This document shows, piece after piece, positions 1-64,000 of a DNA stretch of 64,000 bases; the stretch's first letter is position 1, and each line of letters begins with the position of its first letter. The DNA lies in contig JAFGXS010000052.1 in NCBI GenBank assembly GCA_016936505.1, forward strand, positions 62,001-126,000. Direction: 5' to 3'. The notes below the pieces were generated by a model that saw nothing but the letters and a program-made list of their open reading frames with translations, searched no databases and had not been told where the DNA came from. Both the position numbers and the translations under genes were made by a program. The DNA is from Bacteroidales bacterium. GTDB lineage: Bacteria > Bacteroidota > Bacteroidia > Bacteroidales > F082.

Positions 1-599
1 ACGAAAGTACGGTTCCCGATTCAAAAATTAACCACCAGTATTCCAAATCGTTCGAATTTGAAGAGGATTTCTCGTGGTATGTAAAAAAATATATTCACCC
101 TGAGGTTTATTATTTCAGTTTTTTGCGCCCTTTAAATGAACTCAGAATTGCCTCGCTTTTTTCTAAGTTTCAACAACATTATGAAAGCTTCAGAAGTTGT
201 AATGTGGGAAGCAAAAGTGATAGCTGGTGTGGAAAATGTCCAAAGTGTTTGTTTTCATGGATCATTTTAAGCCCTTTTATTAAGTATCAGACACTGACTT
301 CAATTTTTGGTAAAGATTTACTCAAGGATAGAGATTTAAAGCCCGTATTTGAAGAATTAACCGGTCAGGTTGATGTTAAACCGTTTGAATGTGTAGGAAC
401 ACCAGATGAGGTTCAGGCGGCACTGAATGAAAGTATTCAGAATTATCCTGAGAAAAAATATTCAGAGTTGATAAAGGACTTTAAACTTTCACCTAACGCC
501 GATTATGACTTTAAATTTCTGATGAACCAATGGAATGATGAACATCGTTTGCCCGGATCGTTTTTAACTATTTTAAGCCGTTATACGAATGATAAATAA
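1..599 (+). CDS. murL: MurL-like UDP-MurNAc-L-Ala-L-Glu epimerase, C-terminal part (5' end cut by window)
   Basis: The reading frame is open from the left edge (codons in phase with base 3) to TAA at 597-599, so about 199 C-terminal residues are visible. The clearest signature is WCGKCPKC followed by a hydrophobic stretch ending in PF, a C-x2-C-x2-C cluster that I associate with MurL. MurL epimerises the terminal L-Glu of UDP-MurNAc-L-Ala-L-Glu to D-Glu (known from Xanthomonas and some actinobacteria). The downstream MurD-like ligase starts inside this gene (11-base overlap), so the two are translationally coupled. That pairing is the main support for the call. The N-terminal domain lies outside the window, so it cannot be checked. 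Alternative: an uncharacterised Cys-cluster protein of peptidoglycan metabolism. Confidence 0.7.
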   Translation, partial: ESTVPDSKINHQYSKSFEFEEDFSWYVKKYIHPEVYYFSFLRPLNELRIASLFSKFQQHYESFRSCNVGSKSDSWCGKCPKCLFSWIILSPFIKYQTLTSIFGKDLLKDRDLKPVFEELTGQVDVKPFECVGTPDEVQAALNESIQNYPEKKYSELIKDFKLSPNADYDFKFLMNQWNDEHRLPGSFLTILSRYTNDK

Positions 600-1890
600 G
601 CTTAAATCTGAATTATGGGAGAATAAATCCATTCTTATTCTGGGATTTGGAAGGGAAGGAAAGTCAGCGTTAAAATTTCTTGAATCTCAATTTCCTGATG
701 CTGTTTTTGCTATTGCTGACAAAATTGAAAGTATAGAATTACAGAAAGATAGCAACTATAAACTCCATTTAGGTAAAGATTATCTTGATGCCATAAAATT
801 GTATGATATTGTAATAAAATCTCCTGGAATAAAGTTACCTGATTTGTCAGAAAACGAAAAAAATAAAATTATCGCACCCACTGATATTTTTCTTTGCCTT
901 TTCAGGGATCAAACCATTGGTATAACCGGGACAAAAGGAAAAAGTACAACCTCATCTTTAATTTATTTTTTGCTGAAAGCATTAGGGAAGAAGTCTATTC
1001 TTTTGGGAAATATTGGGTTGCCTGCACTTGATTACGCTGATCAGATTGATGAAAATACAATTGTAGTTTATGAATTGTCAGCTCATCAGCTTGAATTTGT
1101 TCATTATTCTCCACATACTTCACTGTTACTAAATGTTTTTCCTGAACATCTTGACTATTTTGAAAATTTTGAAAAGTACAGATTAGCCAAGTACAATATC
1201 TTTAAATTCCAGAAAAGAGGTGATGTTGCACTATGTGCACAGTCTGGTTTAGAATGTGGGTATTGCAGTGATCCGAAACCAATTGACATGGAGTTAAATT
1301 CATTAATACAAAGTCCTTATAATTTATCAGAATTGGAAAAAAACACTCAGCTCAAAGGAACGCATAATTTAAACAATATTGTTGCTGCCCTTCGGGTCAT
1401 TAAGAGTGTGGGTCTGAATGTAAATGATGCTATTTCACATTTATCTCAATTTGAACCTTTACCACATAGATTGGAATTTGTTGGCGAATTTGATGGTGTT
1501 CGGTTCTATAATGATAGTATTGCTACAATTCCGGAAGCCACTGTACAAGCTTTGGAAACATTGTCAGATGTTGATATAATTATTTTGGGAGGTTTTGACA
1601 GGGGACTGGATTATTCAGTGTTAACTAATTATTTAGTTGACAGCAAAGTCAAGCAGATATTTTTCCTTGGAAAAGCAGGAGAAAGGATGTTTAATACACT
1701 GAAAGCTAAAACAAACAAAAAACTTCATTTATCCCAAAATTTAGATGAGGTCTTTAGTCAGTTGAGATCATTGACAGAGCTTAAAGCTTGTCTGCTCTCA
1801 CCTGCAGCATCAAGCTATGACCAGTTTAAAAACTTTGAACACAGGGGAGATTACTTTAAACTATTGGCTCAACGTTTTCATAAAGAATAA
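589..1890 (+). CDS. murD: MurD-like UDP-N-acetylmuramoyl-L-alanine--glutamate ligase (probably MurD2 type)
   Basis: A Mur ligase of 433 residues, normal MurD length, acting in the cytoplasm to add glutamate to UDP-MurNAc-L-Ala. Visible features are an N-terminal Rossmann-like domain (LGFGREGKS, residues 18-26), the ATP loop GITGTKGKST (111-120), the central NVFPEHLDY segment (182-190), and the C-terminal domain starting near HRLEFVG (293-299). The substrate loop reads NDSIATIPEA (308-317), where classical MurD has DSKATN. The Lys and Asn of that loop are therefore replaced, as I recall for MurD2 enzymes that accept L-Glu. The gene overlaps the upstream murL-like gene by 11 bases, which supports an L-Glu ligation then epimerisation route. 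L-Glu specificity is inferred; Mur ligase identity is firm. Confidence 0.88.
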   Translation: MINKLKSELWENKSILILGFGREGKSALKFLESQFPDAVFAIADKIESIELQKDSNYKLHLGKDYLDAIKLYDIVIKSPGIKLPDLSENEKNKIIAPTDIFLCLFRDQTIGITGTKGKSTTSSLIYFLLKALGKKSILLGNIGLPALDYADQIDENTIVVYELSAHQLEFVHYSPHTSLLLNVFPEHLDYFENFEKYRLAKYNIFKFQKRGDVALCAQSGLECGYCSDPKPIDMELNSLIQSPYNLSELEKNTQLKGTHNLNNIVAALRVIKSVGLNVNDAISHLSQFEPLPHRLEFVGEFDGVRFYNDSIATIPEATVQALETLSDVDIIILGGFDRGLDYSVLTNYLVDSKVKQIFFLGKAGERMFNTLKAKTNKKLHLSQNLDEVFSQLRSLTELKACLLSPAASSYDQFKNFEHRGDYFKLLAQRFHKE

Positions 1891-1893
1891 AAA

Positions 1894-1912
1894 AAGCGGG
1901 AAATTCCCGCTT
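1894..1912. terminator. bidirectional intrinsic terminator between murD and the bTHX gene
   Basis: AAGCGGGA and TCCCGCTT form an 8-bp stem around a 3-base loop. An A-run lies on the left and a T-rich stretch on the right, so it can serve both convergent genes. Confidence 0.8.
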
Positions 1913-1916
1913 AATC

Positions 1917-2159
1917 TTATTCTGATTTTTCAGCTTCTTTTTTTGTGTTTTTTTTCTTCGCCGGAGCCTTTTTCTTAGCAGCTGGTTTTTCATCAGGTGA
2001 TTTTTCCACTGCTTTTTTAGGTTTTTCAGGAGCTTTTTTAACAGCAGGCTTAACTTCTTCTGTAACTACTGATGGGTTTCTTTTTTTCTTAGGTCTTCTA
2101 ACGCCATATGAACCTGATATTATTTTTCCTCTTTTAGTCTTTTGATCACCTTTTCCCAT
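1917..2159 (-). CDS. 30S ribosomal protein bTHX with Lys/Ala/Pro-rich tail
   Basis: The 80-residue protein begins MGKGDQKTKRGKI and continues through YGVRRPKKK, the hallmark of the small ribosomal protein bTHX (a 30S head component first seen in Thermus). The remaining roughly 50 residues are a low-complexity Lys/Ala/Pro/Glu tail (KKAPEKPKK, KKKAPAKKK) ending in acidic residues. Such tails occur in Bacteroidota members; what this one does is unknown. A -7 box lies just upstream inside the end of trmH. The antisense Phe-rich frame over this gene is only the mirror of the Lys-rich tail. Confidence 0.85.
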   Translation of the reverse strand: MGKGDQKTKRGKIISGSYGVRRPKKKRNPSVVTEEVKPAVKKAPEKPKKAVEKSPDEKPAAKKKAPAKKKNTKKEAEKSE

Positions 2160-2193
2160 ATGTTTAAATTTTAGTATAAATAATTCATTGCCT

Positions 2194-2223
2194 CAAATAT
2201 ATTAAAAAATAGGCGGTTTCAAA
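2194..2223 (-). promoter_or_regulatory. promoter of the bTHX gene
   Basis: Read on the minus strand, TTTG (2223-2220), an 18-bp spacer and TATATTTG (2201-2194) match the Bacteroidota -33/-7 consensus. The predicted transcript leader is about 28 bases. The -33 element overlaps the trmH stop codon. Confidence 0.6.
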
Positions 2224-2947
2224 AACTTGTGGTTGAGTTTTTTCTCAGAAAAAATTCGTTTTCAAATACTTCAACCTTTCTAATACTTCTTCTTGTCCAT
2301 TCCAACAAAATTTCCAGTCTTTCATTATCAGAAAGTTGCCATTTGATATCTGAATTCCGCAACCTTTCAGTAAGAATATACATAGACAGTGCAGCTGAAA
2401 CTGAAATATTATAGCTTTCAGTAAATCCAAACATTGGAATTTTAAGATATTCATCTGCATTTTGAATGGCAATATCAGATAAACCTTTCAATTCGGTTCC
2501 GAAAACCAGAGCAATTTTATTGTCCAAAGAAATTTGATCCGGAAGCTGATCATTGGTATGAGGAGTTGTAGCGACAATCCGATAACCTTTTTCTCGGAGC
2601 TTATTATAGGCATCCAGCGTATTGTTTTCCGAAGAATTGTATTTAATGAGATTAAGCCATTTTGACGACCCCATTGCTACCTTAGGATTCACCTGATATT
2701 CGTTTTTATTTTCTATTACGTGAACATCCTGTATTCCTGTTAAATCTGCACTTCTTAGTACCGCACTGGCATTTTGAGGTTGATAAATATCTTCAAGTAC
2801 AACAGTAATGTATTTGGTTCTATAGTTAAGAATCTTTTTAAAAAGTTCTTTTTTATGCTCAGTAATATAAGGAGTTAAGAAATCAAGCAGTTCTTTTTGA
2901 GTTTTATGATCCAGGTTATTTAGATTTTCAATCATACTATAATTCAT
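2219..2947 (-). CDS. trmH: TrmH-type tRNA guanosine-2'-O-methyltransferase (SPOUT family)
   Basis: A 242-residue SpoU/TrmH methyltransferase. All three SPOUT motifs are visible: NASAVLRSAD (motif 1, near residue 58), LVFGTELKGLS (motif 2) and IPMFGFTESYNISVSAAL (motif 3), the knotted SAM site. The IPM-F-ES-N-SV form is typical of TrmH (Gm18 of tRNAs) rather than of rRNA RlmB. The start ATG overlaps the stop of the upstream hydrolase gene by one base (TAATG on the minus strand), suggesting coupled translation. A second Met four codons in is an alternative start. RNA target inferred from family resemblance. Confidence 0.82.
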   Translation of the reverse strand: MNYSMIENLNNLDHKTQKELLDFLTPYITEHKKELFKKILNYRTKYITVVLEDIYQPQNASAVLRSADLTGIQDVHVIENKNEYQVNPKVAMGSSKWLNLIKYNSSENNTLDAYNKLREKGYRIVATTPHTNDQLPDQISLDNKIALVFGTELKGLSDIAIQNADEYLKIPMFGFTESYNISVSAALSMYILTERLRNSDIKWQLSDNERLEILLEWTRRSIRKVEVFENEFFLRKNSTTSF

Positions 2948-3882
2948 TAATCAAGAAATGCGTGCAAAATTTCATTGTATTCATTTGATGCGTTTACATA
3001 AGGAAAATGTCCTTTATTTTGAAAAGTATAAACTTTGGCATCAGAGTAAAGATTTTTGAGTTGTTTTCTTAAAAGTGGATTTACCAGAGGATCGTTATCT
3101 GATTCAATGATTAACTTGGGAATCAAACGGATGTCTTCTCTATCGGAGTGAGCAGTAAAATAATCGACAACAATATCATACCTGCCAATAAATTGTTTTT
3201 TGCTGAAAGGAAGAGAGTAAAGAACAGATTTTAATAAAACACTATTTTCAGCTGCCGGAAGTATTGTTTTTTTCAACTGAACCTTTCCTAATTGCCATAG
3301 AATGTATTCAGGAACAAAAGGGAGCAATTTTCTTTTAGTTTTATTTTCTTCTTTATAAAAGTTATTGGGAGGAAATGTATTTCCAAAAACAGCCTTCACT
3401 ACCCGATGAGGATGTTTTTCTACAAGATACTGAGCCAGATAACCTCCCATTGATGACCCAACTGTATAAAACTGATCAACATTTTCATGTGAAAGAATCA
3501 ACATAATTCCTTCCTCGGCTTCAGAAAGACTTTTAATCTCCTCAGGTAAAGTAAAAGCAATTACTCTATAAGTTTTTTTAAATTCCATTATCTGATTCCA
3601 CCAGATTTCAGCGACACCACCCATTCCATGAAGAAATAATATAGTCCTGCTACCACTTCCTAAAGAGTAATAATTCCAGTTTACGTCATCCAAAGTAATG
3701 GATTTAATTTTCTCAGATTTTAGTTTTTGCATGTTTAAGTAATACTGATCACGGTTCAGATATTGTTCAAAAAAACTTGATTTAGGAACCTTAATGAAGT
3801 AAAGACTAAAGGGAAAAAGAAAAACGAAGGCAATAAAACCTATAATAGCCTGTTTCCTTTTTATTACTGTCTTCATAATCAT
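2947..3882 (-). CDS. membrane-anchored alpha/beta hydrolase
   Basis: An alpha/beta hydrolase with one N-terminal membrane segment (IIGFIAFVFLFPFSLYF), so probably periplasm-facing or an anchored lipoprotein-like enzyme. Motifs are the oxyanion loop FLHGMGG, the nucleophile elbow GSSMGG (catalytic Ser), an acid near ESDNDPLV and the His in NKGHFPYV. The frame continues upstream only from a TTG at 3927; the ATG at 3882 (MIMKTVIKRKQ, or its second ATG at 3876) directly before the membrane segment is the better start. Located upstream of and coupled to trmH. Substrate unknown; the FLHGMGG...WWNQI arrangement resembles maspardin-like hydrolases. Confidence 0.75.
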   Translation of the reverse strand: MIMKTVIKRKQAIIGFIAFVFLFPFSLYFIKVPKSSFFEQYLNRDQYYLNMQKLKSEKIKSITLDDVNWNYYSLGSGSRTILFLHGMGGVAEIWWNQIMEFKKTYRVIAFTLPEEIKSLSEAEEGIMLILSHENVDQFYTVGSSMGGYLAQYLVEKHPHRVVKAVFGNTFPPNNFYKEENKTKRKLLPFVPEYILWQLGKVQLKKTILPAAENSVLLKSVLYSLPFSKKQFIGRYDIVVDYFTAHSDREDIRLIPKLIIESDNDPLVNPLLRKQLKNLYSDAKVYTFQNKGHFPYVNASNEYNEILHAFLD

Positions 3883-3970
3883 GATAGTGAGTTCTATCAA
3901 ATGTACAAAATTTTTGCAAGAGACCAACTTTATGCTAATGACTGAAGAATAATACCTTTAGTATTAATAT

Positions 3971-4876
3971 TTAGTTCTGAATATTTTTGTCAGGAAATTT
4001 GTTATTTGACTTAAACGGTGGAGGTGGAGAAAGATTTATTCTTTGCTCTTTATCTTGCAAAACAGGATTTAGTATGTTTCGGTTCATGTCCAGGTTCATA
4101 ACCTGCTCAATAGTCATCAGTTCGTAATTAGCCGGAATTTCAAAAATAGTTTCAACTATTTTGACTTCTTTTATGTCAGATACCTGAGCTGATTGCACTT
4201 TATTTCCTGAAGTGTAAAACTCACGTTTCAGCACTGCTCCGTTTTGAAGTATCTGCATATATTCATTTGAAACCGGAATTACAGTAACTCCTGAAAAAGG
4301 ATTAATCGCATTTGTAAGCTTAAGTGTTTCCTTTATCGGAATGTTTAAATAGGGCTTAATTTTATTTGTGACCCAAATTTTTTCCAATAATATGCTGTCT
4401 GTTTTAATTTCAAACATGCTAGTATTATAGCCAAGTATATTGAGCGTTTGCGATGTTTTAACAACTTGTAGCACTGGTTTTAAAACGGCATTGGAATCTT
4501 CTTGATTAAAATTGCTCGATGATAAATGCTGATAAATCTTCTGTAGACTGTCTCTTTGTGTATCGGGAGCATGACTAATAATAATTTGCAGTTGCTTAAC
4601 CATTAAATCTCTGAACTGTTGTTGAAGCTGATCTGCAGAACCTTCCCAATACGCCCTGTCTTGTGGAAACAAAAGAATTATTTTATCATTTTTCAGATCG
4701 AATATGCTTACCAAAGTTGGAGCATCCAAACGAATATAATTTCCTTGTATAAAGGTCGTTTGAAATGTTTTATTCCCGTATTTATTAGTACTTTGCTCCG
4801 TTATGACCCATCCGGCTGAAGCCTTAAAAACAGGAAGAAACATAAAGAACAGGACTAAAATATATGATCTGAACAT
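3971..4876 (-). CDS. secreted DUF4412-like protein
   Basis: A 301-residue protein with a signal peptide (MFRSYILVLFFMFLPVFKASAG, cleavage likely after SAG). The mature part starts with a beta-rich segment (TFIQGNYIRLD, IILLFPQDRAYWEG) like DUF4412 proteins of Bacteroidota, and ends in a proline-rich tail (SPPPPFKSN). No catalytic motif is apparent. It stands alone, divergent from the TPR gene at 5011. Function unknown; envelope location inferred from the signal peptide. Confidence 0.6.
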   Translation of the reverse strand: MFRSYILVLFFMFLPVFKASAGWVITEQSTNKYGNKTFQTTFIQGNYIRLDAPTLVSIFDLKNDKIILLFPQDRAYWEGSADQLQQQFRDLMVKQLQIIISHAPDTQRDSLQKIYQHLSSSNFNQEDSNAVLKPVLQVVKTSQTLNILGYNTSMFEIKTDSILLEKIWVTNKIKPYLNIPIKETLKLTNAINPFSGVTVIPVSNEYMQILQNGAVLKREFYTSGNKVQSAQVSDIKEVKIVETIFEIPANYELMTIEQVMNLDMNRNILNPVLQDKEQRINLSPPPPFKSNNKFPDKNIQN

Positions 4877-4982
4877 AAACTATAGATTATTAATCCATTA
4901 TAATATTGAAACAATCACTTGTTATTAACCATACAAAGTTAAAAAAATAGAATCGGGCGTTTTATAATTAAGAATAAAAATA

Positions 4983-4990
4983 TACTTTTG
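4983..4990 (+). promoter_or_regulatory. -7 box of the TPR/YfgM-like gene
   Basis: TACTTTTG matches TAnnTTTG and lies 20 bases before the start codon at 5011. No clear -33 TTG is present at the right distance. Confidence 0.45.
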
Positions 4991-5010
4991 CACTCTTAAA
5001 AATCCGAAAT

Positions 5011-5712
5011 ATGTCGAATAAAGAAAAAAACAACGAAAAAGTACCCCATCAACTGGAGAATATTGAAGAAACTCTGAGCAAGACTGAAGAATTTATTGTC
5101 AATAACCAGAAAGTATTGACAACGATTGTTGCTGTTTTAGTAGTATTAATTCTCGGATTTTTTGGTTTTAGAAAATATTACCTCGAACCCAAAAACACTG
5201 AAGCTCAGGAACAAATTTATCCTGCACAACGCTATTTTGAGGCAGACTCATTGGATAAGGCTCTTTATGGTGACGGAAACAGTTTAGGTTTTGTTGACAT
5301 TGCCAAATCATACAGTATAACCAAAGCAGGGAATCTTGCAAATTACTATGCCGGGATGGCTTTCTTAAAAAAGGGTAATTACGATCAGGCTATTGAATAT
5401 CTCAAAAAATTTAGTGCCGATGATGAGCTCGTAGGACCTATGGCAGAAGGTGCTCTTGGTGATGCCTATCTTGCTAAAAATGATCCTAAGGAAGCTGCGT
5501 CCTATTACATGAAAGCTGCTACAATGAAATCAAACGACTTTACCAGCCCCATGTTCCTTAAAAAAGCAGGAGAAGTTTATGTTCAGATGGGCAAATATGA
5601 TGATGCAATTTCTGCATTTGAGAAAATAAAACAAGATTATAACAAGAGTCTTGAAGCCAAAAATATTGAAAAGTATATTGGACAAGCAAAAGAGCTTAAG
5701 CTGAATAAGTAA
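5011..5712 (+). CDS. YfgM-like membrane-anchored tetratricopeptide protein
   Basis: This 233-residue protein has a charged cytoplasmic N-terminus, one membrane helix (VLTTIVAVLVVLILGFFGF, about residues 35-53) and a periplasmic helical region with TPR-like repeats (YYAGMAFLKKGNYDQAIEYLKKF, and MFLKKAGEVYVQMGKYDDAISAFEKI in the last third). The layout matches the YfgM/DUF2133 family, periplasmic chaperone partners of the Sec translocon in enterobacteria. A strong terminator follows, so it is probably monocistronic. Role in Bacteroidota inferred from architecture only. Confidence 0.7.
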   Translation: MSNKEKNNEKVPHQLENIEETLSKTEEFIVNNQKVLTTIVAVLVVLILGFFGFRKYYLEPKNTEAQEQIYPAQRYFEADSLDKALYGDGNSLGFVDIAKSYSITKAGNLANYYAGMAFLKKGNYDQAIEYLKKFSADDELVGPMAEGALGDAYLAKNDPKEAASYYMKAATMKSNDFTSPMFLKKAGEVYVQMGKYDDAISAFEKIKQDYNKSLEAKNIEKYIGQAKELKLNK

Positions 5713-5733
5713 AAAGCTTTATAACAATCGTTG

Positions 5734-5769
5734 AAAGGCCCGACAGCAAAGCTGCCAGGCCTTTTTTTT
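5734..5769 (+). terminator. intrinsic terminator after the TPR gene
   Basis: AAAGGCC pairs with GGCCTTT and the inner CAGC pairs with GCTG around AAA, with two small mismatches. A run of eight T residues follows. Confidence 0.8.
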
Positions 5770-5771
5770 AA

Positions 5772-5779
5772 TATTTTTG
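5772..5779 (+). promoter_or_regulatory. -7 box of fmt
   Basis: TATTTTTG matches TAnnTTTG 14 bases upstream of the fmt ATG, directly after the preceding terminator. Confidence 0.4.
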
Positions 5780-5793
5780 TAGAAAATTAGAAT

Positions 5794-6768
5794 ATGAAAA
5801 TGAGCGAATTTAGAATAATATTTATGGGAACGCCTGAATTTGCAGTTCCTTCATTAGAGGCTCTATTAAATTCAGGTTATCCAATCGTAGCAGTTATCAC
5901 AGCGCCTGATAAGCCTGCAGGAAGAGGAAAACAACTTCGCCCATCTGCTGTAAAAGAATTTGCATTAGCAAAAGGCCTCCCGATATTACAACCAACAAAT
6001 TTAAAAGATAAGACCTTTTTAGATGAATTGGAAAAAATGAAGGCTTCGTTACAGGTGGTAGTTGCATTCAGGATGCTTCCAGAAGAAGTTTGGTCCATGC
6101 CAGACTATGGTACAATTAATCTTCATGCGTCATTACTGCCTCAATATAGAGGAGCAGCACCCTTAAATCATGTTATTATTAATGGTGAGTCAGAAACCGG
6201 TTTAACAACGTTTATTTTACAAAAAGAGATCGATACAGGCAATATATTGTTGCAAAAAAGAATTTCTATTGCTCCTGACGAAAATGTTGGTTCACTTCAT
6301 GACAAGATGATGGGTGAGGGGGCTAAATTGCTTTTGCAAACTGTAGATCTGATTAGGGAAGGAAAAACCAAACCAATCAATCAGGATGAATTTTATTCTT
6401 CCGAAACAAAATTAAAACCTGCTCCAAAGATTTTCAAAGAATACTGTAAAATAGACTGGGATAAGCCAACACAAAGCATTTATAATCTGATAAGAGGACT
6501 AAGTCCATATCCTTCAGCATTCTCACTGTTACAATCACCTGATGGAATAACTTACAATTTAAAGATATTTTCCTCTGAGATTAGTCAGAATATTTCCAAA
6601 GGTTCCGATCCGGGAAACATTATTACAGATAAAAAGAAATATATTTCTGTTCAAACCCTGGACGGTTGGATAAATATTCTGGATGTTCAACTTTCGGGCA
6701 AGAAAAGAATGAAAACAGAAGAATTTCTTCGGGGTTTTATGATTAATAGTCAATGGAAATTTATTTAA
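5794..6768 (+). CDS. fmt: methionyl-tRNA formyltransferase
   Basis: Formylates the initiator Met-tRNA with 10-formyl-THF in the cytoplasm. The 324-residue length is standard. The N-terminal formyltransferase fold opens with FMGTPEFAVPSLEAL; the folate/catalytic loop is NLHASLLPQYRGAAPLNHVI (Asn and His of the active triad), with the Asp in EIDTGNIL. The C-terminal OB-fold begins near KIFKEYCKIDW (about residue 210). It is flanked by a terminator upstream and its own -7 box, so it appears to be a single-gene unit. No def gene is adjacent. Confidence 0.96.
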   Translation: MKMSEFRIIFMGTPEFAVPSLEALLNSGYPIVAVITAPDKPAGRGKQLRPSAVKEFALAKGLPILQPTNLKDKTFLDELEKMKASLQVVVAFRMLPEEVWSMPDYGTINLHASLLPQYRGAAPLNHVIINGESETGLTTFILQKEIDTGNILLQKRISIAPDENVGSLHDKMMGEGAKLLLQTVDLIREGKTKPINQDEFYSSETKLKPAPKIFKEYCKIDWDKPTQSIYNLIRGLSPYPSAFSLLQSPDGITYNLKIFSSEISQNISKGSDPGNIITDKKKYISVQTLDGWINILDVQLSGKKRMKTEEFLRGFMINSQWKFI

Positions 6769-6874
6769 AACAGCCCTGAACCGGTCTACCACAAAGGATT
6801 TCGGGGGTTATAGAGGGGTATTATTAACAAATTTTGGATTTTATTAACATTTTTGGGGCTTTTTCTCAAAATAA

Positions 6875-6905
6875 TTTGCATTTAACTGATATACTTGTAT
6901 ATTTG
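6875..6905 (+). promoter_or_regulatory. consensus promoter of the HU gene
   Basis: TTTG (6875-6878), exactly 19 bases, then TATATTTG (6898-6905): a perfect match to the Bacteroidota housekeeping promoter, fitting a highly expressed HU gene. The leader is about 33 bases. Confidence 0.8.
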
Positions 6906-6944
6906 TTATACAATTGTTTAAATGATCATTAAAATTTTACAACT

Positions 6945-7208
6945 ATGAACAAAGCTGAATTAATTGATGCAATGGCCGCTGGTGCCGGTTTGAGTAAAGC
7001 TGATGCAAAAAAAGCACTCGACGCTTTTGTAGATGCAACATCAGGTGCATTGAAAAAAGGTGAAAGAGTAGCCTTAGTTGGATTTGGTTCTTTCTCAGTT
7101 TCAACACGCTCTGCAAGAAAAGGTCGCAATCCTCAAACTGGTAAAGAAATTAGCATTCCTGCAAAAAAGGTTGTTAAATTTAAATCAGGTGCTGACTTAA
7201 AAATCTAA
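6945..7208 (+). CDS. hup: HU-family nucleoid protein
   Basis: This 87-residue HU/IHF protein shapes and compacts DNA as a dimer. It begins MNKAELIDAMAAGAGLSKADAKKALDAF (helical dimerisation part), then GERVALVGFGSF, and carries the DNA-binding arm RKGRNPQTGKEISIPAKK with the intercalating Pro in RNPQTG. It has its own consensus promoter and terminator. Alpha HU versus IHF-like subtypes cannot be separated by eye, but the length and arm sequence fit HU. Confidence 0.95.
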   Translation: MNKAELIDAMAAGAGLSKADAKKALDAFVDATSGALKKGERVALVGFGSFSVSTRSARKGRNPQTGKEISIPAKKVVKFKSGADLKI

Positions 7209-7228
7209 GTAAAGCATTAAGATGATTA

Positions 7229-7255
7229 AAGGCTGCCCCTGAGGCAGCTTTTTTT
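7229..7255 (+). terminator. intrinsic terminator after the HU gene
   Basis: GCTGCC (7232-7237) pairs with GGCAGC (7243-7248) across a short loop and is followed by seven T residues. It abuts the stop of the convergent glycosylase gene. Confidence 0.85.
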
Positions 7256-7895
7256 ATGCCTTTTTATTTGTGAGCACTACCGGTTTATATCTTTTGTTGT
7301 TAAGAATAAACCTGTAAGGCAACAAGGTATCTTCAGCTGCGTAAGATACTCCAACACGTGGTCCCGATGTAATGAGAAAGTCTGAAATCTGTTCTTTGGT
7401 ATCTTCAATCCAGATTGTACTCTCCAGTAAGGATATACCATTATGTAGCAGATTAATTCCTAAAGCCTGACAAACTTTTCCTGGTCCATTAGCCAACAAA
7501 TGAAGGGGCTGCTCAATTTTTCTTCTTTTCAATTGAATGTCAATTCCATCTAAAGGAATAATTCCTCTGATTAATACAGCACAAGGAGTTTCTGCTTTTG
7601 CAGTAACTACATTAAAAAGATGATGCATCCCATAATTAAAATAAACATAGGCAATCCCACCTGTTGCATACATTACCTCAGTACGTTTTGTTCTTCGGTT
7701 GTTATAAGCATGCGAGGCTTTATCGAATATTCCATTATAAGCTTCGGTTTCAGAAATAATTCCTGAAGTTAAATCACCATCAATATTAGTTATCAGAATT
7801 TTACCTAATAGTGATTTAGCTAGATGTACAACATCATCGTTGAGATAAAAAGAAAGAGGAAGCTTAGCACCCTTAGAAATAGACAATGTATCCAA
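7254..7895 (-). CDS. DNA-3-methyladenine glycosylase (AAG/MPG family)
   Basis: Excises alkylated purines in base-excision repair. The 213 residues cover the whole AAG fold: LAKSLLGKIL, GIISETEAYNG (catalytic Glu in ETEAY), DKASHAYNNRRTKR, VMYATGGIAYVYFNYGMHHLFNVVT and NGPGKVCQALGI. There is no in-frame ATG near the N-terminus, so the start is probably TTG at 7895 or a nearby TTG. That start lies 23 bases inside the upstream beta-barrel gene, so translation is likely coupled. The pairing of a repair enzyme with an outer-membrane protein is odd and probably reflects shared transcription only. Confidence 0.9.
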   Translation of the reverse strand: MDTLSISKGAKLPLSFYLNDDVVHLAKSLLGKILITNIDGDLTSGIISETEAYNGIFDKASHAYNNRRTKRTEVMYATGGIAYVYFNYGMHHLFNVVTAKAETPCAVLIRGIIPLDGIDIQLKRRKIEQPLHLLANGPGKVCQALGINLLHNGISLLESTIWIEDTKEQISDFLITSGPRVGVSYAAEDTLLPYRFILNNKRYKPVVLTNKKA

Positions 7896-8625
7896 TATTT
7901 ATGCTGAAATAGCCTAACTTCATCTGTTTTAATTCTGACAAGGAATTATTATTGCTGTCAACGCCCGTGGCTTCATATTTTATCGGGCTGGTTAGGAAAT
8001 CTCCTGATAAAACAAGATTTGAATTAAATAGTTTGAAATTAATTTGTGTTCCCAAACCATAGGCAAAAGCCAGTCCCTTACTTCGGTTCCAGTTATAGCT
8101 TGTACTTGATGTAATAAGTTGTCCATTAACAACGATTGTTCCTGACTGTGTAATAGTATATTTTGGTGTATAATATGCAGATAATCCTGCTGAACCATAA
8201 AATTCCCATGTGATGTTATCTGACAATGGGAAGTAAAAATATGGTTTCACTAAAAAACCGCCAACTGACCACCCTTCATTACTAGTTACAGTGTGTGATA
8301 ACCCAATCGTTCCCTGATAATATTCCTGATACTTTTTTGTATTGTAAGCATTACCAAAATAATAAGTAGCCAGTTTATAACCAAATTGATTTGTTACTTG
8401 TCTTGAATACCCAAGTTCAAAATGATAGCCAAGCGCAGCCATACCAGATGAACTATTAGTAGGATCTGTTTTTCCTAAATCAAGCATTGGAAAAGCAACA
8501 CCTCCCTGAAGATACATTCCTGAATAGGGTTTGTGATTAGATGTTTTATTATTTTCAGTTGTCTGAGCTGATACAACAAATGACATCCCTACAAAAGCAG
8601 CCAGAATAATGAATTGTTTTTTCAT
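7873..8625 (-). CDS. outer-membrane beta-barrel protein
   Basis: A 250-residue protein with a clear signal peptide (MKKQFIILAAFVGMSFVVSAQ, cut after SAQ). The mature region alternates polar and hydrophobic residues in short strands (MYLQGGVAFPML, YHFELGYSRQV, YFYFPLSDNITWEFYGSAGLSAYY) and ends in an aromatic, IVYF, as barrel proteins do. The strand count suits a small 8-10-stranded barrel. Function unknown. The minus-strand TACTTTTA upstream (about 8650-8657) is a near match to the -7 consensus. Confidence 0.7.
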   Translation of the reverse strand: MKKQFIILAAFVGMSFVVSAQTTENNKTSNHKPYSGMYLQGGVAFPMLDLGKTDPTNSSSGMAALGYHFELGYSRQVTNQFGYKLATYYFGNAYNTKKYQEYYQGTIGLSHTVTSNEGWSVGGFLVKPYFYFPLSDNITWEFYGSAGLSAYYTPKYTITQSGTIVVNGQLITSSTSYNWNRSKGLAFAYGLGTQINFKLFNSNLVLSGDFLTSPIKYEATGVDSNNNSLSELKQMKLGYFSINIGYIVYF

Positions 8626-8676
8626 AATTGATATTAATTAATTTAAAATGTAAAAGTATAAAAGTTTACCGATCAG

Positions 8677-10605
8677 TTAAAATTCAAAACCCATCTGGTT
8701 TTGCCAAAATAGTTTTTCGTCATTTCCACGATGAATACTTTCATTATCAATGAGCCAACGGATTACAGCCAATACTTTATCTTCAGAATAAGAATGAATT
8801 AAAGGAACCAGTTCGTAAAGATTTCTGGGTTTTTCAGTCAGAAGATTTTGTATTTGCTGGCTAATTGAATTGTATTCCATTTCATTAAGATCCATATTGT
8901 TCATACTTTGGCAAACATCACAAACGCCACAACGTTTGGTTACTTTCTCACCGAAATATTTAAGCAACTGAGTACTTCTACAGGTTTTGTCATTGTTTAG
9001 AAACTCAATAATTGACTCTAACCGTTCGGATGCTGCCAGTTTTAGGTTTTGATAGTTTTCTGCTGAAAAGCCGATGTGTTCTTTAGGTAAGCGATCCGTA
9101 TTGAAGAAAATCTGAGGACTGGATTTCAATTGAATGTAATTAATTACCTTGGCTTTTGATAATACAATGAGCGCCTGAATAATCTGATCTGTCTTTAAAT
9201 CAGTCCTTTTTGCAATTACTTTTTCATCAATCGGAACATAATCTGTAAAAACACCACCATAGGATCGAAGAATTTGTTTGATTAGAACCTCAAATTTAGG
9301 GTTCTCAACCATGAACCGGTAAATTTCTTCATTATTATAGCGAATAATCAATTTTGAGAAACGCTCTTCAGATTCCCTGTAGGCAATATAACCTTCTTTT
9401 TCAAGTAGCTTTATTGTGCTGTAAGTAGTGATTATTCCCAGATTGTACTGCCGGGTGAAGTCTACAATCTTAAAGTCATAACCTAAGTCTTTTCCGGTTC
9501 CGATCGGAATTTGTAGATAATTTCCCAAAGCATTGTAAATGTCCCTTATTTTTGAAATTTCAGGATATGATTCTGTAAGTTGCTGTTTGGCTCTTCCAAT
9601 GTCATGGTTATTAAATAACAATGTAGCCACTGCATTTTTTCGGTCCCTGCCTGCACGGCCTGCTTCCTGAAAATATGATTCAAGGCAGTCTGGAATATTA
9701 TAATGGATTACTTGTCTTACATCGGGTTTATCAATTCCCATTCCAAAAGCATTGGTTGCAACCATGACTCTTATTTGTGAACGGGTCCATTGTTGCTGGC
9801 GCTGATCTCTTAATTTCGGATCCAGGCCTGCATGATAAAAAGTGGATGAAATGTTATTGAGGTTCAGAATTTCTGATAACTCCATTGATTTCTTTCGGTT
9901 CCGAACATAAACTATTGCAGAGCCTGAATTTTTTTTCAATAATTCAAGCATTCGACCTGTTTTATCGCTTTCATTAAAAACTCTGTAGGCAAGATTCTTT
10001 CTTTCAAAACTACTGCGAAATATCTTCTTACTTTTAAAATGCAGTTTATCAATAATATCGACAACAACTTTACTCGTTGCTGTGGCAGTTAGAGCTAAAA
10101 CCGGAGTTTCAGGAAAGAATTTTCTGATATCTGCAATTTGTAAATAGGGGGGTCTGAAATTATATCCCCATTGGGAAATGCAATGCGCTTCATCTACAGC
10201 AATTAAATTGATATTCATTTTAGCCAACGCCCACTGGAAGTTCTTATTCAGTAGTCTTTCAGGAGAAATATAAAGAAACTTAAGATTTCCATTTATGGCT
10301 TCTGAATAAACAGATTCTATCTCTGAATAATGCATTCCGGTATACATTGCTTTTGCGAAGATTCCCATTTTCTTTAAGTGATCCACCTGATCCTTCATCA
10401 AGGAAATCAGTGGAGTTATTACCAGACAGCAACCTTTATTAATCAGAGCCGGAACCTGAAAAGTAAGTGATTTGCCACCTCCAGTTGGTAACAAAGCAAA
10501 AGTATCATAACCCTGAAGCACTGATTCGATAATTTCTTCCTGCATTGGACGGAAGTTGGGATATCCCCAGTATTGAGCCAGAATTTCTTTTGCTTTTTGC
10601 CGCAT
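8677..10605 (-). CDS. recQ: ATP-dependent DNA helicase RecQ
   Basis: A 3'-5' SF2 helicase of 642 residues used in recombination and fork repair. Walker A TGGGKS is at residues 41-46, the DEAH box VDEAHCISQWGYNF at about 137-150, motif III ALTATAT, motif V NAFGMGIDKPDVR and motif VI QEAGRAGRDR. The RecQ-C zinc site is present (CRSTQLLKYFGE...CGVCDVC), as is a winged helix. A divergent C-terminal region follows in place of a clear HRDC. It starts 6 bases after the stop of the upstream hybrid kinase gene, so the two are co-transcribed. Confidence 0.95.
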   Translation of the reverse strand: MRQKAKEILAQYWGYPNFRPMQEEIIESVLQGYDTFALLPTGGGKSLTFQVPALINKGCCLVITPLISLMKDQVDHLKKMGIFAKAMYTGMHYSEIESVYSEAINGNLKFLYISPERLLNKNFQWALAKMNINLIAVDEAHCISQWGYNFRPPYLQIADIRKFFPETPVLALTATATSKVVVDIIDKLHFKSKKIFRSSFERKNLAYRVFNESDKTGRMLELLKKNSGSAIVYVRNRKKSMELSEILNLNNISSTFYHAGLDPKLRDQRQQQWTRSQIRVMVATNAFGMGIDKPDVRQVIHYNIPDCLESYFQEAGRAGRDRKNAVATLLFNNHDIGRAKQQLTESYPEISKIRDIYNALGNYLQIPIGTGKDLGYDFKIVDFTRQYNLGIITTYSTIKLLEKEGYIAYRESEERFSKLIIRYNNEEIYRFMVENPKFEVLIKQILRSYGGVFTDYVPIDEKVIAKRTDLKTDQIIQALIVLSKAKVINYIQLKSSPQIFFNTDRLPKEHIGFSAENYQNLKLAASERLESIIEFLNNDKTCRSTQLLKYFGEKVTKRCGVCDVCQSMNNMDLNEMEYNSISQQIQNLLTEKPRNLYELVPLIHSYSEDKVLAVIRWLIDNESIHRGNDEKLFWQNQMGFEF

Positions 10606-10611
10606 ACCATG

Positions 10612-12645
10612 TTATTTTAACAGATACTTATTAAATAACTGATAAAGTTCGTAAAAATTAATTGGTTTAGAAACTAAATCATTAAATCCTGATTTAAGCA
10701 TGAGTTTCTTGTTAAGGTAATAGTCGAAGGCTGTTTGGGCTATTACAGGAATATTTTTATTAATGTTACTGATTTTTTGCAAAGTTGAAAAGGCAGAGTC
10801 GTAATCTGGTTTTAAATCCATTATAATTAAATCAACATGAACATGATGATGATCTGCAAGAAATTCAAAAATTTGATCATAGCTGCGTAACCAAATGAAA
10901 TCAGCCCCGGTCATCTGAAATGCCTTTTTAATCAAGTCATAATTTTGCTTTACATTGTCAACAATCAGAACAGTCTTTACATTAAAATCGGACTGAAAAC
11001 TATATTTAAGTTTATAACTCAGAGCCGAATCACTTTTTAGGGGAATAGTAAAATAAAAAACACTTCCTTTTCCTGGTTCTGATTCCAGCCAAATATCACC
11101 ACCCAGCAGGCTCACAAGCGAGTGAGTAATAGCCAGTCCGAGTCCTGTTCCTTCTTTATTCTCAATATAGCTTTGTTTTGCCTGTCCAAACCTTTCAAAA
11201 ATTAAATCAGTTTCCGATTGGATAATTCCAATTCCCGTATCCTTCACATAAAATTGTATTCTTTCTGATGAAACCAATTGGTATCCAAACTCAACAAAGC
11301 CTTTGTTTGTGAATTTAATAGCGTTAGATAGCAAATTGGTCAGAATCTGCCTAAAACGAAACTCATCAGTATAAATAAATACTTTTTCATCATTAAGGGC
11401 TTTGGATATTTTAAGTTGAAGCGACCTGTTTCCTAATTCAGTTTTTTCCAAATTAAAGTTCACAAGCATTTCATCTAAAAACTTATGTACATTAAAATAG
11501 CTTTTTCGTATTTTTAAATGTCCGGCTTCAATTTTTGAAATATCAATTATGTCTGTAACTAACTGTAAAAGAGACTTACCTGCAGTTGTAATCATTTTAG
11601 AATACATAACACGATCGTCGTAAGTAGATTCTTCATCTAATATTAAATCAGAAAAACCAATAATAGAATTTAAAGGAGTTCTAATTTCATGCGACATGTT
11701 TGAAAGAAAGACTGACTTCATATGATTTGCTTTTTCGGCTTTCTCTTTTGCATCAATCAATTCCTTTTCTGACATTTTTTGATTTGTAATGTCTATGACA
11801 ATCAATACCTGATCCGCAAATTCATGATTATCAATATTCTTTGCCAAAATATGAGTATAAATAGTTTGTCCAGCCAATCCCTTAAACTTCCATTCAAAAT
11901 CTTGTGTTCTTAAATTTGAAATGTTCAATGAATCTGCCAACTTTTTGTAAGATAAGATCCCATCAGATTGAAATTTTGCTGAAAATTCGATAAAAGTTTT
12001 TCCAATTATATCTTCATTATTTGATCTACCAATAAGATTTAAGAAATTTGAATTTACCTCAACAATCACGCCTCCTTTTAAGAATACTACACTCTCGTCA
12101 AGTGCCTCATATACAGACCTGTATTTGAATTCCTGTTCTTTCCTCTTTAAATCATTATTTTTACAACTTAATTTGATATCAAGAAAATTTGCAAACGACT
12201 TAAGTAATTCCTGATCATCTGCCGTAAACTCATAAACTTCACTATTGGCTACTGCCAGTGAACCATACGAATTGTTTTTATCACCAATATGAACGCCAAT
12301 AAATGAGTGAAAAAATGGTTCCTCATTCATTTTGTAATAATTATTGATATCAGTTATGATGACAGGTTCATTGAGGCTTTTATACATTAAGTTGCGAAGC
12401 AGTTCAGAATCATAAATATTACCATCCGTTTTAGAATTATTTTTGCAAATAATCAATGGTTCTTTCAATGAATGAAGATCATAATAAATGACATAAGAAA
12501 CATCCATTATTCGAATAATGGAATTTAGAAGACTATTCAAATCTAATTCTGAATTGGACATCTGAGATTCTAAAAAATCAGAAGAAACTTTAAGAATCAA
12601 AGAAACATCTTCCCAGGTCTTGTTTTGTTTACCGGCGTTTATCAT
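10612..12645 (-). CDS. soluble GAF-PAS hybrid sensor histidine kinase
   Basis: A cytoplasmic hybrid kinase of 677 residues with no membrane segment. Order: GAF-like sensor (about 20-160), PAS (about 170-290), HisKA with phospho-acceptor His319 in [13 protein letters not shown], HATPase with NLLSNAIKFT (N box), DTGIGI (G1) and GTGLGLAI (G2), then a receiver (about 560-677) with VDN, the acceptor Asp in IIMDLKPD, Thr in AQTA and Lys in SKP. No separate response regulator or DNA-binding domain is fused, so output would go through another partner. It is first in a two-gene unit with recQ. Ligand unknown. Confidence 0.88.
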   Translation of the reverse strand: MINAGKQNKTWEDVSLILKVSSDFLESQMSNSELDLNSLLNSIIRIMDVSYVIYYDLHSLKEPLIICKNNSKTDGNIYDSELLRNLMYKSLNEPVIITDINNYYKMNEEPFFHSFIGVHIGDKNNSYGSLAVANSEVYEFTADDQELLKSFANFLDIKLSCKNNDLKRKEQEFKYRSVYEALDESVVFLKGGVIVEVNSNFLNLIGRSNNEDIIGKTFIEFSAKFQSDGILSYKKLADSLNISNLRTQDFEWKFKGLAGQTIYTHILAKNIDNHEFADQVLIVIDITNQKMSEKELIDAKEKAEKANHMKSVFLSNMSHEIRTPLNSIIGFSDLILDEESTYDDRVMYSKMITTAGKSLLQLVTDIIDISKIEAGHLKIRKSYFNVHKFLDEMLVNFNLEKTELGNRSLQLKISKALNDEKVFIYTDEFRFRQILTNLLSNAIKFTNKGFVEFGYQLVSSERIQFYVKDTGIGIIQSETDLIFERFGQAKQSYIENKEGTGLGLAITHSLVSLLGGDIWLESEPGKGSVFYFTIPLKSDSALSYKLKYSFQSDFNVKTVLIVDNVKQNYDLIKKAFQMTGADFIWLRSYDQIFEFLADHHHVHVDLIIMDLKPDYDSAFSTLQKISNINKNIPVIAQTAFDYYLNKKLMLKSGFNDLVSKPINFYELYQLFNKYLLK

Positions 12646-12755
12646 AAGTTGTTTTAAGTACTGTAAAAGTATTAAATTTTTTTATGTTAATATGAACCCG
12701 GAAAAAATGTAAATATCTCTATGAAAAACGTTTACCAACAGAAGTATAAGGAGAT

Positions 12756-14027
12756 TTACAAAATATGTTTGGGATAACACAGAAAATGCTTGATTGTAGG
12801 TTTAGAGAGAACATTAATGTTCAACTGATCTGAGGCTTCAGTAATATCCATAACTGATCCGTTTTTGTATAGCATTTTTATTCTATCCATACCAGGTTTG
12901 TAAGTATAGTTTGATGTGCTTTCTTGAAAAACAAAATACTCAACTTCTTCATCGCTAAGCTTTAGCGCTTTCCTAACTTTATCTTTTATTTCACGAACCA
13001 ATAACTCATCAAATGGTTCAGATTGCAATTTTATTTTAAATAAATTTCTGTTAACCAGCGACTTGCTTAAGTAGGACAAAACTATATCTTCATGATTCAT
13101 CCATACCTTAAGAGAGGTATAAATGTCAAAATCATCTAAAAGACCAAACTGATTTAAAGTATCGCCATCTTGTGTAAAGTTAGTCTTATTGATGTAATTT
13201 TTTAAAAAGAAGGATAATGCAGGAGTAGCAAAAAGCTGTTCCCCTTTCATAGATAAATCTTTTGCTCTTTTCAATAAATGAGTAGCCATATATTCTGCTA
13301 CCAGAACAGTTTTATGTAAGTAAACCTGCCAGTACATAAGTCTTCGGGCTGTAATAAACTTTTCGACGGAATAAATTCCTTTATATTCTATAACAGGTTC
13401 ATCATTAGCTATTTCTAACATGTTCAACAGCCGCTCATAGTTGATAATTCCTTCGGAAACACCGGTAAAAAAACTATCTCTTTTCAGATAGTCCAGACGA
13501 TCCATGTCAAACTGACTGGAAACCAATAAATGGAAAAACTTTTTATGATATCTGTTTTCAAAAATATCCAGAGCCATATCCAACTGCCCTGAAAATTCCC
13601 CGTTCAGTCTTTCCATAAACCATTTGGAAATATCTTCATGACTTATTCCTTCAACAATGCTATGTTCAAGTGCATGAGAATAAGGCCCGTGACCGATATC
13701 ATGAAGCATCATGGCCAATTGAGCTGCTGTATATTCATCTTTGGAAATAGTATGCCCTTTAATCTGTAACTCATTTAACGCACGTCCCATTAAGTGCATA
13801 GCACCTAGCGAGTGATGGAAACGTGTATGCAGAGCTCCAGGATAAACAAGGTGAGCTAACCCAAGTTGCTTAATTCTTCGTAATCTTTGAAAAAATGGAT
13901 GTTCAATTATATCAAAAATAATATCGTCTGTTATTGCTATAAAACCGTATACCGGATCGTTGAATATCTTTCGCTTGTTGGGCTTCTGACCTCTCATAAA
14001 TTTTCTTAATTTTGTTTTTGTTAACAT
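12756..14027 (-). CDS. HD-domain phosphohydrolase (dNTPase/SAMHD1-like)
   Basis: An HD-superfamily metal phosphohydrolase. Metal ligands are visible as HTRFHHSLGAMHLM, then MMLHDIGHGPYSHALEH (the HD pair) and the later Asp in SSQFDMDRLDYLKRDS; this set is typical of dGTPase/YwfO-like enzymes acting on nucleotides. The frame opens at 14072, but a -7 box at 14070-14077 would place transcription start below that ATG, so the ATG at 14027, or the one at 13997 (MRGQKPNKRK), is the likely start. It is divergent from porX. Substrate not proven; dNTP hydrolysis is a family-level inference. Confidence 0.82.
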   Translation of the reverse strand: MLTKTKLRKFMRGQKPNKRKIFNDPVYGFIAITDDIIFDIIEHPFFQRLRRIKQLGLAHLVYPGALHTRFHHSLGAMHLMGRALNELQIKGHTISKDEYTAAQLAMMLHDIGHGPYSHALEHSIVEGISHEDISKWFMERLNGEFSGQLDMALDIFENRYHKKFFHLLVSSQFDMDRLDYLKRDSFFTGVSEGIINYERLLNMLEIANDEPVIEYKGIYSVEKFITARRLMYWQVYLHKTVLVAEYMATHLLKRAKDLSMKGEQLFATPALSFFLKNYINKTNFTQDGDTLNQFGLLDDFDIYTSLKVWMNHEDIVLSYLSKSLVNRNLFKIKLQSEPFDELLVREIKDKVRKALKLSDEEVEYFVFQESTSNYTYKPGMDRIKMLYKNGSVMDITEASDQLNINVLSKPTIKHFLCYPKHIL

Positions 14028-14069
14028 TTCAGTGTGAGAGAAATACCTGATTTTTGTATGTTCCAATAT

Positions 14070-14102
14070 CAAAGATAAAAGCAGGATAATTATACAAAGA
14101 TA
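14070..14102 (-). promoter_or_regulatory. tandem -7-like boxes upstream of the HD-domain gene
   Basis: Two identical CAAAGATA copies (TATCTTTG on the minus strand) lie at 14070-14077 and 14095-14102, 25 bp apart. The inner one is the better -7 box, with the CAAA of the outer copy as a -33 element at a 17-bp spacing. The pair could also be two alternative promoters. Confidence 0.45.
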
Positions 14103-14154
14103 ATATTATCCTTACAGATTAAAAACAGGTGTCTAATTTTTAAAATCTTAAATT

Positions 14155-15711
14155 ATGAATAAAACCAAAATACTTTGGGCTGATGATGAAATTTCGATGC
14201 TCAAGCCACACATAATCTTTTTGGAAGAAAAAGGATTTGCCGTTACTGATGTTAATAGCGGAGATGAAGTACTGGATAAAATTGCTGAAGAAGACTTTGA
14301 CATCATCTTTCTAGATGAACAGATGCCGGGTATGAGTGGAATTGAGGTTCTTGAGAAACTTAAAATTACAAAACCCGGAATTCCTGTAGTTATGATTACA
14401 AAAAGTGAAGAAGAGTCAATAATGGAAGACGCTATCGGTTCAAATATTGCCGATTATCTTATTAAACCAGTTAAACCGACTCAAATTTTGCTTTCTTTAA
14501 AAAGAAACCTTGAAAATAAGAAACTGATTGGTGAAAAAACCACTTTAAATTATCAACAGGAGTTTCGTGAGATCAGTATGCAATTACAGGATCGTATGGG
14601 AACCGAAGAGTGGGCCGATATTTATAAAAAACTCGTTCGTTGGGAAATTGAGCTTGAAAAATCGGAAGATCCAGGAATTAATGAAATTCTTTCGATGCAG
14701 AAAAACGAAGCCAACTATGGCTTTTCAAAATTCTATACCAAAAATTACAAGGACTGGATTTACGGGACAACAGATGACAAACCCGTTTTATCACATACAC
14801 TGATTAAAGAAAAGGTTTTACCCAGTTTGGATAACAAACACAAAGTTTTCTTTTTGCTTATAGATAACCTCAGATACGATCAGTGGAAAATGATTGAACC
14901 GCTGATCTCAAATTACTTTAAGGTTGAAAAAGACGATCTTTATTACAGTATTTTGCCAACAGCAACACAATATGCACGAAATTCTATTTTTTCGGGCCTT
15001 ATGCCATTAGAAATAAGGAAGCATTTTCCAAATTACTGGATTGACGAAAACGAAGAAGGAACAAAAAATCAGTTTGAGGAGCAGTTATTACAGGAACAGC
15101 TCAAGAGATATGGCAGACATGTTAAGATGAGCTACAATAAGGTTCTGAATCATGACAATGGAAAGAAATTGTTTGAAAATATTTCTAACCTTATGGAAAA
15201 TGATTTTAATGTATTGGTGTATAACTTTGTTGATATGCTTTCCCATGCTCGTACAGAAATGGAAATCATCCGTGAACTTGCTGATGACGAATCTGCATAT
15301 CGTTCATTAATGATGTCGTGGTTTGAACACTCATCTTTGTATGACATAATAAAATTCCTGTCAGATAAAAATGTAACACTCATGATTACAACCGATCATG
15401 GTTCAATAAGGGTTCATGATCCTGTAAAAGTTCTGGGAGATAAAAACGTTAATACTAATTTACGTTATAAATTTGGAAAAAGTTTGGCCTATAATGCTAA
15501 AGAAGTTTTTGAAATGGTAAATCCGGAAGAATACTTTTTACCAAAAATGAATGTAAGTACTCGCTGGGTTTTTACTAAAGGAACTCAGTTCTTTGCTTAT
15601 CCAAACAACTATAATTATTATGTAAAATATTATACTAACACTTTCCAGCATGGGGGAATATCGCTGGAAGAGTCGTTGATTCCATTTATTACTTTGAGTT
15701 CCAAACAATGA
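14155..15711 (+). CDS. porX: PorX, response regulator with PglZ/alkaline-phosphatase-type effector domain
   Basis: A two-domain protein of 518 residues. An N-terminal receiver (about 4-120) has DDE, the phospho-acceptor Asp54 in FLDEQMPGMSG, Thr in MITK and Lys in IKPVKP. The C-terminal part (about 200-515) is a PglZ-type alkaline-phosphatase fold with LLIDNLRYDQWK, a TATQYARNSIFSGLMP segment and TTDHGS (metal site). This is the architecture of PorX, the cytoplasmic regulator of type IX secretion genes in Porphyromonas, reported to hydrolyse nucleotide phosphodiesters. No PorY kinase is present in the window. The gene overlaps tsaE by 4 bases. Confidence 0.93.
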   Translation: MNKTKILWADDEISMLKPHIIFLEEKGFAVTDVNSGDEVLDKIAEEDFDIIFLDEQMPGMSGIEVLEKLKITKPGIPVVMITKSEEESIMEDAIGSNIADYLIKPVKPTQILLSLKRNLENKKLIGEKTTLNYQQEFREISMQLQDRMGTEEWADIYKKLVRWEIELEKSEDPGINEILSMQKNEANYGFSKFYTKNYKDWIYGTTDDKPVLSHTLIKEKVLPSLDNKHKVFFLLIDNLRYDQWKMIEPLISNYFKVEKDDLYYSILPTATQYARNSIFSGLMPLEIRKHFPNYWIDENEEGTKNQFEEQLLQEQLKRYGRHVKMSYNKVLNHDNGKKLFENISNLMENDFNVLVYNFVDMLSHARTEMEIIRELADDESAYRSLMMSWFEHSSLYDIIKFLSDKNVTLMITTDHGSIRVHDPVKVLGDKNVNTNLRYKFGKSLAYNAKEVFEMVNPEEYFLPKMNVSTRWVFTKGTQFFAYPNNYNYYVKYYTNTFQHGGISLEESLIPFITLSSKQ

Positions 15712-16163
15712 GTGAAAAATACAGACTAAAAGCAAAAACAACTGACGACTTAATTCTTGTTGCAAAAGAAATACTGAAAAAATCAAATGATGTGCATTTC
15801 TTCTCCCTGTATGGAAAAATGGGAGCCGGAAAAACAACATTAATTAAAGCTTTTGCAGAAGTTTTGGGTTCAGATGATAATGTTACTAGTCCAACATTTT
15901 CAATTGTAAATGAATATTCTGATAAAAACGGAAAATCATTTTATCATTTCGATTTTTACAGAATCAATTCTTTGGAAGAGGTTTACGATATGGGCTTTGA
16001 GGAATATCTGTACAACAATAGCCATTGCTTTTTTGAATGGCCAGAGAAAATTTCGGAACTTTTACCGGAAACTTACGTATATATCACCATAAATGTAAAT
16101 GAAAAGGAAGAAAGGGAAATTGAATTTGGAATACATCATGCGTTTAATCATTCTGAAAATTGA
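15708..16163 (+). CDS. tsaE: tRNA t6A biosynthesis ATPase TsaE
   Basis: A 151-residue P-loop ATPase required with TsaB/TsaD/TsaC for the threonylcarbamoyl modification of A37. Walker A is GKMGAGKTTL (about residues 38-47), followed by the family motif VTSPTFSIVNEY and FYHFDFYRI, and the C-terminal FEWPEK. The ATGA overlap with porX shows translational coupling. The gene order porX-tsaE-ald, as I recall, recurs in Bacteroidota. Length and motifs are complete. Confidence 0.94.
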   Translation: MSEKYRLKAKTTDDLILVAKEILKKSNDVHFFSLYGKMGAGKTTLIKAFAEVLGSDDNVTSPTFSIVNEYSDKNGKSFYHFDFYRINSLEEVYDMGFEEYLYNNSHCFFEWPEKISELLPETYVYITINVNEKEEREIEFGIHHAFNHSEN

Positions 16164-16184
16164 AATAACTCTTATCTGAAAATC

Positions 16185-17408
16185 ATGGCTGATGACAAAA
16201 AATCTTATTTAAAATTCACAGAACATCAGGGCCTTATGCCCCAGGAAGAAGTTCTGGAAATAGAACATTCAAAAAAGAAACTGATAATAGGAATTCCACT
16301 GGAATCGGATAAAAATGAAAGAAGAATTCCTCTGTCTCCATCATCAGTTTATTTGTTGGTAAAAAATGGCCATAAAGTAGTTATTCAGGAAAACGCAGGA
16401 AAAGAAGCTCATTTCTCAAATGCTGATTATGCAGAATCTGGAGCAGAAATTGTTGGTCATGCTTCAGAGGTTTTTAATTCAGATATCATTGTAAAAATTT
16501 CGGCTCCCACAGAAGCAGAGATAGAAATGCTAGACAGGAATAAAATTGTTTTCTCAACTATTTTCCTGCAGGAAAGAAACAAGGAGTATTTTCAAAAATT
16601 GCTTTCCAAAAAAATTAACGCTATTGCTTACGAATATATTAAGGATAAAACCGGTGCATTTCCACTTGTAAGATCAATGAGTGAGATTATTGGTAATGCC
16701 GCCATAATGATTGCAGCCGAATATCTCAGTAATCCTGAATTTGGAAAAGGGGTTATGCTTGGGGGTTTTCCCGGTATTCCACCATCAGTAGTTGTTATTC
16801 TTGGTGCAGGAACAGTTGCTGAATATGCTGCCAGAACAGCATTAGGAATGGGAGCTCAGGTAAAGATTTTTGACGATTCCATTTACAAAATGCGTGATTT
16901 ACAAAGCAGATTGCCTTCACGTGTATATACCTCAACATTACAACCTTCTTACTTACTAGATGCTTTTAAAGAAGCCGACGTTGTGATTGGAGCCAAACAT
17001 TCAGCTACTGGATTATCACCATGCATCATTCCTCTGGAAATGGTCAAAGAAATGAAAGACGGCGCTGTAATTGTCGATGTAAGTATTGATCAGGGAGGAT
17101 GTTTTGAAACTTCGCGTTCCACCTCACATACACATCCTGCTTATAAGGAACATGGGATAACTCACTATTGTGTTCCTAATATTGCATCAAGGGTACCCCA
17201 CACGTCATCATATTCAATCAGTAATTTTCTGGCTCCACTTATTAACAGGCTTTCTGATGCCGGTGGTCTCGAACATTTTATTGCCCAAGACAAAGCTTTT
17301 GGTAAAGGCATTTACATTTACAATGGAGTTTTAACCAACGAAGGAATAGGGAAGAAGTTTGGTCTGACTTATCGCGACCTTGATTTACTTATGGCTGCTT
17401 TCCAGTAA
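16185..17408 (+). CDS. ald: alanine dehydrogenase
   Basis: NAD-dependent oxidative deamination of L-alanine to pyruvate. The 407 residues contain the N-terminal substrate domain (GIPLESDKNERRIPLSPSSV, KISAPTEAEIEML) and a Rossmann domain with VVILGAGTVAEYAARTALGMGA and KIFDDS. The late segment has VDVSIDQGGCFETSRSTSHTHP and YCVPNIASRVPHTSS. An N-terminal extension of about 30 residues precedes the core, as in Bacteroidota homologues. It lies 21 bases after tsaE and ends in a terminator, closing the porX-tsaE-ald unit. Confidence 0.92.
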   Translation: MADDKKSYLKFTEHQGLMPQEEVLEIEHSKKKLIIGIPLESDKNERRIPLSPSSVYLLVKNGHKVVIQENAGKEAHFSNADYAESGAEIVGHASEVFNSDIIVKISAPTEAEIEMLDRNKIVFSTIFLQERNKEYFQKLLSKKINAIAYEYIKDKTGAFPLVRSMSEIIGNAAIMIAAEYLSNPEFGKGVMLGGFPGIPPSVVVILGAGTVAEYAARTALGMGAQVKIFDDSIYKMRDLQSRLPSRVYTSTLQPSYLLDAFKEADVVIGAKHSATGLSPCIIPLEMVKEMKDGAVIVDVSIDQGGCFETSRSTSHTHPAYKEHGITHYCVPNIASRVPHTSSYSISNFLAPLINRLSDAGGLEHFIAQDKAFGKGIYIYNGVLTNEGIGKKFGLTYRDLDLLMAAFQ

Positions 17409-17415
17409 AGTAAAA

Positions 17416-17446
17416 AAACCGGCCTTTGAAGCCGGTTTCATTTTTT
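17416..17446. terminator. bidirectional terminator between ald and the DUF6263-like gene
   Basis: AAACCGGC (17416-17423) pairs with GCCGGTTT (17431-17438). A-tracts on the left and T-tracts on the right serve both strands. Confidence 0.85.
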
Positions 17447-17460
17447 TATACGATCAGTAA

Positions 17461-18297
17461 TTATTTCTTTTTCACATCCAATGAAATAAGAGATGTAATA
17501 TTCGATGGAATCGTCATTCCCGATTGAGAAATATCCATTTTGATTTCCTGGTTTAAAGTAGCTTTAGTTGTCATTCCGGTATTGATATCAATATAAATTA
17601 TTCCAGTCTGAATACCTGAAAGGTTTGATATCTTATCATTAGAACCATCACTTGTAATAGTGCCGTCAACACTAAGTTCCGCTGTATGACCCGAAATCTT
17701 TTTTAAAGTATATTTACTTTTAACCACCATGCCTTTTCCTGCCTTTACTGTTGATTCCCATGAGTCGCCTTCTGAAAGTTTATTTTCAGGATATACGGTA
17801 AATGAAGACTGATCATTTTTGTCACCTAATGCAGCTAGAGCTGTAGAAAGGTTTCCTAAATCCATTGAAGTGATCTTTCCCAGCTGATTAATAGTAATTT
17901 CATATGATTTTCCGATAGCCTTATTCATTGCTTCTCCCATCATTTTCTCTCTTCCCTGAGCGTAGGTACTTGGATCAGATGAGTCGATATGCATATTCAT
18001 ACCCATCGACGAAATATCCATAACCATTTTGTCTATAGTATTCGAGAACTTGAACTGATCTGCAGAAGCATCAATAACTTTTGATGTTTGTTGAAGCGTG
18101 ATAACATTGTTTGTATTTACATCATTGCTCATTACTTTCATCTGCATGTTTTGATCCACTTTTATATTAAAAGTATACTCAGATCCTTTTTCGAGATTGT
18201 AACGAAGAGATATTTTCTTTTTAGCCCACGACTGAGTTGGGATAACGGCAAAAAGAAGTGCCAACATAACTACACTGCTTAATTTAATTGATTTCAT
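17461..18297 (-). CDS. secreted DUF6263-like protein
   Basis: A 278-residue protein with a signal peptide (MKSIKLSSVVMLALLFAVIPTQSWA). The mature part is beta-rich with repeated Thr/Ser and opens with KISLRYNLEKGSEYTFNIKVDQNMQMK, typical of the DUF6263 family in Bacteroidota. The segment SEGDSWESTVKAGKG and TGIIYIDINTGMTTKATLNQEI near the end also fit. No catalytic residues can be named. It probably sits in the periplasm or outer envelope. It lies 34 bases downstream of dnaB on the same strand and may be co-transcribed with it. Confidence 0.6.
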   Translation of the reverse strand: MKSIKLSSVVMLALLFAVIPTQSWAKKKISLRYNLEKGSEYTFNIKVDQNMQMKVMSNDVNTNNVITLQQTSKVIDASADQFKFSNTIDKMVMDISSMGMNMHIDSSDPSTYAQGREKMMGEAMNKAIGKSYEITINQLGKITSMDLGNLSTALAALGDKNDQSSFTVYPENKLSEGDSWESTVKAGKGMVVKSKYTLKKISGHTAELSVDGTITSDGSNDKISNLSGIQTGIIYIDINTGMTTKATLNQEIKMDISQSGMTIPSNITSLISLDVKKK

Positions 18298-18331
18298 AAT
18301 TTATAAATGTTTATTAATAAAAAAAAGTTCA

Positions 18332-19867
18332 TTAAAAAGGCATTCCATCCGATGGGTTCCCATCATCAAAATCCATATCATTCATTCTCGATGGAATGGT
18401 TTTAAAACCGCTCTGTATATCACTCATTGAAAAGTCACCACCGCCGGAAGTATTGGGAGTATAATCTTCAAACCGGGCAAACTTATCAACAAACCTTAAC
18501 TGGACTTCACCTGTCGGTCCGTTTCTGTGTTTTGCAATAATTATCTCTGCCATTCCCTGCGATGGGGTTTGGTCGTCCAACATGTCAAAACCATAATATT
18601 CGGCACGATAAATAAACATAACAATATCTGCATCCTGTTCAATAGCACCGGATTCCCTAAGGTCAGAAAGTATAGGTTTCTTTGAGTTTCCGGGTCGGTT
18701 CTCAACCGCACGACTTAACTGCGACAATGCCAAAACCGGAATATTTAATTCCTTTGCTAACGATTTCAATGCTCGTGAAATGGTACTAATTTCCTGTTCC
18801 CTGTTTCCACGCGAATCGCCCCCTGTTGTCATTAACTGCAAATAATCGACAAATACCATTTGAATATCGTGTTGTTGCTTTAAACGGCGACATTTTGCCC
18901 TTAACTCAAAAATTGAAAGGGCAGGAGTATCATCAATAAAAATTTTGGCATCAACCAGGTTGGTAATCTTTGAATTCAATTGTGTCCACTCATGATCTAA
19001 AAGATCACCTTTTCTGAGTTTTCCGGCAGGCAACTCACTTTCACTGGATATTAAACGGGTCACCAGCTGAACTGCGGACATTTCGAGAGAGAAAACAGCA
19101 ACAGCTTTTTTACTGAGTACTGCAATATTTCTAGCCAGACTTAAGGCAAAAGCCGTTTTTCCCATAGCAGGTCTTGCTGCCAGAATAATCAGGTCAGATC
19201 TTTGCCACCCGTTGGTAATCCTGTCAAGACCCGTAAAGCCTGATGGAACACCACTCATGTGTGTATCAGAATTTTTGGCACTTTCGATTTCAGAAATTGC
19301 CTGACGAACCAGTCCGGGCATTCCTTCAAAACCCCTGCGCAAATTGGATTCCGATACGTTAAAGAGTCCCTGTTCAGCCCTGTCCAATAAATCAAAAACA
19401 TCTGTCGTGTCTTCAAAAGCATCTTTAATAATGTCAGATGAAATCCTAATCAACTCCCGCTGAATGTGTTTTTGTAATAAAATACGGGCATGATACTCAA
19501 TATTTGCAGCTGAAGCAATACGGCTGGTGAGCATTGTAATGTAGTAGGCACCGCCCACAATTTCAAGTTCACCGTCACTTTTCAACTGGTTTGTAACTGA
19601 TAAAATATCTATCGGTTCAGACTTTGAAAACAGTTGATGAATCGCTGAAAAGATACGCTGATGAGCTTCTTTATAAAAGACATCAGATTTCAGAATATCA
19701 ATAACTGCAGTAACGGCATCCTGCTCTAGCATCATCGCACCGAGGACAGCTTCCTCGAGGTCAATGGCCTGAGGAGGGATCTTACCATGCTCAAAAACAT
19801 TGTTTGTCAGAGCAATGGATTTATTACCAACAGTAGATTTTTTTGACGTTGTTTTTGTTTTTTCCAT
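18332..19867 (-). CDS. dnaB: replicative DNA helicase DnaB
   Basis: The hexameric 5'-3' helicase of the replication fork, 511 residues. The N-terminal DnaB_N domain begins at PPQAIDLEEAVLGAMMLEQDAV (about 31-53). The RecA-like domain has SGFTGLDRITNGWQRSDLIILAARP, Walker A ARPAMGKTAF (231-240), Walker B MVFVDYLQLM, and LSQLSRAVENRP and SDLRESGAIEQDAD. A Lys/Ser/Thr-rich N-terminal tail and a Gly/Asp-rich C-terminus are unremarkable. No intein is present. Confidence 0.97.
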   Translation of the reverse strand: MEKTKTTSKKSTVGNKSIALTNNVFEHGKIPPQAIDLEEAVLGAMMLEQDAVTAVIDILKSDVFYKEAHQRIFSAIHQLFSKSEPIDILSVTNQLKSDGELEIVGGAYYITMLTSRIASAANIEYHARILLQKHIQRELIRISSDIIKDAFEDTTDVFDLLDRAEQGLFNVSESNLRRGFEGMPGLVRQAISEIESAKNSDTHMSGVPSGFTGLDRITNGWQRSDLIILAARPAMGKTAFALSLARNIAVLSKKAVAVFSLEMSAVQLVTRLISSESELPAGKLRKGDLLDHEWTQLNSKITNLVDAKIFIDDTPALSIFELRAKCRRLKQQHDIQMVFVDYLQLMTTGGDSRGNREQEISTISRALKSLAKELNIPVLALSQLSRAVENRPGNSKKPILSDLRESGAIEQDADIVMFIYRAEYYGFDMLDDQTPSQGMAEIIIAKHRNGPTGEVQLRFVDKFARFEDYTPNTSGGGDFSMSDIQSGFKTIPSRMNDMDFDDGNPSDGMPF

Positions 19868-19871
19868 TTCT

Positions 19872-19879
19872 CAAAAATA
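19872..19879 (-). promoter_or_regulatory. -7 box of dnaB
   Basis: CAAAAATA reads TATTTTTG on the minus strand. It ends 5 bases before the dnaB ATG, implying a very short or absent 5' untranslated leader. Confidence 0.35.
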
Positions 19880-19965
19880 CAAATTGAAGGACTTCAAGCT
19901 CTGTTGAGCCAGATTAATTTTTCAAAAAAATCATATAACAGTATGTTTTGCTTGTCTGTAAAGCC

Positions 19966-20676
19966 TTACAGAAATTCTACAAACTCATCTCTGATTAAAG
20001 GTTGTCTCTGATAACGTCTGAATAACTGAATGGTTGTTAAAACATCTTTTTGGCAATAATGAGCAATTCTTTCCAGGTCATTATCCTTCCAGTAAACTTT
20101 ACCTACCTGACTGCCATCAATATCATCTTTTGGTGTAGGAATGTTAAATAAGGCTGCCAGTAACTCAAGTGATGTATAATGTTTATAATCTCCGAATTTC
20201 CACAACTCCATAGTATCAAGATGCTTAATTTCCCAGGGCTTTTTACCTGCAAGATCAAGTATATCTGGCAAATTTATGTTTTGAACCAGCATTCGTCTGG
20301 CAATGTATGGGAAATCGAATTCTTTCCCATTATGTGCACACAAAAGCGATTCGTTTTTAGTGTAGTGTTTTGTTAGCAAATCTGCGAATTCATGTAACAG
20401 AATTTTCTCATCATCACCGTAAAATGACTTTAAACGGATAGTATTACCGCTGATAAATCCACAGGAAATACAAACAATTTTTCCAAATTCTGCATAAATG
20501 CCTGCCTGATTATAAAGTTGATCAGGGGTCAAATCATCATTCTTGTAATTTATTTTATCGGCTTTCTTCTCCCACAAAGGTTTAAATCGATCGGGGAGAT
20601 GATCAAAATCGGGAAAAGCTGAAACAGTTTCAATATCCAGAAAAAGAACATTGTCGAGAGAAAGGGAATTAAGCAT
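19966..20676 (-). CDS. PolB-type 3'-5' exonuclease (DEDDy, RNase H fold)
   Basis: A predicted 3'-5' exonuclease related to the proofreading domain of family B polymerases but without a polymerase. DEDDy residues are visible: FLDIET (Asp and Glu), CAHNGKEFDFPYIARR (Asp) and HYCQKDVLTTIQLFRR (Tyr/Asp). The frame can be read back to a TTG at 20697, but ATG at 20676 (MLNSLSLDN) starts directly before the first catalytic strand and is preferred, giving 236 residues. The gene is divergent from mnmD. Substrate and pathway unknown. Confidence 0.82.
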   Translation of the reverse strand: MLNSLSLDNVLFLDIETVSAFPDFDHLPDRFKPLWEKKADKINYKNDDLTPDQLYNQAGIYAEFGKIVCISCGFISGNTIRLKSFYGDDEKILLHEFADLLTKHYTKNESLLCAHNGKEFDFPYIARRMLVQNINLPDILDLAGKKPWEIKHLDTMELWKFGDYKHYTSLELLAALFNIPTPKDDIDGSQVGKVYWKDNDLERIAHYCQKDVLTTIQLFRRYQRQPLIRDEFVEFL

Positions 20677-20746
20677 AGGTTTTCTTTTGACAGCCAAATT
20701 AATAAATTTTTATAAGTGTTCTCTCCAGGTTCATAAGTTTCTGACA

Positions 20747-20754
20747 TATTTTTG
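20747..20754 (+). promoter_or_regulatory. -7 box of mnmD
   Basis: TATTTTTG matches TAnnTTTG and ends only 4 bases before the mnmD ATG at 20759. If used, the mRNA would be nearly leaderless. Confidence 0.35.
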
Positions 20755-20758
20755 CAAC

Positions 20759-21439
20759 ATGAATTCAATACTTCATACAGCTGACGGTTCGGTAACTCTT
20801 CAGAGCAACAGGTTCAAAGAAACATACCATTCAACATTTGGTGCTATTCAGGAATCAGAACATATTTTTATTGAAGCTGGTCTGAACCTTTTTCTAAATA
20901 GCAAAGTGGTTAATCTTTTGGAAATTGGTTTTGGAACGGGTTTAAACGCCTTTTTAAGTTTGCAATGGGCCGAATTAAATTCTGTTAAAATTCATTACTC
21001 AGGAATTGAAGCTTATCCTGTGGATATTGATGCTATTCAAAAAATAAATTATCCCGACATATTATCAATGGATCGTAGATTATTTAACCAATTGCATCTG
21101 TCAGGAAAACAGGTCATCGGCTACTTTTTTCAATCTGAGGTGTTTTATACTGATTTTCAAAGCTATAAACCAGATTCTGAAATTTTTGACCTCATTTTTT
21201 TTGATGCTTTTTCACCGGATATACAACCCGAAATGTGGGCAACTGAAAAGTTCAAAGAATTATTTAAAAGCCTGAAACCGGGCGGAGTTTTGGTTACATA
21301 TTCCAGTAAGGGAATTGTAAAAAGAGCTTTAAAAGATGCCGGTTTTGAAATTAAAAAACTTCCGGGACCGCCGGGGAAAAGAGAATTTGTAAGAGCAATG
21401 AAAAACTCACCTGATTTCAAAACCGGAAAAACCCTGTAA
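20759..21439 (+). CDS. mnmD: tRNA (mnm5s2U34) methyltransferase MnmD
   Basis: The last step of wobble uridine modification (nm5s2U to mnm5s2U), carried out in E. coli by the N-terminal half of MnmC; here it is a stand-alone MnmD. SAM-binding LLEIGFGTGLNAFLSLQWA, the FFDAFSPDIQPEMWATEKF catalytic strand, and GGVLVTYSSKGIVKRALKDAGF with PGPPGKREFVRA at the end are diagnostic. The frame is open from 20651, but the ATG at 20759 begins MNSILHTADGSVTL, the conserved start. The 3' end overlaps the convergent acylphosphatase gene by 33 bases. Confidence 0.92.
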   Translation: MNSILHTADGSVTLQSNRFKETYHSTFGAIQESEHIFIEAGLNLFLNSKVVNLLEIGFGTGLNAFLSLQWAELNSVKIHYSGIEAYPVDIDAIQKINYPDILSMDRRLFNQLHLSGKQVIGYFFQSEVFYTDFQSYKPDSEIFDLIFFDAFSPDIQPEMWATEKFKELFKSLKPGGVLVTYSSKGIVKRALKDAGFEIKKLPGPPGKREFVRAMKNSPDFKTGKTL

Positions 21440-21679
21440 CGGTATATTTTGTTTTTCTGTTTTCAGAACCCTGGCCCAATCTGGTCCCTGCTCGCACCAT
21501 TGGGTAAAAAGTTCAAGGTTCTCAGTTTTGCCTTCAGCTTCTATATATACACTTCCATCAGGCCGGTTTTTGACGAATCCTTTAATGTCCAGTTCGAGGG
21601 CTTTTTTTTCAGTATAATAACGAAATCCAACACCTTGAACTTTGCCATAAACCTGTATAATTATCCCTTTATTTTGCAT
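21407..21679 (-). CDS. acyP: acylphosphatase
   Basis: A 90-residue acylphosphatase, hydrolysing acyl phosphates such as carbamoyl or acetyl phosphate. The signature VYGKVQGVGFRYYTEKKA carries the catalytic Arg; the second signature GFVKNRPDGSVYIEAEG contains the catalytic Asn. The ending GFSGFEIR is standard. The gene sits 3 bases downstream of the hypothetical gene at 21683 on the same strand and overlaps mnmD tail to tail. Confidence 0.93.
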   Translation of the reverse strand: MQNKGIIIQVYGKVQGVGFRYYTEKKALELDIKGFVKNRPDGSVYIEAEGKTENLELFTQWCEQGPDWARVLKTEKQNIPLQGFSGFEIR

Positions 21680-21682
21680 CGA

Positions 21683-22249
21683 TTAATTCAATCGTTTCAA
21701 CATTTGATCACTAATAGCAGCAAAAAGCTGATCGGGGTGGAGTTTGCGCCAGCCAAAATCGTTAAAACGTCCACCAAATGAAATAAACTGATCTATGTTG
21801 GCGTCGGAAAATTCTCTCACAACATGATCACGAAAATTTAAAGCAACAATCCATCCATCCTCCAGATTATCGAACCACTCGGCATAATAATCGTCAGAAT
21901 CTGAATGAAAATCGAGTACATTTTCACCAATCAGAATAAAATAACGAATCCCCTCGTCCAGCAAAAACTCAATTACATTTCTGTACAAATACATGATGTC
22001 GTTGTATAGAATATCATTCCACTCACCCAATAGTTCAATAATTGAGTATTGATTATCGTAATCGGTAAATAATATTTTCAGATAAAGGGTCTGAGATCCA
22101 AAATCATCCCATTGCGGGTGAATATAATGATTGTAAATTGTATGCTCAAAATAGACTTCACTATTTTTTTTCCCATAAAAGGGCGACCTTTTATCTTTCG
22201 CTGTTGCGTAAAGCGAACTCCATCTAAAGAAAGGCTCAATATCGTGCAT
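21683..22249 (-). CDS. conserved hypothetical acidic protein
   Basis: I do not recognise this 188-residue protein. It is rich in aromatic and acidic residues (for example DFHSDSDDYYAEWFDNLEDGW), with no signal peptide and no membrane segment. A helical stretch, LLGEWNDILYNDIMYLYRNVIEFLLDEG, is followed by a beta strand (YFILIGENVLDF) in the middle. The final segment FGWRKLHPDQLFAAISDQML looks conserved in style. It lies between crcB and acyP on the minus strand and is probably part of a DUF493-crcB-this gene-acyP unit. Function unknown. Confidence 0.6.
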   Translation of the reverse strand: MHDIEPFFRWSSLYATAKDKRSPFYGKKNSEVYFEHTIYNHYIHPQWDDFGSQTLYLKILFTDYDNQYSIIELLGEWNDILYNDIMYLYRNVIEFLLDEGIRYFILIGENVLDFHSDSDDYYAEWFDNLEDGWIVALNFRDHVVREFSDANIDQFISFGGRFNDFGWRKLHPDQLFAAISDQMLKRLN

Positions 22250-22270
22250 GTGAAATCTGAAAATCCAGGG

Positions 22271-22645
22271 TTAAAAAGATTTAGATAACGAATATCCTGC
22301 AAAACTCAATACAATACCTAAAACATTTGTGGAAAGCACATAAAAGGTCATCAGTGTAAACTCACCATTTCGGATTAAACTGAAATTGTCGAATGCAAAA
22401 GTTGAAAATGTTGTGAAACTTCCCAGAATACCCACAAAAATAAGCATTCGGAAACTGGGAGAAATATAAACCTTGGTAAAATAACCCCATAAAAAACCTA
22501 TAACCAATGATCCAATAAGGTTGACTATTAGTGTGGCCCATGGAAAATCACTTTTATGTTTCGACTCAATCAGCTGATAAATCAGAAAACGTAATACAGC
22601 ACCGATGCTGCCTCCAAATGCCACGGCCAGTAATTTCTCAATCAT
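22271..22645 (-). CDS. crcB: fluoride ion channel CrcB/FluC
   Basis: A 124-residue four-helix membrane protein that exports fluoride as a dual-topology dimer. Conserved features are GGSIGAVLRFLIYQL (GxxGAxxR), ATLIVNLIGSLVIGFLWG (the pore Asn) and GILGSFTTFSTFAFDN (the Phe box and Na+ site). Only one crcB is present, consistent with a homodimer. The start overlaps the stop of the upstream DUF493-like gene by one base. I saw no fluoride riboswitch-like structure upstream. Confidence 0.93.
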   Translation of the reverse strand: MIEKLLAVAFGGSIGAVLRFLIYQLIESKHKSDFPWATLIVNLIGSLVIGFLWGYFTKVYISPSFRMLIFVGILGSFTTFSTFAFDNFSLIRNGEFTLMTFYVLSTNVLGIVLSFAGYSLSKSF

Positions 22646-22968
22646 TATAATGCAAATTTCAGTCCTTCAATTTCATTCATCATTGCGTACATCTTATCCA
22701 TTCTATCTTTATTATCAAGATGTACTAAAAACGTAAAACTAATATAATTGGCTTTAGCGCTTAATTTTTCGTCCATTAATTTATGCTCAATTTCCAGCGA
22801 AACAAATAGTTTATTCATTTCATCCAGATAAAATTCTTTTTTTTCCGGTAATAGAAATATTGCTTTAAGATGATAGGAAACAGGAAACTTTATTTGTTCT
22901 TCTTTCTGAACCTTGGCAAATGACTCTTTATTATGACCGTTTCCGTTTATCTGATGATTTTTTTTCAT
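22645..22968 (-). CDS. DUF493-like (YbeD-type) small protein
   Basis: This 107-residue protein has a charged, flexible N-terminal 25 residues. The rest resembles DUF493/YbeD (an ACT-like ferredoxin fold linked in E. coli to lipoate regulation): KFPVSYHLKAIFL, then ANYISFTFLVHLDNKDRMDKMYAMMNEIEGLKFAL, matching the family's F-P-x-x-Y, YxSxT and LYxxLxxxxxVxxxL pattern. The match is by eye and moderate. It is the first gene of a unit with crcB (one-base overlap). Link to fluoride handling is not evident. Confidence 0.55.
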   Translation of the reverse strand: MKKNHQINGNGHNKESFAKVQKEEQIKFPVSYHLKAIFLLPEKKEFYLDEMNKLFVSLEIEHKLMDEKLSAKANYISFTFLVHLDNKDRMDKMYAMMNEIEGLKFAL

Positions 22969-22985
22969 GGAATGATAATCTTTTG

Positions 22986-22993
22986 CAAAGATA
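22986..22993 (-). promoter_or_regulatory. -7 box of the DUF493-crcB unit
   Basis: CAAAGATA reads TATCTTTG on the minus strand, matching TAnnTTTG, 17 bases upstream of the ATG at 22968. Confidence 0.5.
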
Positions 22994-23026
22994 ATGTCTT
23001 AACTTAAAAGCTATTATCAAACAATG

Positions 23027-25441
23027 TTAAAAAATACTTGGGTATTTAGCAGGATTATACTCATTCATCATTTGATAAATGGTTTCAAAAACGTCATCGG
23101 CACTTGGATTCGAAAAATAATCACCATCTGTGCTATAAGCCGTTCTGTGCGATTCTCCGGCAATGGATTTGGGTTCCATATCCAAATAATAAAAGCCTTT
23201 CTGAACTTCCAACACACGATTCATCATATATGCCGTTGTTCCACCATGAACATCTTCGTCAAAAAAGACAATCTTATTGGTTTTCTTTAAAGAATTGACA
23301 ATGGAACCATTAATATCAAAAGGAATCAATGTCTGAACATCTATCAGTTCAACATCAACGTCAAATTCAGCTAATCTCTCAATGGCTTCTTCAGCAATTC
23401 TGACACAGGAACCATATGTAACAAGTGTTATGTCTTTTCCTTTTTTAAGAACCTCGGGAATGCCAACTGGCGTTTTGAACTCGCCTATGTTGGAAGGCTT
23501 TTTTTCCCTGATCCGGTAACCATTAAGCGGTTCAATTATAATAACCGGCTGATCAGATTCAAGATAAGTGTTGTAGAACCCTGCTGCCTGAGTCATATTT
23601 CTGGGAACTGCCACGTGAACTCCTCTTACAGAATGTAACAACATACCCATTGGCGAACCGGCATGCCAGATTCCTTCCAATCTGTGCCCACGGGTACTAA
23701 TGATAATGGGAGCTTTTTGTCCACCGCGGGTACGATAATGCATCGTAGCTATATCATCGCTGATAACCTGTAAACCATATAAAATATAATCAAGGTATTG
23801 AATTTCAGCAATTGGCCTTAGTCCACGCAAAGCCATTCCCAAACCTTGTCCTATAATTGTTGCTTCACGAATACCCGTATCAAATATTCTGTTCTCACCG
23901 TATTTTTTCTGAAGTCCTTCGTAAGTTTGATTAACTCCACCAATATTTCCTACGTCTTCACCAAAAATAATGAGGGCAGGATTATGTTCAAAATTATAAT
24001 CAAAATTATCTCTTAGAATCTCTCTTCCAGGAACAAAATCAGCACCTTCCTTATATTCCGGAGCAACAATTTTAAGGTTTAATGGTGAAAGGTCCGACTG
24101 ACTGTACAGATGTGAACTGTAACGATAATGATCTTCTTTTTCTTCAGCAAGCAGCCATTCACGAAGGGTCTTTTTTAATGGAGCATCATTAAAACTGCAT
24201 TGGTTACACAGCAGATAAAGCATTTTTCTGGCAGCACTAACCACATCTTTTCTGATGGGTTCTGCAATTTGGGCCAGTTCTTTTTGAAGCTGTTTTATCT
24301 TTTCATGCTTTTCACAAAAACAGGAAACTGTATCCAGCATGTTCAGTAACTCATCTCTTTTCTTTTTTATTGGATCTGTAAAATTCTTCCAAGCATTCTT
24401 TCGGGCTTGTTTAACCCGTTCCTTTGCTTTTGTTTCAATATCATCAAGCTCATCAACAGTAGCAATCTTTTCTTCCAGAATCCATTGACGCATTTTCAAT
24501 ATTCCATCTCTTTCATGTTCATCTTTGAGCTGCTCAGAAGATTTATACCTCTCATGTGAACCTGATGTAGAATGCCCCTGAGGTTGAGTGCAACCGGTTA
24601 TATGAAACAATACCGGAATATGATTTGTTCTGCATTCTTCAACACCTAGCTGGTAAATTTTTATTAGTTCTTTATAATCGAAGCATTTAGCCCTGAATAT
24701 CTTAATTCCATTGCTATCTTTCTGTTTTTCGAAACCTTTCAGAGCTTCTGAAATATTACTTTTAACAGTTTGGTATTCATTAGGAACAGAAATTCCCCAT
24801 TGATCATCCCATACTGAAACAACCATCGGAACTCCTAAAACCGCTGCCGCATTCATCGTTTCAAAGAAATATCCTTCAGAAGTTGATGCATCTCCGATTG
24901 TTCCGAACGCAACTTCATTGCCTTTATTTGAAAAGCCCCTGAAAAATTCAGGATTTGAATAATTTTTAAAGTGCTTTGAAGCACTTGCCAATCCAAGTAA
25001 ACGTGGCATCTGACTAGCAGTTGGAGATGAATCAGGAGCACTGTTTTTTTGTTTGGTAAGATCCTTCCAATGACCGTTATCATCAAGACTTCTGGACGCA
25101 AAATGATTATTCATGAGTCGTCCTCCATTGGAAGGATTCATCTTTAGGTCGGTGTCACCATAAAGTTGTGAAAAAAACTCCTCAAGTTCCATCATTCCTG
25201 CTGCCAGCATAAATGTCTGATCACGGTAATAACCAGATCTCCAGTCACCTTCCTTAAATACTCTGGCCATAGCCAATTGCGGAATTTCCTTTCCATCGCC
25301 AAAAATTCCAAATTTGGCCTTTCCTGTTAATACTTCCCGACGCCCCATAAGACTGGCTTGCCTGCTTTCAACTGCTGTTCGGTAATCCCTTAGGATTTCT
25401 TCTTTAGTAAGATTTAATGCTGAGATATTCTGTTTTGCCAT
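23027..25441 (-). CDS. fused alpha-beta E1 subunit of a 2-oxoacid dehydrogenase complex
   Basis: A ThDP enzyme of about 804 residues with E1 alpha and beta in one chain, as usual in Bacteroidota. The alpha half has the ThDP-binding GDASTSEGYFFETMNAA (GDG-like) and DDQWGISVPN. The beta half has LIIFGEDVGNIGGVNQTYEGL, EIQYLDYILYGLQVISDDIAT and GIWHAGSPMGMLLHSV. The E1 class (pyruvate, branched-chain or 2-oxoglutarate) cannot be fixed by eye; branched-chain type is the closest in style. The frame opens at 25519, but a -7 box at 25462-25469 lies inside that extension. The start is therefore ATG 25441 (MAKQNISAL) or 25450. E2 and E3 genes are not in the window. Confidence 0.88.
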   Translation of the reverse strand: MAKQNISALNLTKEEILRDYRTAVESRQASLMGRREVLTGKAKFGIFGDGKEIPQLAMARVFKEGDWRSGYYRDQTFMLAAGMMELEEFFSQLYGDTDLKMNPSNGGRLMNNHFASRSLDDNGHWKDLTKQKNSAPDSSPTASQMPRLLGLASASKHFKNYSNPEFFRGFSNKGNEVAFGTIGDASTSEGYFFETMNAAAVLGVPMVVSVWDDQWGISVPNEYQTVKSNISEALKGFEKQKDSNGIKIFRAKCFDYKELIKIYQLGVEECRTNHIPVLFHITGCTQPQGHSTSGSHERYKSSEQLKDEHERDGILKMRQWILEEKIATVDELDDIETKAKERVKQARKNAWKNFTDPIKKKRDELLNMLDTVSCFCEKHEKIKQLQKELAQIAEPIRKDVVSAARKMLYLLCNQCSFNDAPLKKTLREWLLAEEKEDHYRYSSHLYSQSDLSPLNLKIVAPEYKEGADFVPGREILRDNFDYNFEHNPALIIFGEDVGNIGGVNQTYEGLQKKYGENRIFDTGIREATIIGQGLGMALRGLRPIAEIQYLDYILYGLQVISDDIATMHYRTRGGQKAPIIISTRGHRLEGIWHAGSPMGMLLHSVRGVHVAVPRNMTQAAGFYNTYLESDQPVIIIEPLNGYRIREKKPSNIGEFKTPVGIPEVLKKGKDITLVTYGSCVRIAEEAIERLAEFDVDVELIDVQTLIPFDINGSIVNSLKKTNKIVFFDEDVHGGTTAYMMNRVLEVQKGFYYLDMEPKSIAGESHRTAYSTDGDYFSNPSADDVFETIYQMMNEYNPAKYPSIF

Positions 25442-25451
25442 TGGTCGCATT

Positions 25452-25469
25452 TTTGCGATCGCAAATATA
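25452..25469 (-). promoter_or_regulatory. -7 box with overlapping 14-bp palindrome upstream of the E1 gene
   Basis: CAAATATA at 25462-25469 reads TATATTTG on the minus strand (-7). TTTGCGATCGCAAA (25452-25465) is a perfect palindrome overlapping the -7 box and the expected transcription start, which makes it a possible operator. Confidence 0.5.
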
Positions 25470-25600
25470 GTAAATATAACGATTCTAAATAAGTAGAAGG
25501 CCCCATAGCTATAGCTCAAACTTTAATTTTAACCGCTTTTACAATAGTATAAAACAAAGCTGTTATAATTATTTAACTCAGAAAATCAACAATATTGTTA

Positions 25601-25608
25601 TACTTTTG
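25601..25608 (+). promoter_or_regulatory. -7 box of ppk2
   Basis: TACTTTTG matches TAnnTTTG 16 bases upstream of the ppk2 ATG at 25625. No convincing -33 element is at 19 bp. Confidence 0.45.
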
Positions 25609-25624
25609 TTATAAACAGTAGGTT

Positions 25625-26446
25625 ATGGAAGACAAAAAAATTTTGAACAAACACGGAAAGCTTAAAAATGAAGTTTTTGTTAAAGAACTTGAAAAGCTTC
25701 AGATTGAGTTGATCGAACTACAGGAATGGGTTAAAGCAAATGGCCTAAAAGTTGTGGTAATATTCGAAGGTCGTGATACAGCAGGTAAAAGTGGTGTAAT
25801 TAAACGCATAACCGAAAAACTAAATCCTCGTGTTGTCAGGATTGGTGCATTAGGTGTCCCCACAGAGAAGGAGAAAACCCAATGGTATTTTCAACGGTAC
25901 GTTTCTCAATTACCGGCTGCAGGAGAAGTAGTTCTTTTTGATCGTTCGTGGTACAACAGGGCAGGAGTTGAGCGCGTAATGGGATTTTGTTCTGATGATG
26001 ATTACTGGGAATTTCTGAGGTCCTGTCCTTATTTTGAACGCATGTTGATTAGGTCAGGTATTATTTTAATTAAATACTGGTTCTCAGTTAGTGAAGAAGA
26101 ACAGGAAAAGAGATTTCAATCGCGTTTAAATGACCCTCGAAAAAGATGGAAATTCAGCGCAATGGATTTAAAATCCAGAGATAAATGGGTGGAATATTCT
26201 AAAGCAAAGGACGATATGTTTTCCTATACTGATACAAAAATATCACCGTGGTATGTTGTTGAAGCAGACGATAAAAAACGTGCTCATCTGAACACTATTC
26301 ATCATTTACTGAGTATTATTCCCTATGAGAAATTACCGGTTGACCCTATAACTCTGGGTCCCAGAAAACCAGAAAAGGGTTATGTAAGACCACCTATGCA
26401 AGAACAAACATTTGTTCCTGATATGTTTTCAGAAAAAAAAGAGTAA
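25625..26446 (+). CDS. ppk2: polyphosphate kinase 2
   Basis: A single-domain PPK2 of 273 residues, using polyphosphate to phosphorylate nucleoside di- or monophosphates. The Walker A-like FEGRDTAGKSGVIKRI (about 48-63), lid residues in NPRVVRIGALGVPTEKEKTQWYFQRYV, Walker B VLFDRSWYNRAGVERVMGF, and WKFSAMDLKSRDKW are all present. It appears monocistronic with its own -7 box. The class (ADP/GDP versus AMP) cannot be settled without alignment. Confidence 0.94.
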   Translation: MEDKKILNKHGKLKNEVFVKELEKLQIELIELQEWVKANGLKVVVIFEGRDTAGKSGVIKRITEKLNPRVVRIGALGVPTEKEKTQWYFQRYVSQLPAAGEVVLFDRSWYNRAGVERVMGFCSDDDYWEFLRSCPYFERMLIRSGIILIKYWFSVSEEEQEKRFQSRLNDPRKRWKFSAMDLKSRDKWVEYSKAKDDMFSYTDTKISPWYVVEADDKKRAHLNTIHHLLSIIPYEKLPVDPITLGPRKPEKGYVRPPMQEQTFVPDMFSEKKE

Positions 26447-26565
26447 GATATTAGGGTATAATAATCTATATATCTGATTGTTACCAAAATCATAATCTTA
26501 AAAAATAATAAAACAATATTATAAATGTTGTTTGTTTTAAATATTAAAATACTTTTGCTTACATT
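26447..26565 (+). other. intergenic stretch between ppk2 and the arg leader
   Basis: First part of the 305-base gap before the arg operon. I see no terminator for ppk2 and no structured RNA here, only AT-rich sequence leading into the promoter at 26528-26557. The rest of the gap holds the leader ORF and attenuator described separately. Confidence 0.5.
26528..26557 (+). promoter_or_regulatory. promoter of the arginine operon
   Basis: TTG (26528-26530), exactly 19 bases, then TACTTTTG (26550-26557) matches the Bacteroidota promoter. Transcription should begin near 26564, only a few bases before the leader ORF ATG at 26566. Confidence 0.65.
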
Positions 26566-26676
26566 ATGAATAAGGCAAACACACAAATTATTCCCATATC
26601 TCAGCATTTCGCTGTTGAGCATTTAGTGTGTTCGTTAGTATTTTCATTTAGGCATCCCAGGCGCCTTAGGGCGTAA
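26566..26676 (+). CDS. arginine leader peptide (putative attenuator peptide)
   Basis: A 36-codon ORF in the otherwise empty gap before the arg operon. It starts MNKANTQIIPISQ and ends SFRHPRRLRA then TAA (26674-26676). Four of its last eight codons are Arg (AGG at 26650, AGG at 26659, CGC at 26662, AGG at 26668). The stop codon lies 9 bases before an intrinsic terminator. This is the layout of classical amino-acid attenuators (as in trp, his and leu leaders), where ribosome stalling at scarce-amino-acid codons prevents the terminator. The transcript also folds AACACAC (26578-26584) with GTGTGTT (26626-26632), and CTCAGCA (26600-26606) with TGTTGAG (26613-26619). Expression is not proven. Confidence 0.72.
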   Translation: MNKANTQIIPISQHFAVEHLVCSLVFSFRHPRRLRA

Positions 26677-26685
26677 TATCATTTT

Positions 26686-26711
26686 GCGGAGTTATGCACT
26701 CTGCTTTTTTT
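26686..26711 (+). terminator. attenuator terminator of the arg operon
   Basis: GCGGAGT (26686-26692) pairs with ACTCTGC (26698-26704) over a TATGC loop (7 bp, one G-U) and is followed by seven T residues. It lies between the Arg-rich leader ORF and the first structural gene, where only a regulated terminator makes sense. Confidence 0.8.
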
Positions 26712-26751
26712 CAACTTTTTTTATTTACAATTTTATTTAATAATTACTGAT

Positions 26752-27420
26752 ATGAAGGTAATTGTTTCTGTGGCTGATGAAAGCCACGAAAAGTTCGCAC
26801 AAGATGTGTGCACAATGATTGAAGATGCTGCCCGTTTAAGGGGAACCGGAATAGCAAAGAGAGAACCGGAATACATCAATAAAAAAATTCAGGAAGGAAA
26901 AGCTGTCATCGCAATGGACGGTGAAGAAGTAGTTGGTTTTTGCTATATAGAAAGTTGGCAGGGACAAAAATTTGTAGCAAACTCAGGTTTAATAGTCCAT
27001 CCTGATTATCGTGAAACAGGATTAGCCAAGCAAATTAAAACCAAAACATTTGAGCTTTCCAGAAAAAAGTTTCCTGAGGCCAAGATTTTTGGTATTACAA
27101 CCAGTCTTGCCGTGATGAAAATTAATTCGGAACTGGGTTATAAACCTGTTACGTTTTCAGAACTTACTGAAGATGAAACTTTTTGGAAAGGTTGTCAAAG
27201 TTGCACAAACTATGATATTTTAATGCGTACAAACCGTAAAATGTGTCTGTGTACAGGAATGGTATGTGATCCTAACAGTTTAGCTACACTTCCCAAAGAG
27301 AAAGAAAAAAGAGGAGCTATTCGGTGGAAACAATTTAAGACATTTCTGGCCAATCAAAAACCAGTCTCACATCTTAAGAATTCGGTATATCCAAAAATTA
27401 ACAAAATATTAAACAAATGA
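26752..27420 (+). CDS. GNAT acyltransferase of the arg operon (probable N-acylglutamate synthase)
   Basis: A 222-residue GNAT protein, first gene of the arginine operon. The acyl-CoA site is visible as FVANSGLIVHPDYRETGLAKQIKTKTFELSRKKFPEAKIFGITTS. By position it should acylate glutamate in step one, filling the ArgA role; Bacteroidota are known to use N-succinyl rather than N-acetyl intermediates at the transcarbamylase step, so the donor may be succinyl-CoA. An unusual Cys cluster follows the GNAT core: C148, C151, C165, C167, C172. It overlaps argG by 4 bases (ATGA). Role inferred from operon position. Confidence 0.75.
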   Translation: MKVIVSVADESHEKFAQDVCTMIEDAARLRGTGIAKREPEYINKKIQEGKAVIAMDGEEVVGFCYIESWQGQKFVANSGLIVHPDYRETGLAKQIKTKTFELSRKKFPEAKIFGITTSLAVMKINSELGYKPVTFSELTEDETFWKGCQSCTNYDILMRTNRKMCLCTGMVCDPNSLATLPKEKEKRGAIRWKQFKTFLANQKPVSHLKNSVYPKINKILNK

Positions 27421-28604
27421 GTAAAAAGAAAGTATTACTGGCCTTTAGCGGAGGACTCGATACCTCTTTTTGTGTTTTATATCTGAAACATGAAAAAAAT
27501 CTTGAGGTTCATACAGCAATTGTTAATACCGGTGGCTTTACACCTGAAGATGAGAAAAAAATTGAAGAACATGCATTCAGATTGGGTTCAAAATCACATA
27601 AAACCATTGATGGCACAGGTGATTTTTATGACAATATTGTCAAATACCTGATTTTTGGTAATGTTCTAAAAAACAATACTTATCCGCTTTCAGTAAGTGC
27701 AGAGCGGGTATTTCAGGCCAAATCACTGGCAGAATATGCTGTTTCCATCGGTGCGGATTACATTGCACATGGTAGCACTGGTGCAGGAAATGATCAAATT
27801 CGTTTCGATTTGGTTTTTCAATTGCTTGCTCCAGAGTTGGAGATTCTAACTCCAATTCGCGATCTGCAACTTTCCCGTCAGCAGGAAACAGATTATTTAT
27901 CGAATCATGGAATTAAAATTGATGCTCAGATTTCAAAGTATTCTCTGAATAAAGGATTGTGGGGAACCAGTATTGGGGGCAAAGAAACGCTTACTTCCAA
28001 TGAGCCGCTTCCTGAAGAAGCATACGAAAATCATCTTTCAGAAAGTGAATCAAAAACATTCACTCTCTCTTTTAAAAACGGCGAACCCGAAGCTTTGAAT
28101 GGAAAAAAATTGGGAGCTGTTAAAATTATTCAGCAAATAGAGGAGTGGGCTGCTCCTTATGCCATCGGCCGTGATATGCATACCGGTGACACGATTATCG
28201 GAATTAAAGGGCGTATTGGTTTTGAGGCAGCAGCAGCATCCATTATTATTAAAGCGCACCATGTACTGGAGAAACATACTTTGACCAAATGGCAGCTTTA
28301 CTGGAAAGAGCAGCTATCCAACTGGTACGGAATGTTTCTGCATGAATCTCAATTTTTTGATCCTGTAATGAGAAATATTGAAACATTTCTGTCAGATAGT
28401 CAATTAAATGTAACAGGTGATGTGAAAGTTGCTTTATATCCATACCGGTTTAAAATTTTGGGAATTGAATCACAACATGATTTAATGAATCCTGAATTCG
28501 GGCATTATGGAGAAATCAATAAAGCCTGGACGGGTGAAGATGTAAAAGGTTTTGTAAAAATACTGGCCAACCCTGTAAAAATATATCAAAATGTAAACAA
28601 ATGA
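27417..28604 (+). CDS. argG: argininosuccinate synthase
   Basis: ATP-dependent condensation of citrulline and aspartate. The 395 residues have the PP-loop LLAFSGGLDTSFCVLYL (about 6-22), YIAHGSTGAGNDQIRFD, LTPIRDLQLSRQQE and YSLNKGLWGTSIGGKE. ATGA overlaps join it to the GNAT gene upstream and argC downstream, so the first three genes are translationally coupled. Confidence 0.95.
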   Translation: MSKKKVLLAFSGGLDTSFCVLYLKHEKNLEVHTAIVNTGGFTPEDEKKIEEHAFRLGSKSHKTIDGTGDFYDNIVKYLIFGNVLKNNTYPLSVSAERVFQAKSLAEYAVSIGADYIAHGSTGAGNDQIRFDLVFQLLAPELEILTPIRDLQLSRQQETDYLSNHGIKIDAQISKYSLNKGLWGTSIGGKETLTSNEPLPEEAYENHLSESESKTFTLSFKNGEPEALNGKKLGAVKIIQQIEEWAAPYAIGRDMHTGDTIIGIKGRIGFEAAAASIIIKAHHVLEKHTLTKWQLYWKEQLSNWYGMFLHESQFFDPVMRNIETFLSDSQLNVTGDVKVALYPYRFKILGIESQHDLMNPEFGHYGEINKAWTGEDVKGFVKILANPVKIYQNVNK

Positions 28605-29578
28605 TAAAAGCCGGAATTATAGGAGGAACAGGATATGTAGCGGGTGAGCTCATCCGAATTCTTTTGCAACATCCTGAAGTTAACCTGGAATTTGTCTACA
28701 GCCATTCGCAGGCTGGCAAAAAAGTAAACGGAGTGCACCAGGATTTGTTCACCGCTAAGGAACTAAACTTTAGTGATTCAGTTTCTGATGATGTTGATGT
28801 ACTGTTTTTAAGCCTGGGGCACGGTATTTCAAAGAAGTGGCTGCTAGAAAATAATATTTCTTTATCCACTAAAATAATTGATATGAGCAATGATTTTCGC
28901 TTAAAAAAAGATGCTCAATTCAGTTCAAGAAACTTTGTTTACGGTTTACCAGAAGTGTACAAGAACCAGATTATTCCTTCTATTTCTATTGCAAATCCGG
29001 GCTGTTTTGCTACAGCTATTCAATTGGGACTTTTGCCTCTGGCAGCTGAACACAAGCTTCAAAATAGTGTCCATATTCAAGGGATAACAGGATCTACAGG
29101 AGCAGGGAACCAGTTTCAAGAAACAACACATTTCAGCTGGAGAAACAATAATATCTCCGTTTATAAACCTTTTGTTCATCAGCATTTAGGTGAAATAGGA
29201 GAGACGATTAGCAGATTGCAACCCAACTTTTCACAAGAGCTGAATTTTATCCCCATACGTGGTGATTTCACCCGTGGCATTTTTGTTTCCGTTTATACAG
29301 ATACAGAATTAAAGGAAAATGAATTAGCTGATTTATATCAGGATTTCTATCAGAATGCTCCATTTTCTTTTGTGAGTGAGACTCCTATCCATATGAAACA
29401 AATAGTAAATACCAATTACGGATTATTGCATGTGGAAAAGTTGAATGGCAAGGCTTTGGTTACTGTTGCCATTGACAATCTTTTAAAAGGAGCAGCAGGA
29501 CAGGCTGTGGAAAATATGAATTTAATGTTTGGTTTCAATCAGGATGAAGGATTGAAATTTAAGGCAAACTTTTTTTAA
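28601..29578 (+). CDS. argC: N-acyl-gamma-glutamyl-phosphate reductase
   Basis: The NADPH-dependent third step of arginine biosynthesis. The 325 residues start AGIIGGTGYVAGELIRILLQHPEV (nucleotide fold). The active-site Cys is in IANPGCFATAIQLGLLPL, and the HQHLGEI and NNLLKGAAGQAVENMNLMFG-like ending of the family is present. It overlaps argG by 4 bases and is followed 10 bases later by proC. Confidence 0.94.
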   Translation: MIKAGIIGGTGYVAGELIRILLQHPEVNLEFVYSHSQAGKKVNGVHQDLFTAKELNFSDSVSDDVDVLFLSLGHGISKKWLLENNISLSTKIIDMSNDFRLKKDAQFSSRNFVYGLPEVYKNQIIPSISIANPGCFATAIQLGLLPLAAEHKLQNSVHIQGITGSTGAGNQFQETTHFSWRNNNISVYKPFVHQHLGEIGETISRLQPNFSQELNFIPIRGDFTRGIFVSVYTDTELKENELADLYQDFYQNAPFSFVSETPIHMKQIVNTNYGLLHVEKLNGKALVTVAIDNLLKGAAGQAVENMNLMFGFNQDEGLKFKANFF

Positions 29579-29588
29579 TAAATAGATT

Positions 29589-30401
29589 ATGGAACAGATT
29601 AAAATTGCCATCATTGGTACAGGAAACCTTGGACTTTCCATCGTTAAGGGACTATTACAATCGGACTTAAAGGATAAAGTAAAAATTATCGCTACCCGGC
29701 GCAAATGGAACAAGTTGCCATTTCCTGAAACAGAACAGCTTTCTTTTACAACCGATAATAAAATGGCTGTGTCACAATCAGATGTGATAATTTTTTCTGT
29801 TCAACCCGAACAGTTTGACGCTATTGCTTTGGAAGTAAAATCATTGTTGAAAGAAAAGGTTATAATTTCTACTATTACTGGGCTCACATTGAAAGGACTA
29901 AAGGAACAACTGGGTTCTCATTTGAAACTGGTACGTTCCATGCCTAATACGGCAATTGGTGTTAGCCAATCAATGACTTGTTTAAGCCATAATGGAGATG
30001 AGGAGAGTGCTAAAGCAGCTCAGAATATTTTCAATTGTTTAGGCAAAACGCTCATCATTGAAGATGAATTAATGCAGGCAGCTACAGTGCTGGGGGCCAG
30101 TGGAATTGCTTTTTGGATGCGATTAATCCGTGCTACAACTCAAGGCGGAATTCAGCTTGGATTTGATGCTCAAGAAGCCAAATTCATTGCGGTACAAACC
30201 TGTCTGGGAGCTGCCAGTATTCTGGAATCTGACGAAAATATTCATCCTGAAAGTGAAATTGATAGAGTAACCACTCCAAAGGGCTGCACAATTAAAGGTC
30301 TCAATCAAATGGAACATGAGGGGATGAGTTCCGCGCTGATTCACGGACTGGTATCTTCGTATGAAATGATTACAGAAATCAAAGACAAAATTGAAAAGTA
30401 A
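29589..30401 (+). CDS. proC: pyrroline-5-carboxylate reductase
   Basis: NADPH-dependent reduction of P5C to proline. The 270 residues have the N-terminal IAIIGTGNLGLSIVKGLLQS dinucleotide site, VRSMPNTAIGVSQSMTCL and the C-terminal dimer helices with VTTPKGCTIKGLNQMEHEGMSSALIHGL. Its place between argC and argD is typical of Bacteroidota arg operons, tying proline and arginine synthesis. The ATG of argD overlaps its stop by one base. A side role on arginine intermediates cannot be excluded. Confidence 0.92.
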   Translation: MEQIKIAIIGTGNLGLSIVKGLLQSDLKDKVKIIATRRKWNKLPFPETEQLSFTTDNKMAVSQSDVIIFSVQPEQFDAIALEVKSLLKEKVIISTITGLTLKGLKEQLGSHLKLVRSMPNTAIGVSQSMTCLSHNGDEESAKAAQNIFNCLGKTLIIEDELMQAATVLGASGIAFWMRLIRATTQGGIQLGFDAQEAKFIAVQTCLGAASILESDENIHPESEIDRVTTPKGCTIKGLNQMEHEGMSSALIHGLVSSYEMITEIKDKIEK

Positions 30402-31537
30402 TGAAATTATTTGATGTATATCCACGTTTTGATGTCACTTTAGAAAGAGCTGAAGGTGTTTTTGTTTATGATAAAAATGGAAAGAAATACCTTGATCTTT
30501 ATGGCGGTCACGGTGTGATATCAATCGGGCATACTCATCCTGTTTATGTGAACAAGCTTAAAAAACAGCTTGATAAAATGGTATTTTACTCTAATTCCGT
30601 TGACTTACCTATTCAGGATGAATTGGCTGAAAAACTGGGCAACCAGTCAGGTTATCCTGATTATGATTTATTTTTATGTAATTCCGGAGCTGAAGCCAAC
30701 GAAAATGCACTGAAACTGGCTTCATTTCACAATGGTAAGAAGAAAATAATTGCTTTTAACAAAAGCTTCCACGGACGCACATCGGCTGCAGTTTCAGTAA
30801 CAGACAATCCAAAATTGTCAGCCCCCATCAATCGGGATGGATTTGAAGTTGAATTCATTGAACTGAATAATGAAACAACTCTTAAGCAAAGCCTCCAGAA
30901 AAATAATGTTTGTGCTGTTATTGTCGAAGGAATTCAGGGAGTAGGGGGATTGGATGCGCCATCAGAAGCCTTTTTAAAGACGTTGTCTGATTTTACCAGA
31001 AAGAACAATGCGTTACTTATTCTGGATGAAATTCAGAGCGGATACGGACGTTCTGGAAAGTTTTTTGCTCATCAGTATGCCGGAATAAAACCTGATTTAA
31101 TTACTGTTGCAAAAGGTATGGGAAATGGTTTCCCTGTTGCAGGAGTGCTTATCAGTCCTGAAATTAATGGGAAAAGCGGAATGCTGGGAACAACTTTTGG
31201 TGGTAATCCGTTTGCCTGTGCGGCAGGACTTGCTGTTCTTGAAGTACTGGAAAATGAAAACTTGATGCAAAATGTAAACAATGTAAGTTCTTATTTATTG
31301 AAAGAGCTTAAGCAAATACCTCAAATTAAAAAGATTAAAGGCAAAGGCCTGATGATGGGAGTGGAGTTTGATTTTCCTGTTGCTGACCTTAGAAAGAAAC
31401 TTTTGTTTGAGCATCAGATTCTTACGGGATCATCGTCAAATCCAAATCTAATCCGTATTTTACCGCCTCTTTCAATAAAAACTGAACAAATCAGTGCTTA
31501 TCCTGCAGCATTGAAACAGGTGATGTCAGAACAATAA
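30401..31537 (+). CDS. argD: N-acylornithine aminotransferase
   Basis: A PLP aminotransferase making N-acylornithine from the semialdehyde. The 378 residues have GGHGVISIGHTHP, FLCNSGAEANENALKLA, the PLP-phosphate region SFHGRTSAAVSVT, LLILDEIQSGYGRSGKFF and the PLP-binding Lys in ITVAKGMGNGFPVA, then GTTFGGNPFACAAGLAVLEV. Acetyl versus succinyl substrate cannot be read from the sequence. Coupled to proC by TAATG and followed 9 bases later by argB. Confidence 0.92.
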   Translation: MKLFDVYPRFDVTLERAEGVFVYDKNGKKYLDLYGGHGVISIGHTHPVYVNKLKKQLDKMVFYSNSVDLPIQDELAEKLGNQSGYPDYDLFLCNSGAEANENALKLASFHNGKKKIIAFNKSFHGRTSAAVSVTDNPKLSAPINRDGFEVEFIELNNETTLKQSLQKNNVCAVIVEGIQGVGGLDAPSEAFLKTLSDFTRKNNALLILDEIQSGYGRSGKFFAHQYAGIKPDLITVAKGMGNGFPVAGVLISPEINGKSGMLGTTFGGNPFACAAGLAVLEVLENENLMQNVNNVSSYLLKELKQIPQIKKIKGKGLMMGVEFDFPVADLRKKLLFEHQILTGSSSNPNLIRILPPLSIKTEQISAYPAALKQVMSEQ

Positions 31538-31546
31538 ATTTGAGAA

Positions 31547-32323
31547 ATGAAGAAACTTAAGATAGTCAAAATCGGAGGAAATGTACTGGACTCAGACAAG
31601 TTACTGGATGAATTCCTCGAAGGATTCTCTGCACTGAAAGGGCCAAAGATTCTTGTTCATGGGGGTGGAAAAATGGCCACCGAAGTGAGTAAGAAATTAG
31701 GAATCACATCTCAGGTAAAAGATGGACGCAGAATCACTTCAGAATCTGATCTTCAGGTTGTTACCATGGTATATGCCGGATGGCTTAATAAAAATCTTGT
31801 GGCTCAGCTTCATTATAAAGGTTGTCAGGCTGTGGGATTATCGGGTGCTGATGCAAATACTATTTTATCTGAGAAACGTCCGGTTCAGGAGATTGACTAC
31901 GGTTGGGTAGGGGACATTAAAAAAATCAACGGACTATGGATATCTCTGATTCTTGAGCAAGGGTTATCTCCGGTATTCAGTGCCATAACTCACGATGGAA
32001 ATGGACATTTATTAAATACAAATGCTGATACTATTGCGGCAGAAATGGCGGTAGGTATGAGTTCTTTTTATGAAACCGAACTAATCTACATTTTTGAAAA
32101 AAAAGGGGTACTTTCGAACATTGATGATGAAAATTCTGTTATTGAGGAACTGAGTTACAAAAACTATGAAGAAGGCAAATCATCCGGAACTATCCATGCT
32201 GGAATGTTGCCCAAGCTGCATAATGGCTTCAATGCATTAAAAAGAAATGTAAATTCTGTTAAGATTGCGGATCAGTCGATATTGAATTCTGAATCAGGGC
32301 AGTGTACACAATTGATTTTATGA
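31547..32323 (+). CDS. argB: N-acylglutamate kinase
   Basis: An amino-acid kinase family member of 258 residues phosphorylating N-acylglutamate. Motifs are IVKIGGNVLD, ILVHGGGKMATEVSKKLG, GLSGADANTILSEKR, GWVGDIKKING, HLLNTNADTIAAEMAVG and SSGTIHAGMLPKLHNGFNAL. The absence of the long N-terminal helix argues against the arginine-inhibited hexameric form, so feedback may act elsewhere; this is an inference. The ATGA at 32320 starts argE. Confidence 0.93.
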   Translation: MKKLKIVKIGGNVLDSDKLLDEFLEGFSALKGPKILVHGGGKMATEVSKKLGITSQVKDGRRITSESDLQVVTMVYAGWLNKNLVAQLHYKGCQAVGLSGADANTILSEKRPVQEIDYGWVGDIKKINGLWISLILEQGLSPVFSAITHDGNGHLLNTNADTIAAEMAVGMSSFYETELIYIFEKKGVLSNIDDENSVIEELSYKNYEEGKSSGTIHAGMLPKLHNGFNALKRNVNSVKIADQSILNSESGQCTQLIL

Positions 32324-33390
32324 ATATGATGCAGAAAGAAAATTTATATAATTCAGCTTTATCATTGTTAAAGCAATTGATTGAAACACAATCTTTTTCA
32401 GGTGAAGAAGATCAGACTGCCGGATTAATCAATACCTGGCTTCAGAATTATGGCGTTAAAACTACAATTACACACAATAATGTTTGGGCCGTAAATAAAT
32501 ATTTTAGTGAGGATAAGCCTACAATCTTACTGAACTCTCACCACGATACGGTCAGACCAAACAAAGGTTATACGCGAACCCCTTTAAAAGCTGAAGAAGA
32601 AAACGGAAAGTTGTTTGGTTTGGGCAGCAACGATGCCGGGGCTCCTTTGGTTTCACTACTCAACACATTTGTTTACTATTATAATAAAACAGATTTGAAA
32701 TATAATCTGGTTATGGCGGCCACCGGTGAAGAAGAAAGTTCTGGCCCACATGGTTTGAATAGTTTAATTAAACAGCTACCGGAAATCGATTTTGCAATTG
32801 TGGGAGAACCCACTCAAATGCAGATGGCCATTGCTGAAAAGGGATTGCTGGTTTTGGACGGATATGCACCCGGAATTGCCGGTCACGCAGCGCATGAAAA
32901 TACTGACAATGCCATTTACAAAGCGTTGGAAGACATTCATTGGATTAAAAATTATCATTTCCAAAAAATTTCCCCCCTGTTAGGAAAGGTTAAAATGACT
33001 GTAACTCAAATTGAAGCCGGTTCTGAACACAATGTAGTTCCGGCAGAATGTCATTTTGTAGTCGATATTCGGGTGAATGAAAACTATCGGAATGAAGAAA
33101 TTTTTGACTTCATTCAAAGCAACACAAAAAGCAATATGGTTGCCCGTTCATTTAATCTGAACCCATCTTTTATATCTGCTGATCATCCGGTTGTTTTGGC
33201 AGGAAAAAAGTGGGGGAGGGAAACCTATGGTTCTCCGACCCTTTCTGATCAATCTGTTTTATCATGCCCGTCATTAAAAATGGGACCTGGAGACTCTACA
33301 AGATCACATCAGGCGGATGAATTTATTTATTTAAATGAATTGAAAGAAGGAATTGATTTATATATCAATATTTTAAGTGAAATTTTGTAA
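32320..33390 (+). CDS. argE: M20 metallopeptidase, N-acyl-citrulline/ornithine deacylase
   Basis: A zinc M20 deacylase of 356 residues that removes the acyl group late in the pathway. Ligands are the His-Asp of LLNSHHDTVRP, Asp in GLGSNDAGAPL, the catalytic Glu pair TGEEESSG and the His in the C-terminal ADEFIYLNEL region. The frame extends to a GTG at 32302, but the ATG at 32320 overlaps the argB stop as ATGA, the same coupling used elsewhere in the operon. With no argJ present, a linear (deacylase) route is indicated. Confidence 0.88.
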   Translation: MNMMQKENLYNSALSLLKQLIETQSFSGEEDQTAGLINTWLQNYGVKTTITHNNVWAVNKYFSEDKPTILLNSHHDTVRPNKGYTRTPLKAEEENGKLFGLGSNDAGAPLVSLLNTFVYYYNKTDLKYNLVMAATGEEESSGPHGLNSLIKQLPEIDFAIVGEPTQMQMAIAEKGLLVLDGYAPGIAGHAAHENTDNAIYKALEDIHWIKNYHFQKISPLLGKVKMTVTQIEAGSEHNVVPAECHFVVDIRVNENYRNEEIFDFIQSNTKSNMVARSFNLNPSFISADHPVVLAGKKWGRETYGSPTLSDQSVLSCPSLKMGPGDSTRSHQADEFIYLNELKEGIDLYINILSEIL

Positions 33391-33415
33391 TTGCATATAC
33401 AAACTATTTTAAGCT

Positions 33416-34699
33416 ATGAAACTCTGGGATAAAGGCTATACAGCAGCACAATGGGTTGAAAAATTTACTGTTGGAAATGATCGTATTTTGGATATGAAAC
33501 TGGCAAAATATGATGTTATAGCCAGCAAAGCTCATGCTCAAATGCTCAATAAAATTAACATTCTCACCAATGAGGAGCTCAAAAGCCTGGTTTCAGCTTT
33601 GGATGAAATCATGAAATCCATTGAAGAAGGCTCTTTTACCATTGAGAAAGAGTTTGAGGATATGCACAGTAAGATCGAGTATATTTTGACTCAAAAGACC
33701 GGAGATGCAGGGAAAAGGATTCACACGGCCCGATCTAGAAATGATCAGGTGCTGGTAGCGCTACACTTGTATGTTAAGGAAGAAGCGAGCCAGATTAAAG
33801 AAATTATGCAGCAATTATTTGACACTTTGCTGGAATTGGCTGAAAAATATAAAGATATATTGTTGCCAGGCTATACACATTTACAGGTAGCAATGCCATC
33901 ATCTTTCGGGCTGTGGTTCTCAGCCTATGCAGAGAGCCTGATTGATGATTTAATCCTGCTGAATGCGGCAGCTCAGGTAACCGACCAAAACCCATTGGGA
34001 TCAGCAGCAGGGTATGGTACTAGTTTTCCTGTTGACAGAACTTACACAACTGAATTAATAGGTTTTAAAACACTTAAATACAATTCAGTAGCGGCTCAGA
34101 TGAGCCGTGGAAAGCTTGAAAAAACACTGGCCTTTGCGTTGGCGTCTGTTTCCGGAACACTATCCAAACTGGCCTCTGATATCATTATGTATATGAACCC
34201 GAATTTTGGATTTTTGAGTTTCCCTAAAGAATTTACAACCGGTTCAAGTATTATGCCTCACAAGCAAAACCCCGATGTTTTTGAGCTACTACGAGCAAGA
34301 AGTAATAAAATCCAAAGCCTGCCTGCTGAAATTATCCTCATGACAAACAATCTCACCAATGGTTATCACCGGGATTTTCAGTTGTTGAAAGAAAGTTTGC
34401 TGCGTTCAGTTGATGAAGTAAAAGAAAATTTGACTGTACTTTGTGATATTTTGCCTGAAGCTCAGCCCAAAGAAGGTATTCTAGATCAGGAAATGTACGA
34501 TCCTATTTTTAGTGTAGAGACTGCAAATCAGTTAGTCCTGAAAGGAATGCCATTCCGTGATGCTTATAAAAAAGTTGGAAAAGAACTAGCTGACGGAAGT
34601 TTTGTTCCTGAAAAAGGTATCGAATATACTCACGAAGGAAGTATTGGAAATTTGTGCTTAAAGGAAATTCGTGAGAAATGGAATAATTTCTATCCATAA
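33416..34699 (+). CDS. argH: argininosuccinate lyase
   Basis: The final step, splitting argininosuccinate into arginine and fumarate. The 427 residues have EFEDMHSKIEYILTQKTGDAGKRIHTARSRNDQV, LPGYTHLQVAMPSSFGLWF and the fumarase-family signature GSSIMPHKQNPDVFELLRAR. It is the last gene of the operon, ended by a bidirectional terminator at 34811-34845. Confidence 0.95.
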   Translation: MKLWDKGYTAAQWVEKFTVGNDRILDMKLAKYDVIASKAHAQMLNKINILTNEELKSLVSALDEIMKSIEEGSFTIEKEFEDMHSKIEYILTQKTGDAGKRIHTARSRNDQVLVALHLYVKEEASQIKEIMQQLFDTLLELAEKYKDILLPGYTHLQVAMPSSFGLWFSAYAESLIDDLILLNAAAQVTDQNPLGSAAGYGTSFPVDRTYTTELIGFKTLKYNSVAAQMSRGKLEKTLAFALASVSGTLSKLASDIIMYMNPNFGFLSFPKEFTTGSSIMPHKQNPDVFELLRARSNKIQSLPAEIILMTNNLTNGYHRDFQLLKESLLRSVDEVKENLTVLCDILPEAQPKEGILDQEMYDPIFSVETANQLVLKGMPFRDAYKKVGKELADGSFVPEKGIEYTHEGSIGNLCLKEIREKWNNFYP

Positions 34700-34810
34700 T
34701 ATTGTGATTTCACTCATATTCTAATTATTTACTTTTCTTCTTTGCAGCCCAGTTGTAATTGGTTAATATTTATTCCTATAATTTATATTATGTTAAATAT
34801 AATTTATAAA

Positions 34811-34850
34811 AAAAGAGAGAAAGTAGTAAATACTTCCTCTCTTTTGAATT
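34811..34850. terminator. bidirectional terminator between argH and the TPR gene
   Basis: AAAAGAGAG (34811-34819) pairs with CTCTCTTTT (34837-34845) and AAGTA pairs with TACTT, with one unpaired base on each side. A- and T-tracts flank it. The remaining 110 bases after argH hold nothing I can name. Confidence 0.85.
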
Positions 34851-35993
34851 TTAATTATTCATCAAGTCCTTAAGCTTATCATTCATCTTAAGACGGGTGT
34901 AAGCTTCCTTTAGTGCTTTTAATGTCTGTTCATCTGTGGGTTTAAGTTTCAAAGCTTTCTCTAACCACGGAACAGCAATTTTTAAATTTGAATTGGCCTC
35001 ATCATTAAGTTTTGTATATTCATCCTGAGCACTTAATGGCAAACTATTTGCCTTTCTTTGCAGCACAGCAGCATTATTTACATAAATAGCACCAATATTG
35101 TAGTATGATGCAAAAAAGTTCGGATTAATAGCCAATGATTTTTTATAATTTTCTTCAGCTTGAGCTACATCTTTTAAATCATCATAACTTTTACCTATTA
35201 AAAAATAAAGATTGGCATTACTTGGGCTATTGGGTTCTTTTGCAATAGCTTCTTTTAAGCTTTGAATCAACTGTTTTGACTGACCTTTTTCAAGGTACAT
35301 CTGAGCCTGCTCAAGCAATAAGTTCATATCATCAGGAAAAGCTTTTCTACCCTGTTCTAATGCTTCATTAGCAGCTGTTGTATCTCCCATATCCTTTAAC
35401 GCACGGGTATAATACACATAAGCCTTTGCGTCATTATAACCATCATCAATACTTGCTTTTAAATACTTTGCTGCCATTTTTGAATTTTTAGCCAACAGTG
35501 CACTAATCCCTGCATTAAAAACTGCAGTGGTATCAGTTTTACCAACTAACTTCCCTACCCTATAGGCATCAGCAAAATTTTTCATTGCATCTGCATAATT
35601 CTGAACCTTAAATGCTTCATTACCTTGTTGATAAAATACCGGAGACAATTTACCAATATAATCATCTGCTTCTTTCGTTAAATGACCTTTATCGTCGTAC
35701 TTTTTAACATTTTGCAAGCCACTCAATGCTTTTTCAGCAGCAAGAGAATCTAATTTTTTATATATAGGTAGCGGGCTGGAAGCAATACCATAATATACTT
35801 CTCCATAAAATAGCCAGGTTTTAGCATCAGTTTTGGTTTTTTCATTTTTTACAGCTTCATCAATAGCTTCCTTTGCCTTATCTAACTGTCCCTTATCCAA
35901 ATAAAGGTAAGCTTTGGTGCGATTACTTTTTTGAGCAAAACCGCTTACTGAGACCAATAAGCCCATTACTACAAGTAAAATTAATTTTTTCAT
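34851..35993 (-). CDS. exported tetratricopeptide-repeat protein
   Basis: A 380-residue TPR protein with a signal peptide (MKKLILLVVMGLLVSVSGFAQ, cut after FAQ). At least six TPR-like helical pairs can be traced, for example AYLYLDKGQLDKAKEAIDEAV near the N-terminus and YFLIGKSYDDLKDVAQAEENYKKSLAINP near residue 280. The frame opens at 36032, upstream of a -7 box at 36015-36022, so the ATG at 35993 is the start. Periplasmic or outer-membrane scaffolding is likely; partner unknown. Confidence 0.75.
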   Translation of the reverse strand: MKKLILLVVMGLLVSVSGFAQKSNRTKAYLYLDKGQLDKAKEAIDEAVKNEKTKTDAKTWLFYGEVYYGIASSPLPIYKKLDSLAAEKALSGLQNVKKYDDKGHLTKEADDYIGKLSPVFYQQGNEAFKVQNYADAMKNFADAYRVGKLVGKTDTTAVFNAGISALLAKNSKMAAKYLKASIDDGYNDAKAYVYYTRALKDMGDTTAANEALEQGRKAFPDDMNLLLEQAQMYLEKGQSKQLIQSLKEAIAKEPNSPSNANLYFLIGKSYDDLKDVAQAEENYKKSLAINPNFFASYYNIGAIYVNNAAVLQRKANSLPLSAQDEYTKLNDEANSNLKIAVPWLEKALKLKPTDEQTLKALKEAYTRLKMNDKLKDLMNN

Positions 35994-36014
35994 TTTTCCA
36001 GATTTAAATTTGTG

Positions 36015-36022
36015 CAAATATA
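36015..36022 (-). promoter_or_regulatory. -7 box of the TPR gene
   Basis: CAAATATA reads TATATTTG on the minus strand, 21 bases before the ATG at 35993. It rules out the longer reading frame start at 36032. Confidence 0.5.
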
Positions 36023-36087
36023 CCAATAACAAAAAAGTTACTGTTTAAAAAATGTTAAGTTATAATAATAGAACCACTTTCAATTTA

Positions 36088-38628
36088 CTAATCCGCAATA
36101 GGATCTTCTGTTTTTCCTGTATTTTGGCCTTCATTATCAATCATACTTGAATCATCCTCCATATTTTCTTCATCTTCAGGAATGTCGACCTTTGCCACAG
36201 CAGCTATTTCATCTTCATCTTTTAGTGTTATTAACCGAACACCCTGAGTTGCTCTTCCCATAGTCCTCAGTGAACTAACTGAAATCCTGATTGTAATTCC
36301 TGATTTATTAATAATCATCAGGTCAGCCTGATCGGTAACATCCTTAATTGCGATAAGATCACCTGTTTTATCCGTAATATTAAGTGTTTTAACTCCTTTA
36401 CCTCCACGGTTGGTAACCCTGTAATCTTCTATACTGGATCGTTTACCATAGCCTCTCTCTGAAACAACAAGAACATCCTGCTCTTCAGGATTATCAACAC
36501 ATACCATGCCAATTACTTCATCCTTATCGTTTGCCAGGGTAATTCCGCGTACACCAGAAGCTGTTCTACCCATTGGTCTTACTGTATCTTCAGGGAAACG
36601 AATAGCGCGTCCCGATCTTAGGGCAAGCATAACTTCACTGTTACCACTGGTGAGGCGAGCCTCAAGCAACTCATCCCCATCCCTTACAGTAATGGCATTT
36701 ATCCCCATTTGTCTTGGCCTTGAATAAGCCTCTAATGAAGTCTTCTTAATAACTCCTTTTTTGGTAGCCAAAATAATAAAGTTGTTATTGATGTATTCTT
36801 CATCTTTAAGGTCAACAACATTAATGAAAGCTTTAACAGAGTCATCTGGACTGATTTGAATCAAATTCTGAATAGCTCTTCCCTTTGAAGTTTTGGAACC
36901 TTCAGGAATTTCAAATACTCTTAACCAGAATACCTTGCCTTGTTCGGTAAACAAGAGAATATAATTATGATTCGTTCCTATAAACAAATGCTCTAAAAAG
37001 TCCTCATCGCGGGTGGTGCTACCTCTTGAACCCTTTCCACCTCTGGCCTGAACCCGATATTCACTTAATGATGTTCTTTTAATGTATCCCAAATGTGAAA
37101 TTGTAATCACTACAGCTTCATCCGGAATAACATCTTCCATTTTGATATCTTCTGCTGAATAAACAATTACAGAACGGCGTTCATCTCCATACTTTTCCTT
37201 GATCCCAATCAACTCCTTTTTAATAATATCCATTCTGAGGTTGAAATCATCCAGGATTTCTTTCAATTCTGCTATCAGTTTCTGTAACTCAGCATAATCT
37301 TCTTTAATTTTATCCCTTTCAAGACCCGTTAACTTTTGCAAACGCATATCTAGAATGGCACGTGCCTGAAGTTCACTCAATTCGAAACGACTGATCAGCC
37401 CTTCACGTGCTTCTTCAGGGTTCTTAGACGCACGAATCAGAGCAATTACTTCATCAATATGATCCAGTGCTATCAATAAACCTTCAAGGATATGAGCTTT
37501 CTTTTCTGCTTCCTGCAAATCAAAACGGGTTCTCCTCACAACCACTTCGTGTCTGTGGTTCACATAGTGATGAATTAAATCTTTTAGATTAAGAGTTTGC
37601 GGACGACCATTTACCAACGCAATATTGTTAACGCTGAAAGAACTCTGCAGGGCAGTATGTTTGTAGAGCTGATTGATTACAATGCTGGGTAATGCATCTC
37701 TTTTCAAGTCATAAACAATACGCATACCGTTTCTGTCAGATTCATCATTAATATCACTAATGCCTTCAATCTTTTTTTCGTTAACCAAGTCGGCTGTTTT
37801 CTTAATCATTTCAGCCTTATTTACCATATAAGGTAACTCAGTTACCACCAGGCGCTCTTTACCATTTTCCCCTTCTTCAACATTAATCTGCCCACGCATG
37901 ACCACACGACCACGACCAGTCTCAAAAGCTTCTTTTATTCCCTCATAACCGTAAAGGATACCTCCGGTAGGAAAATCGGGAGCTTTAACGTAATTCATCA
38001 ACTCACTGATAGTAATATCATTATTATCAATATAAGCTATGATACCATCAACCACCTCAGATAAATTATGAGGAGGCATATTTGTTGCCATCCCGACAGC
38101 AATTCCTGATGCTCCATTCACAAGCAAATTAGGAATTAAAGCCGGTAAAACTGTAGGTTCTTTTAAACTGTCATCAAAATTATTCTGAAGATCAACAGTA
38201 TCCTTTTCCAGATCGACCAACATTTCTTCAGCAACCTTTTTCAGTCGTGCTTCAGTATAACGCATAGCAGCAGGGCTATCGCCATCAACCGAACCAAAGT
38301 TTCCCTGGCCGTCAACCAATGGATATCGTAATGACCAATCCTGGGCCATACGAACCATCGTATCGTAAACAGAACTATCGCCATGAGGATGGAACTTACC
38401 CAGTACCTCCCCTACAATTCTTGCTGACTTTTTATAGGGCCGATTGGAATATACTCCCAATTCATGCATCCCAAATAATACCCTGCGATGAACCGGTTTC
38501 ATACCATCTCGGACATCGGGCAGAGCTCTTGAAACAATTACCGACATCGAATAATCGATGTAGGCAGATTTCATTTGGTTTTCAATATTTACTTTTACTA
38601 TCTTTTCTCCTTCATGAACACTTTCCAT
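36088..38628 (-). CDS. gyrA: DNA gyrase subunit A
   Basis: The 846-residue breakage-reunion subunit of gyrase. The catalytic Tyr124 lies in [10 protein letters not shown]. The quinolone-determining region reads [12 protein letters not shown] (79-90), with Ser85 and Asp89 at the E. coli Ser83/Asp87 positions, the sensitive type. The C-terminal beta-pinwheel carries the GyrA-box variant QARGGKG. The acidic tail ([11 protein letters not shown]) is common. The gene is divergent from clpC. GyrB is not in the window. Confidence 0.97.
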
Positions 38629-38670
38629 GCATTCAACTCCTAGTCGTTAGTTAATAATAACACAAGGGAG

Positions 38671-38678
38671 CAAAAGTA
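38671..38678 (-). promoter_or_regulatory. -7 box of gyrA
   Basis: CAAAAGTA reads TACTTTTG on the minus strand, 42 bases before the gyrA ATG. Confidence 0.5.
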
Positions 38679-38766
38679 CTATTTATTATAGAAAATAAAA
38701 AGCTTTCTATGGTCTAAGTATTAAAATGTTTTAACAATAATATGTTTGTAAAATTACCTTTCTTTA

Positions 38767-38797
38767 TTGTAATTCCTGAACACCGGAATTATCTTTG
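38767..38797 (+). promoter_or_regulatory. candidate clpC promoter with an inverted repeat in its spacer
   Basis: TTG (38767-38769), 20 bases, then TATCTTTG (38790-38797). The spacer is almost exactly an inverted repeat, TAATTCC (38770-38776), 8 bases, GGAATTA (38785-38791). A regulator bound there would block the promoter. A second -7-like TAATTTTG lies nearer the gene at 38884-38891. Confidence 0.5.
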
Positions 38798-38915
38798 TTA
38801 TCCTCATCGATTTATCAGAGCTAACTGACAAATGCGATTTGGTCTATTTTTTGTAGAGAGATGAATCATATAAAGCTTATGCTTAATTTTGCAAAGAAAT
38901 ATTGAGGACAAATTT

Positions 38916-41495
38916 ATGGATACGAAGTTTTCAAACAGAATGAAAGACGTTATGTCGTACAGCCGTGAAGAAGCTATTCGACTAGGAAACAATTATATTG
39001 GATTAGAACATTTGCTGCTTGGCATTTTGCGTGAAGGAGAAGGTATTGCAGTACAGATTCTTCATTACTTTGGTGTTGATATGAAAAAACTTAAAAAGGA
39101 AATTGAGAGCTCTGTCAGAAATTCAGATGAGATCAAAATTGAGATGGAAAACATCCCTGTTGTTAAACAGGCAGAAAAAGCTTTAAAAATTACCTATCTA
39201 GAGGCTAAGGTTCTTAAAAGCGAATTAATTGATACCGAACATTTAATGCTAGCGATCTTAAAAGATGAGAATAATTTGGTTACACACAAATTAAACATTG
39301 TTGGAGTTGATTACGAGAGCTTTAAAGATGAATTAAAAAACATCTTGAAAAACAATGAGAATTTGCCTAAGCCCTCTTCACCACGGTCCAGTTTTTCCAA
39401 TGAAGATGAAGGCGATGAGTTTAGCGAGGAAAAACCACCTCTAAATCCCAAAAAAGGTGAATCTAAATCAAGTACACCGGTTTTGGATAATTTTGGTACC
39501 GACCTTACAAAAGCTGCACAGGAAGGCAGATTAGATCCAATTGTTGGAAGAAATAAAGAGCTTGAACGTATTTCGCAGGTTCTGAGCAGAAGAAAAAAGA
39601 ATAACCCGATTTTAATCGGAGAACCTGGCGTTGGTAAGTCGGCTATTGCAGAAGGACTTGCTTTACGTATAGTCAATAGAAAAGTCTCACGTGTTTTATT
39701 CAACAAACGAATTGTAACACTTGATTTAGCCTCACTTGTAGCCGGAACGAAATATCGCGGTCAGTTTGAAGAGCGTATGAAAGCAGTCCTTAACGAGCTG
39801 ACAAAAAATCCGGATATCATTTTATTTATAGATGAAATTCATACTATTGTCGGTGCCGGAAATGCAACAGGATCATTGGATGCATCAAACCTATTTAAGC
39901 CTGCTCTTGCCCGCGGAGAACTCCAATGTATTGGAGCTACTACTCTGGACGAATACAGACAGTATATTGAAAAAGACGGAGCTTTGGAACGCAGGTTCCA
40001 GAAAATTTTGGTTGATCCTACTTCGGCTGATGAAACAGAACATATTCTTGATAATATTAAAGAAAAATATGAGGATCATCATTTGGTTCGCTACACTCCT
40101 GAAGCAATTAAAGCATGTGTCAGTTTGACAGAACGCTATATTAGCGACCGCTATTTACCGGATAAGGCTATTGACGCTCTGGATGAAGCCGGTGCCAGAA
40201 TTCACATCAGCAATATTCATGTTCCGGCCGAAATTGTCAATCTGGAGAAATCGATTGACGAAATAAAACAGAAAAAAGTTCAGGCCATTAGTGCTCAAAA
40301 ATTTGAAGAGGCTGCCCAATTTAGAGATATCGAACGTAGATATCTCGAGCAGTTGGAAAAGAGCAAGAAAAAATGGGAAGAAGAAGCTAACATTCACAGA
40401 GAAGTTGTGAATGAAGAAAATGTTGCCGAAGTAGTTGCCATGATGACTGGTATTCCGGTTACAAACATTGCCCAAAGTGAAAGCGAGCGGCTGATGAATA
40501 TGGAAAGTGAACTTGAAAAAGAAGTTATTGGTCAAAATCAGGCAATTGCAAAAGTAGTTAAAGCAATTCGCAGAAACCGTGCAGGATTAAAAGATCCGAA
40601 TAAACCAATCGGTTCATTCATATTTCTTGGCCCAACAGGAGTTGGAAAAACATATCTGGCAAAAATGCTTGCAAAATTCATGTTCGACACTGAAGATGCA
40701 TTGATTCGTATTGACATGAGTGAATACATGGAAAAATTTGCGGTGTCCAGACTGGTTGGAGCGCCTCCAGGATATGTTGGATATGAAGAAGGTGGACAAT
40801 TAACGGAAAAAGTAAGACGTCGCCCCTATTCTATTATTTTATTGGATGAAATTGAAAAAGCTCACCCTGATGTTTTCCATCTTCTACTCCAAATGCTGGA
40901 CGATGGTCAGTTAACTGATAGTCTTGGAAGAAAAGTTGATTTTAAGAATACCATCATCATAATGACTTCAAATATTGGCTCACGACAGTTAAAAGATTTT
41001 GGTGAAGGCATTGGATTTAGCACTAATGCCCGTCAACAAAGCCGTGCCAGTCGTACTTTTGGCGTTATTGAAAATGCTTTGAAACGTGCTTTTGCTCCTG
41101 AGTTTCTGAACCGAATTGATGACTTGGTTATTTTTGATTCCCTGGAACGTGAAGACATCTACAAAATTATTGATATTGAGTTGTCTCATTTATACGGAAG
41201 AATACATGGCATGGGCTATAAGATTACTGTTTCTTCAAAAGCCAAAGATTTCATCATTGAAAAGGGCTGGGATGAGCAATACGGTGCCCGACCGCTTAAA
41301 AGAGCCATCCAAAAGTATATTGAAGATGAGTTAGCCGAAGAAATCATTAAAAGCAGCCTGAAAGAAGGAGATACAATTGCTGTTGATTTTGACGCAAAAA
41401 AAGAAGAAATCGCAGTTAAAATTAAGAAAGCAACGGCTACTAAAAAGACTACAACTAGTAAAAAAAAGTCTCCGACGAAAAAAACTAAGGAATAA
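38916..41495 (+). CDS. clpC: Clp protease ATPase ClpC
   Basis: An AAA+ unfoldase of 859 residues feeding ClpP. Order: two Clp N repeats (about 5-140; [25 protein letters not shown]), first AAA with [15 protein letters not shown] and [12 protein letters not shown], a UVR motif ([11 protein letters not shown]), and second AAA with [16 protein letters not shown] and [14 protein letters not shown]. The frame opens at a TTG (38889), but ATG 38916 ([13 protein letters not shown]) is the natural start. A Lys/Thr-rich tail ([17 protein letters not shown]) ends the protein. No mcsA/mcsB or ctsR is adjacent. Confidence 0.95.
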
Positions 41496-41500
41496 AAGAG

Positions 41501-41527
41501 AAACCGGCCACTGAGCCGGTTTTTTTA
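41501..41527. terminator. bidirectional terminator between clpC and aroC
   Basis: AAACCGGC (41501-41508) pairs with GCCGGTTT (41515-41522) and runs into a T-tract. Confidence 0.88.
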
Positions 41528-42616
41528 TAATACGTCTTTCATTGTAGATAATCGGTTCAGTAAATAATGATCTACCAAAACCATAGCGGCCATAGCTTCA
41601 ACTATTGGAACTGCTCTGGGCAAAACGGTAACGTCATGTCTGCCTTTTCCTTTTAAAACGATCTCATTTCCCTCTTTGTCTACAGTTCTTTGATCCTTCA
41701 TCACTGTTGCAATTGGTTTAAAGGCTACATTAAAATAAACATCGCTGCCATTGGAAATTCCCCCCTGAACTCCGCCTGAATGATTGGTTAAGGTTGTAAG
41801 ATGATCTTTTGTTCCAGTAAATAAATCATTATGTTCAGAACCTTTCATACCGGGAGCTCTGAATCCTGATCCGTATTCAAAACCTTTTACCGCATTAATA
41901 CTTAACATAGCTTTTCCAAGATCTGCATGTAATTTATCAAAGACAGGTGCACCCAGACCTTTAGGCATTCCTGAAACCACACATCCAACAACACCGCCCA
42001 AAGTATCCCCTTCAGCTGCTGTAACTTCAATCAGATCAATCATTTTTTGGGTTGTTTCTGCATCAGGACAGCGCAAAGGGGATTCATCCACTCTTCTCAA
42101 ATCATCAATAGTCAATTCTTTTTCAAGAACTACATGGTTAAGTTGTTTGATAAATGCATGTATTTCAACTCCAATTTCTTTTAAGAATATTTTTGCAAAA
42201 GCTCCGGCTACAACCCGGGCTATTGTCTCACGTGCAGAAGAGCGCCCACCTCCTCTATGATCCCTTACTCCATACTTCTGATCGTAAGTATAATCTGCAT
42301 GGGAAGGCCTGTAAGTATTCTTTAAATGATCATAATCAAATGAATGTTGATCTTTGTTCCATATAACAAAACCAATCGGAGTTCCTGTAGTTATATTTTC
42401 AAAAACACCCGATAGAATCTCAAACCGGTCTTCCTCCTGACGCGGACTTACCCATTTTGATTGACCGGGGCGACGTCTGTTCAATTCGTTCTGAATAAAA
42501 TCCATATCAATAGTCAATCCTGCAGGTAAACCCTCTATTACGCCACCAATTGCTTTACCGTGTGATTCTCCAAAACTTGTTAGTGTAAAAATTTTTCCAA
42601 AACTATTCCCGGCCAT
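41525..42616 (-). CDS. aroC: chorismate synthase
   Basis: The last shikimate step, converting EPSP to chorismate with reduced FMN. The 363 residues have [68 protein letters not shown] (the signature with catalytic His and Arg) and GSEHNDLF. It stands alone between two transcription units. No other aro genes are nearby. Confidence 0.97.
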
Positions 42617-42630
42617 ATCAGTCTATATTA

Positions 42631-42638
42631 TAAATTTG
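42631..42638 (+). promoter_or_regulatory. -7 box of the lipoprotein gene
   Basis: TAAATTTG matches TAnnTTTG and lies 39 bases upstream of the ATG at 42678. Confidence 0.4.
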
Positions 42639-42677
42639 CACTTAATGATTACCCCTTAATTAATAATATTTTATTTG

Positions 42678-43349
42678 ATGAACAAACATAGTACAAATTT
42701 ATTCATTCTTGCAGTTTTAATTACTGTTGCTTCACTTTCCGGATGCAACAGCCTTTTTCAAAACGACACACCTTATTACAAGATTTCGCAGCCCATGAAG
42801 GATTATTGTTATTTTGACAAAGGTAGCTTTTGGGTTTATCAAAATGATTCAACCGGAGTTTCTGATTCTGTAATAGTCTCTGATATAAATTCATATATTG
42901 CTTTTCATGCTGTTGATGCTAATACAGCTGCCTTTAACTATGATGTCATTGAAACCTCATACGATACAAACACATTTGTTCATACTACTGGAATTTATGC
43001 TGGCAAACCTGGTGATAACGGACAAAGCGGTCTTTACAGAATTTTTTACACTTCCACCAACTTTGTATTGGCATTTGCTCCGGAATACAATGTAGGTGAA
43101 GCTCAGCTATTGGGTGGTCAGGAAGGTGTGTACACCAATATTGACAGCACTGTTAGCTTATCTTTCAACGGCTATAATTTCACTAATGTTTATCACACCC
43201 AGGAGAAAGTTTCAATTGATGGTAGCGACACCACATGGTACGACTTTTACTTTGCCCCGCATTATGGTTTGGTTAAATGGGTAAAAAGCTATCAGGGAAG
43301 TACAGAATCTTATAGTTTAAAATCATCTGATCTTATTCAGAAAAAATAA
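42678..43349 (+). CDS. uncharacterised lipoprotein
   Basis: A 223-residue protein with a lipoprotein signal peptide: MNKHSTNLFILAVLITVASLSGC, lipobox LSGC with the acylated Cys about residue 23. The mature part is beta-rich and opens near YCYFDKGSFWVYQNDST, then has alternating strands ending HYGLVKWVKSYQGSTESYSL. That ending resembles the closing strand of calycin-like envelope proteins in Bacteroidota, but no family is certain. The frame includes a TTG directly before the ATG; ATG 42678 is preferred. Confidence 0.7.
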   Translation: MNKHSTNLFILAVLITVASLSGCNSLFQNDTPYYKISQPMKDYCYFDKGSFWVYQNDSTGVSDSVIVSDINSYIAFHAVDANTAAFNYDVIETSYDTNTFVHTTGIYAGKPGDNGQSGLYRIFYTSTNFVLAFAPEYNVGEAQLLGGQEGVYTNIDSTVSLSFNGYNFTNVYHTQEKVSIDGSDTTWYDFYFAPHYGLVKWVKSYQGSTESYSLKSSDLIQKK

Positions 43350-43353
43350 TAAA

Positions 43354-43378
43354 AAAAGAGGCATAAAGCCTCTTTTTT
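43354..43378. terminator. bidirectional terminator between the lipoprotein and DUF349 genes
   Basis: AAAAGAGGC pairs with GCCTCTTTT around a 5-base A-rich loop, flanked by A and T runs. Confidence 0.85.
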
Positions 43379-43385
43379 TATTTCA

Positions 43386-45410
43386 TTACTCAAGTTCCTG
43401 ATCTATAAGTTTCAATTTATCGTTCAGGCTTTTTAATTCTGCTTTTGCCTGTTCAATTTTCTTCTCAAATCCGAGTTTCAAAGCATTTGATTGTTTTGAA
43501 TCAGAAAAAAATCCGATGTTGTTTTCCCAAAGTATAATTTCCTCTTTGAGTTTTTTAATCTTCGAATACAGGTGCGAACGCTCTTTTAAAATCTGTTGTT
43601 CTCCCTGATTTGAAGTTTTGAAATTTTCCAGTCTCTGCTTGAACTGAATATTGGTAATTTCGTTAGAAGAAATTGAAAGTTTCTTCAATAAATCATTATA
43701 TGTTTCACGAAACTTATTCTGTATCTTATCTTTCTCTTTAAAAACAACATGTCCTATTTCATCCCAACGTTTTTTCATTTCACGCAAGGCTTCCATATTT
43801 TTTTCTTTTGAACCTCTGGTAGCAAAATGAATCATTTCATCAATAATGGCTTGCTTCATATTGAGGTTTTCTTCTTCATTTTCCTTACGCGATTTGTAAA
43901 ACTCCGATTTGTTGTTGAAAAAAGTATCACACGCAGCTCTGAACCGTTTCCAGATTTTATCAGAAAATTTTCTTGGCACAGGACCAATTTCTTTCCATTC
44001 TTTTTGAAGTGAAATTAGCTCGTCTGTGGTTATTTTCCATGAAGTACTATTCTGAATCTCTTCAGCTCTTTCGCAGAGTTTAATTTTCAGATTATAGTTT
44101 TCGTTTTGCTGCTGCTTTAATTCGGAAAAATAATCCCGTTTCTTTTTGTAGAACCCGTCCAAAGAAGTTTTAAAACGGCTCCAGATTTCATCATTCTGCA
44201 CTTTTGGAGCTCTTCCAACTGTCTTCCAGGTTTTCATCAACTCTGCTATTTTATCCGATGCTTTTTCAACGCCTTTAATTGAATTAAAATCAACTTCAGA
44301 AACAAAAGCTTCTATTTTTTCACATAGCTCCAATTTGGCATCATAGTTTTCTTTCTGGCCTTCCTGAAGGTTTTTATAATGCTCACGACGTTGCAGATTG
44401 ATTTGGTCGGAAGCATTCTTAAATCGCTCCCATATTTCGTCATTATTCTCTCTGGGAACCGGACCTATTTCACGCCATTCGTCATGATATTTCTGAAGCA
44501 GTTTAAATGTTTTATAATTAGGTTCGGCACTTAATAATTGTTCTGTTTTTTCACAAAGATCAATTTTCTGTTCCAGGTTCTTTCTCAGATCCAGATCACG
44601 TAGTTCTTTATTTATGCGAACCTTATCAAAAAATTTCTCAACCAGAAAATGATAATTCTGCCACAGGTTGTTATTCTCAACGGCCGGTACAACTCCAATA
44701 CTTTTCCATTTTTCCTGTAATTCCTGAAAATGATCGTAGGTTTTTTTCAAAGTTTCTTCCGAATTGATCAGTTCTCTTAGTTCCTCAAGAATACCAAGCT
44801 TTTCATCCAGATTTACCTGTTTTTGTTTTTCTAATTCTTCAGTGAACTTTGATTTATTATGTCTGTAAACAGAAAAAGCGTTATTAAATCTTACTTCCAA
44901 AGGATCGGCAATAGACTGAAAATCTTCTTCATTTCCACCTTCTGCAACAAAATCCTGTCTCTTACTCTCTATATCTTCTTTATTTCTCCTGTAAAAGGCC
45001 CCCTTAATAAAAGCAACCTGTTTCTTTATTTTTGTAATATCTTTTTCCCCAACAATATCTTCGAGCATTTCAATCAGCTCTTGTTTATTCAAATGATCAT
45101 AGTCAATATCTTCATAAACAGAATCGTGCATTTTAAGAACTGCTTGCGTATCCATAAACATTCGGATAATTGCCTGTCGTTCGTCTTCAGTAATTTGCTC
45201 ACCATTTGATTCAACCAGAACTGTACCTAATTGATTTTCAGTTTTATTACCATCTGAAATCAAATCAATAATAGTTTGCTTTGTTTCACTGTCAACCTGG
45301 CTTGATTCATTGGCCAATTTTTCTGCTTTTTCAGCACTAACGGACTTCTCCTCCCGAACCTTTGTCATTTCTTGTTCAGGATTCTGATCGTTGAGATTTT
45401 TTGTTTCCAT
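43386..45410 (-). CDS. DUF349 repeat protein
   Basis: A 674-residue cytoplasmic protein that is almost all charged helix. It carries at least four DUF349 repeats, recognisable as LxKxWKxIGPVPRxxxxxIWxRF, for example LQKEWKEIGPVPRKFSDKIW and LMKTWKTVGRAPKVQNDEIW. The N-terminal 70 residues are acidic and low in complexity; a C-terminal coiled coil (KIKKLKEEIILWENNI...KAELKSLNDKLKLIDQ) closes it. DUF349 proteins in bacteria are uncharacterised. There is no signal peptide or membrane segment. Confidence 0.8.
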   Translation of the reverse strand: METKNLNDQNPEQEMTKVREEKSVSAEKAEKLANESSQVDSETKQTIIDLISDGNKTENQLGTVLVESNGEQITEDERQAIIRMFMDTQAVLKMHDSVYEDIDYDHLNKQELIEMLEDIVGEKDITKIKKQVAFIKGAFYRRNKEDIESKRQDFVAEGGNEEDFQSIADPLEVRFNNAFSVYRHNKSKFTEELEKQKQVNLDEKLGILEELRELINSEETLKKTYDHFQELQEKWKSIGVVPAVENNNLWQNYHFLVEKFFDKVRINKELRDLDLRKNLEQKIDLCEKTEQLLSAEPNYKTFKLLQKYHDEWREIGPVPRENNDEIWERFKNASDQINLQRREHYKNLQEGQKENYDAKLELCEKIEAFVSEVDFNSIKGVEKASDKIAELMKTWKTVGRAPKVQNDEIWSRFKTSLDGFYKKKRDYFSELKQQQNENYNLKIKLCERAEEIQNSTSWKITTDELISLQKEWKEIGPVPRKFSDKIWKRFRAACDTFFNNKSEFYKSRKENEEENLNMKQAIIDEMIHFATRGSKEKNMEALREMKKRWDEIGHVVFKEKDKIQNKFRETYNDLLKKLSISSNEITNIQFKQRLENFKTSNQGEQQILKERSHLYSKIKKLKEEIILWENNIGFFSDSKQSNALKLGFEKKIEQAKAELKSLNDKLKLIDQELE

Positions 45411-45473
45411 TTTAATTCATTAAATAAATATCCGGTTTCGTAAAAGATTCCGGTTAGTAGAGTTCTAATCGTG

Positions 45474-45481
45474 CAAAAATA
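45474..45481 (-). promoter_or_regulatory. -7 box of the DUF349 gene
   Basis: CAAAAATA reads TATTTTTG on the minus strand, 63 bases upstream of the ATG. Confidence 0.45.
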
Positions 45482-45564
45482 AGAATTTCTTCAAAAACCA
45501 ACCTGATCGTTAGTTGAATTATACCAAGTAAAGAAAACCGGAATAAATATTATATGAAATAGTG

Positions 45565-46746
45565 TTAAACCATTTCCAATGCCTGACTTAAGTCTGCGAT
45601 AATATCTTCTACATCTTCAATTCCAACAGAAAGGCGAACCAGACCATCAGTAATTCCTGCTTCCAATTTACCTTCTTTTGAAATTTTCGAGTGTGTCATA
45701 GATGCCGGATGCTGAATAAGTGTTTCTATTCCACCTAAAGAAACAGCCAGTAAAGCCAGCTGAACATTATCCATTACCTTTTTCCCTGCAACCAACCCGC
45801 CTTTTACTTCAAATGACATCATGGAGCCTGGTCCTTTCATTTGTTCTTTTGCCAACTCATATTGAGGATGCGACTTTAATCCCGGATACAACACCCACTC
45901 CACTTTTGGATGGTTTTCTAGAAACTCAGCTACTTTTTGAGCATTTTCCTGAGCCTTATCAATTCTGATGGCCAAAGTTTTTAAACCTCTCCGTGTCAAC
46001 CAGGCTTGGTGAGGATCCATATTGAAACCAATATTCTTCATCACATAAGAAATAGGTTCAAATAATTCTTTTGTTTTAGCAATTACTGCACCTCCAACAA
46101 TATCAGCATGTCCGTTAATAAATTTTGTCATAGAATGCAGTACAATATCTGCCCCAAGATCCAAAGGTTTCTGCAAATAAGGACTACAAAAAGTATTATC
46201 AACACAAACTAAAATATTGTGTTGATGAGCCAGTTCGGATGCCGCTTTTAAATCAGTAATACCAATGGTTGGATTAGCAGGTGTTTCGAGGTAAAGAAGC
46301 CTGGTATTTGGCTTTATTGCTTTTTCAATGTTATGGATATTTGTACAATCAACAAATGAGCTTTCTACACCGTATTTGGGAAAGATTTTCTCCATTACAC
46401 CTCTTGAAGGACCGTATAAGGCATTATGACCGATCATGTGATCTCCTGCAGCCAGAAAAGCCATATAGACATTGTTTACAGCAGCCATACCCGATGATGT
46501 TACAACAGCTTTATAGCCATTTTCTAATTCAGCTAAAGTATTTTCAAGGTCTTCAATCGTAGGATTGCCCAGTCGGGTATAAATATACCCGCTTTCTTCT
46601 CCTGCAAACCTCCTAGCGCCCTGATCTGCATTTTTAAACTTAAAAGTTGATGTTTGATAAATGGGAGTTACAGCACTCCCCCTTTCGTCTGTAATGCCAC
46701 CTGCGTGGATAAGCTTGGAATTAAATCCAGTTTTTTTTGTGTCCAT
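45565..46746 (-). CDS. trans-sulfuration PLP enzyme, methionine gamma-lyase/cystathionine gamma-lyase-like
   Basis: A Cys/Met-metabolism PLP enzyme of 393 residues. The PLP Lys208 is in HSMTKFINGH; other family marks are GSAVTPIYQTSTF, RLGNPT, SSGMAAV, VDNTFCSPYLQKPLDLGADIVLHS and HPASMTH. Overall it reads most like methionine gamma-lyase (FAGEESGYIYTRLGNPT). The Cys that follows LYG in classical methionine gamma-lyase is Pro here (LYGPSRG), so substrate choice between methionine, cystathionine and O-acyl-homoserine is open. It is last in a unit with the NifX-like and DUF134 genes, 13 bases downstream. Confidence 0.8.
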   Translation of the reverse strand: MDTKKTGFNSKLIHAGGITDERGSAVTPIYQTSTFKFKNADQGARRFAGEESGYIYTRLGNPTIEDLENTLAELENGYKAVVTSSGMAAVNNVYMAFLAAGDHMIGHNALYGPSRGVMEKIFPKYGVESSFVDCTNIHNIEKAIKPNTRLLYLETPANPTIGITDLKAASELAHQHNILVCVDNTFCSPYLQKPLDLGADIVLHSMTKFINGHADIVGGAVIAKTKELFEPISYVMKNIGFNMDPHQAWLTRRGLKTLAIRIDKAQENAQKVAEFLENHPKVEWVLYPGLKSHPQYELAKEQMKGPGSMMSFEVKGGLVAGKKVMDNVQLALLAVSLGGIETLIQHPASMTHSKISKEGKLEAGITDGLVRLSVGIEDVEDIIADLSQALEMV

Positions 46747-46759
46747 AATTATTCAATTG

Positions 46760-47101
46760 TTAGTGATGACAATAATTCTTTCCAAAAGAAAGACTGTCAT
46801 TGATAAAGTTCAGAGCTAAATTATCAGGCGTATCTTTTTCAACTCCAACGAATACATTAATTCCTTTGTTGTATAAGATATTGATGGCTTTTGGACCAAT
46901 TCCTCCGGTTAACAAATCCGTTACCCCATTTTCAATTAACCATCTGGGTATAACACCTTCTTCGTGCGGAGGTGGTTCTAACCTGTAGTTGTTCAGTATT
47001 TTTTTATCTTCAATTTCAAAGAACTCAAATGTTCTGGTGTGGCCAAAGTGTTCAGACAAAAGTCCGTTTTCTACTGGTATTGCTAACTTTACTTTACTCA
47101 T
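46760..47101 (-). CDS. NifX/NifB-type dinitrogenase cofactor-binding domain protein
   Basis: This 113-residue protein is a single Nitro_FeMo-Co (MTH1175-like) domain: VKLAIPVENGLLSEHFGHTRTFEFFEIEDKKI, then LLTGGIGPKAINILYNKGINVFVG and a short C-terminal tail ending CHH. Such stand-alone domains bind metal or Fe-S species and usually sit beside DUF134 genes, as here (2-base gap upstream). No nif genes are in the window, so a nitrogenase role is unlikely. The true ligand is unknown. Confidence 0.85.
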   Translation of the reverse strand: MSKVKLAIPVENGLLSEHFGHTRTFEFFEIEDKKILNNYRLEPPPHEEGVIPRWLIENGVTDLLTGGIGPKAINILYNKGINVFVGVEKDTPDNLALNFINDSLSFGKNYCHH

Positions 47102-47103
47102 GA

Positions 47104-47709
47104 TTAACTATTTTGACGTTTTTTTAAAACAAATAAATGTCGGTTCGAACCTTTTCTCAGCATTCTGATATCACAATTGGGGCACAAAATACTGCTACAA
47201 GGAGTTCCTAATTGATGTGGAATTTCATAATCGCATTTCGGACAAATACACATTTCCTGCTTTACTGACGAAGTTTTCTCACTTTTATTATTTCCAAATT
47301 TTCTGGCTTCCTGAACGGGAAGTATTGCCGTGGAATTACAAACAGGACATTGTTCTGTCGTTTCGTTTCCTGATTTAAATACACAACTACAGTGTGAACA
47401 TTCATACCATACTGTATCAAATTCAACCTGTCCGCCTTCAACAATTAAAGATAAGTTTCGTGCCAGAGCTGTTGCCACTTTTTTCCTGGCAGCGCCATAA
47501 ATTCTTGTAAATGTGGGACGTGAAACCTGTAGTTTTTTTGCAGCATCTTCCTGATTCAATGATTCATAATCAGAAAGTATTAATGCCTCGTACTCTTCAA
47601 AATGTAAAATAATGGCAGATTTTTGATCATGTTCTCCTCCAATGGGGGTAAATCCTTTAAATGAAGGAGGTTCTTTTAAAACTCTTATACGTTTTGGTCT
47701 GGGAGACAT
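47104..47709 (-). CDS. DUF134 HTH protein with C-terminal zinc-ribbon-like domain
   Basis: The N-terminal half (about 1-95) is DUF134, beginning MSPRPKRIRVL and holding a sigma-70 region-4-like helix-turn-helix (LNQEDAAKKLQVSRPTFTRIYGAARKKVATAL). The C-terminal half adds four CxxC pairs: CSHC, CPVC, CPKC and CPNC, as two zinc-ribbon-like modules. DUF134 proteins are presumed DNA binders next to NifX-like genes. A TGAAC-N4-GTTCA repeat in the promoter of this unit is a candidate site for autoregulation. Confidence 0.85.
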   Translation of the reverse strand: MSPRPKRIRVLKEPPSFKGFTPIGGEHDQKSAIILHFEEYEALILSDYESLNQEDAAKKLQVSRPTFTRIYGAARKKVATALARNLSLIVEGGQVEFDTVWYECSHCSCVFKSGNETTEQCPVCNSTAILPVQEARKFGNNKSEKTSSVKQEMCICPKCDYEIPHQLGTPCSSILCPNCDIRMLRKGSNRHLFVLKKRQNS

Positions 47710-47729
47710 ATAGAATACTTAACAGAAAG

Positions 47730-47752
47730 CAAAGATATTGAACTATTGTTCA
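47730..47752 (-). promoter_or_regulatory. promoter and candidate operator of the DUF134-NifX-lyase unit
   Basis: CAAAGATA (47730-47737) reads TATCTTTG on the minus strand, the -7 box. Directly upstream, between -7 and the expected -33, lies TGAAC-TATT-GTTCA (47739-47752), a perfect 5-bp inverted repeat. Confidence 0.55.
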
Positions 47753-47815
47753 TATTTAGATTTTAAACCGGGCTTTTTTTGTACGAATTAACAATTTAAA
47801 TCTATTCAATATAAA

Positions 47816-47830
47816 CCTCATTGAATGAGG
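47816..47830. promoter_or_regulatory. 15-bp inverted repeat upstream of the EEP gene
   Basis: CCTCATT-G-AATGAGG is a perfect 7-bp inverted repeat with a one-base centre, 32 bases before the ATG at 47862. It is too tight for a hairpin and looks like a dimeric regulator site. I could not find a matching -7 box. Confidence 0.4.
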
Positions 47831-47861
47831 AAAAATTTGTAACATTGTAAAAACTAATGCT

Positions 47862-48869
47862 ATGAAACCCTATTTATTGAAAACAATTGCCCTTTTTGGA
47901 TTCCTGGGGCTATTTATTTTTCCAATTTTATCCAATGCCCAGGCCAGATTAGCTTTTCACAATACTGAGAACCTTTTTGATATTGAAAAAGACACATTGA
48001 GCCACAATAACGAAACTCAGAACACTGAATTGTACAGGAATGAATTTCGGTATAAGAAGAAACTGATGATGCTGTACAAAACTTACGTTTCTATGCAAAA
48101 TCATCAACCTCTTGCATTAATTGGTTTGGCAGAAATTGAAAATAAAAAAGTATTGCAGGATTTGTTATCCAAAACACCAATGGTGAATCTGAATTACAAA
48201 ATAATTCATAACGAATCAAGGGACCACAGAGGTATTGATGTAGCAATTCTCTATGATGAGAATCAATATTATCCCATATTTTCAAAACCTATTCAGGTCA
48301 TTAACCCAACCGACTCAGGGTTCAGAACCAGAGATATTTTATATTCCAAAGGAATGCTCCTAAAGGATACACTGCATATTTTTGTGAATCATTGGCCTTC
48401 CTCCTATTCAGGATTAATGAAAAATCGCCCCAAAAGATTACTGGCGGCACAAATCCTAAAATCTAATATCGATTCTATTCTAAAAATCAATCCCAATGCA
48501 AATATTGTTGTTATGGGTGATTTTAACGAACCTCCTTCTGCACCCGGAATACAATTCTTAATTCATGGAGTTCAACAGCTTTATACCTTAAAAGGCGTTT
48601 CTACCTTTAAAAATGTTACAGGGACCATAAAACATAATTCTGTATGGCAAGTCTACGATGAAGTTATTGTTTCTAACTCGTTAATAACTGGTTCAAATGG
48701 TATGTTTGCAAAAGACAAAAGCTTTTTTATATTTGATGTAGGTTTTTTATTAGAAAAAGATAAAAAGTATACGGGCTGGAAGACCTTCAGAACCTATCAA
48801 GGTTTAAAATATAATGGGGGAATTAGTGATCATCTTCCCGTATACATTGATTTGACTTCTACTAAATAG
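47862..48869 (+). CDS. exported endonuclease/exonuclease/phosphatase-family protein
   Basis: A 335-residue EEP-fold hydrolase with a signal peptide (KTIALFGFLGLFIFPILSNAQA, cleavage after NAQ or AQA). Catalytic residues are in AFHNTENLFD (Asn), GLAEIENK (metal Glu), VNHWPSS (His), VVMGDFNEPPS (Asp, Asn) and GISDHLPVYID (the final Asp-His). Extracellular or periplasmic nuclease or phosphodiesterase activity is likely; substrate unknown. It starts 9 bases before the giant AsmA-like gene ends its lead, so the two may be one unit. Confidence 0.85.
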   Translation: MKPYLLKTIALFGFLGLFIFPILSNAQARLAFHNTENLFDIEKDTLSHNNETQNTELYRNEFRYKKKLMMLYKTYVSMQNHQPLALIGLAEIENKKVLQDLLSKTPMVNLNYKIIHNESRDHRGIDVAILYDENQYYPIFSKPIQVINPTDSGFRTRDILYSKGMLLKDTLHIFVNHWPSSYSGLMKNRPKRLLAAQILKSNIDSILKINPNANIVVMGDFNEPPSAPGIQFLIHGVQQLYTLKGVSTFKNVTGTIKHNSVWQVYDEVIVSNSLITGSNGMFAKDKSFFIFDVGFLLEKDKKYTGWKTFRTYQGLKYNGGISDHLPVYIDLTSTK

Positions 48870-48878
48870 TGCATTTTC

Positions 48879-51800
48879 ATGAAGTGGAAAAAAATAGTCA
48901 TCTGGTTGTTGATTGTTCTGGTTGTTTCGGGTATCAGTTTTTTTTATTTGACCCGTAATGACTGGATGCAATACTATCTGAAAAAAGAAATCTATACCAG
49001 GACTAATGGAAGGGCCACTTTAAATTTTGACAGAATTAATTTAAACATCTTCAAGAAAAGATTAACAGTTTATCATCCGTCCATCGAATTTAAGGGAATT
49101 ACTCTGGATAAGAAAACAGGGTTAATGTTACAGAAATCTGATTTTAAAGAGCTCAAAGTTTACAATCTTTCATTATTGGAACTTCTGAAATCAGGTGAAT
49201 ATTTCATAAAAGATCTTACCGTTAGTAATCCTTCGTTTTATCTTGGAACACAGGATTCTTTAATTGAAATAAACAACAAAGAGTCGTTTGACCCAATTGA
49301 AATCATTCATTTATTGCTCACAAAAAGACTTCCTGAACTACCGTTTCGGTTCCATATACAGCAGACTAATATTCTCAATGGTACGATTAAACTGATACAA
49401 AAAAATGACACATCATCTTACGGATCTGCACAATATAATATCAGAATTAAGAACCTTGAATCGCTGACAACAGAAAACAATAACGGGCTTGTTCCTCTAC
49501 ATTTCGAGGATTTAATTATTGATATTTACAATCTAAACAGATATTCAAATAATAATAAATACAGGCTAAAAATAGATTCGATAGAATACAATTCAAAGGG
49601 TCATCATTTATTGTTGAATGGATTACATTATCAAACTTCATCAGGTTCAAAAAGCAAAATAAGTCCAATCGAATTAAACCTGGAAAAAATTATTTTGTCA
49701 GGAATGGCTTCAGACACAACTCAGAAAAACTTATTTCTCAATTTTCATAACCTTGAGGCCTCGGGAGGAAACATTGTTTATGAAGTTCGTGAACCTTCAG
49801 TAAAAAGAGTATCAGAAACTGAATCTTTTCTTGATAATGCTTTTAAACATTTTAAAGCCATTAAACTGGATCAACTAAATTTATCTGATCTTGAAATCAC
49901 TCTATTTAATCGCAAGCACGATACTTTACTAAATACTGAAAACGCAAACCTTAGCATCAATCAGATTGTATTCTCAAAAAATGACCCATATAAAATTCTC
50001 AGTCATTTTGAATATGGCAACCTGATCTTGCATTCATACAAAACAAAATTGTACGACAAAGGTTCAGATAACAGAATCAGGTCAGAAGTTATTGAATACA
50101 ACTCAAAAAACAACTTACTGTCGCTCAAAAACGCATATTGGGAAAACAATTGTTTTGGAAATAATCAGCTTGATATTAAACTGGAAACTCCTCAATTTCA
50201 AGTTCAGAATTTTAATATCAAGAAATTTCTAAAAAACATAAAGCAATCCGTTACTTTTGTTCTTGAAGAACCACATGTTCAGGTTTTAAGCAGCGAACAA
50301 TTTTGTTCAAAAGGTTTTGACATTAATTCCCAGATCAATCCTCTTATTGTTCCCGAAAAGCTTATAGTACTTAAGGGAGTTTTTTCGTTTAAAAACCATT
50401 ATAATGAGCTGTCTGTAAATAATATTAATGGGCAGATTAATCATTTAAATGAAATCGTTTCAACCCCTGATTTTTATACTCAGGATACATTAATATTTAA
50501 AGTTGGAAGCGTTAGCTTTCACAATAGTAAAAACTCATTAAAGATAAATGCCAGGGACTTAAAGCTTGACAACAACAACTTGATAACCGGTTCTTTTCAA
50601 TTTTCAGATTCAACAACTCAAAACATCTTAGTTACAAAGAAGCTTATTATCAACCATATAAATATTCAGCAACTTGTCAGGCATAAAGAAGTTATTGCTC
50701 AAGGCTTAAACCTTTCTGAACCTGTCTTATCTATTAATTATCATTTTAACCTGAATAACTTACATGAGAAACCTGAAAAAATCACTTTTTTAAATCGAGT
50801 AAATATTCATTTTTTAAACTTCGAAAAAGGTAAAATCAACTTTTCTGACAGCGCTCAGAAACTTCACCTATATTCTGATATCAATTTATATCTGAAGGAT
50901 TTGGTTTGGCATCACGATTCAGGGTTTATACTAAACAATATCAAAAATGTTGACTTAATCTTATCTCACTCGGAATTTAAAAAATCAGATCTTCATGGTA
51001 ACCTAGATTCACTTCTCTATAATGAAGTCTCTAAAAGACTGAATATATTGCAACTGAAGGTAAACAATAAACAAAAAGGTTTTTCATTGAGCGTTCCCAA
51101 ACTGGCACTTTCAGAAGTCAATCTGTTAAGAGCCATATCAGAAAAACATCTGCACTTTTCAAAGATAACTATAGACCAACCAAACATCACAGCTAGAATC
51201 TCCCATAATGGCTATAATTACAAAAAACTGCTCAAACTATTAAATTTACGTTTTGACAGTCTTCAGGTGATTAGAGGAGACTTTAAGATTTCGACAGTTG
51301 CAAAAAATGATTTCTTGGTTTTTCATGGGAATAATCTGAATGCAAAATATCAGCATTTAAACGACACACTGGAAAGTCTTGACAAAAATCTCGTTAAAAA
51401 ATGGCAGTTTTCATTACAGAAACTAACCATGTCTGAAACTTCAGGAAGATTTCATGCCATAGCCGATCAAATCCAGCTTCAGTCAGAAAAAGATAGAATA
51501 TCTATTGATTATGTTTCTGAAAGTAACGTTCCAAAAGACATTGATCCTGATAACAAAGGAAAACTATTTACCGATTTCAAACTTAGAAACATTAGCTGGA
51601 AAGGCTTAAATATTACCTATACCAATGCCCTCAATATCTTTGTCAAAGAATGGAAAGTTGATTCTGCCTGGGTAAAACTGGTTCATAACAACAACAATAC
51701 AAATAAGCCGAAGAATCTGTCATCACTAATATTTCCCGAAAAGAATAACATTTTCAGAAGTGTTCACATCGACACAACATTATTTGATAACGTTGATGTT

Positions 51801-53009
51801 GTTTATAGTTATGATCAGCAGTCCAAACAAATTACTTTTCCAAGCGAACGAATCAGTATTGGTAATATAAACATTGACAGCACATTAAATTCAGATGGAA
51901 ATTTGTTCGAACGAATGCTCATTGATACTCATGGTAAATCAATTGTTAGCGGCGATAGTATGTATGTGTTCAAAACAAAAGATATTCGAATTAATTTACC
52001 GCGAAAAAGTATTACTCTCGATTCAATAACACTGCTTCCGACTTATCCCAGAAAACAGTTCTTTAAAATTCTGAATAAACAGTCGAACCGGATCTCAATT
52101 TACGGCAAAAGTATTGATATACTCAATTTTGATTTACCTTCATTACTTAACAATAAGTTGATAAAAGCAGGAAATCTTAAGTTTAATAATTTAAATATTT
52201 TACTCGAGCGCGATAAACGTTTACCTGCCGATACAACAACCAAGTTAATGCCACTGGAGTTACTGAAGAAAATTCCCTATCACTTTAAGCTGGATTCCGT
52301 TGAATTGAACCAAAGTCTTGTTTCTTATTACGAATATGAAAAGAAATCATTGCTTCCGGGTATTTTCTTTATCGACAATTTCAATACTTATTTTTTGAAT
52401 GTTTCCAATGATTTACAACTTTTGGATTCAAATGCGGTTCTGAAAATAAATGGAAATGGAAATTTGATGAGAGAGACCCCCTTGAATTTTGTTTTGGTTA
52501 TGCCCTATTTTGCAAAGCATGATCAATTCTGGTTTTCTGCTCAAACGCAATGGGCAGATCTTACACAGTTTAATTCACTGCTTGAAAATATTGTCGGGAT
52601 CAGTATAAAGAAAGGAACTGCAAGAGCCGATGTGCAATATGTTTCAGGAAATAATGAAGTTGCAAAGGGAAATATGCTGTTTGAATATAAGAACCTGAAA
52701 ATAAGATTATTCAATAGAAGAAAAGCTGTAATGAACAAAAGTCTTGGAAGTCCATTTGTAAACTTCATGCTGAACAGACTTATGATCAGATCAAGTAATC
52801 CTAAGTTCCTTAAACCACCCAGAAAAGGTATTGTTTACTACGAAAGAGATCCTCAAAAATCATTTATTAATTATATTTGGAAAAGCAGTCTTAGTGGGAT
52901 TTTGTCTACACTTGGCTTCAACAATAAAGAACAACGACAAGAGAAAAAAACCATCAAACAATCTATAAAGAAGTCTAAAAAACAAATCAACCCAAAAAAT
53001 GAACATTAG
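48879..53009 (+). CDS. giant AsmA/DUF748-like envelope protein
   Basis: A 1376-residue protein with one N-terminal membrane helix (IVIWLLIVLVVSGISFFYL) and then roughly 1300 residues of beta-rich repeats. The start after the helix (LKKEIYTRTNGRATLNFDRINLNIFKKRLTVYHPSIEFKG) and the C-terminal VGISIKKGTARADVQYVSG are the marks of AsmA/TamB/DUF748 bridge proteins, proposed to carry phospholipid across the periplasm in a long groove. The basic C-terminal tail (KKTIKQSIKKSKKQ) is unusual. It starts 9 bases after the EEP gene and overlaps the NRAMP gene by 11 bases. Confidence 0.7.
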   Translation: MKWKKIVIWLLIVLVVSGISFFYLTRNDWMQYYLKKEIYTRTNGRATLNFDRINLNIFKKRLTVYHPSIEFKGITLDKKTGLMLQKSDFKELKVYNLSLLELLKSGEYFIKDLTVSNPSFYLGTQDSLIEINNKESFDPIEIIHLLLTKRLPELPFRFHIQQTNILNGTIKLIQKNDTSSYGSAQYNIRIKNLESLTTENNNGLVPLHFEDLIIDIYNLNRYSNNNKYRLKIDSIEYNSKGHHLLLNGLHYQTSSGSKSKISPIELNLEKIILSGMASDTTQKNLFLNFHNLEASGGNIVYEVREPSVKRVSETESFLDNAFKHFKAIKLDQLNLSDLEITLFNRKHDTLLNTENANLSINQIVFSKNDPYKILSHFEYGNLILHSYKTKLYDKGSDNRIRSEVIEYNSKNNLLSLKNAYWENNCFGNNQLDIKLETPQFQVQNFNIKKFLKNIKQSVTFVLEEPHVQVLSSEQFCSKGFDINSQINPLIVPEKLIVLKGVFSFKNHYNELSVNNINGQINHLNEIVSTPDFYTQDTLIFKVGSVSFHNSKNSLKINARDLKLDNNNLITGSFQFSDSTTQNILVTKKLIINHINIQQLVRHKEVIAQGLNLSEPVLSINYHFNLNNLHEKPEKITFLNRVNIHFLNFEKGKINFSDSAQKLHLYSDINLYLKDLVWHHDSGFILNNIKNVDLILSHSEFKKSDLHGNLDSLLYNEVSKRLNILQLKVNNKQKGFSLSVPKLALSEVNLLRAISEKHLHFSKITIDQPNITARISHNGYNYKKLLKLLNLRFDSLQVIRGDFKISTVAKNDFLVFHGNNLNAKYQHLNDTLESLDKNLVKKWQFSLQKLTMSETSGRFHAIADQIQLQSEKDRISIDYVSESNVPKDIDPDNKGKLFTDFKLRNISWKGLNITYTNALNIFVKEWKVDSAWVKLVHNNNNTNKPKNLSSLIFPEKNNIFRSVHIDTTLFDNVDVVYSYDQQSKQITFPSERISIGNINIDSTLNSDGNLFERMLIDTHGKSIVSGDSMYVFKTKDIRINLPRKSITLDSITLLPTYPRKQFFKILNKQSNRISIYGKSIDILNFDLPSLLNNKLIKAGNLKFNNLNILLERDKRLPADTTTKLMPLELLKKIPYHFKLDSVELNQSLVSYYEYEKKSLLPGIFFIDNFNTYFLNVSNDLQLLDSNAVLKINGNGNLMRETPLNFVLVMPYFAKHDQFWFSAQTQWADLTQFNSLLENIVGISIKKGTARADVQYVSGNNEVAKGNMLFEYKNLKIRLFNRRKAVMNKSLGSPFVNFMLNRLMIRSSNPKFLKPPRKGIVYYERDPQKSFINYIWKSSLSGILSTLGFNNKEQRQEKKTIKQSIKKSKKQINPKNEH

Positions 53010-54249
53010 AGGATTCTTAAAAATTATGGGTCCTGGATTGTTGTATGCAGGTGCAGCCATAGGAGTATCGCATCTAGTACAATCTACCAGGGCCGGTAGC
53101 TCATTCAATTTTGATCTCTTATGGATATTAATCCTTGCAAACCTGATTAAATATCCATTTTTTGACTACGGCACCCGTTATGCCACAGCAACCGGAAAAA
53201 GCCTGATTGATGGTTACATACAAACCGGCCGCTGGGCAATGAACCTTTTTACTGTGCTAACAGTTGTTTCCATGTTTGTGATTGAAGCTGCGATAACTGT
53301 TGTTACAGCAGGCTTGTTTTCCTATATTTTCAATATACAAATCAACACTTCTTATCTTGCAGCATTCCTACTTCTATTATCTATTGTTATTTTGGCTGTT
53401 GGCAAATATTCGGTTCTTGATAAACTCATGAAATTTATTATCATTTTGCTTTCGGTTTCTACTGTTGTTGCCGTTTTTGCAGCTATGGATATTCCCAAAC
53501 AAATCAATCCTGATTTTATTATACATTTTAGTTTCTCAAACAAGGCCCACGTTTTCTTTTTAATTGCTTTTGTAGGCTGGATGCCTGCTCCAATTGATGT
53601 GTCTGTATGGACATCATTATGGAACGTTGAAAAATCAAAAGAACTGGGATATCGACCTTCGCTAAAAAGTGCTTTGGCTGAATTCAGGTTCGGATATATC
53701 GGAACAGCTTTACTTGCCATAGGTTTTTTGGCTTTAGGAGCACTGATTATGTTCGGTACCGGAGAAAAATTATCACCAAACGGAACCATTTTCGCACAAC
53801 AACTAATTAATTTGTACACAAAAAGCATAGGACACTGGTCGTATTGGGTTATTTCCATTGCAGCCTTTACGACAATGTACAGTACAACTATAACAGTAAT
53901 TGATGCATACGCGCGTGTATTAACACCTTTGTATTCCTATTATTTTCCAAAGAACAAATCCATAAAAGAAAATACCATGAATCTTGTCTGGTTATTTGTA
54001 ATGTTTTTGGGAACCTTAAGTATCATTGTATTTTTTGCCGGCAGCATGAGAACTATGGTAGATCTGGCTACCACTATATCGTTCGTGTTCTCTCCTGCCC
54101 TTGCATGGATTAATTTCAAAGTTGTTACAGGAAAACATTTTCCGAAAGATGCCAGACCAGGTTTATTCTTAAAAACATTATCCTGGATCGGGATAGTATT
54201 TTTTACAGTTTTTACTATAATTTATCTCATCTGGAGGTTTCTGATCTAG
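52999..54249 (+). CDS. NRAMP-like metal transporter with altered metal site
   Basis: A 416-residue integral membrane protein of about 11 helices in the NRAMP fold. The first helix reads GPGLLYAGAAIGVSHLVQST; the classical DPGN metal motif is replaced by GVSH (about residues 22-25). The sixth helix has GWMPAPIDVSVW in place of the classical MPH motif. So the family is clear, but canonical Mn/Fe ligands are missing. Substrate could be another divalent ion, for example magnesium as in NRAMP-related magnesium transporters, or something else. It is coupled to the AsmA-like gene. Confidence 0.82.
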   Translation: MNIRGFLKIMGPGLLYAGAAIGVSHLVQSTRAGSSFNFDLLWILILANLIKYPFFDYGTRYATATGKSLIDGYIQTGRWAMNLFTVLTVVSMFVIEAAITVVTAGLFSYIFNIQINTSYLAAFLLLLSIVILAVGKYSVLDKLMKFIIILLSVSTVVAVFAAMDIPKQINPDFIIHFSFSNKAHVFFLIAFVGWMPAPIDVSVWTSLWNVEKSKELGYRPSLKSALAEFRFGYIGTALLAIGFLALGALIMFGTGEKLSPNGTIFAQQLINLYTKSIGHWSYWVISIAAFTTMYSTTITVIDAYARVLTPLYSYYFPKNKSIKENTMNLVWLFVMFLGTLSIIVFFAGSMRTMVDLATTISFVFSPALAWINFKVVTGKHFPKDARPGLFLKTLSWIGIVFFTVFTIIYLIWRFLI

Positions 54250-54254
54250 ATCAG
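54241..54254. other. perfect 14-bp palindrome over two convergent stop codons
   Basis: CTGATCTAGATCAG covers the TAG of the transporter gene and the TGA of cheB. The genes are only one base apart. It has no loop, so it is a poor terminator; it is recorded for completeness. Confidence 0.4.
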
Positions 54255-54826
54255 GGGCATAATTTCACTAAGATTTTAACAATCTCATTTATATCGGCAA
54301 TATGGTCGGGAATAACAGCCCTGATAGCTTTTTCGGGCATAACGGGATTCTCTGCTTCTTCCGGGTTCTGAACTATTGTACAGCCACCGTATTGCTTTAT
54401 TTTCAACAATCCTGAAGCTCCATCAGCATTAGCTCCGGTTAAAACCAAACCTATGAGTTTCTCACCATAAGCTTCGGCAGCGGTTTCAAACAATACATCA
54501 ATTGATGGCCTGGAATAATTAACCTTTTCATCCATGGTAAGCGTAATGGTATGATCCCTTTCTATCAATAAATGATAATCAGGTGAAGCAAAATATATTG
54601 TTCCAGATTTAATCTGTTCTGTATCAACAGCTTCTTTCACTTGAAGAGAACAAATATCATCAAGCATTTTTATAAAATACCCATCTGACTGAGGACTAAT
54701 ATGCTGAACAACAATTATCGGACAAGGAAAATCGGCCGGCAAAGCCGGTAACATTTTCTTTAATGTTAACAACCCTCCTGCCGAAGTACCAATTACTATT
54801 GCTTCATATTTGAATCGTTCAGCCAT
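54251..54826 (-). CDS. cheB: stand-alone CheB-type methylesterase domain
   Basis: A protein-glutamate methylesterase of about 191 residues without a receiver domain. The catalytic triad is visible: Ser in IGTSAGG, His in VVQHISPQSDG and Asp in TGANADGASG; the Met in NPVMPEKAI is also conserved. The ATG at 54826 (MAERFKYEAI) is used; the longer frame begins with TTG. It overlaps cheR by 8 bases. The absent receiver means activity is not controlled by direct phosphorylation. Confidence 0.88.
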   Translation of the reverse strand: MAERFKYEAIVIGTSAGGLLTLKKMLPALPADFPCPIIVVQHISPQSDGYFIKMLDDICSLQVKEAVDTEQIKSGTIYFASPDYHLLIERDHTITLTMDEKVNYSRPSIDVLFETAAEAYGEKLIGLVLTGANADGASGLLKIKQYGGCTIVQNPEEAENPVMPEKAIRAVIPDHIADINEIVKILVKLCP

Positions 54827-55661
54827 GTGTTTTTTTATAAATCCTTTCCTTTGAATCAATGGCTTTATAATGAGCTGAGATCTCAGAAAACATTATGGTT
54901 TCCTTTGATCCGAGTCCCAGAAAGCCCCCGGTAACCAAACTTCTGTCCATCAGGTTCAAAACCTTATTCTGTAATTCACGATTAAAGTAAATCAGTACAT
55001 TTCTTGAGATGATCATGTTTACTTCTGCAAAAACACCATCAGTTACAAGATTATGCTCTGCAAACACAATATTCTTCGAGAGGTTCTTATCAAAAATTAC
55101 CCGGTTATCAGTAGCATGATAGTAATCTGAGAATGATTCTCTGCCTCCGGATTGCTGATAATTGGAAGTGTAGTCTTTAATATTCCGTATCGAAAACGAT
55201 CCTGTTTTTGCCTTTTTAATTACTTCCCCATTAAAATCTGTAGCATAAATCTGGGCCCTGTCGTATAAACCTTCTTCTTGCAGCAAAATAGCAAATGAAT
55301 ACACTTCTTCTCCGGTAGAGCATCCTGCATGCCAGATCTTTATATAAGGATATGTTTTAAGAATACCGACAACTTTTTCACGAACGGCCTTGTAAAACGA
55401 AGGGTTTCTGAACATTTCAGTTACATTGATAGACAACTCCTTCAGCAACTTTTTGAAACAATGCTCATCATTAAGAAGCCGATGTTGCAATTCAGAAATA
55501 TGAGGAATTGAGTTCAGGCTTATATAATGCATTACTCTCCGTTTAACATGAGCACGGCTGTATTCCCTGAAATCATATCCGTAATGCTTCTGAATGGCTT
55601 CAAGTAACAATTCCAACTCAAGATTAATAATCTTATCCTGCAACTCTCTATCAGAAACCAT
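54819..55661 (-). CDS. cheR: CheR-type glutamate methyltransferase
   Basis: A SAM-dependent methyltransferase of 280 residues. The N-terminal helical domain (LEAIQKHYGYDFREYSRAHVKRRV) is followed by the SAM site WHAGCSTGEEVYSFAILLQEE, YATDFNGEVIKKAK and NMIISRNVLIYFNRELQNKVL. The C-terminus is GGFLGLGSKETIMF. It lies between a hybrid kinase gene and cheB with 8-base spacing or overlap. No MCP is in the window. Confidence 0.92.
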   Translation of the reverse strand: MVSDRELQDKIINLELELLLEAIQKHYGYDFREYSRAHVKRRVMHYISLNSIPHISELQHRLLNDEHCFKKLLKELSINVTEMFRNPSFYKAVREKVVGILKTYPYIKIWHAGCSTGEEVYSFAILLQEEGLYDRAQIYATDFNGEVIKKAKTGSFSIRNIKDYTSNYQQSGGRESFSDYYHATDNRVIFDKNLSKNIVFAEHNLVTDGVFAEVNMIISRNVLIYFNRELQNKVLNLMDRSLVTGGFLGLGSKETIMFSEISAHYKAIDSKERIYKKTHG

Positions 55662-55669
55662 TTGAATCT

Positions 55670-58600
55670 TTATTTATAGAGCCAGACTCTTAGTAATGAC
55701 ATCAATTTTTCTTTTTCGACAGGTTTGGATAAATATTCATTGGCTCCAGCAGCAATGCATTTCTCGCGATCTCCTTTTAGTGCTTTAGCAGTTAAGGCAA
55801 TAATAGGCAGTTTAGCATATTTCTTTTCGCTTCTGATTTGCCGCATGGCTTCATATCCGTCCATTTCCGGCATCATGATATCCATCAGAACCAAATCTAT
55901 TTCAGAATGCTCATGTAATTTTTCCAATCCAACTTTACCATTCTTTCCCACAACCACATTCATTCCATTACTTTCCAAAAGACTGGATAATGCAAATACA
56001 TTCCTCATATCATCATCAACCAAAAGAATTGTTTTTCCTTGAAGAATATCGCTTTGACCGTGAATTTTATCTAACATTTCGCGCTTTTCTGTCGGAAAAT
56101 TGTCATCGACCTGATGCAGGAACAGTGTTGTTTCATCCAATAGCCTTTCAAATGAATGTGCCCCCTTTAAAACAATACTCTTAGCAAATCTTTTAAGTTG
56201 ATCGTTTTCTTTTTCAGTTAAATCATGACTTGTATAAATAACAACAGGAACATTAAGAAGATTCTCATTCTTCTGCATCATTTCCAACACTTCAAAACCG
56301 CTCATTCCTTTCAGGCTCAGATCAAGAATCATACAATCAAACTTTTCTTTCTGAAGCTGATCAATGCCTTCTTCACCATTTTCCACTGAAATAATTTCCA
56401 CAGAACTGTCTTCCATTAACTTTTCAATACTTTTTCGCGTAATTGCTTCGTCTTCCACAATTAACAGTCTTTTTAATGGCTTGGAAATAAGTTTCTCAAT
56501 TTTATCAAAAACTTCATCCACCTGTTCCTTTGTAACCGGTTTTGTCAGGTAACCAATGGCACCTTTGCGCATAATATCCATGTCAAAATCGCGGGCAGAA
56601 ATAACATGAATCGGAATAGCTCTGGTCTTACGGTTTTCTTTCAGATAAGTAATAACCTCTTTTCCGTCCATCTGTGGGAGGCCTACATCCAGTATAATTG
56701 CATCCGGTTGATAATAATCGGCATAATAAATGCCTGTTTCCCCATCAGAAGCAATGATGGCTTTATAACCATGATCATGCGCCAGGCTTCGCAAAACACC
56801 TGAAAAGTTTAAGTCATCTTCAATAATGAGAATCTTTTTGTCTTTTGGGGTCATAGTATGCCTGTCATCAACCGCTTCAGGTGTTTCTTTAATTTCCTCT
56901 TCAATCGTAACTTTTTCTTTACTTGATTTAGAAACCGGCTTTTCCTCTAGGATCACATTCTTTTCCTCCAGATCATCTGACGGAATATACTTCAAAGGCA
57001 AATACAAGCTAAATGCTGCTCCTTTATCTTCTTCGCTTTCAAGACCCATGGCACCTCCCAGCAAGTCGGCAAAACTTTTTGAGATACTCAGTCCCAAACC
57101 TGTACCTCCGTATTTTCTGCTGGTTGTTCCATCGGCCTGTTTAAATGCTTCAAAGATTACGCCCTGCTTTTCTTTTGGAATTCCAATTCCGGTATCCCTG
57201 ACAGTAAAGGCCATCATTTCTTTTTCTTTAACACCCAGCCTTTTCAATCTATGAGGATCGCTTTCAAGGTTCATTTCAAAAGAAATACTTCCCTTTTCTG
57301 TAAATTTAATCGAATTTGAGATAAGGTTTTTAATCACCTGCTGAACGCGCTGAGCGTCAGATTCAATGAATTCAGGAATATTTTCTCCTTTAACAATTTT
57401 AAGTTCGAGTTTCTTTTCTTCCAACACGGGACCGAAATTGCTTTCAATAAAACCAACCATATCAGATAAATACAAAGGTTCTATATTCAACTCGATCTTT
57501 CCTGATTCTACTTTAGATAAATCAAGAATATCATTAATCAGGTTAAGTAAGTCATTTCCTGATGAATTAATTGTTTTTGCAAATTCCTGTTCTTTTGGTG
57601 CAAGGTTATGATTTTTGTTTTCGTTCAGCAATTGAGAAAGAACAATAATACTGTTTAAAGGGGTCCTTAATTCATGTGACATGTTAGCCAGAAACTCAGA
57701 TTTATAGCGACTTGCCTGTTCAAGATCATGAGCTTTTTTCTCAATTTCTTTCCTGGCGTCTTCCAATTCCTTATTTTTTCTCTTTATAGCATCTCTCTGA
57801 ATTTCGAGAGCTTTTGTCCTTTCTTCGAGTTCTTCATTTGTTACCTTGAGTTCTTCCTGCTGTGTCTGTAAACTTTCTTCCGACTTTTTCAAAGCCTCAG
57901 TTTGTTCCTGTAGTTCTTCATTTGCCTGACGAAGCTCTTCCTGTTGTACTTCAAGTATTTTGGCCTGTTCCTGTGTTTGAACCAACAGTTCTCGAACCAT
58001 AATATTGGATCGCAAAGTAACAATTGCCAAAGCCAGATCCTGAACCGACATATCAAGGAATTGCATTTGCAGATCAGTAATCTGATTTACCGATGCCAGT
58101 AGCATTACACCTTCTACCCTTTTTTCAAAGGAAAAGGGAACAACAACCAGATCCTGAGGATTCTTCTCACCAAGACCTAAATCAATAGAAATCTTTTCTG
58201 AAGATTTTTGAGAAATAAGCAATTTTTTACCGTCTTTGAAAGCCTGTCCGATTAGTCCCTCACCTATTTCATAGGTCTCTTTGATCTCTTTCTGAATTCC
58301 ACTAATTGCATATCCTGCAGTCAATTTCAGTTTTTCATCTTCTTCATCAAAAAGATAAAGAGTTCCCATCTGGCTTTCCAAATAGGTTGCGAAGAAGCTG
58401 ATAATTGCTTCTGACATCTCTTTCAGATTATTTTTGCCTTTCAGAACATTATCCAACTCATTCAATCCCGTTTTGAGCCAGTCTTCATTTTTAAACTTCT
58501 CATCATTGGTTCTAAGCGTGGCGGTCATCTTAAACAATGCCTTTCCAAGAGCATCCTGATCACTTCTGGGCTTGATCAAAGTATTATAATCCCCTTCTGC

Positions 58601-60040
58601 AATCTGATTGGCTTGTTTCACAACTGTACGGAAGCTTTCCACCATCTGATTAAGCGATTGTGCAAGAACATCTTCTTCACTTCTTTCTTTCACCGTTTTT
58701 GAAAGATCTCCTTTTGCCACCATCTGAGCAATATCAGCATAACTAATCAGCGCCTTAACAAGAGTGTTAAATGTATCTTTCATTTCGCCGATTTCGTTAT
58801 GAGGTGCTTTTACATCTTTTTCAATTAAATGCCCCGTTGAAATTTGTTTTCCCCATGAGGACAACTGTTTTATTGGATTAACGAACCACCGGGTTACAAG
58901 AATTGAAATGAAAACAACAACAAGTATTGTGATCAAAAAGCTAAGCTTAACAATATCAGAAAGCTTTCGCGCATAAGCAAATGCTTCAGAATGTGATATT
59001 TCTTCAACAAGAGCCCAATGCACCCCGTATTGATCCAAACGGGTCAGATTTCTGTAAATACCCAGCACCCAATTTCCTTTGCCATTGGCATTAAATGTAG
59101 TTACCCTTTCTTCATCAAGTTCGTTTGCTTTTAAATAGGCTTTGTCATCTCTGTGTCGCAAGTAGTCGAGCCATTCACGGGTTTTCTTATTATCAATCTT
59201 TTCATTAAGAATCTCATTTTCACTACCAAAGCGTGTTGCAGAGCGAAGCAGCAGGTCATTTCCAATAAGGAATGCTTCCCCGGTTTTTCCATATCCCGCT
59301 TCCTGCTGAATCATATCATTAATGCTTTGCATATTGATCTGTAAAACCAAAAAGCCAATAATATTCTTCCCGTCAAATAAAGGATCAACAAAAAAACCTG
59401 AAATCATTCCCAGGCTGGGTTCATAATGTTCTAAATCAGAAAATAGCATTTTGTGTTCTTCCAAACTGCTTCTTAAAGTCCGGGCCAGCTTCGAATTCTC
59501 AAGACTGCCTTTAAAAATATTTGTGCCCAGATCGCTGTCGGGTTTTGTTCTGAAAAGAATATTTCCGCGGGTATCGATAAACAACATATCGTAGAATCCC
59601 TGGAGTTTTAAGGAAGGTTTTATTTCAACTTCAAGTGGATCTACCAACTTTTTCCATTGATCCGATTCTACAAACTGTGATGCCGATAATTTGCTGTTCC
59701 TAAAAGCATCTTCCAAATGTGTAAATTGCTCTTTCTTTTGCCTTGAGTCGCTGTTTATTTTTAGGTAATCACTAGCTTCATCAAAAAAAGTGTAAATGTA
59801 TTTCAACCTCAATTGAGAAGATGCATTCAACGATTTTTCTGCAACGATGGTCAGTCCTTGATATGCGTTCAGGAAATTGATAAAACTAACAGCAGCCAGG
59901 GGAACAAAAGAAATGGCCAGAAACCAGATAAACAACGATTTACCAACACCAATATGTCTCCAGGTTCTTAATGAGAACTTTAACCTTTCCCATCTGTTTG
60001 CCTCGTTATAGTCAATGAATTCAGTTTTGTCTTTGTTCAT
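55670..60040 (-). CDS. transmembrane hybrid histidine kinase: sensor-HAMP-GAF-coiled coil-HisKA-HATPase-3x receiver
   Basis: A 1456-residue membrane kinase. Using the ATG at 60040 (MNKDKTEF; the upstream start would be TTG): TM1 about 35-58, a periplasmic dCache-like sensor, TM2 about 366-385, HAMP about 386-437 and one or two HAMP-like repeats to 515, GAF about 535-680, and a long Glu-rich coiled coil about 680-780 (QQEELRQANEELQEQTEALKK). Then come HisKA with His789 (ANMSHELRTPLN), HATPase (NLISNSIKFT, DTGIGI, GTGLGLSI) and three receivers, each with an acceptor Asp (ILDVGLPQMDG, ILDLSLKGMSG, LMDIMMPEMDG). It is second in the operon with cheR and cheB. Confidence 0.88.
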   Translation of the reverse strand: MNKDKTEFIDYNEANRWERLKFSLRTWRHIGVGKSLFIWFLAISFVPLAAVSFINFLNAYQGLTIVAEKSLNASSQLRLKYIYTFFDEASDYLKINSDSRQKKEQFTHLEDAFRNSKLSASQFVESDQWKKLVDPLEVEIKPSLKLQGFYDMLFIDTRGNILFRTKPDSDLGTNIFKGSLENSKLARTLRSSLEEHKMLFSDLEHYEPSLGMISGFFVDPLFDGKNIIGFLVLQINMQSINDMIQQEAGYGKTGEAFLIGNDLLLRSATRFGSENEILNEKIDNKKTREWLDYLRHRDDKAYLKANELDEERVTTFNANGKGNWVLGIYRNLTRLDQYGVHWALVEEISHSEAFAYARKLSDIVKLSFLITILVVVFISILVTRWFVNPIKQLSSWGKQISTGHLIEKDVKAPHNEIGEMKDTFNTLVKALISYADIAQMVAKGDLSKTVKERSEEDVLAQSLNQMVESFRTVVKQANQIAEGDYNTLIKPRSDQDALGKALFKMTATLRTNDEKFKNEDWLKTGLNELDNVLKGKNNLKEMSEAIISFFATYLESQMGTLYLFDEEDEKLKLTAGYAISGIQKEIKETYEIGEGLIGQAFKDGKKLLISQKSSEKISIDLGLGEKNPQDLVVVPFSFEKRVEGVMLLASVNQITDLQMQFLDMSVQDLALAIVTLRSNIMVRELLVQTQEQAKILEVQQEELRQANEELQEQTEALKKSEESLQTQQEELKVTNEELEERTKALEIQRDAIKRKNKELEDARKEIEKKAHDLEQASRYKSEFLANMSHELRTPLNSIIVLSQLLNENKNHNLAPKEQEFAKTINSSGNDLLNLINDILDLSKVESGKIELNIEPLYLSDMVGFIESNFGPVLEEKKLELKIVKGENIPEFIESDAQRVQQVIKNLISNSIKFTEKGSISFEMNLESDPHRLKRLGVKEKEMMAFTVRDTGIGIPKEKQGVIFEAFKQADGTTSRKYGGTGLGLSISKSFADLLGGAMGLESEEDKGAAFSLYLPLKYIPSDDLEEKNVILEEKPVSKSSKEKVTIEEEIKETPEAVDDRHTMTPKDKKILIIEDDLNFSGVLRSLAHDHGYKAIIASDGETGIYYADYYQPDAIILDVGLPQMDGKEVITYLKENRKTRAIPIHVISARDFDMDIMRKGAIGYLTKPVTKEQVDEVFDKIEKLISKPLKRLLIVEDEAITRKSIEKLMEDSSVEIISVENGEEGIDQLQKEKFDCMILDLSLKGMSGFEVLEMMQKNENLLNVPVVIYTSHDLTEKENDQLKRFAKSIVLKGAHSFERLLDETTLFLHQVDDNFPTEKREMLDKIHGQSDILQGKTILLVDDDMRNVFALSSLLESNGMNVVVGKNGKVGLEKLHEHSEIDLVLMDIMMPEMDGYEAMRQIRSEKKYAKLPIIALTAKALKGDREKCIAAGANEYLSKPVEKEKLMSLLRVWLYK

Positions 60041-60050
60041 GTTGGGAATA

Positions 60051-62093
60051 TTATTTCTGATACCTCTCGACAACCTCGTATAATTCTTCAGGATTAATAG
60101 GTTTGGTAAGATAATGGTCCATTCCTACAGCCATACATTTTTCTTTATCACCAACCATCGCCAAAGCTGTCATTGCAATAATCGGAATATGACCACCATT
60201 ATTTTGTTCAAAATCACGAATCTGAACTGTTGACTCAAAACCATCCATTTCAGGCATTTGAACATCCATCAAAATCATAAAATATTTATCCGGAGCATTC
60301 TTTATTGTGTTCAGAGCTTTCAAACCATTATCAACTACATCAACTTCCCAACCTTTTCGAACCAAAAACTGAGTAATTACTTTTTGATTGATAATCTGAT
60401 CTTCTGCCACAAGAATTTTTGCCGTAGCACCAAAAGGCAGTTTCTTTTGTCCGGCTTCGGTATGTTGAAGTTTCTCCTGATCGTGAATTACCTTTTTAAT
60501 CTGTTCTTTTACAAGGCTTTCATTGGTTTTACCTTCCAGCAAGTTTCTTAAATCATTTTGTTGTACCGGCTTAAGCATAAATTGGTAAGAACCAAGCTTT
60601 TTGATTCTGTCAATAGCCATACTAACTTTAGTGGAGGTTAGAAATACAATCTTAACCGTATCATTCGCAGATTTTACTTTTTCCAGAATCTCTTCAGCGT
60701 CTCTGTTTTCAAGATCAAAATCAATGAAAACAGCATCAAATGAGTTACCGGTTAACATAGTTGTGGCAGATTCCAGTGTTGGTGCCCATTCAACAGAAAA
60801 GTCCCAATATTCAAATAGTCTTTTAAAACTATGTACAGACTCTTCATGATCATCCACAACAAGAACTTTTTTATTGGAAAACGATTTATCCAGATTTAAT
60901 TCTTTTGGATCGGAAGACTGATCACCTGTAATCAGATTTAGAGTAAAATAAAATTTACTTCCTGTTCCTGGTTTACTTTCGAGCTCAATGTCTCCCCCCA
61001 TAAGGTTCACCAGTTTACGGGAAATATTAAGACCTAAACCAGTTCCTCCAAATTGTCGAGCTACAGATGAATCAGCTTGGGTATACTGATCAAAAAGTAT
61101 TTTCTGCTTGTCTGGTGCAATCCCCTCGCCCGTATCGATAACCTCAAAATGTAATCTGATTTGTTCTTCGATCAGATCGATCATATTCACAATCAGTTTC
61201 ACATGCCCTTTTTGAGTAAACTTAACTGCGTTACTGAGCAAATTGGTTAAAATCTGACGCAATCGCAACGGGTCCCCGATTATAACATCCGGAATTTCAG
61301 GATCCATATCTACAACCAACTCAAATTGATCGTCTTTTAACTGAACCTGTATAATCTTGATTACTTTATCAATAATATCGCGCAAACTGAATTCAATTTC
61401 CTCCAAATCCAGCTTACTGGCTTCAATCTTTGAAATGTCAAGAATGTCATTAATAATTTCCAACAGGTTCTGGCCTGAGGTTTTAATATCCAGATATCTT
61501 TCAGCATCCATAGGAGCAAGATCCCTGTCCAGCAAACCCAGTTCAGCCACACCAATAATTCCGTTCAACGGGGTTCTGATTTCATGGCTCATTGAAGCAA
61601 GAAACGAACTTTTGGCTCTATTTGCTGTTTCGGCTTCTTCTTTTGCGCGATGCAACTCCTCAACAGTATTCTGTAATGCAGCTGTAGTTGCTTCCAGGGC
61701 TTCTTTGTATTTGAAAAACTCAACAAAAGCAGCAATTTTACTTTTTAAAATTTCCATATCCAAAGGCTTGTACAAATAATCAACGGCCCCCGATTCGTAA
61801 CCCTGGAAAATGTGTTTTCTCTGTTTGCTAATCGCCGTAATAAAAATTATAGGGATATGTTTTGTGCGGTCATTGCTTCGCATAATTTCGGCTGTTTCAA
61901 AGCCATCCATACCGGGCATCTGAACATCCATTAATACCAGGGCGAAATTATATTCTAAAAGTAAACCCAATGCTTCGTTTCCTGATGCTGCTTTAACCAG
62001 ATTAAAATCAGGGCTGTCTAATATTCCTTCCAGTGTCAAAAGGTTCTCAGGCCTGTCATCAACTAAAAGGATATTGTATTTCTTACTTCCCAT
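60051..62093 (-). CDS. soluble hybrid histidine kinase: receiver-HisKA-HATPase-2x receiver
   Basis: A 680-residue cytoplasmic hybrid kinase and first gene of the operon. REC1 (about 5-125) has Asp56 in [11 protein letters not shown], so its own input can be phosphorylated. A short coiled coil leads to HisKA (His170 in [13 protein letters not shown]), HATPase ([24 protein letters not shown]), then REC2 (about 418-535, FIDFDLE) and REC3 (about 558-678, [11 protein letters not shown]). It has no membrane segment and may relay phosphate within the 1456-residue kinase system. Confidence 0.88.
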
Positions 62094-62146
62094 AAAATGC
62101 TACTTAAGTGATTCCTGAAATTAGATAAAATATATTCTGCAATAAG

Positions 62147-62154
62147 CAAATATA
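62147..62154 (-). promoter_or_regulatory. -7 box of the hybrid kinase-cheR-cheB operon
   Basis: CAAATATA reads TATATTTG on the minus strand, 53 bases before the ATG at 62093. No clear -33 element is visible. Confidence 0.45.
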
Positions 62155-62228
62155 AATATTTTTTTATTGAAGTTTTGACACCAGATACAAGGTTATAAAC
62201 AACGTTTTGTGAGGAATTCTTGACTCAT

Positions 62229-64000
62229 TTATCTGTTGCAGATGTTCTTAAAATCACAATAGCGGCAATGGGTGTCATCGTGGGTTTGCATGAAAGGTTT
62301 TTCGTCTTCAAAAATCAGGTTTAATAATTGGTAAATCGCCTCTTCAAATTGCTGAACCCATGATTTTATGTTTGGTTCACCAAAGGAAACATTAAAAACC
62401 TCAGACTTTGAGGATCTCAGACTAATTAAACCTGATTGTAGATCATTTTCAGATGGATACTTTTTATTGTACAGCCAGGCGTAGCAAGAAACTTGTAATG
62501 CTTTTGAGAACTTAACATCAGTAAATATTTCATCCATACTTTTAATGTTCACATCTTTAGGATCAACCCTTCCTGTTTTGTAATCAATAATTTGTATTGT
62601 ATTGTTAAACTGATCTATTCTATCAATTTTTCCTTTAAAGCGAATTACTTTGCTGCCCAACTGAAGTTGGTGCGAAACATCCACTTCCACTCCCAGTAAC
62701 TTTCGGTTTTGAACGTTTCGGATCTCAGAATCCAAATACCTTAACAGATATTCCAGTGCTACCCGATAGATTAATTTGTTTTTCCCACTTTTTAATTCAC
62801 TTTGCCCGTAATACTTAAGAAACTGTTCATTTAGATAAGTCTCAATATTTTTCCTTTCTTCTTTCAAAATCTCAGGATTAATATTCTGTCCCAGAAACTG
62901 TTTGTAAATACCTTGCAAGACTCCATGAATAACACTTCCAAAAGTGTCTGATTCCACAGCTGTTTCAGGCTGATCAGGTATTTTAACCCTCAAAACATAA
63001 CTCAGATAAAATTGAAGCGGACAATTGATGAAGGAATTTATTGCCGATGGAGAGATTCCGGTTTGAGCCAAATAGTTTAACTTTTCTTTTACATCCTGAT
63101 TTCGTTCGATGGTAATTTCAGATGCTAAGATTGAGTGATCCAGATTTAAAGGAATAATCCCTTTACTGAAGTTAATTTTTGGATTAACCTTGGCCAACTC
63201 ATGTTCCAACTGTAATATAAACCTGCTGGGTTCTCCTCCTCCCAGTTTATCGGGTTCAGTATTATATACAAAAACAATATTCCTTGCACGTTGCAATAAT
63301 CGGAACACATGATAAGAATAAACCGCAGACTTATTATTTGGCAGTGGCAGTCTGTATGAACGCTTTAAATCAAATGGAATAAATGAATCCTGAAAGCCGG
63401 TCCTGGGCAGAATTCCCTCATTAGCACTTAAAATAATCAGGTTTTCAAAATCAAGATTTCTGGTTTCCAGAAGTCCCATAACCTGAATTCCGCTTAACGG
63501 CTCACCTTTCAGATTTACCTTCTGCTTTTGCATTTCACGCAAAATAATCTTCTTCAACGCCTGTAAACCCAATTCAGAGATGCTTTCATAAAGTACAACT
63601 GACAAATTTTTAAGTATCGAAAAGGTCAACATCAACTGATTTCGTAGCAACTTTTGATCATCTTCAATGCTTTCCTGTAATTTTTGCATCACCCCTATCA
63701 GGATGTCAAAAACATTTTTAGCTTTAAAATCCGATTGGAAGAACAAAATCAGATGTTCCGACTTTTCATGTTTTGAAATCAGTTGAAGAAGTGTATCCGC
63801 ATCAATAAAAGTTGAATTTATTGATCTTAACTCATCTTCAATAACCCCACTAACTTCGGAGCTGACAATCTGTAAAACAGGGTTCTTAATAAAGATAATA
63901 AGTTTCTTAACCTGAAATTTCCCCTCAGAGGTTTGCTGGTTTATTAAGAGATCAAACCAAAGATATATAAGTTTATAGAGGGCGCTTTCTGTTAAAGGAT
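62229..64000 (-). CDS. AddB-like PD-(D/E)XK nuclease/helicase, C-terminal part (5' end cut by window)
   Basis: The minus frame is open from the right edge of the window to the stop at 62229, so about 590 C-terminal residues are visible. Features are the inactive-helicase-like LLETRNLDFENLIILSANEGILPR region, a PD-(D/E)XK nuclease with KIDRIDQ and IIDYKTGRVDP, and Cys residues spaced like the AddB Fe-S site: CPLQFYLSY before the nuclease and CRYCDFKNIC at the end. This resembles AddB/RexB or Cas4-fused exonucleases used in double-strand-break repair. No AddA partner is visible in the window. Confidence 0.78.
   Translation of the reverse strand, partial: PLTESALYKLIYLWFDLLINQQTSEGKFQVKKLIIFIKNPVLQIVSSEVSGVIEDELRSINSTFIDADTLLQLISKHEKSEHLILFFQSDFKAKNVFDILIGVMQKLQESIEDDQKLLRNQLMLTFSILKNLSVVLYESISELGLQALKKIILREMQKQKVNLKGEPLSGIQVMGLLETRNLDFENLIILSANEGILPRTGFQDSFIPFDLKRSYRLPLPNNKSAVYSYHVFRLLQRARNIVFVYNTEPDKLGGGEPSRFILQLEHELAKVNPKINFSKGIIPLNLDHSILASEITIERNQDVKEKLNYLAQTGISPSAINSFINCPLQFYLSYVLRVKIPDQPETAVESDTFGSVIHGVLQGIYKQFLGQNINPEILKEERKNIETYLNEQFLKYYGQSELKSGKNKLIYRVALEYLLRYLDSEIRNVQNRKLLGVEVDVSHQLQLGSKVIRFKGKIDRIDQFNNTIQIIDYKTGRVDPKDVNIKSMDEIFTDVKFSKALQVSCYAWLYNKKYPSENDLQSGLISLRSSKSEVFNVSFGEPNIKSWVQQFEEAIYQLLNLIFEDEKPFMQTHDDTHCRYCDFKNICNR

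Follow-up and report, generated by a model that had tools for sequence, protein, structure and literature searches.

Arginine biosynthesis is a standard example of control by the repressor ArgR. The arg locus described here resembles the attenuators of the trp, his, leu, ilv, and phe operons, in that it has a short ORF rich in codons for the pathway product, a terminator-like hairpin before the operon, and a promoter just upstream. Within the same phylum, leader attenuation has been described before amino acid operons of F. psychrophilum, with pheA and hisG among the conserved 5′ elements (PMC9723704); the proposed principle is the same as ours, and arg is not named in the part of that report on which we draw. 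In the open-access literature, which was the scope of our search (older subscription papers fall outside it), we found no description of a leader peptide before an arg operon in this phylum.

The DNA analyzed, here called the window, is a 64,000-nt stretch from Bacteroidales bacterium (F082), assembly GCA_016936505.1, contig JAFGXS010000052.1, positions 62,001 to 126,000; all coordinates are window positions. Numbered labels denote genomes (G), loci (L), families (f), contigs (C), and alignments (A), and g65 is a genus.

The arg leader region and its conservation in the genus

The features of the region are listed in Table 1. NCBIfam and Pfam back the operon products as GNAT, ArgG, ArgC, ProC, ArgD, ArgB, an ArgE/DapE-like deacylase, and ArgH. 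This agrees with the initial annotation, which had described an intrinsic terminator and an eight-gene arg operon 40 bases past it: hairpin H2 is followed by a run of seven T (T7), and the first operon ORF starts 40 bases after T7. There is no carbamoyltransferase gene in the operon, and the three PF00185 matches are on other contigs (C5, C74, and C51). The upstream gene encodes polyphosphate kinase, is on the same strand, and ends at position 26446.

TABLE 1 Positions of the leader elements and of the arg operon in the window
Feature	Position	Strand	Basis or remark
Bacteroidota-type -7 box TACTTTTG (TAnnTTTG), 8 nt 5′ of leader ATG	26550..26557	+	Exact in 8/9 genus leaders, one mismatch in ninth
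Leader ORF, 36 codons, MNKANTQIIPISQHFAVEHLVCSLVFSFRHPRRLRA, TAA stop	26566..26676	+	Read from sequence; 34 to 37 codons in 9/9 genus loci
Hairpin H0 within leader ORF	26600..26619	+	Terminator scan and fold
Arg codons AGG 26650, AGG 26659, CGC 26662, AGG 26668; presumed stall site	26650..26670	+	4 Arg in last 8 codons
Hairpin H1, GCGCC-TTAG-GGCGT, over last codons and first base of stop	26661..26674	+	Terminator scan
Hairpin H2, GCGGAGT-TATGC-ACTCTGC (26686-26704), and T7 (26705-26711); intrinsic-terminator-like	26686..26711	+	Terminator scan
Putatively regulated operon: GNAT, argG, argC, proC, argD, argB, argE-like, argH	26752..34699	+	NCBIfam and Pfam

The leader ORF that had been proposed, with four Arg codons among its last eight, was confirmed by direct reading of the sequence: it runs from an ATG at 26566 to a TAA at 26674-26676, and its peptide ends in FRHPRRLRA. 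Of the 23 Arg codons that the nine genus leaders carry within their final ten codons, 20 are AGG, compared with 106 of 689 in the long ORFs of the window. We attach no probability to this excess, because the leaders share ancestry and structural constraints may account for part of the AGG use.

The "consensus promoter" of the initial annotation did not survive as a sigma-70 match, since the promoter scan has no plus-strand site of the sigma-70 type at the claimed place. Instead, a box of the form TAnnTTTG precedes the leader, as reported for F. psychrophilum at positions -12 to -5 (PMC9723704). In the genus, this box sits 8 to 10 nt ahead of the ATG and is exact at all loci but one of the nine, which at the level of sequence predicts a promoter upstream of the leader ORF. 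From the position of the box, transcription would be expected to start near 26562, giving a 5′ untranslated region of about 4 nt. Because the box is of the Bacteroidota type, the leader ORF would therefore be almost leaderless. An exact box 3 to 12 nt before the ATG was found in 16 of 83 leaders (shuffles: mean, 1.1; maximum, 5), 8 of which are from the window's genus; with one mismatch allowed, the count is 36 of 83 (shuffles: 14.5; maximum, 20). By this prediction, nearly leaderless leader ORFs are clear in the window's genus and probably recur beyond it.

The genus set comprises 12 genomes, including the window's own, with completeness of 86 to 99%. Nine of them encode the first operon protein. 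The three without its gene are G006 (87% complete), G009 (86%), and G010 (95%), and the gene may have been missed in G006 and G009 because these are only 87 and 86% complete. Co-conservation in relatives had been set beforehand as a test of the proposal, and the leader ORF, its Arg codons, H1, and H2 are kept in all nine genomes that have the first operon gene. Each of these leaders is 34 to 37 codons long, with two or more Arg codons among the final ten; H1 covers the end of the ORF, and a 7- to 9-nt spacer separates the stop from H2. They fall into two types, one ending in RRLRA (the window and G007) and one ending in RPPFGV or RPPSGV (seven genomes), whose last ten codons include only two for Arg. 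The window and G007 share 90% identity in the first operon protein, although their leader peptides are alike in little but length and the RRLRA end. The peptides diverge and the frame persists, and it therefore seems that the reading frame, the Arg codons, and the RNA hairpins are the features that are kept. The element also accompanies the arg operon despite a different upstream gene in G005, G008, and G001 (judged by eye).

A covariance model of H1 plus H2 matches these nine genomes at E < 1e-13, each at the arg operon, these being the same sequences from which the model was built. Elsewhere in the genus, it gave weak matches in G006 (E = 0.04) and G010 (E = 0.02) and none in G009, and no second site in the window's own genome scored better than E = 1.09. 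The best match outside the genus, in G043 (E = 4e-4), lies within a 358-amino-acid ORF that resembles a kinase and was taken as a chance match.

Hairpins, termination, and the search for an antiterminator

The terminator scan returned 3 sites in the 401 bases of this region, compared with an average of 0.1 in shuffles. At the position of H0, the consensus structure of the genus also has a hairpin, in which 2 of 5 pairs are double-changed in one sequence and one pair is double-changed in another. The seven RPPFGV/RPPSGV leaders have GCCCC-CCTTC-GGGGT as the counterpart of H1. H2 is paired in 63 of 63 cells across the nine sequences, and the single variable pair among its seven is double-changed in four of them. 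The H2 pentaloops in the genus are UCCGU (seven), UACGU (one), and UAUGC (one). A general U-N-N-G-Y loop rule did not hold throughout and is kept only as a lead: it fits all nine genus loci and five of seven f51 leaders, which have UACGU, UACGC, or UAUGC loops on different stems, and it fails in f65, f44, and f45. Loops of two f53 leaders were read by eye alongside this rule. Also by eye, the second hairpin in f47 has kept UAGGUGAGUCC-like loops, UGAGU/UGUGU.

We scored a terminator as canonical if at least 6 of 8 nucleotides were T and used a looser rule of at least 5 of 8. A canonical U-run follows H2 at only one of the nine genus loci, that of the window; among the 73 Arg leaders from other families, 3 have one after the hairpin. 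By the looser rule, terminators are present in 5 of 9 loci in the genus (shuffles, 0.4), 7 of 29 in f65 (0.85), and 4 of 7 in f51 (0.2). Intrinsic termination at H2 is likely in the window genome, judging from the hairpin and T7. Of the 27 gene 3′ ends in the window without a close same-strand neighbor, only 5 carry a hairpin terminator under the looser rule. Across the 64-kb window, no Rfam family matched at its curated threshold.

The antiterminator suggested in the initial annotation, ATTTCGC pairing with GCGGAGT, is not supported. Its 7 pairs exist, and 5 of the 9 genus leaders have the pairing at one common place, but such pairing does not clearly exceed that of shuffled leaders: the best leader pairings to the first arm of H2 total 123 in the genus, compared with a shuffled mean of 117, and 16 of 100 shuffles are equal or higher. 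The proposed antiterminator strand is part of H0, a hairpin that might form again in the wake of a stalled ribosome. In the genus, we found no helix between the Arg codon stretch and the tail after H2 (total, 100 versus 100.2 in shuffles; 112 of 200 as high) and none between the whole leader and this tail (123.5 versus 130.2; 89 of 100 as high). By eye, in alignment A4, the second arm of H1 can pair with the second arm of H2 in leaders of the RPPFGV type, whereas leaders of the window type do not allow this.

In f65 (21 leaders, alignment A5, in which some rows end within the helix tested), there is a long-range helix between leader codons 7 to 10 and the stretch 3′ of H2, with 85.7% of cells paired compared with at most 44.7% in slid versions. 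Fifteen cells are double-changed (shuffles, 4.4), and the covariation score is 0.220 (shuffles, 0.097); the number of pairs with double changes (4 versus 2.7) and of pair types (8 versus 6.6) does not stand out from shuffles. No such long-range helix was found in the window's genus.

A ribosome is reported to cover up to 12 nt past the stop codon (PMC4833913). A ribosome parked at the leader stop would therefore touch H2, which begins 7 to 9 nt beyond the stop across the genus, and this argues against the simplest attenuation logic.

Arg leaders and ArgR across the phylum

No ArgR (PF02863) was found in any of the 12 genus genomes, which are 86 to 99% complete, compared with 8 of 14 control genomes; overall, it is present in 19 of 100 genomes searched. 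Clear relatives of the first operon protein from outside the genus are encoded in 19 of the 100 (G092, E = 8.6e-4, is not counted). ArgR is encoded by 15 of these 19, and 12 of the 15 carry it directly upstream of the first gene. In one relative without ArgR, G067, we saw by eye an Arg-containing leader, IRVRRGSSAASVLVRI followed by a stop, behind a TATGTTTG box; no such leader was seen upstream in the ArgR-less relatives G023, G063, and G075. Among phylum-sample genomes with the first protein, ArgR is convincing in five, and G132, with a marginal match (25 bits, one internal stop), was counted as ArgR lacking.

The phylum sample consisted of 395 genomes, 158 of which encode the first operon protein; 148 of these and the window were examined, and of the remaining nine, eight came without listed coordinates and one, G364, has its locus 167 bases from a contig end. 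Altogether, we examined 176 upstream regions (9 from the genus, 19 from further relatives, and 148 from the phylum sample), 157 without ArgR and 19 with it. A region was scored as passing if, within 330 nt upstream, it contained an ATG-initiated ORF of 12 to 60 codons whose last ten codons included k or more for Arg. At k = 4, 53 of the 157 ArgR-lacking loci pass, compared with a mean of 0.95 (maximum, 2) in shuffles, 0 on the reverse strand, and 2 for the best other amino acid. At k = 3, 75 of the 157 pass, compared with a mean of 6.8 (maximum, 10) in shuffles, 9 on the reverse strand, and 20 for the next amino acid, Leu. Only 1 of the 19 ArgR-containing loci passes at either value of k, but these are not a matched control, because their upstream DNA is mostly coding. 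Counted by genus, which is the only correction for kinship, 41 of 75 pass at k = 3 and 25 of 75 at k = 4.

At k = 3, passing loci are found in f65 (29/29), f47 (16/37), f44 (8/10), f51 (7/8), f45 (7/12), and f48 (2/3), and there are none in f46 (n = 6), f64 (n = 4), f79 (n = 8), f89 (n = 3), and f93 (n = 4). The window's own genus has just 2 of 9. About half of the ArgR-lacking loci fail the test, which counts against the attenuator reading. Named genera with Arg leaders include Maribacter, Allomuricauda, Pricia, Tenacibaculum, Winogradskyella, and Nonlabens. Under a looser rule of at least 2 Arg codons, 45 of 57 named loci examined (80 were fetched) pass, two of which (Marinifilum) look unconvincing. 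Based on these comparisons, a predicted Arg leader before the arg operon is widespread, although not universal, in ArgR-lacking members of the phylum.

Several other arrangements were observed during the survey. Tandem Arg-containing leader ORFs precede the arg operon at L062, L101, L209 (Tenacibaculum), L232 (Wocania), L252 (Neptunitalea), and L245 (Polaribacter). At g65 loci such as L078, L096, L114, and L115, a conserved ORF that contains few Arg codons, MNKISLHITSLSRTNSPITSPEVRTLSL or a near copy, lies a long way ahead of the arg operon. By eye, L187 and L189 (Labilibaculum) and L230 (Marinifilum) have an ORF that adjoins the first arg gene and carries Arg runs close to its beginning (DFRRRCFRE in Labilibaculum), preceded farther upstream by an SRRHLRS stretch and a U-run hairpin. 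In G266, G306, G345, G357, G377, and G491 (f79), in G412, G451, and G475 (f93), and in G200, a single in-frame stop, in most cases TAG, falls within the match to the first operon protein, which may reflect recoding, an error, or a match that extends beyond the end of the gene. One viral contig encodes a relative of the operon's first gene.

Sister leaders, alternative readings, and known systems

Leaders of the same general form, with runs of His, Phe, or Ile, precede other amino acid genes in the window's genome. The hisG leader (L279) encodes MNYNMHHHHHITIHLR before its stop, with a hairpin that includes the His codons and then a 12-bp hairpin whose end is a run of six U; three of these U may form part of the stem. 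The pheA leader (L280) encodes MNHSSVRFYTFFFYFYFKNKRG before its stop and is followed by a 10-bp hairpin and seven U. The ilvD leader (L283) encodes MQVNSIHIILSILIIVKE before its stop, with an Ile run, and is followed by a hairpin with a ten-T run; by eye, CGGAGGG 3′ of this leader can pair over 7 bp with CTCTCCG in the first arm of the terminator, which is a textbook antiterminator. Two chorismate-binding genes have no such leader within 320 nt upstream. Since His, Phe, and Ile leaders come with U-tract terminators, the genome appears to use classical attenuation, and by analogy these sister leaders appear to be the strongest indirect support for the arg leader.

The initial annotation had read the region as an arginine attenuator, and this reading is supported by the presence of the element at 9 of 9 genus loci, by the count of 0 of 12 for ArgR, and by the three sister leaders in the same genome. 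Based on the anatomy, the conservation, the enrichment for Arg codons, the failure to find ArgR, and the sister leaders, we consider it probable that the region is a ribosome-mediated leader attenuator of the arg operon that senses charged tRNA-Arg, and this is our best reading. Transcription would start about 4 nt before the leader ATG, with a ribosome trailing the polymerase. With ample charged tRNA-Arg, the leader would be completed, and H2 and the U-run would end most transcripts. With scarce charged tRNA-Arg, the ribosome would wait at the cluster of minor Arg codons that directly precedes the stop; changes in H1 and in the distance from ribosome to polymerase would follow, and the eight-gene operon would be read. 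Several observations weigh against this reading: the canonical U-run is confined to one genus locus, no antiterminator exceeds chance in the genus, seven of the nine leaders carry just two Arg codons near their end, and H2 varies at a single pair.

One alternative is that the leader does sense Arg-tRNA but that intrinsic termination is not its output; H1 and H2 would work instead by way of Rho, pausing, RNA decay, or first-gene translation, and the U-run of the window would be incidental. This would explain why a canonical U-run is missing from 8 of the 9 loci in the genus and from 70 of the 73 Arg leaders in other families, and it fits the strong conservation of the H2 sequence and pentaloop in the genus. 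In all 29 f65 loci, C exceeds G in the stretch after the leader (mean, 26% versus 13%), as Rho sites prefer, and even a 5-of-8 T terminator is present at only 5 of the 27 gene ends in the window. The speF leader of Salmonella pairs Arg codons with Rho-dependent termination (PMC6386406). Nevertheless, we think this alternative rather unlikely: H2 and T7 of the window make a good intrinsic terminator, U-tract terminators follow the his, phe, and ilv leaders of this genome, and the tail in the genus is U rich (47% T), with C about equal to G (17 and 14%).

The strong conservation of H2 could also reflect direct sensing of free arginine or ornithine by the nascent peptide or the RNA, as an arrest peptide or riboswitch, in place of tRNA charging, and RPPFGV, with its two Pro codons, does recur in the genus. 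However, the peptide is not conserved (RRLRA in the window and G007, RPPFGV/RPPSGV in seven genomes, and different again in other families), the proline stretch coincides with an arm of H1, and no Rfam family matched at threshold, so that such a sensor is very improbable. Less probable still is a chance arrangement in which an untranslated ORF lies beside the terminator of the polyphosphate kinase gene. Short ORFs are common, and that gene ends upstream on the same strand, but a promoter box lies between it and the leader ORF, and the element stays with the arg operon in G005, G008, and G001, where the upstream sequence differs (by eye). The shuffle and reverse-strand controls also speak against chance, which is already contradicted by the conservation.

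Beyond the attenuator reading of the window, a broader scenario can be put forward tentatively, and we regard it as possible but doubtful. In it, ArgR would have been lost or replaced, perhaps several times, by Arg leaders in large parts of Bacteroidota, many of them near-leaderless, and H2 (with a U-N-N-G-Y loop in some clades and mostly without a U-run) would be a new kind of termination or pausing signal, worked by the ribosome without a classical antiterminator. If true, many Bacteroidota control the arg operon via tRNA charging, and one operon offers many natural variants, in which two questions could be tested: by what means attenuation operates when a leader ORF begins nearly at the RNA 5′ end, and how one amino acid sensor replaces another in evolution.

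Two described leaders that respond to arginine are similar in part. The leader of Salmonella speF, orf34, has 34 codons and responds to arginine by way of consecutive Arg codons (AGG CGG); its target, in contrast, is an ornithine decarboxylase, repression at high arginine proceeds by mRNA decay, and when the leader is untranslated, Rho ends transcription (PMC6386406). Staphylococcus aureus rbfL is a leader peptide with Arg codons, one of them a rare AGG, that senses arginine limitation, but its effect is on the translation of a biofilm regulator, which it represses under arginine shortage (PMC13009471). ArgR control of arg operons concerns the same pathway but uses a protein repressor, which was found in 0 of the 12 genus genomes. 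Compared with the trp, his, leu, ilv, and phe attenuators, the arg locus differs in that its U-run is not kept in relatives, its antiterminator is not clear, its ORF is near-leaderless, and its presumed signal is arginine. The proposed mechanism is of a known kind, ribosome-mediated attenuation, and the variant parts are the repressor not found, the lack of a clear antiterminator, the near-leaderless leader, and the presumed arginine signal.
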